The translations under genes and the position numbers were made by a program. Under the pieces are notes generated by a model, which worked only from the letters and a program-made list of their open reading frames with translations, ran no database searches and had not been told where the DNA came from. DNA of 26,287 bases from a virus, in the IMG/VR virus record IMGVR_UViG_3300042346_000212, positions 1 to 26,287 of that record, one strand, 5' to 3'. Positions within the stretch are counted from its first letter, which is position 1, and each line of letters opens with the position of its first letter. Below, piece by piece: positions 1-26,287 of the stretch.

Positions 1-791
1 ACGCCAAACCGATCAGGACAAATCAAGTCCCCTTTCTTTGTGCGTGGATCATATTCGCCAAGGATGGTCTTGCGTCGCTTGCCATCGTACTCAGCAGGAA
101 TACAGATATGCTCCCACCCTTTGATGTCATTTAAGATATGACCGCTGATGTCACGCTCGTGCAGACGTTGCATAACCGTCACCATCGCATCGGTTTTTGG
201 GTTATTAAGACGTGTTGACCACACCATGTCGAACCATTCGAGGTCAGACTCGCGCATCGCTTCAGACTGAGCCGCCTGTGCGCCATGAGGATCATCCAGT
301 ATCAACCGCGAACCACCTTCCCCTGTAGCCGTACCACCAACAGACGTTGCGAGTCGATAGCCGGTCTTGTCGTTTTCAAAGCGTTGCTTGGCGTTCTGAT
401 CGCCAGCAAACTTAAACATGTGACCCCATCTTTCTTGATACCAGGGTGACTGCAACAGTCTTCTTGTCTTCAAGTTGTCGCGTGTTGACAGCGTGCCAGA
501 ATAAGACGCGCACAAAAACTTCTGAGCAGGATCAGTGATCCACTCCCATGCAGGCCACATCACTGACACAATGGTTGACTTAGAGTGACGCGGAGGAATG
601 TTGATTAGCAGTCGATGTATCTCGCCAGCACTGACTGCTTCAAGATGCTCGCATATTTCTTCGATGTGCCATGACTCCATGAACGGAACACCAGGCTCTA
701 CAACATGCCATGACTGCTTAACAAATTCGTATAAAGATGCCGACGCAGCGCGTCGCGCCTTCTCAGCCTTCACCTTTTCGAGCAGTGTCAC
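1..791 (-). CDS. terL: Terminase large subunit, N-terminal ATPase part (runs off left edge)
   Basis: This is the motor ATPase that pumps phage DNA into the prohead. The first 263 codons are in the window and the C-terminal nuclease domain lies beyond it. Visible motifs are a terminase-type Walker A, IPPRHSKST (about residues 65-73), a GGTATGEGG stretch followed by the Walker B-like LILDDPH (163-169), and the coupling segment VMQRLHERD (207-214). Spacing and motif wording fit the Terminase_6/Terminase_3 type of phage large subunits. I chose the GTG at 791, which overlaps the stop of the upstream small subunit in a GTGA junction, because the reading frame is continuously coding from there. It is the third gene of a phoH-terS-terL minus-strand operon. 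I am sure of the family. The packaging type (headful, cos or direct terminal repeats) cannot be told from this part. Confidence 0.95.
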   Translation of the reverse strand, partial: MTLLEKVKAEKARRAASASLYEFVKQSWHVVEPGVPFMESWHIEEICEHLEAVSAGEIHRLLINIPPRHSKSTIVSVMWPAWEWITDPAQKFLCASYSGTLSTRDNLKTRRLLQSPWYQERWGHMFKFAGDQNAKQRFENDKTGYRLATSVGGTATGEGGSRLILDDPHGAQAAQSEAMRESDLEWFDMVWSTRLNNPKTDAMVTVMQRLHERDISGHILNDIKGWEHICIPAEYDGKRRKTILGEYDPRTKKGDLICPDRFG

Positions 792-1324
792 GCACTCGCC
801 TTTTGAAGCAATGAGTGCATGGTATCCAGCTCATCATCGCTCAAGCCTTTGAAGTCGCCAGCCGTTTGTTGCGTGTTGTTGATCTGAATGGCGGTATCAA
901 TATCTTTGCCAAGGATCGTTTCCTTTCCTTTTTGCAAAGCATTCTGCGCCTGCGTATGCTCTTGAATAGTGATCGTTTCATCAATCTTGCGCATCATTGT
1001 TGAAAGATTTTTCATCGTAGATTTTTTAAAGAACTCTAAATGACTGAGTCTTTCGTTAACCAAATCATTATGAACAATGATGTCTGTTTCTTTTAATGTA
1101 TCCTTCTGTTTCTTTATTTCGCTAAGTGATTGTTTTGCGGCTGTTTCTTTTATTACAAGCTGTTTCTTTTCTTCAGACTTAATCCAATTGTATTTTGCAG
1201 CACGCTTGCTTATCTGTGATCGTGATTTAATGCTTACATTTTCACGCTCGACTATCTCAGCTAGTGATAATCCAGCCTCATAATAACTTTGCACCAATTG
1301 CCAATCTTTTTCACTGTAAGCCAC
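788..1324 (-). CDS. terS: Terminase small subunit-like DNA-binding protein
   Basis: A 178-aa protein immediately upstream of the large terminase, overlapping it by 4 nt, so very probably the small subunit that recognises phage DNA for packaging. The N-terminus (AYSEKDWQLVQSYYEAG, then LAEIVERENVSIKSRSQIS) reads like a helix-turn-helix of the kind found in phage small terminases. It is followed by a charged Lys/Glu-rich, probably helical, middle. I chose the GTG start at 1324 because a strong AAGGAGG ribosome site lies just upstream, 11 bp after the phoH stop. A longer upstream frame exists but lies inside phoH. The role rests on position plus the HTH-like N-terminus, since small subunits diverge fast. 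Confidence 0.8.
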   Translation of the reverse strand: MAYSEKDWQLVQSYYEAGLSLAEIVERENVSIKSRSQISKRAAKYNWIKSEEKKQLVIKETAAKQSLSEIKKQKDTLKETDIIVHNDLVNERLSHLEFFKKSTMKNLSTMMRKIDETITIQEHTQAQNALQKGKETILGKDIDTAIQINNTQQTAGDFKGLSDDELDTMHSLLQKASA

Positions 1325-1334
1325 TGCTACCTCC

Positions 1335-2033
1335 TTAACGGTAACGGAGAATAATTTCTTTACACATCTCTGATCTAACAATATCGTCAATACCAAACTC
1401 GACGATACCAATCTTATCCACATCATAAAGCCGATCAACTGCATCAGCAAGACCAGACAAACCTCGAATGTCGGTCTGCGCAATGTCACCATCAATGATT
1501 ACTTTGCAGTCATCACCAATCCGACTTAAAAATAATTTCATTTGCGATGGCGTAGTATTTTGCGCTTCATCTAAAATACACAGACTGTTCTTAAATGTAC
1601 TACCACGCATGAACTCTAATGGCTTTAATTTGATCTGTCCGCGCTTAACCAATAGGTCAGTATAGGATTTTCCCAAACGCTCCTCCAAAACGCTTAAAAG
1701 CGGCTCCATGTACGGTGCAAACTTTTCACCAAGATCGCCAGGCAAAAAACCAAAACCTTTGCTTGATGCTTCGACGTTTGGTCGCGTCAGTATCACGCTA
1801 TCAATGAGCTTTTCTTCGAGTAACTCGGCTGCGTAAGACGCGGCTATGTACGTCTTTCCCGTTCCTGCCGGACCGACAGCAAAAGTGATAACGTTTGCAC
1901 GAATTGCATTGATGTATTGTTGCTGTGCTTTGTTTAATGCACGCAACTGGGATTTCTTTGGTGTTGTTGTTACTTCTTGTACAAACTTTTGTGCGCGTCG
2001 ATCTTTGCGCTTGAGTTTCTTTTCAAAATCCAT
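1335..2033 (-). CDS. phoH: PhoH-like P-loop ATPase
   Basis: A 232-aa protein covering the PhoH ATPase domain. It has Walker A GPAGTGKT (54-61), the family block TRPNVEASSKGFGFLPGD (83-100), Walker B LCILDEAQN (151-159) and VIIDGDIAQTD (178-188), all characteristic of PhoH/YlaK NTPases. The N-terminus (residues 1-30) is short and basic, and the PIN domain of PhoH2-type proteins is absent. PhoH homologues are common in phages of aquatic bacteria. Their proposed roles (RNA or phosphate-stress related) are not settled. A ribosome site AAGGAT lies 6 nt before the ATG. The gene heads the phoH-terS-terL operon and its 5' side borders the structured gene-free region at 2034-2812. Confidence 0.95.
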   Translation of the reverse strand: MDFEKKLKRKDRRAQKFVQEVTTTPKKSQLRALNKAQQQYINAIRANVITFAVGPAGTGKTYIAASYAAELLEEKLIDSVILTRPNVEASSKGFGFLPGDLGEKFAPYMEPLLSVLEERLGKSYTDLLVKRGQIKLKPLEFMRGSTFKNSLCILDEAQNTTPSQMKLFLSRIGDDCKVIIDGDIAQTDIRGLSGLADAVDRLYDVDKIGIVEFGIDDIVRSEMCKEIILRYR

Positions 2034-2060
2034 GTAAATCCTTATGAAAAAAATATATTA

Positions 2061-2244
2061 CTATCACTAAAAGCACTGTTTACTACCCCATGACAATCAG
2101 TTACATTCTTCCCTATGTCATTAGTAGACTACCGTTACCAGTAGCCGTAACCCGTGTGGATCGCGTAGCTAGTGCGACTTATCCACTTTAAAGGCTGCAA
2201 GGTTGCGAATTGCGGTACGCTACAAGCAATGCTTTTAGTGATAG
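2061..2244. repeat. Long-range inverted repeat A, 14 bp perfect (18 bp with one mismatch)
   Basis: Left arm CTATCACTAAAAGC at 2061-2074 is exactly complementary to GCTTTTAGTGATAG at 2231-2244. Pairing extends to 2061-2078 with 2227-2244 with a single imperfect position, which is C-A in plus-strand RNA but G-U in minus-strand RNA. The 148-nt interior carries smaller hairpins: TACTA..TGACA with TGTCA..TAGTA (about 2081-2128), GTTAC/GTAAC (about 2134-2150) and GTGGAT/ATCCAC (2156-2186). Confidence 0.85.
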
Positions 2245-2250
2245 CTAGGC

Positions 2251-2289
2251 ATCGCGCTGGGTAATTGACTGCTCTCCGCCCAGCGCGAT
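2251..2289. repeat. GC-rich hairpin B, 11-bp perfect stem
   Basis: ATCGCGCTGGG at 2251-2261 pairs perfectly with CCCAGCGCGAT at 2279-2289 around a 17-nt loop. This is strikingly GC-rich for this AT-rich genome. No T-tract follows on either strand, so it does not look like an ordinary terminator. Confidence 0.85.
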
Positions 2290-2327
2290 TGAAATGAAAA
2301 CTAAAACATGAACACGATAGCCATCAC

Positions 2328-2371
2328 GCTATCACTAAAAACACTAACACCTAAATGCGTTTAGTGATAGC
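2328..2371. repeat. Hairpin C, 12-bp perfect stem reusing the repeat A arm
   Basis: GCTATCACTAAA at 2328-2339 pairs with TTTAGTGATAGC at 2360-2371 around a 20-nt loop. The arm is the same sequence as in inverted repeat A, so the four copies could also pair in the alternative combinations. Confidence 0.85.
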
Positions 2372-2493
2372 AAAAACCACCACGTCATAAACTGCAATGA
2401 GTAATGGCCGTGTTTTTGATTGATAGTAATCTCAGTATTCGTTGGCGTACTTTCAGCCAATCCCAAGTCTCCTATTTCCGAGCGTCTGGCCAT
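2344..2493 (-). CDS. Possible 49-aa ORF inside the structured region
   Basis: An ATG-initiated frame beginning MARRSEIGDLGLAEST and ending WWFLLSLNAFRC. The first half is polar and the second half hydrophobic. There is no clear ribosome site. The start codon lies within the arm of inverted repeat D and the frame runs through hairpin C. I do not recognise it. It may be chance coding in a structured RNA, and I list it only because nothing else annotates the stretch. Confidence 0.15.
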   Translation of the reverse strand: MARRSEIGDLGLAESTPTNTEITINQKHGHYSLQFMTWWFLLSLNAFRC

Positions 2494-2496
2494 TAC
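2401..2496. repeat. Inverted repeat D, 9 bp, with nested hairpin
   Basis: GTAATGGCC at 2401-2409 pairs with GGCCATTAC at 2488-2496. Inside it TTGGC (2442-2446) pairs with GCCAA (2456-2460). TTGATTGATAGTA at 2416-2428 resembles the complement of the left arm of repeat E, so D and E could compete for pairing. Confidence 0.7.
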
Positions 2497-2513
2497 AGGT
2501 GCGCTGTGCGCGT

Positions 2514-2691
2514 ACTATCAATAATCAACTCTCTTACTTATACATTTCGATACGTTGTACACCGTACTCTACTTGCGTCTTGAGCCAACCCGATTAGTCG
2601 ATTCCAACATCGCCAATCCTTTATTCTGGTTCACGTTTGGATTCTTGCCAGCCAAGGTTGTCAATTCTTCGTAAAGTTGATTATTGATAGT
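2514..2691. repeat. Long-range inverted repeat E, 17 bp perfect
   Basis: ACTATCAATAATCAACT at 2514-2530 is exactly complementary to AGTTGATTATTGATAGT at 2675-2691, enclosing 144 nt. The right arm can alternatively pair through TTGATAGT (2684-2691) with ACTATCAA (2736-2743), so a switch between two structures is possible. Confidence 0.85.
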
Positions 2692-2747
2692 GCTTACACA
2701 TATCACGTTGCAATAACGCTGTAAGCTGGAACTTAACTATCAAAACC

Positions 2748-2806
2748 AAGCACACCACAGTCATTGATAAATCGCCAAGGTTAAGGAAATTTACTGTGAT
2801 GTGCTT
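2748..2806 (-). repeat. Hairpin F, 14-bp stem just downstream of the 60-aa gene
   Basis: AAGCACACCACAGT at 2748-2761 pairs with ACTGTGATGTGCTT at 2793-2806 at 13 of 14 positions. The odd position is a G-U pair in minus-strand RNA. The minus-strand continuation is GGTTTTGATAG, so it could act as a weak terminator for the 60-aa gene, but the U-tract is only four bases. Confidence 0.65.
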
Positions 2807-2812
2807 GTATAT

Positions 2813-2995
2813 TTAATCTTCGTTGTCTAAATATTTTTCTGAAATTCTTTCGATCATCATACTATCTGCAATGTAATACGCAAGTCCAGAAATGCTTTCA
2901 AACGCCACATTAGATCTTCCAGATAAAATTCCTTGCATTGCATGTGCCGCAAAATAATCACGACGTTCAATATCTTCATTCATATTTTTACCCAT
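2813..2995 (-). CDS. Small conserved-type phage protein (60 aa)
   Basis: Sixty residues, acidic, without Cys or membrane segment. The stretch ERRDYFAAHAMQGILSG (about 10-26), followed by a segment ending in ADSMMIERISEKYL, has the look of a small protein common in phages and prophages, with a DYFAA-x-AMQ block and a helix ending in MM-x-ER. The function is unknown. Two starts are possible: the ATG at 2995, directly after eight Ts with no good ribosome site, or the ATG at 2983, which has only a weak GGGT upstream. It stands alone between the structured leader at 2996-3108 and the structured region at 2034-2812, and a TATAAT box lies about 110 bp upstream. Confidence 0.75.
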   Translation of the reverse strand: MGKNMNEDIERRDYFAAHAMQGILSGRSNVAFESISGLAYYIADSMMIERISEKYLDNED

Positions 2996-3108
2996 AAAAA
3001 AAACCGTCTTCTTTGTTAGGTGATAATTGCCGTGAAAAGTTGCGGCTCTAACTTGAATTCGGTTTTGTTTAACTTTTCACTAAATTAGGTTTATCACAAC
3101 CTGTACAC
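2996..3108 (-). promoter_or_regulatory. Structured 5' leader of the 60-aa gene
   Basis: Perfect 10-bp inverted repeat GTGAAAAGTT (3032-3041) with AACTTTTCAC (3071-3080), flanked by an outer pair GTGATAA (3020-3026) with TTATCAC (3091-3097). On the minus strand GCCG and CGGC around CAACTTTTCA form a competing hairpin, and AAAACCG can pair with CGGTTTT next to the eight Ts that touch the start codon. Mutually exclusive hairpins before a start codon resemble a regulatory leader. No known riboswitch class was recognised. Confidence 0.4.
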
Positions 3109-3114
3109 ATTATA
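3109..3114 (-). promoter_or_regulatory. Candidate -10 box (TATAAT on minus strand) for the 60-aa gene
   Basis: On the minus strand the sequence reads TGATGTATAATGTG, a perfect TATAAT. The -35 side is only a run of A/T with no TTGACA match. It would place the transcript start near 3102 and give a leader of about 107 nt. Confidence 0.4.
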
Positions 3115-3161
3115 CATCATTTAAAAAAAATTATTACGCTTAAAAGTTCGCACAACATAAA

Positions 3162-3267
3162 CGCCCTACCGCCCTACTTCTAAAGAAAGTAGGGCGTGGG
3201 CGGGCGTTATTTATGCTGTTTTTGTCAAAACGCCCGCCCTAATTAAAATACCGCCCTAGGGCGTTTT
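3162..3267. repeat. GC-rich cluster of GCCCTA/TAGGGC repeats behind the primase gene
   Basis: In an AT-rich surrounding, GCCCTA occurs at 3163, 3171, 3236 and 3253 and TAGGGC at 3190 and 3257. They form a hairpin GCCCTACTT/AAGTAGGGC (3171-3179 with 3187-3195), a 12-bp perfect palindrome CGCCCTAGGGCG (3252-3263) and a 9-bp inverted repeat AAAACGCCC/GGGCGTTTT (3227-3235 with 3259-3267). The role is unknown: terminator, protein-binding array or origin element. Confidence 0.75.
3227..3267 (-). terminator. Possible terminator for the primase-helicase transcript
   Basis: On the minus strand AAAACGCCC is followed after a 23-nt loop by GGGCGTTTTG, 10 bp past the primase stop codon. The T-run is only four bases and the loop is long, so termination is plausible but not certain. 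Confidence 0.35.
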
Positions 3268-3277
3268 GGGCGTTCCA

Positions 3278-5290
3278 TTATTTCTCATTTTTCATCATAA
3301 TGAGTGCTGATGCATTAACTTGATCAATCATAATCCAGCCATGCTCAAATGGTTTTATCACGTCACCACCTTCCATCAGATTTACAAAGCCATTTGTTGT
3401 AGATGGTTTTAAAGCATTCTCTGCTGTGCGCTTTGCCCAACCGTCTGCATCAAGTTTTGCCAAGAATGCTGATCGACTAATATACGGCATCTCCTCTCTG
3501 ATTTCTGTGCCAGTTGCAAACCACACCTTCTCAAATAGCTTTCTGTGCGTATCTAACTTTGAATCTTTTTTAACCGCAACTGGTACATCAGCAGGTGACA
3601 ACACGGCACTGTAAACTTGGTCGCCATCCTCATCAATCCATCCAGTGATAGCAATCTTTTCAAGCGTTGCATAAACATCTAATGTTAACTCAGCATCCTT
3701 TGATTTCTTTTGTGATATTTGCATTGGTTTATTTTCATCACCAGGCGAAACACTAATTTCAATATCGAGTGCGCCACGCCACGCTGACGATCCACGCGCT
3801 CTGTGTTGCGTTTCAGCAGACACACCTGTGTGATGCACTAAGATAACGGTACATCCAAACTCAATCATTAAACCAGCGCACGCATCTAGCATGCTTTTTG
3901 TGTCTTGTGCTGAGTTCTCATCACCAAGCAAAAAACGATGCAAGGTATCAAAAACAATTAGGCTTGGTCTTTCATCAAGACTTAATAACGCTTCACGCAC
4001 ACGCTGATAACCTGCCGGTGTATTAAGATCGCACCCCGACTTTGATACCCACATATTAAGTTTGCCAATATTATTCTTTTGCTTCCACGCAGCTATTCGA
4101 CCACGCAAACCATGATGACCTTCACCGGCAAAGTAGCCAACTGATCCAGGCTTAACTTTATGTCCCATCCATTCACCACCGCCAGATGCAATGCGAAGGC
4201 ACTGATCAAGAACCATAAATGTTTTACCACCGCCAGATGGTCCATGAATCATAATGAGTGCTTCTTCCTGTAGCCATCCTTTTATCAGCCACTTGATTGG
4301 CGAAGGTTGCGTGCTTAAATCATCAGCAGGGATTAACCAATTATCTTTTGGTGGCATAAGTAAACTCAGCAAGTCACCACCGTTAGCAACATAATCATTT
4401 GCATCACCAAGCTCTGGTGGCAAAACTATTCTTGCGCCATGTTTTGCTGATGCCTGCTCTGCGTAGCGCATACCAACACCAGATGAGTCATTATCGGCAA
4501 CAATAACAATGTCCTGTGTTGCGCCATAGGTTTCACGCATGATACCCGTCACCGGAACAATGTTTGATGCTGAGTAGGCAACGATGCAAATACTGCCTGT
4601 TGCTTCATGAATGGTAGCGGCTGTGGCAAAGCCTTCTGCAATAAAAATGGTCTTAGGATTCTCCGCATTTCCAATTGACCAAAACTTTCCGCCAGTTGCA
4701 CCACCTTTATGATAGAGCTTACCACCGTCTGTTGAAATATATTGAAGCGTTGATAAAGTGCCATCTTTGTTTAGCAATGGAACAACAAGCCGTCCATCAC
4801 CAGTGACTCTTGCACCATGAACGCAGATGCCTTTCTTTTTTAAGTAAGGATGTTCTTTGTTTGCGGGCGTGCAATCTGACCATATCTTTGATACTACATC
4901 CTCAGTAACTTCATGTTGTTTTGCAAGTTCAGCGTCACGCGCTGCTTTAGCTTCAGACATTCTGCGCGAATGCGCCATTTCTTCTGCGGCAGTAAACTTT
5001 CGTCCAATGTCTGCACGAAATGACATTTCAATACCAGCTCGCCAATCACCAAACCTACCTGCCGGTGTACCATCGCCATAACAAATGTACCATCCTGTTT
5101 TATCTCCAGCACCCGATGATCCTTTTGATCCTGTTCTAAATCGATGAATCTTTCCATCCATATAAATAGTAGATGGTGGATCAATGCCAACATCACGCAT
5201 CGCATTAACTAATTGCGACTCTGGCGACTCTGGCACCGATTCCACTGGCGGATAAAAACTCCCATTAAAAATATTAGTTAGATCTGCCAT
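3278..5290 (-). CDS. Phage primase-helicase: TOPRIM domain fused to RepA-like AAA ATPase
   Basis: A 670-aa replication protein likely to lay primers and unwind DNA at the phage fork. The N-terminal part (about 40-90) has the GKIHRF..GWYICYGDG..AGRFGDW pattern typical of phage TOPRIM primases. The TOPRIM domain follows, with IAEG (217-220) and ADND (265-268), and GDANDY (295-300) after it. The C-terminal half is a RecA/RepA-like hexameric helicase fold (AAA_25): Walker A GPSGGGKT (350-357), Walker B LIVFDTLH (444-451), sensor VILVHHTG (482-489) and RGSSAWRGALD (499-509). No N-terminal zinc ribbon with paired Cys is visible. Its start overlaps the HTH gene by 17 nt, so the two are co-transcribed and the regulator may control replication. 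Confidence 0.93.
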   Translation of the reverse strand: MADLTNIFNGSFYPPVESVPESPESQLVNAMRDVGIDPPSTIYMDGKIHRFRTGSKGSSGAGDKTGWYICYGDGTPAGRFGDWRAGIEMSFRADIGRKFTAAEEMAHSRRMSEAKAARDAELAKQHEVTEDVVSKIWSDCTPANKEHPYLKKKGICVHGARVTGDGRLVVPLLNKDGTLSTLQYISTDGGKLYHKGGATGGKFWSIGNAENPKTIFIAEGFATAATIHEATGSICIVAYSASNIVPVTGIMRETYGATQDIVIVADNDSSGVGMRYAEQASAKHGARIVLPPELGDANDYVANGGDLLSLLMPPKDNWLIPADDLSTQPSPIKWLIKGWLQEEALIMIHGPSGGGKTFMVLDQCLRIASGGGEWMGHKVKPGSVGYFAGEGHHGLRGRIAAWKQKNNIGKLNMWVSKSGCDLNTPAGYQRVREALLSLDERPSLIVFDTLHRFLLGDENSAQDTKSMLDACAGLMIEFGCTVILVHHTGVSAETQHRARGSSAWRGALDIEISVSPGDENKPMQISQKKSKDAELTLDVYATLEKIAITGWIDEDGDQVYSAVLSPADVPVAVKKDSKLDTHRKLFEKVWFATGTEIREEMPYISRSAFLAKLDADGWAKRTAENALKPSTTNGFVNLMEGGDVIKPFEHGWIMIDQVNASALIMMKNEK

Positions 5291-5459
5291 TGTTGCTTTC
5301 CAAGTAATCAGTTAATTTTGTCATGACTTTATAAGTCGGATTAGCATTTTCATTATCTCTAATCTCTCTAATGGTATTGAAATGAATGCCTGTTGCTTCT
5401 GCAATCATAGATACTCTGCGATCTTTTAATAATTCTCTTATTTCATCTAACTTCATCAT
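5274..5459 (-). CDS. Small helix-turn-helix regulator (Cro/CI- or YdaS-like)
   Basis: Sixty-one residues containing one HTH: LLKDRRVSMIAEATGIHFNT (about 10-29) and then the recognition-type segment IREIRDNENANPTYKVMTKL, in the XRE style of Cro-like phage repressors. A ribosome site AGGAAT precedes the start; initiation at the second ATG is also possible. It is the first gene of the minus-strand replication operon and is divergent from the recombination operon. It therefore probably binds the 145-bp region between them, where an inverted repeat ACATTT/AAATGT overlaps the plus-strand promoter. It could act as an early-gene switch or autorepressor. There is no CI-type peptidase domain and no integrase, so lysogeny is not implied. 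Confidence 0.8.
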   Translation of the reverse strand: MMKLDEIRELLKDRRVSMIAEATGIHFNTIREIRDNENANPTYKVMTKLTDYLESNNGRSN

Positions 5460-5520
5460 TTTTTTTATTCCTGTTGGTGGTTAATTTTTGAAATAGAATA
5501 TCATAAATAATATTTTATTG

Positions 5521-5549
5521 TTGACATTTAATATTAAAATGTTTAAAAT
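5521..5549 (+). promoter_or_regulatory. Strong sigma70-like promoter of the recombination operon
   Basis: TTGACA at 5521-5526, a 17-bp spacer, and TAAAAT at 5544-5549. The start would lie near 5556, leaving a leader of about 50 nt before the AAA gene at 5606. It is the best promoter match in the window. Confidence 0.75.
5524..5542. promoter_or_regulatory. Candidate operator inside the promoter spacer
   Basis: ACATTTAATATTAAAATGT is an inverted repeat (ACATTT/AAATGT) sitting between the -35 and -10 boxes. A closely related palindrome, AACATTTTAATGTT, occurs upstream of the gene at 10443. The divergent HTH protein is the obvious candidate ligand; this is inference. Confidence 0.4.
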
Positions 5550-5605
5550 CTTTTCTCAAGAGCTAACCGGAATTCCTCCAACCAGCTCAGAACAGGAGAA
5601 AAACA

Positions 5606-6280
5606 ATGGCTATTAATTTAAAAAACACGTCTGATGTTCATAGCAATGGCGTTAAAGTTTTAGTGTACGGACATGCTGGCGTTGGCAAAACTACGTTGTC
5701 AACGACAATGCCAAATCCCGTGATTATAAGTGCGGAAGGTGGTTTATTGTCAATTAAAGACAGCAACATACCTTACGTTGAAGTATCAAACATGGCGGAT
5801 ATAACTGAGATATATTCTTGGTTGTTAACACCAGAAGGCAGTCAGTTTGATTCCGTTATCTTAGATAGTTTATCTGAGATTGGTGAAGTCGTTCTAAATC
5901 ATGAAAAATCTGTGAATAAAGATGGTCGCGCTGCTTATGGCGAGATGGCTACGCAGATGACCGCATTGATTCGCGCATTTCGTGATCTTCCAGGTAAAAA
6001 TGTTTTAATGACCGCCAAGGTTGAAAAGTCACAAGACGAAACTGGTCGAATGATGTACGCGCCATCAATGCCAGGTGCTAAGTTAGGACAAACGCTTCCA
6101 TACTTTTTTGATTTAGTCTTGGCACTTCGCGTTGAAAAAGATGCTGACGGTGTAGCGCAACGCGCATTAATGTGTGATAGCGATGGACTATGGATGGCAA
6201 AAGATAGATCTGGAAAACTTCAAGCATGGGAGCAACCAGACTTAGGCGCAATCATCAAAGAAATTGGCGGTGCAAAATGA
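5606..6280 (+). CDS. Sak4-like RecA-fold ATPase (AAA_24), single-strand annealing/recombination
   Basis: A 224-aa P-loop ATPase with Walker A GHAGVGKT (22-29), Walker B FDSVILDSLSEI (81-92) and a later segment VLMTAKVEK, the layout of phage AAA_24 proteins related to Sak4. These are RecA-core proteins thought to promote strand annealing during phage recombination and replication. Family length is usually about 220-250 aa, so this is complete. The ribosome site is AGGAGA, 8 nt before the ATG. It opens the operon from the promoter at 5521 and is followed without a gap by its usual neighbours (a DUF7173-like protein, a DUF669 protein, a nuclease and a helicase), which supports a recombination role. 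Confidence 0.88.
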   Translation: MAINLKNTSDVHSNGVKVLVYGHAGVGKTTLSTTMPNPVIISAEGGLLSIKDSNIPYVEVSNMADITEIYSWLLTPEGSQFDSVILDSLSEIGEVVLNHEKSVNKDGRAAYGEMATQMTALIRAFRDLPGKNVLMTAKVEKSQDETGRMMYAPSMPGAKLGQTLPYFFDLVLALRVEKDADGVAQRALMCDSDGLWMAKDRSGKLQAWEQPDLGAIIKEIGGAK

Positions 6281-6660
6281 ACATCACCGAATTATCTAAC
6301 CGCTGGTTAGAATTAAAAGTTCAAGAAGATTACGTTATTTCAGAACGTCGATACATTGAAGATCAAATATCTTCTTTGATGAAGATACAGGAAACGCTCG
6401 AAGGCGTTGAAACAAAAAAAATTGGTAATTTTGTTATCAAAGTTACTGGACGAATTGACAGAAAAGTTAATTCAGAAATGCTACAAGAAATTGCGGCAGA
6501 AAATGGATTATCTGAGCATCTATCGGCTTTATTTAGATGGACACCTGCTATTAACATGACAGCGTGGAAAAGATGCTCACCCGAAATAACGAATGTTTTA
6601 CTTGGTGCTGTTACATCAAAACCTGGTAGACCATCATATAAAATCACAATTGAGGAATAA
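6277..6660 (+). CDS. Conserved phage protein next to Sak4 (DUF7173-like)
   Basis: A 127-aa protein starting at the ATG that overlaps the ATPase stop (ATGA); a longer frame upstream lies inside the ATPase gene. The N-terminal 45 residues look like a coiled coil (ELSNRWLELKVQEDYVISER). It is followed by VIKVTGRIDRKVNSEMLQEI, the block LSEHLSALFRWTPAINMTAW, and a C-terminal TSKPGRPSYKI. This pattern recurs in small phage proteins encoded between Sak4-type ATPases and DUF669 proteins. I recall it as DUF7173, but the name needs a profile search. Its function is unknown, presumably as an accessory of the recombination complex. Confidence 0.75.
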   Translation: MNITELSNRWLELKVQEDYVISERRYIEDQISSLMKIQETLEGVETKKIGNFVIKVTGRIDRKVNSEMLQEIAAENGLSEHLSALFRWTPAINMTAWKRCSPEITNVLLGAVTSKPGRPSYKITIEE

Positions 6661-6663
6661 GTC

Positions 6664-7146
6664 ATGGCATTTTTAGAACAAACATTTAGCGTAGAAGATT
6701 TACCAGTATCAACTAATAGTTATGAATTAGTACCAGAAGGTTGGTACACAGCAACTATTTCTGGTGCTGAAATTAAAACAACAAAAGCAGGTAATGGTCA
6801 GTATATTAATGTTAAATACACTATTGTTGGCCCAACACATCAAGGACGCATTGTGTTTGGCATGATTAACATTAAAAACCCAAATCCTCAAGCAGAAGAA
6901 ATTGGTCGCCAACAACTTGGTGAAATCATGCGTGCGATTGGTTTATCTAAAGTATCAGATACCGACCAATTAATTGGTGGAACATTGTCTATCAAAATTA
7001 AAATCACGCCAGCTAATGGCAATTATGAAGCATCAAACAGCGTAAATGGGTTTAAAACATCTGGCAATGGCATTGCACTTGCGCCAAAGGCAACATCAAT
7101 ATCACCAGCAGATGGCAAAGCACCACCACCTTGGGCAACTAAGTAA
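6664..7146 (+). CDS. DUF669 family protein, probable ssDNA-binding partner
   Basis: A 160-aa protein with the DUF669 signature: an N-terminal SYELVPEGWYTATISGAEIK (about 19-38), then GQYINVKYTIVGPTHQGRIVF and QLGEIMRAIGL. The fold is beta-rich and OB-like, and DUF669 proteins sit beside annealing recombinases, so a single-stranded DNA-binding role is likely. The tail APPPWATK is Pro-rich, not the acidic DDDIPF tip of bacterial SSB. The ribosome site GAGGAA overlaps the end of the preceding gene. A good terminator follows immediately. Confidence 0.85.
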   Translation: MAFLEQTFSVEDLPVSTNSYELVPEGWYTATISGAEIKTTKAGNGQYINVKYTIVGPTHQGRIVFGMINIKNPNPQAEEIGRQQLGEIMRAIGLSKVSDTDQLIGGTLSIKIKITPANGNYEASNSVNGFKTSGNGIALAPKATSISPADGKAPPPWATK

Positions 7147-7156
7147 GTAACAAAAT

Positions 7157-7182
7157 AAGGGCGTTTAACACACGCCCTTTTT
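7157..7182 (+). terminator. Rho-independent terminator after the DUF669 gene
   Basis: AAGGGCGT (7157-7164) and ACGCCCTT (7172-7179) enclose a 7-nt loop, followed by a T-tract. It lies between the DUF669 gene and the nuclease gene, so downstream genes need readthrough or their own promoter; none was clear. Confidence 0.8.
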
Positions 7183-7195
7183 CTTCGGAGTATTT

Positions 7196-8215
7196 ATGTT
7201 AATTCCAGAATCAAATCACTCTATATCCGTGCTAGTAGATAAAGCGCATCAAGACAGAAAAGAAAAGCCAAGACCACACATGGGCGGATCTATGCTTGGT
7301 CATTCTTGTGACCGATGGCTGTGGCTATCATTTAGATGGGCAGTGCAAGAAGAATTTGAAGGTAGACTGTTAAGATTGTTTAGACGCGGACACTTGGAGG
7401 AAGTCACCATTGTGTCAGATTTAAGATCTATTGGCATTCATATTGGCAATACATCTGAGCATCAATCGCGTGTTGATTTTGGATGTCATGTATCTGGATC
7501 GCTTGATGGCATTATATTTTCTGGCGTACCAGAAGCACCAAGCAAAAAACACATTTTAGAGGCCAAGACACACTCTTTAAAATCGTTTGATGATCTAGTC
7601 AAACATGGCGTAGAAAAGTCTAAGCAGATGCACTACATTCAAATGCAAGTGTATATGCAAGGATCTGGTATTGACCGTGCGCTTTATTATGCTGTCTGTA
7701 AAAACGATGATCGTATTTACACAGAGCGAGTTAAATTTGTGCCAGAAATAGCTGAAAAATATATCAGTCGTGGTCACAGGATTGTTAAGTCAGAGCGCAT
7801 GCCAGAACCACTTAGTCCAGATCCGAGCTGGTACGAATGCAAATTTTGTGCAGCGCATGAGTTTTGCCACAAAACAAAAATAACCAAACACGTTAACTGC
7901 CGAACCTGTGCGCATTCAACTGCAATGGATGACAGCACTTGGCGATGTGAACGCCATGACGCGGATGCTATACCAGTAGAATTTCAGCAAGTTGGCTGTG
8001 ACGCGCATGTGTTACATCCAGACCTTGTACCTTATCAACGCAAAGATTCACCAGACGGCAATCATGCGGTTTATGTAATTGATGGTGTAGACGTGATCAA
8101 TGGTGAAAATGGTTATAAGTCATCAGAGATAGTGGCAAACCCACAAGCGTGCATTAGTAACGATACTTTTATTGCTGATCTTAGAAATATATTTGACGGG
8201 AAGATAGTAGGATGA
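7196..8215 (+). CDS. PD-(D/E)XK nuclease with Fe-S-type and zinc-type cysteine clusters
   Basis: A 339-aa exonuclease-like protein. The PD-(D/E)XK core shows GSLDG (D104), ILEAKTH (E122, K124) and the QxxxY-type motif QMQVY (149-153), as in Cas4/AddB/RecB-family nucleases. C38 in GHSCDRW, together with C215, C218 and C224 (CKFCAAHEFC), gives the C...C-x2-C-x5-C pattern that holds a 4Fe-4S cluster in AddB/Cas4. A further set C235, C238, C251 and C268 may bind zinc, which makes the C-terminal extension unusual. It overlaps the next gene, an SF2 helicase, by 4 nt, so the two probably act together in DNA end processing. Ribosome site GGAG before the ATG. Confidence 0.85.
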   Translation: MLIPESNHSISVLVDKAHQDRKEKPRPHMGGSMLGHSCDRWLWLSFRWAVQEEFEGRLLRLFRRGHLEEVTIVSDLRSIGIHIGNTSEHQSRVDFGCHVSGSLDGIIFSGVPEAPSKKHILEAKTHSLKSFDDLVKHGVEKSKQMHYIQMQVYMQGSGIDRALYYAVCKNDDRIYTERVKFVPEIAEKYISRGHRIVKSERMPEPLSPDPSWYECKFCAAHEFCHKTKITKHVNCRTCAHSTAMDDSTWRCERHDADAIPVEFQQVGCDAHVLHPDLVPYQRKDSPDGNHAVYVIDGVDVINGENGYKSSEIVANPQACISNDTFIADLRNIFDGKIVG

Positions 8216-9810
8216 AACTCAGAGATTACCAACAACGATCTATAGATGAACTGTACAACTGGTTTAATGCTGGTCATAAAGGAAATCCTTGCATGGTGCT
8301 ACCAACAGGATCCGGAAAAAGTCATATTGTTGCCGCACTTTGCAAAGATGCACTTCAACAATGGCCAGAAACTAAAGTGTTAATGCTCACGCACGTTAAA
8401 GAATTGATTGCACAAAATGCTGAAAAAATGCGAGAGCATTGGCAAAATGCACCACTGGGTATTTATTCATCAAGTTTAAGAAAAAAACAACTTGGCGAAC
8501 CAATCACATTTGCTGGCATTCAATCTGTTCGAGATAAAGCGCACCAACTTGGACATATTGATTTAGTCATCATTGATGAGTGTCATTTGGTGTCGCATAA
8601 AAATGAGGGCGGTTATCGTAATTTATTATCAGATTTGAGTGTAATCAATCCACAATTGCGCGTAATCGGTTTGACTGCTACGCCATATCGTTTGAATCAC
8701 GGTTTGATTACAGACAAGCCAGCGTTGTTTGATGACATGTTGATGCCAGTCACCATTGAGTATTTAATCAGCAAAGGATTTTTATGCACTTTAAAATCCA
8801 AAGTGACAAAAACAAAACTTGATACCAGTGAAGTGCATAAGCGTGGTGGTGAATTTATTGAGTCAGAATTGCAAGCTGCTGTTGATACTGATGATAAAAA
8901 TAAAGACGTTGTGAGTGAAGTGATTAGGCTTGCTGGCGATAGAAAAGCCTGGTTGTTTTTTTGTTCTGGTATTGATCATGCCGAGCATGTAAAAGATATG
9001 CTAATTAGTAAAGGCATCACAGCAGAATGCGTTACTGGTAAAACGCCACAAGCGCAACGCGATAGAATTATTGCTGATTACAAATCTGGTAAAATTAAAG
9101 CGTTAACTAACGCCAATGTGTTGACAACCGGGTTTGATTATCCAGATATTGACTTGATTGCAATGCTTCGCCCAACGATGTCTGCTAGTCTTTATGTTCA
9201 GATGGCTGGACGTGGTATGCGTCCAAAGTCACACACAGATCATTGTTTAGTGCTAGATTTTGCTGGCGTGGTTGAAACGCATGGACCTATTACAAATGTA
9301 AAACCGCCAAATAAAAAAGAAGAAGGTAAAGGAGAGGCACCAGTTAAAGCATGCGATGAGTGTGCTGAATTAGTTGCTATATCAACTAAAGTTTGTCCAG
9401 CGTGCGGCTATAAATTTCCAGAGCCAGAAGAAGCATCATTGTCATTAAAACTTAGAAACGATGACATTATGGGTATTGAAGGCTCAGAAATGGAAGTGAC
9501 AAGCTGGAATTGGCGAAAGCATACATCTAAAGCATCTGGAAAAGATATGCTTGCTGTGACCTATTACGGTGCTTTATCTGATATACCAGTTACAGAGTAT
9601 TTGTGTATAACTCATGAAGGTTATGCGGGAAGCAAAGCGTATGATTTATTGTTTCATATAGCTAATAAAAGCAATTGTGAAAGCATTTATAGTTGTCATG
9701 AAGTGATGGATTTTTCAAATGTATTAAATGCAGCTAATCCACCATCATTAATTGAGTACACCAAAGATGGTAAATTTTATCGCGTAATAAATCGGAGTTG
9801 GGATGTATAA
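8212..9810 (+). CDS. Superfamily 2 DNA helicase with C-terminal zinc ribbon
   Basis: A 532-aa DEAD/DEAH-type helicase of the SSL2/UvsW-like phage class. It has an N-terminal Q-motif-like LRDYQQRSIDEL (3-14), Walker A PTGSGKS (31-37), IDECH (121-125), TATP (155-158) and motif VI QMAGRGMR (about 330-337). A CDEC...CPACGYKFP zinc ribbon follows near residue 380, then a roughly 130-residue C-terminal domain of unknown role. Proteins of this kind remodel recombination intermediates or restart forks in phages. It is translationally coupled to the upstream nuclease (ATGA) and overlaps the small Cys protein downstream. Confidence 0.92.
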   Translation: MKLRDYQQRSIDELYNWFNAGHKGNPCMVLPTGSGKSHIVAALCKDALQQWPETKVLMLTHVKELIAQNAEKMREHWQNAPLGIYSSSLRKKQLGEPITFAGIQSVRDKAHQLGHIDLVIIDECHLVSHKNEGGYRNLLSDLSVINPQLRVIGLTATPYRLNHGLITDKPALFDDMLMPVTIEYLISKGFLCTLKSKVTKTKLDTSEVHKRGGEFIESELQAAVDTDDKNKDVVSEVIRLAGDRKAWLFFCSGIDHAEHVKDMLISKGITAECVTGKTPQAQRDRIIADYKSGKIKALTNANVLTTGFDYPDIDLIAMLRPTMSASLYVQMAGRGMRPKSHTDHCLVLDFAGVVETHGPITNVKPPNKKEEGKGEAPVKACDECAELVAISTKVCPACGYKFPEPEEASLSLKLRNDDIMGIEGSEMEVTSWNWRKHTSKASGKDMLAVTYYGALSDIPVTEYLCITHEGYAGSKAYDLLFHIANKSNCESIYSCHEVMDFSNVLNAANPPSLIEYTKDGKFYRVINRSWDV

Positions 9811-9994
9811 AGAACCAGATTTTCTAGTTGAATATAAAAGATTGAAGGCATTGCCACCACCAAAGTGCTGTCATACCTGTGACTTTTACACTAAAAAAAC
9901 AATGTTTTGCTCAAAATATAATATGAATCCGCCAGAGGATTTTGTGAATACGCAAGACAATTGCCCTAACTACATTGAGGAGTTGCCATTCTGA
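9803..9994 (+). CDS. Small Cys-rich protein between helicase and VRR-NUC
   Basis: Sixty-three residues with CCHTC (22-26), C35 and C54 (DNCPNY), which could bind one zinc. It is a common-looking small phage protein. The start overlaps the helicase end by 8 nt and its stop shares a base with the next ATG, so it is locked into the operon. I do not recognise a specific function. Context suggests an accessory to the helicase or nuclease. Confidence 0.75.
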   Translation: MYKEPDFLVEYKRLKALPPPKCCHTCDFYTKKTMFCSKYNMNPPEDFVNTQDNCPNYIEELPF

Positions 9995-10347
9995 TGACTA
10001 TTGTTAAAGAAAAAATCCCATCCGAGCATCACGAACAAGCATTGCTTGTACAGTGGGTTAGACGCACATACCCTGGCGTTCTTATTCATTCAATTCCAAA
10101 TGGCGGCCATCGTAGCAAATCAGCGGCTGCTGCGTTAAAAGTAGAAGGAACCGTTGCAGGAATACCAGACTTGTTTATTCCTGCATGGAAACTTTGGGTG
10201 GAAATGAAACGCATCAAGGGCGGTGTTGTCAGTCCAGATCAAAAAAATATTATTGCTTATCTTGAAAGCGTAGGCTACCAAGTCATTGTTTGTAAAGGTT
10301 TTTTACATGCTAAGGAACAAATAGAACAATTTATTGTAAAAAATTAA
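9994..10347 (+). CDS. VRR-NUC domain nuclease
   Basis: A 117-aa stand-alone VRR-NUC domain: SEHHEQALLVQWVRR (10-24), the active-site block GIPDL (56-60) and WVEMKR (69-73, with E70 and K72), and SPDQKNI (80-86) with the motif Gln at 83. This matches the usual length of phage VRR-NUC proteins. These act on branched DNA such as Holliday junctions or flaps. It closes the recombination operon. A regulatory palindrome follows directly after the stop. Confidence 0.92.
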   Translation: MTIVKEKIPSEHHEQALLVQWVRRTYPGVLIHSIPNGGHRSKSAAAALKVEGTVAGIPDLFIPAWKLWVEMKRIKGGVVSPDQKNIIAYLESVGYQVIVCKGFLHAKEQIEQFIVKN

Positions 10348-10383
10348 CATTTTAATGTTTACTTCGTGAACAGGTATGATAAT
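10344..10383 (+). promoter_or_regulatory. Promoter/operator region for the gene at 10443
   Basis: TTAACATTTTAATGTTTA contains the palindrome AACATT-TT-AATGTT (10346-10359), closely similar to the candidate operator at 5524. A TATGATAAT stretch (10375-10383) could be the -10 region, with TTAATG (10352-10357) as a weak -35 at 17-bp spacing. The motif shared with the main promoter suggests common control. Confidence 0.4.
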
Positions 10384-10442
10384 CTATAGTCCAGTTCTGA
10401 GGAACGAAGACGAAAAATAATTAACTTACCGGAGTAAACAAA

Positions 10443-10727
10443 ATGTACACAGTAAAAACAAAAGACGTGGACGGATCAGAAACACGCAGATACAAAAATT
10501 ACCAAAACGCTGCAAAACGTTTTGAAGAAATGTCTGGTTATTCTTTACCAGAAGGAAAACGCAAATTTGCATTGGTATCTGACTTTGGATGCGTAGTGTC
10601 GTTTTTAGCAAGCGACGATGCAATCATTCCAGAAGTTGTACAAGATGACGATGCTGATTATTTTTACGATTGTGATACTCGTCAACAATACGTTGGGATA
10701 CCTCATCCTTGTGATTACGCTTATTAA
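10443..10727 (+). CDS. Hypothetical acidic protein (94 aa)
   Basis: Begins MYTVKTKDVDGSETRRYKNY, a basic and polar N-terminus, and ends in a very acidic segment (EVVQDDDADYFYDCD). There are three Cys and no membrane segment. A good ribosome site (GGAG) and its own upstream regulatory region support translation. It is the first gene of the small-ORF block, so it may be an early host-interaction protein. I do not recognise a family. Confidence 0.65.
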   Translation: MYTVKTKDVDGSETRRYKNYQNAAKRFEEMSGYSLPEGKRKFALVSDFGCVVSFLASDDAIIPEVVQDDDADYFYDCDTRQQYVGIPHPCDYAY

Positions 10728-10735
10728 TTATAAAA

Positions 10736-10773
10736 AACTGGGCGTAAACATGCGCCCAGTTCGCCCAACTTTT
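10736..10773 (+). terminator. Hairpin with displaced T-run, possible attenuator
   Basis: AACTGGGCG (10736-10744) pairs with CGCCCAGTT (10753-10761). The T-run (10769-10773) begins 7 nt after the stem rather than next to it, so this is not a canonical terminator. It may be an attenuator between the two flanking hypothetical genes. Confidence 0.4.
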
Positions 10774-10786
10774 TAGGAGTAAAAAA

Positions 10787-11041
10787 ATGAAAAAATTTAA
10801 AGTAGCTGTATCAAACATGGGTGGTTGGAATCACCTAGGCTCAATTGCCGTTAAAGGGGAATTTATCTCCACCGGTTTAATCGGTGGAAGTGATTTCATT
10901 GCTTCTAAACGCGCTGATGCAAACAAAAAGGCGCAGGATTGCGCAGACTGGAATTCGCAGTTTGATGACCAAATCGGCACAGCATTCTTAGTGTGCCGCA
11001 AAACACCTCGTAAGGGGTGGGTTGTTGTGGCTCAATTTTAG
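10787..11041 (+). CDS. Hypothetical protein (84 aa)
   Basis: An 84-aa soluble protein starting MKKFKVAVSNMGGW, with a beta-rich N-terminal half and a basic helix-like middle (KRADANKKAQDCADW), ending KTPRKGWVVVAQF. The ribosome site TAGGAG is strong. No family recognised. It is followed after 10 nt by the next gene, whose ribosome site AGGAGG overlaps this stop codon. Confidence 0.7.
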   Translation: MKKFKVAVSNMGGWNHLGSIAVKGEFISTGLIGGSDFIASKRADANKKAQDCADWNSQFDDQIGTAFLVCRKTPRKGWVVVAQF

Positions 11042-11051
11042 GAGGTGTGTT

Positions 11052-11357
11052 ATGTACGAAACAATAACCTTCCAAATTGTCACGCATGACAATTATGAAT
11101 TGACCGCTGAGGTCAAAGTGTTAATTACTGGTAGCTTTAGAGAAGCTACATTTCATCACGAAGCTGAGGATGAAAGAGAAATTGACATTGAAAATATTGC
11201 CATCTTTGATGAAGATGGTGATCCAGTTAATAAACCATCAAAAAGACTTATTGAAATTGTCGAAGAACATATCGACGACAATTTTATTGAGATTTATCGT
11301 GGTGCTACCACCATTGATGATTTCCATTCAGATTACAAATTGCGTGATCTGATTTAA
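11052..11357 (+). CDS. Hypothetical acidic protein (101 aa)
   Basis: Starts at the ATG directly after AGGAGGTGTGTT; an upstream in-frame ATG at 11022 lies inside the previous gene and lacks a site. The protein is strongly acidic (EAEDEREIDIENIAIFDEDG) and predicted beta-rich at the N-terminus. No Cys and no membrane segment. Function unknown; small acidic proteins in such blocks are often DNA mimics or inhibitors, but nothing here proves that. A terminator follows. Confidence 0.7.
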   Translation: MYETITFQIVTHDNYELTAEVKVLITGSFREATFHHEAEDEREIDIENIAIFDEDGDPVNKPSKRLIEIVEEHIDDNFIEIYRGATTIDDFHSDYKLRDLI

Positions 11358-11372
11358 CGAATACTCCTACTC

Positions 11373-11397
11373 GCACCGCACACGCGGTGCCTTTTTT
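11373..11397 (+). terminator. Rho-independent terminator
   Basis: GCACCGC (11373-11379) and GCGGTGC (11384-11390) close a tight ACAC loop, followed by C and six Ts. It separates the acidic protein gene from the small membrane-protein run. Confidence 0.85.
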
Positions 11398-11409
11398 GAG
11401 GTTAACAAA

Positions 11410-11556
11410 ATGATTGAATTTATAAAATTCCTAGACGACTCGGATGTCGCCTATTTGGTTATGCTTGCGCTTTTTTTAGCGATGGCAAAACTGCATTCCA
11501 AAGCCATGGAAGAAAACACCAGGCTCCGTAAAATTTTAAAGAAGGCAATGAGATGA
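11410..11556 (+). CDS. Tiny single-pass membrane protein (48 aa)
   Basis: Too short for a usual ORF threshold, but its stop overlaps the next ATG (ATGA). The sequence has a hydrophobic segment VAYLVMLALFLAMAKL (about 13-28) between an acidic N-terminus and a basic C-terminus (NTRLRKILKKAMR). The topology is probably N-out/C-in by the positive-inside rule. It could be a holin-like, superinfection-exclusion or host-takeover peptide; no family recognised. Confidence 0.5.
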   Translation: MIEFIKFLDDSDVAYLVMLALFLAMAKLHSKAMEENTRLRKILKKAMR

Positions 11557-11774
11557 AAATCAACCCAGTACAACAAATGATTGCTGAGGCAATTAATTCA
11601 AATGATCCAGCACACAATGTTGCGCTGGTTTGCACGGAGATCGTGCGTGGTTTAAGTTTCATTGCTAATGCCATTCCAGACAAGGAAGAACAGGATGCGT
11701 TTATTGAAACAGTCAGCAAACAGATCTATGCTGAGTTGGAAATACTACAACAAACAACACAATTTGAGGCATAA
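11553..11774 (+). CDS. Hypothetical helical protein (73 aa)
   Basis: Mostly helical: QQMIAEAINSNDPAHNVALVCTEIVRGLSF (about 7-36), then PDKEEQDAFIETVSKQIYAELEIL. One Cys. It overlaps the previous tiny ORF by 4 nt and ends 4 nt before the next start. The function is unknown. Confidence 0.65.
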   Translation: MKINPVQQMIAEAINSNDPAHNVALVCTEIVRGLSFIANAIPDKEEQDAFIETVSKQIYAELEILQQTTQFEA

Positions 11775-11778
11775 GACG

Positions 11779-12027
11779 ATGAGCGCAACTCTTTTACTAA
11801 CTTTATCATTTTTAACAGTCGATACCACCATCGACAAAAAAGGACGTACAACCACACATGAACGTATTGAATACACTACGAGTGTAATTCCCTACGATAG
11901 CCGCCAGGCATGTGCTAATGCGCAACAGGAATGGCAGTTTGCTGTTGGTGCTTACCAAATGAGCAAACGTCCCACTCGGATTATCACGGCTGTCTGCAAT
12001 GACAGCGCAACGGGAGTGGTAGAATGA
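11779..12027 (+). CDS. Small exported protein with two Cys (82 aa)
   Basis: I chose the ATG at 11779 over a longer frame from 11662, because the longer one lies inside the preceding gene. The N-terminus MSATLLLTLSFLTVD looks like a short signal or membrane segment. The body holds SRQACANAQQEW and a C-terminal TAVC, two Cys that could form a disulfide in the periplasm. It shares this layout with the 67-aa protein at 15554, so the two may be distant paralogues. Function unknown. Confidence 0.6.
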   Translation: MSATLLLTLSFLTVDTTIDKKGRTTTHERIEYTTSVIPYDSRQACANAQQEWQFAVGAYQMSKRPTRIITAVCNDSATGVVE

Positions 12028-12227
12028 AAGACAACGCAATTATTTGGTGCCTAATCGCATCATTTGTAGCCGGTGTTTTGGTTGGATTTGTTGCTGTGGC
12101 AACTATGCACCGTCATTACCATGAAGTGATTAAAACCAGTATTGGTGAATTTATCATCCATGACGGAAAGATTTACAGTGTTTACGAAATGGAACGCAAT
12201 GTTGCTGGGGATATGGTGGCGAGATGA
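12024..12227 (+). CDS. Small membrane protein (67 aa)
   Basis: Hydrophobic segment IIWCLIASFVAGVLVGFVAV (6-25), followed by a His-rich link (HRHYHE) and a soluble tail GEFIIHDGKIYSVYEMER. Predicted as one transmembrane helix. It overlaps both neighbours by ATGA-type junctions. It could be a phage membrane effector; no family assigned. Confidence 0.65.
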   Translation: MKDNAIIWCLIASFVAGVLVGFVAVATMHRHYHEVIKTSIGEFIIHDGKIYSVYEMERNVAGDMVAR

Positions 12228-12373
12228 CAAAAGATGAAGTTTACAATCGCCTGCAAATGGCGCAAAAAAACAAGAAGGAGCTGAAAAAGATTAAACTTCA
12301 GATTCTCAAAGAGATTGAACAACTTAAATTAATGCTTCGTGCATTAGAGGAGGAGGAACAATGGGCGAATTGA
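12224..12373 (+). CDS. Tiny Lys/Glu-rich coiled-coil protein (49 aa)
   Basis: Below normal ORF length but tightly overlapped (ATGA with the upstream stop). The sequence MTKDEVYNRLQMAQKNKKEL continues as a regular amphipathic helix to LRALEEEEQ and is probably a single coiled coil. Its 3' end holds GAGGAGGAGG, the strong ribosome site of the next tiny gene. Confidence 0.5.
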   Translation: MTKDEVYNRLQMAQKNKKELKKIKLQILKEIEQLKLMLRALEEEEQWAN

Positions 12374-12438
12374 TTTTTTGGACAGGCATTGTGGTTATGA
12401 TCGTCTGTTTTCTGGTGGAGTACGCTGATGGGAATTGA
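12361..12438 (+). CDS. Tiny membrane peptide (25 aa)
   Basis: MGELIFWTGIVVMIVCFLVE is a single hydrophobic helix followed by YADGN. It is preceded by the excellent ribosome site GAGGAGGAGG, which is the main reason to call it. It overlaps both the preceding and following tiny ORFs. Confidence 0.45.
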   Translation: MGELIFWTGIVVMIVCFLVEYADGN

Positions 12439-12505
12439 TGACGCAGCGGCACTTATTTTCTTTGTTTTGGGATTAATCTTGGCGGGAATATGGATATACC
12501 ATTAG
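12428..12505 (+). CDS. Tiny membrane peptide (25 aa)
   Basis: MGIDDAAALIFFVLGLILAG followed by IWIYH is a clean transmembrane helix with an acidic N-terminus. It starts inside the previous tiny ORF and ends inside the next. Two membrane peptides of equal length in a row suggest a pair acting together, but this is inference. Confidence 0.4.
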   Translation: MGIDDAAALIFFVLGLILAGIWIYH

Positions 12506-12648
12506 TAAAACCGATTGAAGCATTAACGCCAGTGCAGAGCGAATGCAAACACGAACATTGGCGTATTTATCAAAGTCGTGGGTATAGAGAATGCGATCAG
12601 TGCAAGATCCAACGACCAATCTTTAATGTTGTGAAGCATCAACGATGA
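12490..12648 (+). CDS. Small zinc-finger-like protein (52 aa)
   Basis: Contains C19-x-H21...C35-x2-C38 (ECKHEHW and ECDQCKIQRP), a likely single zinc site. The stop overlaps the next start (ATGA). The function is unknown. Small zinc ribbons of this type are frequent in phage early regions. Confidence 0.5.
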   Translation: MDIPLVKPIEALTPVQSECKHEHWRIYQSRGYRECDQCKIQRPIFNVVKHQR

Positions 12649-12959
12649 ACATTAGTCAGATATTTATCAACCTGTCGCCATTCTTGCGCGACAAGTTTAC
12701 AAGTGAAGTATTCACCTTGGGATTGGTGCATGAGTTGAATCAAAAGCAATTTGAGGTACGTTGCAAGCGACTCATTCGCCAGCATAATGGTGAAACCAGA
12801 AAATTATACAAGGCTCTTTCTAGGCTAAATGCAGCAGAAAGATTAAGATTTTTTGACGTAGTAAGTGGGGTAGATGATGGATCACAAAGAACTGTGCAAG
12901 ATCAAAGAGATTGTGAGATACAGTGCAAAAACTGGAAATTTTTATCGTGGTGGATCTGA
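12645..12959 (+). CDS. Hypothetical basic protein (104 aa), long overlap with next gene
   Basis: The first 75 residues (INLSPFLRDKFTSEVFTLGL onward to RLRFFDVVSG) look like a normal helical, basic protein. The last 28 (from DDGSQRTVQDQ) are read out of frame through the start of the HNH-like gene, an 86-nt overlap that is unusual for this compact but mostly 1-8 nt overlapping block. The tail may have been gained by loss of an original stop. No family recognised. Confidence 0.55.
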   Translation: MNISQIFINLSPFLRDKFTSEVFTLGLVHELNQKQFEVRCKRLIRQHNGETRKLYKALSRLNAAERLRFFDVVSGVDDGSQRTVQDQRDCEIQCKNWKFLSWWI

Positions 12960-13446
12960 TTCGCCAGCTAAGTTTGCAAATAAAAACAAGCACGCAACAA
13001 TTTCATTTCGGAGAGGTGAAATTAATTGCACTTATCCAGCATGGAAAATTGCGATTTACATGTCGCATGGGTATTGGCCCGACGATGGCGATACTTGCGA
13101 GTATGTCGATGGCAATCTAAACAATTTGAGTTTGAGCAATTTGCGCGTTATCCATTTTGGTGATGACGAAACAACGGTGATGGATTACTGCATTGATAAC
13201 CAGCTTGAGTATCGATATGTGTCATTAAAAATGCGCAAAGAAAAAAGGATCAGAAGAAATATTGGTGGGATGTCTTATTGGTTTTATAAAAAAGAAGACT
13301 TTGCACGCCAGTGTCGAAATTTAAAAAAGATAGATGTTGAACAGGTAAAAAAACCAAGTATTGGCAGACGCAAAAACCAGCACTTTAGAAATTTTTTAAA
13401 AACACACATGATTGTGCCAAAACGGTGGGAGATGACTTTATGTTAA
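12874..13446 (+). CDS. HNH-endonuclease-like protein lacking the catalytic His (190 aa)
   Basis: Residues 8-95 follow the phage HNH_3/AP2-associated homing endonuclease pattern: RYSAKTGNFYRGG (15-27), a beta segment, then the WK-IAIYMSHGYWP block (58-69) and EYVDGNLNNLSLSNLR (76-91). In active members the last block reads DH-x-[ND]G and the earlier one begins with a His. Here DH is EY and the His of the AHRLAW-like block is replaced (PAWKIA). It is therefore probably catalytically dead and may be a domesticated DNA-binding protein. The C-terminus FLKTHMIVPKRWEMTLC resembles the end of the 78-aa protein at 15754. The start is at 12874 or the adjacent ATG. Confidence 0.65.
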   Translation: MMDHKELCKIKEIVRYSAKTGNFYRGGSDSPAKFANKNKHATISFRRGEINCTYPAWKIAIYMSHGYWPDDGDTCEYVDGNLNNLSLSNLRVIHFGDDETTVMDYCIDNQLEYRYVSLKMRKEKRIRRNIGGMSYWFYKKEDFARQCRNLKKIDVEQVKKPSIGRRKNQHFRNFLKTHMIVPKRWEMTLC

Positions 13447-14063
13447 AGATAGATCAAAAAATTGTTGGCTATAAAGTAGTTGATAAAGAAGATGAAAAAG
13501 TGGTATTTGAGATGATACACGAGAATTTTCCTCGACCACCGCATTTAACCGGCACGACTTACAAGATCAAAACGCCACAAAGCGAACACGCTTTGTATAT
13601 CACAATTAACGACATGGTGCTTAACGGTGACGAGCGTCATCCCTACGAGATGTTTATTAACAGTAAGAACATGGATCATTTCCAATGGGTTCTGGCAATG
13701 ACTAGATTGGTGTCCGCAGTGTGGAGAAAAGGTGGTGACAGTACGTTTCTTGTTGAAGAACTCAAGAATGTCTTTGACCCGAAAGGTGGTTACTATAAAA
13801 AAGGTGGTGTGTATATGCCATCGCTGGTGGCAGAGATAGGAACAGTTATCGAGCAGCATCTCAAAAGCATTGGTGTGATTAAAGTTGAAGTGGATGAACA
13901 CATGGAAAAGTTTATCAAAGCAAAGCGTGAAGAAGTAATGGGAAGTGAAGAAACTGGATACCCTGCTAATGCAACTTTATGTAATGAGTGTAATACAAAG
14001 GCGGTGATTGTTATGGATAATTGCCAAGTGTGTTTATGTTGCGCCAGCTCAAAGTGTGGTTAG
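13440..14063 (+). CDS. TSCPD-domain protein, NrdJb-like orphan of class II ribonucleotide reductase
   Basis: A 207-aa protein closely resembling the TSCPD domain found at the C-terminus of vitamin-B12-dependent ribonucleotide reductase, or as the separate NrdJb subunit. It has YITINDMVLNGDERHPYEMF (about 53-72), INSKNMDHFQW (73-83), TRLVSAVWRKGGD (88-100), VFDPKGGYYKKGG (111-123) and PSLVAEIG (127-134). It ends in a Cys cluster (C181, C184, C195, C198, C200, C201, C206) that fits a zinc or redox tail. No catalytic NrdJ subunit is in the window. I took the ATG at 13440, 8 nt after GGGAG; an in-frame ATG at 13425 is possible. It may modify host or phage dNTP synthesis, or be a repurposed domain. 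Confidence 0.82.
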   Translation: MLKIDQKIVGYKVVDKEDEKVVFEMIHENFPRPPHLTGTTYKIKTPQSEHALYITINDMVLNGDERHPYEMFINSKNMDHFQWVLAMTRLVSAVWRKGGDSTFLVEELKNVFDPKGGYYKKGGVYMPSLVAEIGTVIEQHLKSIGVIKVEVDEHMEKFIKAKREEVMGSEETGYPANATLCNECNTKAVIVMDNCQVCLCCASSKCG

Positions 14064-14065
14064 TT

Positions 14066-14221
14066 ATGAATGAGTCACACTTCCTAAAAATCAATGGCGA
14101 AGTATTTGAATGTCAATGCGGAGTTAATTTATTTCATTACGATGCTAACCCACCTACTGGCTGTGAATGGCATATATGCAATGGTTGTGGAACAACTTAC
14201 GAATCGGAGGTTGAGTTATGA
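14066..14221 (+). CDS. Small zinc-ribbon protein (51 aa)
   Basis: I chose the ATG at 14066 just after the TSCPD stop; an upstream frame from 14021 lies inside that gene. It contains CQCG (16-19) and CEWHICNGCG (33-42), two Cys pairs for one zinc. The stop overlaps the next ATG. A nucleic-acid or protein-binding zinc ribbon of unknown role. Confidence 0.6.
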   Translation: MNESHFLKINGEVFECQCGVNLFHYDANPPTGCEWHICNGCGTTYESEVEL

Positions 14222-14532
14222 GTAAAGAAAGAGAGTTGTTAAAAAGAGTGCGAGATACGCTGCGCGAATTAAAAGAAACTCATTATGATTTGTACTGGGA
14301 TATACAAGCTGAACTAGACCTAGCACCACCAAAACGTGAACCTTTGAGTGATGATGAAATTTTTAACATTGGATACAATGCAGGATTCACTCTTGACCAC
14401 GTTAAAGATGATGATGATGATTGTTCCGCCTATGGATTTTTAAACGAGTATGGTTACATTGATAATAATCCATATTTTAAGTTTGTCAGAGCAATAGAAA
14501 AAGCACACGGGGTTGAGGTAGAAAATGAATAA
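14218..14532 (+). CDS. Conserved-type phage protein (104 aa)
   Basis: The N-terminal helix RELLKRVRDTLRELKETHYD is followed by KREPLSDDEIFNIGYNAGF, an acidic stretch DDDDD, and a C-terminal FKFVRAIEKAHGVEVENE. The LSDDEI plus F-x-RAIEKAHG pairing is common in phage hypothetical proteins. The function is unknown. It overlaps the next gene by 8 nt. Confidence 0.7.
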   Translation: MSKERELLKRVRDTLRELKETHYDLYWDIQAELDLAPPKREPLSDDEIFNIGYNAGFTLDHVKDDDDDCSAYGFLNEYGYIDNNPYFKFVRAIEKAHGVEVENE

Positions 14533-14716
14533 AGAAACTATTTACATTGATGCCGTCACTAAGCTCAATGAACAAGATGTTGTTATTCAAGAGCTAATTT
14601 CATTACTTAAAAAAGTTTTATATGCTTGGGCAATGGGATGGTCGGTATCATCACCAGAAGGTAATAAATTATATGCAGAAGCGGCTGATTATTTAAAAGG
14701 ATTGAAAGATGAATAA
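14525..14716 (+). CDS. Hypothetical small protein (63 aa)
   Basis: Begins MNKETIYIDAVTKLNEQDVV, helical through LISLLKKVLYAWAMGW, and ends YAEAADYLKGLKDE. No Cys or clear membrane helix. Overlaps neighbours by 8 nt on both sides, so it belongs to the same translational chain. Its first residues MNKE repeat in the next gene, which may be chance. Confidence 0.6.
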   Translation: MNKETIYIDAVTKLNEQDVVIQELISLLKKVLYAWAMGWSVSSPEGNKLYAEAADYLKGLKDE

Positions 14717-14969
14717 AGAACTAGCACTCCGCACCATAAAACTGCTGTCAGCATTAGAGGCTTACGCTTTTATGATTGAAAAGTTTATGCCAGATTATCT
14801 GCATGACGAGCTTATAACAATTGTGGGTGATTTGGAAAGCATCGCGCTTGATAAGCCAATTGAAAACGATTTTTTAACAGCAAGTAAATACAGCGGAACT
14901 GAATACACCAATCCGCACAAACACAATAATAGCTTATTGCAAAGCGTTGCACTAAAGGAAACAAAATGA
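14709..14969 (+). CDS. Hypothetical helical protein (86 aa)
   Basis: Helices around ELALRTIKLLSALEAYAFMI and YLHDELITIVGDLESIAL, then a polar tail rich in Asn, His and Ser. No Cys. It overlaps the preceding gene by 8 nt. A short frame and the AAGGT site of the dUTPase reading frame follow. Function unknown. Confidence 0.6.
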   Translation: MNKELALRTIKLLSALEAYAFMIEKFMPDYLHDELITIVGDLESIALDKPIENDFLTASKYSGTEYTNPHKHNNSLLQSVALKETK

Positions 14970-14985
14970 ATAAGGTAAGAAAATT

Positions 14986-15561
14986 ATGGGTTTATTAAAT
15001 GAAGATCAACTCAATGACATCATGTCAAATGTCCACGTTTGCGATGAAGATTGGTTTGAAGAATTATTGCGGATGTGGAACGATAGGCAAACAACAAAAC
15101 AAGTTCAAATTGAAGGAAACAAAATGAAAATTGAAATTAAGAAGTTAGACGAAAAAGCAGTTATACCAGAATATGCTACAGAAAAAAGTGCAGCAGTAGA
15201 TTTAAGAGCTAACATCAATAAAGCAATGACTTTGGATCTTAGTGAAACAGTATTGATACCAACAGGACTTGCAATTAACATTTATGATGGTGAAGTTGCT
15301 GCGCTAATATTGCCTAGAAGTGGTCTTGGTCACAGCTATGGAATTAAACTTGGCAATTCTGTTGGATTAATAGATGCAGATTATAATAAAGAATTGTTTG
15401 TATCAATCAAGAATACTGGAACAGGTGTTTATAAAATTAATCCCCAAGATCGTATTGCTCAAATGATGTTTATTCCAATCATTCATGTTGAGTTTGAAGA
15501 AGTTAACGAGTTTTCTTCAGAAACTGATCGGGGTGGCTTCGGGAGTACAGGTAATGATTAG
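14986..15561 (+). CDS. dut: dUTPase with 46-aa in-frame N-terminal extension
   Basis: Hydrolyses dUTP to dUMP and pyrophosphate, keeping uracil out of phage DNA and feeding dTMP synthesis. From the internal ATG at 15124 there are 145 residues, the standard trimeric Dut length, with all five motifs: AVDLRA (24-29 of that count), PRSGLG (64-69), GLIDADYNKEL (81-91), RIAQM (110-114) and RGGFGSTG (136-143). The internal ATG has its own ribosome site (AAGGAAA). Upstream, 46 codons from 14986, with a second site (AAGGTAAG), run in frame without a stop and read as genuine protein (MGLLNEDQLNDIMSN, DEDWFEELLRMW). It may make a long and a short form. The mature start is uncertain, the enzyme is not. 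Confidence 0.95.
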   Translation: MGLLNEDQLNDIMSNVHVCDEDWFEELLRMWNDRQTTKQVQIEGNKMKIEIKKLDEKAVIPEYATEKSAAVDLRANINKAMTLDLSETVLIPTGLAINIYDGEVAALILPRSGLGHSYGIKLGNSVGLIDADYNKELFVSIKNTGTGVYKINPQDRIAQMMFIPIIHVEFEEVNEFSSETDRGGFGSTGND

Positions 15562-15757
15562 TACAACAGCCTATATTTTAATTAGCACTCTAATTTCACA
15601 AGGTAATGTGACACAAAGCACATCAACATTTGCAGACAAAACATCATGCGAATCAGCGGCAGTTAGACAGGACTTTGTTCTTAAATCTATGGGTACTCAC
15701 TTTACTCGCTGGAATTTAACCTGCCACCCTTATGCACTTAGTGGAGAGAAGAAATGA
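15554..15757 (+). CDS. Small exported protein with two Cys (67 aa)
   Basis: The start overlaps the dUTPase end by 8 nt; a longer frame upstream lies inside dut. The N-terminus MISTTAYILISTLISQG is a short hydrophobic segment. SCESAAVRQDF and LTCHP supply two Cys. Its layout resembles the 82-aa protein at 11779. The stop overlaps the next ATG. Probably periplasmic or membrane-anchored; function unknown. Confidence 0.6.
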   Translation: MISTTAYILISTLISQGNVTQSTSTFADKTSCESAAVRQDFVLKSMGTHFTRWNLTCHPYALSGEKK

Positions 15758-15990
15758 AACAATGCACAAAGTGTTTAGAAACGCGCAATGATCTTGAGTT
15801 TTATTCGTATCAAACAATTATGTATAATCGAAAAAATGATAATTTACCGCATGACGTTTGCAAAGATTGCTACAACTTGAAAGCTAAACGAAAAGAATTA
15901 AATTTACCGGTTTCAGAAATCACTAAATTGTCAAAATTGTTTTTAAGCACACATACGTTGATGCCAGCAAAATGGGGGATGACTTTATGA
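15754..15990 (+). CDS. Small zinc-finger protein with HNH-like N-terminus (78 aa)
   Basis: MKQCTKCLETRNDLEFYSYQ and CKDCYNLKAKRKE form the C-x2-C...C-x2-C finger that precedes the catalytic core in many phage HNH endonucleases, but no HNH core follows. The C-terminus FLSTHTLMPAKWGMTL matches the end of the HNH-like protein at 12874 at 9 of 16 positions. It is possibly a remnant or a repurposed finger. It overlaps DUF3310 by 4 nt. Confidence 0.65.
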   Translation: MKQCTKCLETRNDLEFYSYQTIMYNRKNDNLPHDVCKDCYNLKAKRKELNLPVSEITKLSKLFLSTHTLMPAKWGMTL

Positions 15991-16238
15991 CGAATCAAGA
16001 GAAACAGATGTATTTTGGATTCACAGGCGACTCAGTACATGCGCCATTGCATTATAAAGGAGCAGGAATGGAGTGCATAGACGCAATGGCAGCTATGCTT
16101 ACTCATGCAGAGTTTATCGGTTATCTGCGAGGCAATGTGTTCAAATATTTGTGGCGATACAAAGATAAAAATGGCATCGAGGATCTGCGCAAGGCAAATT
16201 GGTATTTGGATCGTTTAATCAAAACAGAAGGTTTTTAA
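15987..16238 (+). CDS. DUF3310 family protein
   Basis: An 83-aa protein with the DUF3310 (SaV-like) block: HAPLHYKGAGMECIDAMAAM (about 19-38), GYLRGNVFKYLWRYKDKNG (46-64) and EDLRKANWYLDRLI. The family is widespread in phages and related to MazG-like nucleotide-metabolism folds in context, but its biochemical role is unsettled. The ATG at 15987 is chosen because a GGGGG site precedes it by 8 nt; an in-frame ATG at 15972 is possible. Its neighbourhood near dUTPase fits a nucleotide or replication role. Confidence 0.88.
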   Translation: MTNQEKQMYFGFTGDSVHAPLHYKGAGMECIDAMAAMLTHAEFIGYLRGNVFKYLWRYKDKNGIEDLRKANWYLDRLIKTEGF

Positions 16239-16396
16239 TGAAGCAATGGAGTGCCAAAGAACATCCCGAAGAAACCATCTTAGCAATGAATAAACAACGA
16301 TGCGCTGAGTATATGGAATTGCTAAAATGGCTTGCTGATAATCCAATGGATCCTGTCAGCGTAAGCAATCTAGTATTAAGCAGGCGAGAGAGATGA
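16238..16396 (+). CDS. Hypothetical small protein (52 aa)
   Basis: Starts at the ATG sharing a base with the DUF3310 stop. MKQWSAKEHPEETILAMNKQ, then CAEYMELLKWLADNPMDPVS and LSRRER. Soluble, helical. Overlaps the next small gene by ATGA. No family recognised. Confidence 0.5.
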   Translation: MKQWSAKEHPEETILAMNKQRCAEYMELLKWLADNPMDPVSVSNLVLSRRER

Positions 16397-16557
16397 AACC
16401 AAAAATTAAAAAGGTAGGCAATCGATGGTTTTGCTATACCGATTTTTCAATAGTTGCTTGTGGTACTACACCAGAGGCGGCATTTAACAAATGGATGGCA
16501 TTAAATGATGGCATGGGAGATTTTGAAAGCATTAGAAGCATTAACAATTCTTGCTAA
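16393..16557 (+). CDS. Hypothetical small protein (54 aa)
   Basis: KPKIKKVGNRWFCYTDFSIV is followed by CGTTPEAAFNKWMAL, the pattern of small phage proteins that read VGG-W-C...G-T-P-x-AA-x-W. The tail GMGDFESIRSINNSC differs and overlaps a second short frame. The function is unknown. Confidence 0.55.
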   Translation: MKPKIKKVGNRWFCYTDFSIVACGTTPEAAFNKWMALNDGMGDFESIRSINNSC

Positions 16558-16576
16558 GATGTTGCGTGATTTGTAA
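16505..16576 (+). CDS. Possible 23-aa peptide overlapping the previous gene
   Basis: A frame of MMAWEILKALEALTILAKML then RDL, an amphipathic helix, read +1 relative to the preceding gene and stopping just before the terminator. There is no strong ribosome site. It is listed because its composition is more protein-like than the tail of the gene it overlaps. A single frameshift could join it to that gene. Confidence 0.2.
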   Translation: MMAWEILKALEALTILAKMLRDL

Positions 16577-16582
16577 ATAAAG

Positions 16583-16608
16583 AAGCCGCTTTTCAGCGGC
16601 TTTTTTTA
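16583..16608 (+). terminator. Rho-independent terminator ending the plus-strand operon
   Basis: AAGCCGC (16583-16589) and GCGGCTT (16596-16602), 6-nt loop, then a run of Ts. The minus-strand gene's stop codon (16606-16608) lies in the T-tract, so the plus and minus arms converge here. On the minus strand a weaker U-rich tail could also serve. Confidence 0.88.
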
Positions 16609-18204
16609 TTCTTCTTCGTCAACATTCTCTGTTGCGTCTTGTGCTTTTTGCAGTTGATACATGTAATTGTTTGCATACAACTGATCAATTCCTGCCTTAT
16701 CTAAAGCCGCTTTATATGCATCTAATCCACCTTTGACATAATTGGATGCTTGACCAGCTTTAATAGCCGCTTCACCCATAAGGCGTGGCGATTGTATTCC
16801 TAAGGTTAAAGGGAGCGTGTAAGGATTTGCGTATGTCAATGCGCTACTAACTGCACCAGATGTGTTAAGTCCTTGCAAACCTCTTGGCATCCAAGATCCT
16901 GCTGCTTGACCAGCTACTTTAGTACGCAAATTTCTTGCGCCAGCATCTTCAAGCTCATCAATTAACTGACTTCTGTAGCCATAATTAGTATATGCATTAT
17001 TGCGCAATGCTTGTTGAAGTTTTCTAAGCGATGTATCCGTTCTTGCTTTAGGTCCAAGCGAAAACGTACCAGTTAATTCATGTAGCAAATCTGATGAATC
17101 AGCGTAGCGTTTCATGGCATTAGCGTATTCTGGTTCTTGGTTTACAATTTGTTGGCGAACTGCTTGATATGCATCGTCTGCAATTGCTTTTGGTGTAGTT
17201 CCAAATTCTGCATTTTCACCAATCTCACCAACGCGACGTTTTAAGAAATCAATACCGCTTGGTGTATGAAAAGGATCTGGATCTTTTGCTCCCCAGTAAT
17301 CAATTTCATTTTGAAGTTTTTCTTGCATTGCGCGTGATAACTCACCACTATGCTCACCTCGGAAATTATATTTATTAAAAATGTCCTGTATATCAGATCT
17401 AAGTGGATCGTAATTGATTGGCGTGACGTTTCCACGCACACCTGCCATGTCTGCTTCATATTGTGCGCCACGCGCTCGTGCAAGATTGTTTACAGCATTT
17501 TTAGCTTCTGTTACGACTTCTTGAAAACGTCCTTCAGGTTCTCTCATGTGTTCGTAGGCTGTTTTTAGCTTTTCACCACCAACTTGACCAGCTTTATAAA
17601 GCTCACGCATCACATCGCTACCAGTCCCAGTCACATTTCCAATAATAGATGATGGAATATTTAACTCAGAAATCTTTTCTGCACCTTTTAATGCTGTTGA
17701 TGTTGGATCAAGTTCACTTACTCTATTGAGTAAAGTTTCAACGCCAGCAGGCACACGACCTTTTGCAAGTAATCGTGTTGGCTGAACAATCGTAGCAAAA
17801 TCAGCCGCCATGCCAAAAGGATCTTCTGCTAATCCTTTTTTGATTCCACGCTCACCACCCCATCTATCATGATAATACTTAATAGCTTCGTTTAACTTTT
17901 CAGGGTTTTTAGCTGTTTCTGGATTGAGCTTATACATCACATCAATGACTTTTTGTGGCAAAAATTTTTGCATGCCAGCATTGCCTAAATCTAGCATTGC
18001 TTGTGCTGTATCAATTGGATGCAATACTGGATCAACGTAACCTGATTTGATTACGTTAATAGCAGATGGAATAGCATGCATTGCAGATTGCATTGGAATT
18101 TCAGACCATTTGGGGATTTTTTCATCAACATCCCAATCTTTTTCCCAAGGTTTTGATTCTGCTTTTGGTTCTTCTACTTGATATTTTTCCCAAGGCTTAG
18201 CCAT
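16606..18204 (-). CDS. Probable internal virion/ejection protein with PWEK motifs (532 aa)
   Basis: Begins MAKPWEKYQ, with a second PWEKDWD at about 19-25. Such PWE-type motifs recur at the N-termini of podovirus internal virion proteins. The body is largely helical and charged (GERGIKKGLAEDP..., NNLARARGAQYEADMAGVRG), with a C-terminal segment LTYANPYTLPLTLG and an acidic tail ENVDEEE. No enzymatic motif seen. It is the last of a chain with TAATG stop-start overlaps behind the 445-aa and 1981-aa proteins, like the gp14-gp15-gp16 cluster of T7-type phages. The assignment as an ejected protein is inference from position and composition. Confidence 0.55.
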   Translation of the reverse strand: MAKPWEKYQVEEPKAESKPWEKDWDVDEKIPKWSEIPMQSAMHAIPSAINVIKSGYVDPVLHPIDTAQAMLDLGNAGMQKFLPQKVIDVMYKLNPETAKNPEKLNEAIKYYHDRWGGERGIKKGLAEDPFGMAADFATIVQPTRLLAKGRVPAGVETLLNRVSELDPTSTALKGAEKISELNIPSSIIGNVTGTGSDVMRELYKAGQVGGEKLKTAYEHMREPEGRFQEVVTEAKNAVNNLARARGAQYEADMAGVRGNVTPINYDPLRSDIQDIFNKYNFRGEHSGELSRAMQEKLQNEIDYWGAKDPDPFHTPSGIDFLKRRVGEIGENAEFGTTPKAIADDAYQAVRQQIVNQEPEYANAMKRYADSSDLLHELTGTFSLGPKARTDTSLRKLQQALRNNAYTNYGYRSQLIDELEDAGARNLRTKVAGQAAGSWMPRGLQGLNTSGAVSSALTYANPYTLPLTLGIQSPRLMGEAAIKAGQASNYVKGGLDAYKAALDKAGIDQLYANNYMYQLQKAQDATENVDEEE

Positions 18205-19541
18205 TATTGCGCTCTCCAGTTTTTCTCATCAGCAGGATCACCGCCTAAAAATACATGATTGTCTTCAACATCACCAGGTTTTGGTATTTTAATTTTACTT
18301 TTTTCTGGTTGTTTTGCATAATCAATTTTTGGTATTAAACGATCTGGATGTTTTTCAATAACTGGTGCATGTTCACGCTGATATTGACTAGATAATTTAT
18401 TGTTATACATTACCATTCTATCAGCAAGTTTACGCAACTCATTCTTTGTGCCTTTTTCACCAAGTTTTCTTGGATCAATAGCTGCAAATTGTTTTTCAAG
18501 CATTGGCCATTCTCTTTCTGTTAATGAGCCAATAGATCCAGTAGCTGACGCATTTGCTTTTGCAATCTCACCTATTTTACCTTTTATTCCTTCATACAAA
18601 TTAAGCGCACTTGCCGTTTCAGATTCTGGTGCAGTTGGTAATAACGCATTGTATCCAGTCATTCCAGACAAGCCTTTATGTTTTGACAATGCCTCAACAT
18701 CCGCTTTTAATGCATTATTTTTGATAATAGAATCTTCAACAAACTGCATATCTTTTGTAGCGTCTTTAATTTGTTTTTGTTCTGCCGCTGCATTAGCCGC
18801 TGGTCCCATTCCTAATGCTTGTGATTTCGTCACATATTCTACAACACCAGTTTCTGGATTTGTTACCGCTATTGGTGTTTCTTGTTGCTCTGGATGATAA
18901 GGAGTTTGTCCTATTGCGCTTGCACCTTCAACATATTGTGGTCCATTTGGCCCCATCACTTCTTTTAATGATGGTTGTGGTGGATTGCGTGTGCTTGTTA
19001 AATATTCACGCATTCTTGCCGCTTTTTCTGGCGATGCACCTGCTATTGCATCTGCAAATAATTCAGCTTGAGATTTTTTTGGAGCAACATTATAACGCGC
19101 AAGCATCGACCCTAAACTTTTCTCGTCTGCGCCATACAGCTCTGCGATGGCTTGACGTGATGACAACTGCTTTGCAATGTTCTCATTGTGTTGCTTACGC
19201 TCTGACGCACGACTTTCTGCCATCGCATTAGCAACATTCATTAATGGCTCACCAAAACCTCTTGTTGTTGATGGTGCGGCAAGAGCCGCTGCCAGCTTGA
19301 AGTACATCTCTGACTTGTCTTCAGGATGCTGATTGATTAAGTTTTTCTCAAGTGCATCACGAAGTAATGCACGTTGCGCCTCAGCAGTTTTGCGTGCTTC
19401 ACTATATTGAGCGAACAATTGTTTTTGCATGTCTGGATTAAGTGAATAATTTGATGCCAAATCTTGAATCGTCGGCTGTTTATCCTCCATGTCGATGTCG
19501 TTGACACCATAGTTTTCTGCTAAATCTTCAATATTTGCCAT
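18204..19541 (-). CDS. Probable virion protein with N-terminal DLAxxY repeats (445 aa)
   Basis: The N-terminus contains IEDLAENYGV (4-13) and IQDLASNYSL (25-34), a short motif that recurs several times in the adjacent giant protein. The middle is an alpha-helical region with LLRDALEKNLINQHPEDK and many Ala, Lys and Glu. The C-terminal half includes GSIGSLTEREWPMLEKQFAA, a block seen in phage structural proteins. It has no Cys and no enzyme motif. Starts 1 nt inside the giant gene's stop (TAATG) and ends likewise on the 532-aa gene. The shared motif suggests that it binds the same partner as the giant, or the giant itself. Confidence 0.6.
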   Translation of the reverse strand: MANIEDLAENYGVNDIDMEDKQPTIQDLASNYSLNPDMQKQLFAQYSEARKTAEAQRALLRDALEKNLINQHPEDKSEMYFKLAAALAAPSTTRGFGEPLMNVANAMAESRASERKQHNENIAKQLSSRQAIAELYGADEKSLGSMLARYNVAPKKSQAELFADAIAGASPEKAARMREYLTSTRNPPQPSLKEVMGPNGPQYVEGASAIGQTPYHPEQQETPIAVTNPETGVVEYVTKSQALGMGPAANAAAEQKQIKDATKDMQFVEDSIIKNNALKADVEALSKHKGLSGMTGYNALLPTAPESETASALNLYEGIKGKIGEIAKANASATGSIGSLTEREWPMLEKQFAAIDPRKLGEKGTKNELRKLADRMVMYNNKLSSQYQREHAPVIEKHPDRLIPKIDYAKQPEKSKIKIPKPGDVEDNHVFLGGDPADEKNWRAQ

Positions 19542-22500
19542 TACACTGCTCCACCGTATTTTTTATATAATCTGTCAATTTCTTTGCTCACCGCGCCACC
19601 TTTTGCTAAATCACTCATCATTGGCTGATTGCTAGAATCTCCCCATGAGCCAAAATCAAACATACCGCCTAAGTCATCATACCATGATGATCCACCACCT
19701 GCATCTGAACCAAAATCAAACATTCCACCTAAACTTCCCCATAAAGACGAATCACTTGATGAATCGTAGGTGCCATCAGGATATTGTCCGGGTTGCAGTG
19801 GGTATCCATTAGAATCGTATCCTGGAACATTGTATTGACCAAGAGTATTGTTTTTAACAAGCGCACCAGATGCATCGTAGTGAACATTAGCTGGTAGTGG
19901 ATTATAAGTATCAAATGCAGATGATACGCTACCGTATAAATTATCTAAACCTTTTGAAATACTATCAAATATACTTGCGTCGCTTACACCACCTTCACTA
20001 CTTGGCGGAACATATGGATACGCAATTGATCCTTCAAAATTATCTGGTAACTGTTCATCACCACCACCACTTAAAAAGTCACCAATTGAACCAACGGTAC
20101 CTTCAATAGATCCGATTAAATCATTATAAGTATCGGCAACATGTGATCCTATTGTATCAAAGAAATTGGTTGGAAGACTGTCACGATTAAGCGTAATGGT
20201 TTCACCTGTTGGATTACCTTGAGAGTCAATTGGGGTAGCTGTAATAGGTCCTTGATCATTTAAATTAACTGCAATTGAGCGTCCGTTAATTCCTAAATCT
20301 TGATTCCAGATATTGCTAACTTTAATTGAGTCATACGGGCCTAAACCACCGGTAAATGATGATGCACCAAGCACGCCAAGTGTTTGCATTAATTTAGCTG
20401 TTATTGGATTTGCTGCTGCCCAGTGATTGTAATCGTTATATTCTTGCGCCACAGCATCATCGTAGTTTGTACCATTCAACAAAGATTTAATTTCAGCGAT
20501 TAATGGAATACCAAGTTTTAATGGAACGACACCCTCTGCTAATGCATCAATACTTGCATTGGTTGTTGGGAATAGCTCTGAACCAATCATTTTGCCTTCT
20601 TGTAATGATCCATTCATTTCAGCTTGTTTAGCTGCTTGATTAAATTGATTTGTTGCCGCTACATTATCTTTTGCAAATTGAACAGCTTTTGCCAATGCTG
20701 TATCACCAAGATTATTATCTTTAGCATATTTTTGAATTGCATCAGGATTGTTTATGTTATTTGTAATAACATTAGCAAATTTTTCAGTAACCGCATCAGT
20801 TGTTGGAACTTGAATTACTGCAACTGCATTAGATCCACCAGCGTTAGGATCTTTAGGCGCACTTACCTCAAGTATATGACCAGAGTTAAGTGAATTGGTT
20901 AAATCTATATCAGATTTTTGCGTTGTATCACTGTTTACCCAGTTTTTCATAAAATCTGGTAAATCTTTTGTGAAATCAACTGTTTTATATAAATCCTCGT
21001 GTACAAGTTTATCAAGCCAATCACCAATAGGCGTAACCTCTTGACCATGAGCTAAATCCCAAATACTTTCAATTGGATAACCAATACCTGGAACTAAGAA
21101 TTTTGCAGTAGTTGCAATTGCTTCTAATAATCCAATAGAATTTACATCTTTTGGTTTTGGCAGTGTAATAAATTCAACTGCCATTACTTTTGCTTTTTCT
21201 GGCGTAATAGGATTTGGTGTATCTTTTGTTATTTCAACAATTTTTTTAGACAAATCAGCCGCCTGTGTTATTTGTTTTACTGCATCAACTGTTTGCGGTT
21301 GTGTTGTTGGTTGCGTAATTGGTGTGGTGCTTGTTAATCCACCCGATTCATTTGGTACAACGGTGCTTGATGTTGTGCTACCTGTCGTTCCTGTCGCTCC
21401 CGTAGATCCTGTAGATCCTGTAGATCCAGAAGTATTAGCTAATCCATTAATAGCATCAGATGCGGCTTTAGATGCATCAGATAATCTTTTTGCCTCATCC
21501 GATTCGGCTTTGGCTGTATTGATAATATTGCCAATTTTTATACGCATTGCATTAGCTAATTCTGGGATATGATAAAACTCACGTTGTGTATCAACAGGAT
21601 GTTTTGCCATATAATCGTTAAATTCTGCATCGCGCTCTGGTGAATTCCATTTTAATGCGCCTTTAATCGCGTTCTCACTAACATTATAGTGTTTGGCTAA
21701 TTCACTAATAGTTGGGATTTTATTTGCAGGTAAATCTGTTGTTTTAAAAACATCCATCAAAGGATAAAGATTATTTAATGCATTTTGTGATTTTTCATTA
21801 AACAAAAGGTTTGGATCTTTTGCCGCCATATAATCTGTAGCATCTTCAGGACTCCATCCTTTTTCTGCCATTAATTTCGCTACTTTTACAACATTAAGAG
21901 GGATGTCATACTTAGCGGCAATATTTTCAATTGTTGGATTTGCTTTAGCTGCCTCATCTAATGCCTTTTGTTTTTCAATAGCAGCCGCTTGTGCTTTTTC
22001 TAATTTTGCCTTTTCTGCTTCTGCTTTAGCGGCTGCTGCCTGTGCTTTAGCGGCATCAGCTTTAGCCTTTGCCTCTGCTGCTGCTTGTTTTTTTGCTTCT
22101 GCATCAGCCGCTGCTTTTTCTTTAGCGGCTTGCGCGGCTGCCGCTTTAGCGTCTGATGCAGCTTTATCTGCTATAGCTTTTGCTTCCGCTTTTGCTTTAG
22201 CATCCGCTGCTGCCTTTGCTTTAGCCTCTGCTTTAGCATCCGATGCGGCTTTATCTGCCGCTACTTTTGCCGCTGCTGCTGACTTAGCAGCTTCCGCCTT
22301 TGCCTCTGCTGCGGCTTTGTCTGCTGCCGCTTTAGCCGCTTTGTCAGTTTCTGCTTTAGCTTTAGCTTCAGCTAATTGTTGAGCTTTAGCATCAGCCGCT
22401 GCTTTAGCATCAGCCGCAATTTTTGCTGCCGCTGTTTCTTTTGCATCTTGTGCTGCTTGATCCGCTTTAGCTTTAGCATCAGCAGCGGCTTTAGTGGCTG

Positions 22501-25486
22501 CCGCTTCAGCTTCTGCTTTATTTTTGGCATCAGCTTGCGCTTTTTCATTTTCTGCGGTTAATTTATCTGCTTGTACTTTAGCAGCGGCATCATCTTGTGT
22601 TTGTTTAGCATCAATAGCCTTTTGCTGTTCTGGAGTATATGGGCCTTGTTGTTGTGTTACATCCCATTGATTGTTATTTTCAAGCGCAGTTAATACAATG
22701 TCTGTTGAGGATGGTTGCGCTCCTTCAATAACAGGCCCCATGATGTCATTAGCATTTTTAGATTTTTGTTCATCTAATGCCTTTTGCTGTTCTTGTGTGT
22801 ACGGACCTTGTTGTTCCACTGTTGCTTGATTAGGATTTTTCTCAACTGTTAAATTATCTGATGAAATCTGATTGATATTGTATTTGTTCGCCAGATCAGC
22901 AGTTGTTTGTTTTGCCGCTTCTAAAGATTTAGCTAAATCTTCAGCTTGTTGTTTAGCAAGTGCTTCAGCTTGTACTTTAGCAACTGCATCTGCATCAGAT
23001 TTAATTTTCGCGTCTGCTACTGCTTTATCCGCTGCCGCTTTTTCATCAGCTTTAGCTTTCGCGTCAGCATCAGCTTTAGCTTTAGCTGCATCTTTTGCGG
23101 CTTGTGCTTCTGCCGCTTTAGTATCTGCAATTGCTTTTGCTTCAGCCGCTTTAGCATCAGCCGCTGCTTTAGCATCAGCCGCAATTTTTGCTTTCTCTGC
23201 CGCTTTTGCATCTGCCATTGCTTTGTCAGCAGCTAATTTCGCGTCAGCCGCTGATTTATCTGCCGTAGCTTTAGCATCCGCTGCTTCTTTTGCGGCTTGC
23301 GCTTTAGCGACTTTATCTGCGGTAGCTTTAGCTTTAGCTTCTGCATTTGCTTGTGCCTTAGCATCAGCCGTTGCTTTTGTTTCAGCGGCTTTTTGTGCTG
23401 CCGCTGTTGCCGCTGCATCTTTAGCGGCTTGAATTGCTGCCGTCTTAGCATCTGCTGCCGCTTTAGCTGTTGCTGCTTTAGCATCTTCTGCGACTTTCGC
23501 GTCAGCAACCGCTTTTTCATGTGCGGCTGTTTTAGCATCAGAATCAGCTTTTAATTTAGCCTGTGCTTCAGCTTGTGCTTTTGCTATCGCATCAGATTGA
23601 GCTTTAGCTTGTGCATCAGTTTTAGCCTGTGCGTCTGCTTTTGCCTGTGCATCAGCCTGTGCTTTAGCATCAATAACTTTTTGTTGCTCAGGCGTGTATG
23701 GTCCCATTTGTACGCTATTAGATGGATTAATATTGTACGCAGATGCTAAATTATCTAATGTTACCGTTTGTGGTGCTTGACTAGGATTATTACTAACAGG
23801 TCCTACATTATATTTACTGGCTAAATCACTAGTAGTTTGATTTTTTGATTCGGCATCAGCGTTTGCTTTAGCCAGTTCGTTTGCTTTTAGTTGTTGTTCC
23901 CATTTGGCTGTTTCTTCCCGTGCCTTATTTGTGTTTTTTTCCCATTCTTCAGCTTGCGCTTTAGCATCAGCTTGATCTTGTGCCTCTTTTTCGGCTTTAG
24001 CAACTGCGTCTGCTTGTGATTTAACATTGGCAATCTCTTGATTTGCATCATCAATAACTTTCTGTTGTGATGGCGAATATGGTCCTGTTGCTGGTGAAGT
24101 AGATGGATTTCCAGACACTAAATCATTTAATGTTACTGTTTGCGGTGCTTGATTAGGATTATTACTGACAGGTCCCATAACGTCATTTGGTACTTTAGGC
24201 ACAACAGGTGAAATAACATCCGTTACCGTAGCACCAGGATCAAGCGTTGGCTTACCAGTATTATCCACCGTTGTTAGTGTAATTCCAGATCCATCAATTG
24301 GTGTTTTAGGTACAACAGGTGTTTCTACTGTCGTACCATTAGCATCACTTGTATCAAATGGATTTAAAGGTTTTGTATTAGGATCAACAGGTAAATTAGT
24401 GTAAGGATTTCCAAAGTCATCAGTAGGAACGGTAGGTACAGTTGTATCTACGCCAGTACCACCTGTTACAGTAGATGTGTCATTTCCACTTCCACCTGTT
24501 ATCGTACTTGTACCAGTACCTGTACCACCTGTTACCGTATCATTACCAGTGCCACCAGTGACTGTTTCGATTCCAGATGTTCCTGTACCAGTGCTACCTG
24601 TTATTGTATCGTTACCAGTTCCACCTGTTATGGTACCTATAGCGGTCCCTGTACCACCAGTTATGGTGTCGTTACCATATCCTCCCGTAACAGTACCGGT
24701 ACTTGTACCTGTACCACCAGTTATGGTGTCATTTCCAGTTCCTCCAGTTACCGTATCATTTCCACTTGCACCTGTAATAGTGCCAGTTCCAGTACCAGTT
24801 GGTGTTCCTGTAGGTGTTCCTGTAGGTGTATTGTCTGGTGTACCAGTTGGAGTTCCAGTACCAGTTCCTGTACCACCAGTTATGGTGTCATTTCCTGTAC
24901 CACCAGTTATGGTGTCTACAGGTATTACAATCGGAGGAATGACTGTTGTATCAGAAATTGCACCGCCCGTTACGGTATCTTTAACAACAGGTTTTGTTTC
25001 TGGTGCTTTATAATTCTGATAATTAGGATTACCTAAAACATCACCCCACCACGAACCAGTTGCATTAACTAAGTCATAACGGTTCTGATTGTACTTATCC
25101 ATTAACGCTACTAATTCTGGTTGCGTTGTTGTTGGATTATTTTTTAATGTTTCATTTACATTTTTAGTGTAATTTTCGTAAGCAGGTGTACCAAACTGTG
25201 GAATAACACTATTGCCAAGTTGTTTTTTGTATAAATCAGATTGAGTAGCAGGCGATTGAAATTGTGGCGCAGAATACATGTTTGTATTTTGCAAACGATT
25301 ATTGTATTCCTTTAAGTATTCTTGATACTTGGTTTGATCCGCGTCATACGCAGCTTGTTGCGCAGCTTGTTGCGTTGCATTATCAATCGTTATTGGTCCA
25401 GTTGGCATAGGCGTGCCGCCATATGTATTGGTCGGATTGCTTAAGCCATATTGTTTCAATAACTCATCTAATTCATAACCGTACAT
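19541..25486 (-). CDS. Giant low-complexity virion-type protein with RTX-like repeats and TolA-like coiled coil (1981 aa)
   Basis: Domains in order: N-terminus with [10 protein letters not shown] (6-15); RTX-like Gly/Asp repeats (about 190-350); Pro/Thr linker; four GPY-x-xEQQK-type cassettes interleaved with Ala/Lys/Glu-rich TolA-like coiled coil (about 475-1180); HTH-like segments [10 protein letters not shown] and [10 protein letters not shown] (about 1184 and 1258); collagen-like [13 protein letters not shown] (about 1355); a Gly/Asp-rich C-terminal region with LGGMFDFGS twice; end [12 protein letters not shown]. There is no catalytic motif. Length and composition suggest a fibrous virion or ejection protein that spans the envelope. 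The ribosome site AAGGAT precedes the start, 12 nt after the upstream stop. Alternative: a tape-measure-like protein. Function is inferred only. Confidence 0.7.
21945..24050 (-). repeat. Ala/Lys/Gln-rich TolA-like coiled-coil repeats with GPYTPEQQK cassettes
   Basis: Degenerate AKADAQAKA-type heptad-like repeats, similar in composition to bacterial TolA, broken by four cassettes: [27 protein letters not shown] and GPYTPEQQK (approximately at 24070, 23690, 22795 and 22625), each near a DLA-xx-Y or related motif. The repeats invite recombination-driven length change. Confidence 0.8.
24430..24915 (-). repeat. RTX-like nonapeptide repeats in the giant protein
   Basis: Reads on the minus strand as [27 protein letters not shown] and similar, about eight D-containing units that fit the GGxGxDxux calcium-binding RTX consensus, alternating with D-less units such as GGTGTGTGT. 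Typical RTX beta-rolls need several consecutive units, so whether this folds as one is open. Confidence 0.7.
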
Positions 25487-25498
25487 TTTGTATCCTTA

Positions 25499-26287
25499 TT
25501 AACCAGTTAAACCTTTTACGAGTGCCGCGCCACTTGCTAATTGTTGCAATACTGATGGAGCATAAGTTTGACCTGACGCATTAGTTTGTGACGTTGTAAT
25601 GGTTGGAATAGTGTTAGCAGGAAGACCACGAATTTGTGCATTCATCCAATCAAGTTGATTTTTAGGATAATCTTGCATAGTTTGCCATTGTTGTTGCGCT
25701 GCGGTCAGTTCAGCTTGTTTTTGTGCTTGCTGTGCTTGACCAGCCGCTTCAAGCGTTGCTGTATCAAGATTTTGCATTTTTTGTTGATTACCAAGTATTG
25801 TAGTGTAATCATTTAATGCGCCCATTTGACGGGTTGCATCTTGAGCTTGTGCGCCTTGAACATCTTTAGCGGCTGTCAATCCAAGTTGTTGTTGCTGACC
25901 TGCTTGTTGTGCTTGTTGATTTGCAATGGTCGCTAAATTTTGTTGCTGTTGCGCAGTTAATTGACCTTGTGTTTGACCAACATTTTGATACGCTTGTGCT
26001 TGTTGTGATGCTAAGTTTCCAGCAGTTTGCCCAAGCGTTGCTTGACGTGCTAAGTCTGTTTGATTTGCAGTCAATGCTTGTGTGTAACCTTGATTAGCTA
26101 ATTTTCCTTGTTCTTGGAGTAATGTTTGCTGAGTATCACGAAGCGCACGCGCTCCAAATTCACCCATGCGATTTCCACCAAATTGACCGGCTTTAATAAA
26201 CTGATCCGATACCTGTGGCAATAAATTTTCACTTAAATTGCGACCAGCTTGTTGCGCCAGTGTATCCATTACATTTTGCTGATATGG
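25499..26287 (-). CDS. Gln/Ala-rich virion protein, start beyond right edge (partial)
   Basis: The frame is open to the window edge (PYQQNVMDTLAQQAGRN...), so the first ATG inside (26269) is probably not the start. The segment QVSDQFIKAGQFGGNRMGEF (about residues 19-38 from that ATG) and the following long Gln/Ala-rich helix resemble a common phage protein with an NPY-x-Q-x-V start and a GxFGG-x-R block, encoded just before internal virion proteins in podoviruses. It is probably the gp14-like component that forms part of the ejection channel; this is by position and composition. The stop codon is 12 nt before the giant gene's start. Confidence 0.65.
   Translation of the reverse strand, partial: PYQQNVMDTLAQQAGRNLSENLLPQVSDQFIKAGQFGGNRMGEFGARALRDTQQTLLQEQGKLANQGYTQALTANQTDLARQATLGQTAGNLASQQAQAYQNVGQTQGQLTAQQQQNLATIANQQAQQAGQQQQLGLTAAKDVQGAQAQDATRQMGALNDYTTILGNQQKMQNLDTATLEAAGQAQQAQKQAELTAAQQQWQTMQDYPKNQLDWMNAQIRGLPANTIPTITTSQTNASGQTYAPSVLQQLASGAALVKGLTG

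Follow-up and report, generated by a model that had tools for sequence, protein, structure and literature searches.

A probable co-transcribed array of structured, exchangeable RNAs, several with tRNA-like frames, in an intergenic gap of a freshwater phage

Intergenic gaps in phage genomes are usually passed over. The window, by which we mean the whole stretch of 26,287 nucleotides analysed here (IMG/VR record IMGVR_UViG_3300042346_000212), is from a partial record, a 26-kb fragment of a freshwater phage, and contains a gap of 779 bp (positions 2034-2812) between a 60-aa open reading frame (ORF) and phoH in a minus-strand operon. A sequence-only reading had described the gap as a set of inverted repeats sharing one core and had suggested a large structured RNA, a replication origin or a packaging site. 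In this study, the gap was compared with shuffled sequences, related phage contigs (referred to by L numbers), Rfam models and prokaryotic and phage genomes. On balance, these comparisons favour reading the gap as a co-transcribed array of structured RNAs that are exchanged between phages, have tRNA-like frames in several cases and may act in trans.

Repeat content and modules of the gap

The gap is free of genes on the transcribed strand, as had been claimed; plus-strand ORFs of 59 and 51 aa in it are unsupported. All of the repeats named by the sequence-only reading are present, and its count of eight CTATCA/TGATAG cores is exact. These cores start on the plus strand at 2061, 2239, 2329, 2365, 2421, 2515, 2685 and 2737, against a mean of 0.40 in dinucleotide shuffles, none of which reached eight in 2,000. 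Inverted 11-mers with arms within 200 nt number 18 (shuffle mean 0.03), and the whole gap folds with z = -8.2 on the plus strand and -6.1 on the minus strand relative to shuffles. The inverted arms are listed in Table 1. The 9-bp pair GTAATGGCC/GGCCATTAC was rejected as a real repeat; it is not kept in relatives and is probably due to chance, because its second copy is there part of a terminator-like hairpin, GGCCACCAC.

Read along the minus strand, the gap comprises module E, a linker, module D, module C, a terminator-like hairpin, module B, a GC-rich hairpin and module A, followed by phoH (Table 1). Modules of the X type (D, B and A) run from CTATCA to TGATAG and those of the Y type (C) from TGATAG to CTATCA, giving the alternation CTATCA-X-TGATAG-Y-CTATCA. 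The first core of C is common to D, which leaves the closing stems of the two types in competition for one hexamer, and in most relatives the second core of the C-type module is also common to the next X module. The alternative pairings anticipated from the relatedness of the arms are therefore available, since TGATAG can close the module before it as well as the one after it. The folding energy of C by itself is no better than that of shuffles (z -0.7). Module D also occurs in L006, L015, L035, L124 and others, and the GC-rich hairpin in L002, L003, L005 and L013 with stem changes. Within the window, A, B and D are not tRNA-like, C has no T-like arm, and neither ARAGORN nor Rfam finds a tRNA among the modules.

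Table 1. Features of the gap and its flanking genes, with the inverted arms found in it
Feature	Position	Strand	Properties
phoH	1335..2033	-	Pfam PF02562, E 4.5e-68; downstream of gap, same direction
Module A, X type	2061..2244	-	184 nt, multi-branched, 18-bp closing stem; z -4.5
GC-rich hairpin ATCGCGCTGGG/CCCAGCGCGAT	2251..2289	-	between B and A; z -3.7
Module B, X type	2329..2370	-	42-nt hairpin; z -4.4; same family in 24 loci
Terminator-like hairpin and T run	2372..2412	-	z -3.0; recurs after C modules; GGCCACCAC...GTGGTGGTTTTTT in relatives
Module C, Y type	2421..2521	-	TGATAG...CTATCA, 101 nt; short form, without T-like arm
Conserved core of C	2428..2499	-	three covarying helices; near-invariant AAUAGGARACUUGGGA, UGARAGUAC and CGAAUA
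Module D, X type	2515..2690	-	CTATCA...TGATAG, 18-bp closing stem, ~176 nt; z -4.3
Linker	2692..2746	-	one TGATAG core (2737-2742) without own partner; no excess folding, z -0.2
Module E	2747..2807	-	hairpin, near-constant loop TGGCGATTTATCAATG; stem differs among relatives, pairing kept; dG -25.8, z -5.8
60-aa ORF	2813..2995	-	upstream of gap, same direction; no Pfam match
Inverted arms	2061-2081/2224-2244		21 nt, 90%
Inverted arms	2251-2261/2279-2289		perfect 11-mer
Inverted arms	2328-2339/2360-2371		perfect 12-mer
Inverted arms	2401-2409/2488-2496		perfect 9-mer
Inverted arms	2505-2530/2675-2700		26 nt, 85%
Inverted arms	2747-2761/2793-2807		15 nt, one mismatch

Two further features of the window lie outside the gap. 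The leader of the operon, lying before the 60-aa ORF (2996-3115, minus strand), is structured, with arms 2995-3011/3055-3071 and 3032-3041/3071-3080 and a T-run, AAGACGGTTTTTTTT; it is kept in relatives with altered stems and looks like an attenuator. A 1981-aa ORF (19541-25486, minus strand) contains a long Gly/Thr-rich repeat and Ala/Lys-rich coiled-coil-like stretches (interval 24477-25013).

Compensating changes and exchange among relatives

The sequence-only reading had looked to covariation in related phages as a sign of RNA, and compensating changes are found there. In an alignment of the conserved core of C (35 sequences, 72 columns), 91.7% of cells are paired, against 29-46% when the partners are slid, and double-sided changes occur in 11 of the 13 pairs of a three-helix structure that was drawn by hand from the aligned sequences, RNAalifold alone recovering two of these helices. 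For module A, an alignment of 13 sequences gives 53 consensus pairs, and double changes are seen in 19 of them. A leader hairpin, TGACAGCTTGGAAAGACAAGCA, is often found 5' of X modules and also occurs with AGCCG/CGGC and GACTCG/CGAGT stems, its pairing being kept through the change. The predicted pairing of C, A, E and the leader hairpin is thus kept despite sequence change. Module D was also considered as a coding sequence and rejected: its frame is open in L124 and L131, but indels shift the frame in other variants, and there is no start. Module D has no phage protein match, and no reading frame is conserved among its variants.

Fifteen IMG/VR contigs have phoH in common with the window, and their gaps combine these modules with further ones, in sets and orders that vary. 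For example, module A is absent from L002 and L007 and lies at another place in L008/L009; B is joined directly to another leader in L005, and in L003/L004 a different X module and a longer C take the place of D and the short C. Relative to the window, 10 of 17 distinct breakpoints fall within 3 nt of a core (12.6% expected; P=9e-6), a count that is confined to distinct positions and hence little inflated by related contigs, with shared ancestry not fully removed. In 80 of 82 clear cases, the flanking open frames have the same sense as the array. By eye, at least 20 different X interiors can be told apart, and diversity is underestimated, since the pattern scans require near-exact cores. The earlier suggestion of a large structured RNA therefore holds for the structured RNA and fails for the single large one, since modules vary singly among relatives. 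One continuous RNA of the GOLLD, ROOL or OLE kind was rejected because modules come and go one at a time and because cmscan of 2034-2812 against Rfam, at the gathering cut-off and at E<=1, gives no match. That the gap is an array of independent structured RNAs is nearly certain.

tRNA-like frames and the spread of core C

In the relatives, a long Y frame is constant, with a closing stem that encloses two hairpins and a body. It consists of TGATAGTTAAT, a hairpin with the loop GGCUGA, a body, a second hairpin with the loop AGAUCAGCA, which contains UCAG[CU], and AACTATCA; 11 unrelated bodies occur inside it. One hairpin stem varies with pairing kept as GCGTA/TACGC, GTGCA/TGCAC, GCGAA/TTCGC and GCATA/TATGC, and the other as GCCGG/CCGGC, GTCGG/CCGAC, GCTGG/CCAGC and GCCAG/CTGGC. 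The two loops show little covariation and stay complementary (GCUGA with UCAGC or UCAGU) while the stems vary, which suggests that they form a kissing interaction where tRNA has its D-loop/T-loop contact.

X modules of several relatives possess a tRNA T-arm and an acceptor stem, the latter prolonged by the CTATCA stem, and the Rfam tRNA model passes its cut-off of 29 in those of L135 and L077 (32.4-35.5 bits). The X modules of L092, L108 and L129 have no decoding 7-nt anticodon loop (the arm is missing or the loop is short, 3-4 nt in L092 and L108), and a single X module, that of L159, is given an amino acid by ARAGORN (tRNA-Leu). Outside the CTATCA frame, L129:3315-3373 is a 59-nt tRNA without an anticodon arm (Rfam tRNA, 46 bits), and the leader hairpin of the array precedes a normal tRNA-Met in L157. 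A second phage group (L121, L123, L126, L151 and L155) has the same leader hairpin and a tRNA-Leu-like frame, TAGTCAGGTGGCGGAATGGTAGACGC...ACAGGTTCGAATCCTGTCCTGACTA, in which unrelated bodies replace the anticodon and variable arms, with more than one copy in most contigs; among GenBank phages these frames have no relatives except a real tRNA arm. It is probable that in the relatives the tRNA-like frame serves as a scaffold for the body, the window itself having only the reduced frame of C.

Two other observations concern the same contigs. The tRNA of L129 without an anticodon arm lies directly 3' of a normal tRNA-Met. A recurrent module, GGGUGUCCUC..ACCC.AAAAAGG..GAG, is found in L089, L020, L048, L092, L125 and L135; its two stems change together between copies, and it is likely to contain an H-type pseudoknot.

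The pattern of core C, searched with a spacer of 5 nt, has matches in at least 100 stretches of IMG/VR and, among 84,980 prokaryote species genomes, in one contig only, in a Methylomonas-labelled MAG. Among GenBank phages it is confined to three jumbo phages, Salmonella phage SA002 and two of Erwinia, where it is intergenic, lies near tRNA genes and has a different closing stem. A covariance search with core C returned nothing past the known loci, and BLAST of the other modules against GenBank phages gave short chance-level matches only. Core C is thus a phage RNA, and it is set in at least four outer frames: the short one of the window, the long Y frame, that of the jumbo phages and that of L076, with a canonical-looking tRNA D-arm and T-arm.

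The MAG contig (L161) has a complete array, made up of a tRNA-like X, core C and module A, and its content resembles that of a phage; it is a possible hint of the host. In the jumbo phages, matches to the Y RNA YrlA below its cut-off of 69 bits (L017:3518-3635, 32.3 bits; L018:3164-3267, minus strand, 41.9 bits) lie among tRNA-like stretches near core C. Salmonella phage SA002 also has a sub-threshold match to the type III hammerhead (L017:275-327, minus strand; 30.5 bits against a cut-off of 48.5).

Competing explanations and comparison with known systems

The intergenic position of the modules, in the sense of transcription, and the terminator-like hairpins 3' of some of them would also suit cis-acting leaders, either attenuators or riboswitch-like, that tune the next downstream gene, here phoH. 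However, the same modules stand elsewhere upstream of quite different genes (GroES-like, HU-like and polymerase-like by direct reading), and close relatives keep phoH and change the module set, which makes regulation in cis improbable. The bounding of all modules by identical short inverted cores, with breakpoints on those cores, could point to elements acting as DNA, such as mobile inverted-repeat elements, attC-like sites or an origin, with RNA folding as a by-product. This is an unlikely account of interiors that covary, G-U pairs included, of modules that lie almost always in the sense of transcription and of the T-arms and tRNA matches; in addition, no recombinase is present among the window proteins scanned from this partial record. 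The replication origin or packaging site proposed earlier is likewise a poor fit to RNA covariation and to modules that stand beside different genes elsewhere.

The tRNA resemblance itself could have another source, in that T-arms, acceptor stems, tRNA-Leu-like and tRNA-Glu-like pieces and, in some contigs, normal tRNAs close by might be expected if the modules were decaying or odd tRNA or tmRNA genes, the remnants of a phage tRNA cluster. Decay predicts drift, whereas bodies such as those of C and A show strong conservation and compensating changes; the number of bodies in one frame and the retention of C across unrelated phages also speak against it, and we consider it very unlikely, a reading already weakened by the covariation. 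A tmRNA was rejected, with no match by ARAGORN or Rfam (best Rfam score 11 bits). Core C has highly conserved single-stranded stretches in a compact helix set, lies directly 3' of X modules and, in jumbo phages, near tRNA genes, and could accordingly be a ribozyme that has escaped recognition, one that matures the array by self-cleavage or processing in the manner of the theta ribozymes beside phage tRNAs (PMC10879173). No Rfam ribozyme matches it, and it also ends arrays in which nothing obvious requires trimming, so that we hold a ribozyme to be unlikely. An HDV-like reading of core C, with CGAA as the joining strand, is likewise kept only as an unlikely alternative; P3-L3-P1 would seem to need more than the 16 nt that precede the hairpin.

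For the array of exchangeable RNAs that we favour, the following mechanism is proposed. The modules would be transcribed along with the surrounding minus-strand operon, and each would fold alone and then be cut out or kept as a stable RNA. The tRNA-like frame would protect the module and borrow tRNA processing or binding factors, the body would be the active part, and exchange would proceed by phage recombination via the short shared arms. Phages counter tRNA-directed defences, and the RNAs may target, in trans, such a defence or the RNA machinery of the host, in which case their fast exchange would reflect an arms race. Action against the host is a tentative suggestion, whose whole basis is the rapid exchange, the phage-only spread and the tRNA resemblance. 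More speculatively, and with some doubt, phages might share horizontally a repertoire of effector RNAs, each replacing the anticodon arm of a constant tRNA-like frame and swapped between phages as a cassette, against tRNA-directed or other RNA-based host defences. If true, this would account for some non-decoding tRNA-like genes in phages, and RNAs that oppose host defence would be an RNA counterpart of exchangeable anti-defence gene islands. The gaps described here contain a modular RNA system in which many RNA families are conserved and as yet unnamed, and in which the pairing of a scaffold with a body recalls engineered tRNA scaffolds. Their small size makes the modules suited to structure probing, expression and pull-down.

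No prior description was found in the open-access literature, and as far as can be checked the system looks previously undescribed. The tmRNAs and bacterial Y RNAs (YrlA) similarly combine a tRNA-like end (acceptor, D and T arms) with a non-decoding body, but neither has a match in the window, and YrlA-like matches are sub-threshold and confined to the jumbo-phage neighbourhood. We know of no case among them of one frame with many bodies. The two-piece tmRNA of a methylophage (PMC9004378) does not match the array modules. GOLLD and ROOL are large structured phage RNAs that are often near tRNA islands, with tRNAs sometimes inside GOLLD (PMC12286853); the core C of array relatives shares this location, whereas the array consists of many small independent modules of ~40-190 nt. 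The HDV-like theta ribozymes of gut phages are also small structured RNAs beside phage tRNA genes (PMC10879173), but their conserved core differs and the array has no match to known ribozyme families, HDV-like and hammerhead included, in Rfam.

The closest likenesses are to two kinds of tandem arrangement. Phage tRNA arrays are tandem small RNA genes in phage operons, some array modules score as tRNA, and the leader hairpin before tRNA-Met is common to both; in contrast, array modules have no usable anticodon loop, extended acceptor stems and unrelated bodies in a constant frame, and A, B and D of the window lack tRNA character altogether. Integron gene-cassette arrays are likewise made up of units that can be exchanged and that have a short inverted core in common at their borders, although the units here are RNAs rather than genes, the attC consensus is absent by eye and no integrase is present among the nine proteins scanned from this 26-kb fragment; exchange here is probably the work of general phage recombination. 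In the way it works, the array resembles a cross between a cassette array and a cluster of tRNA genes.
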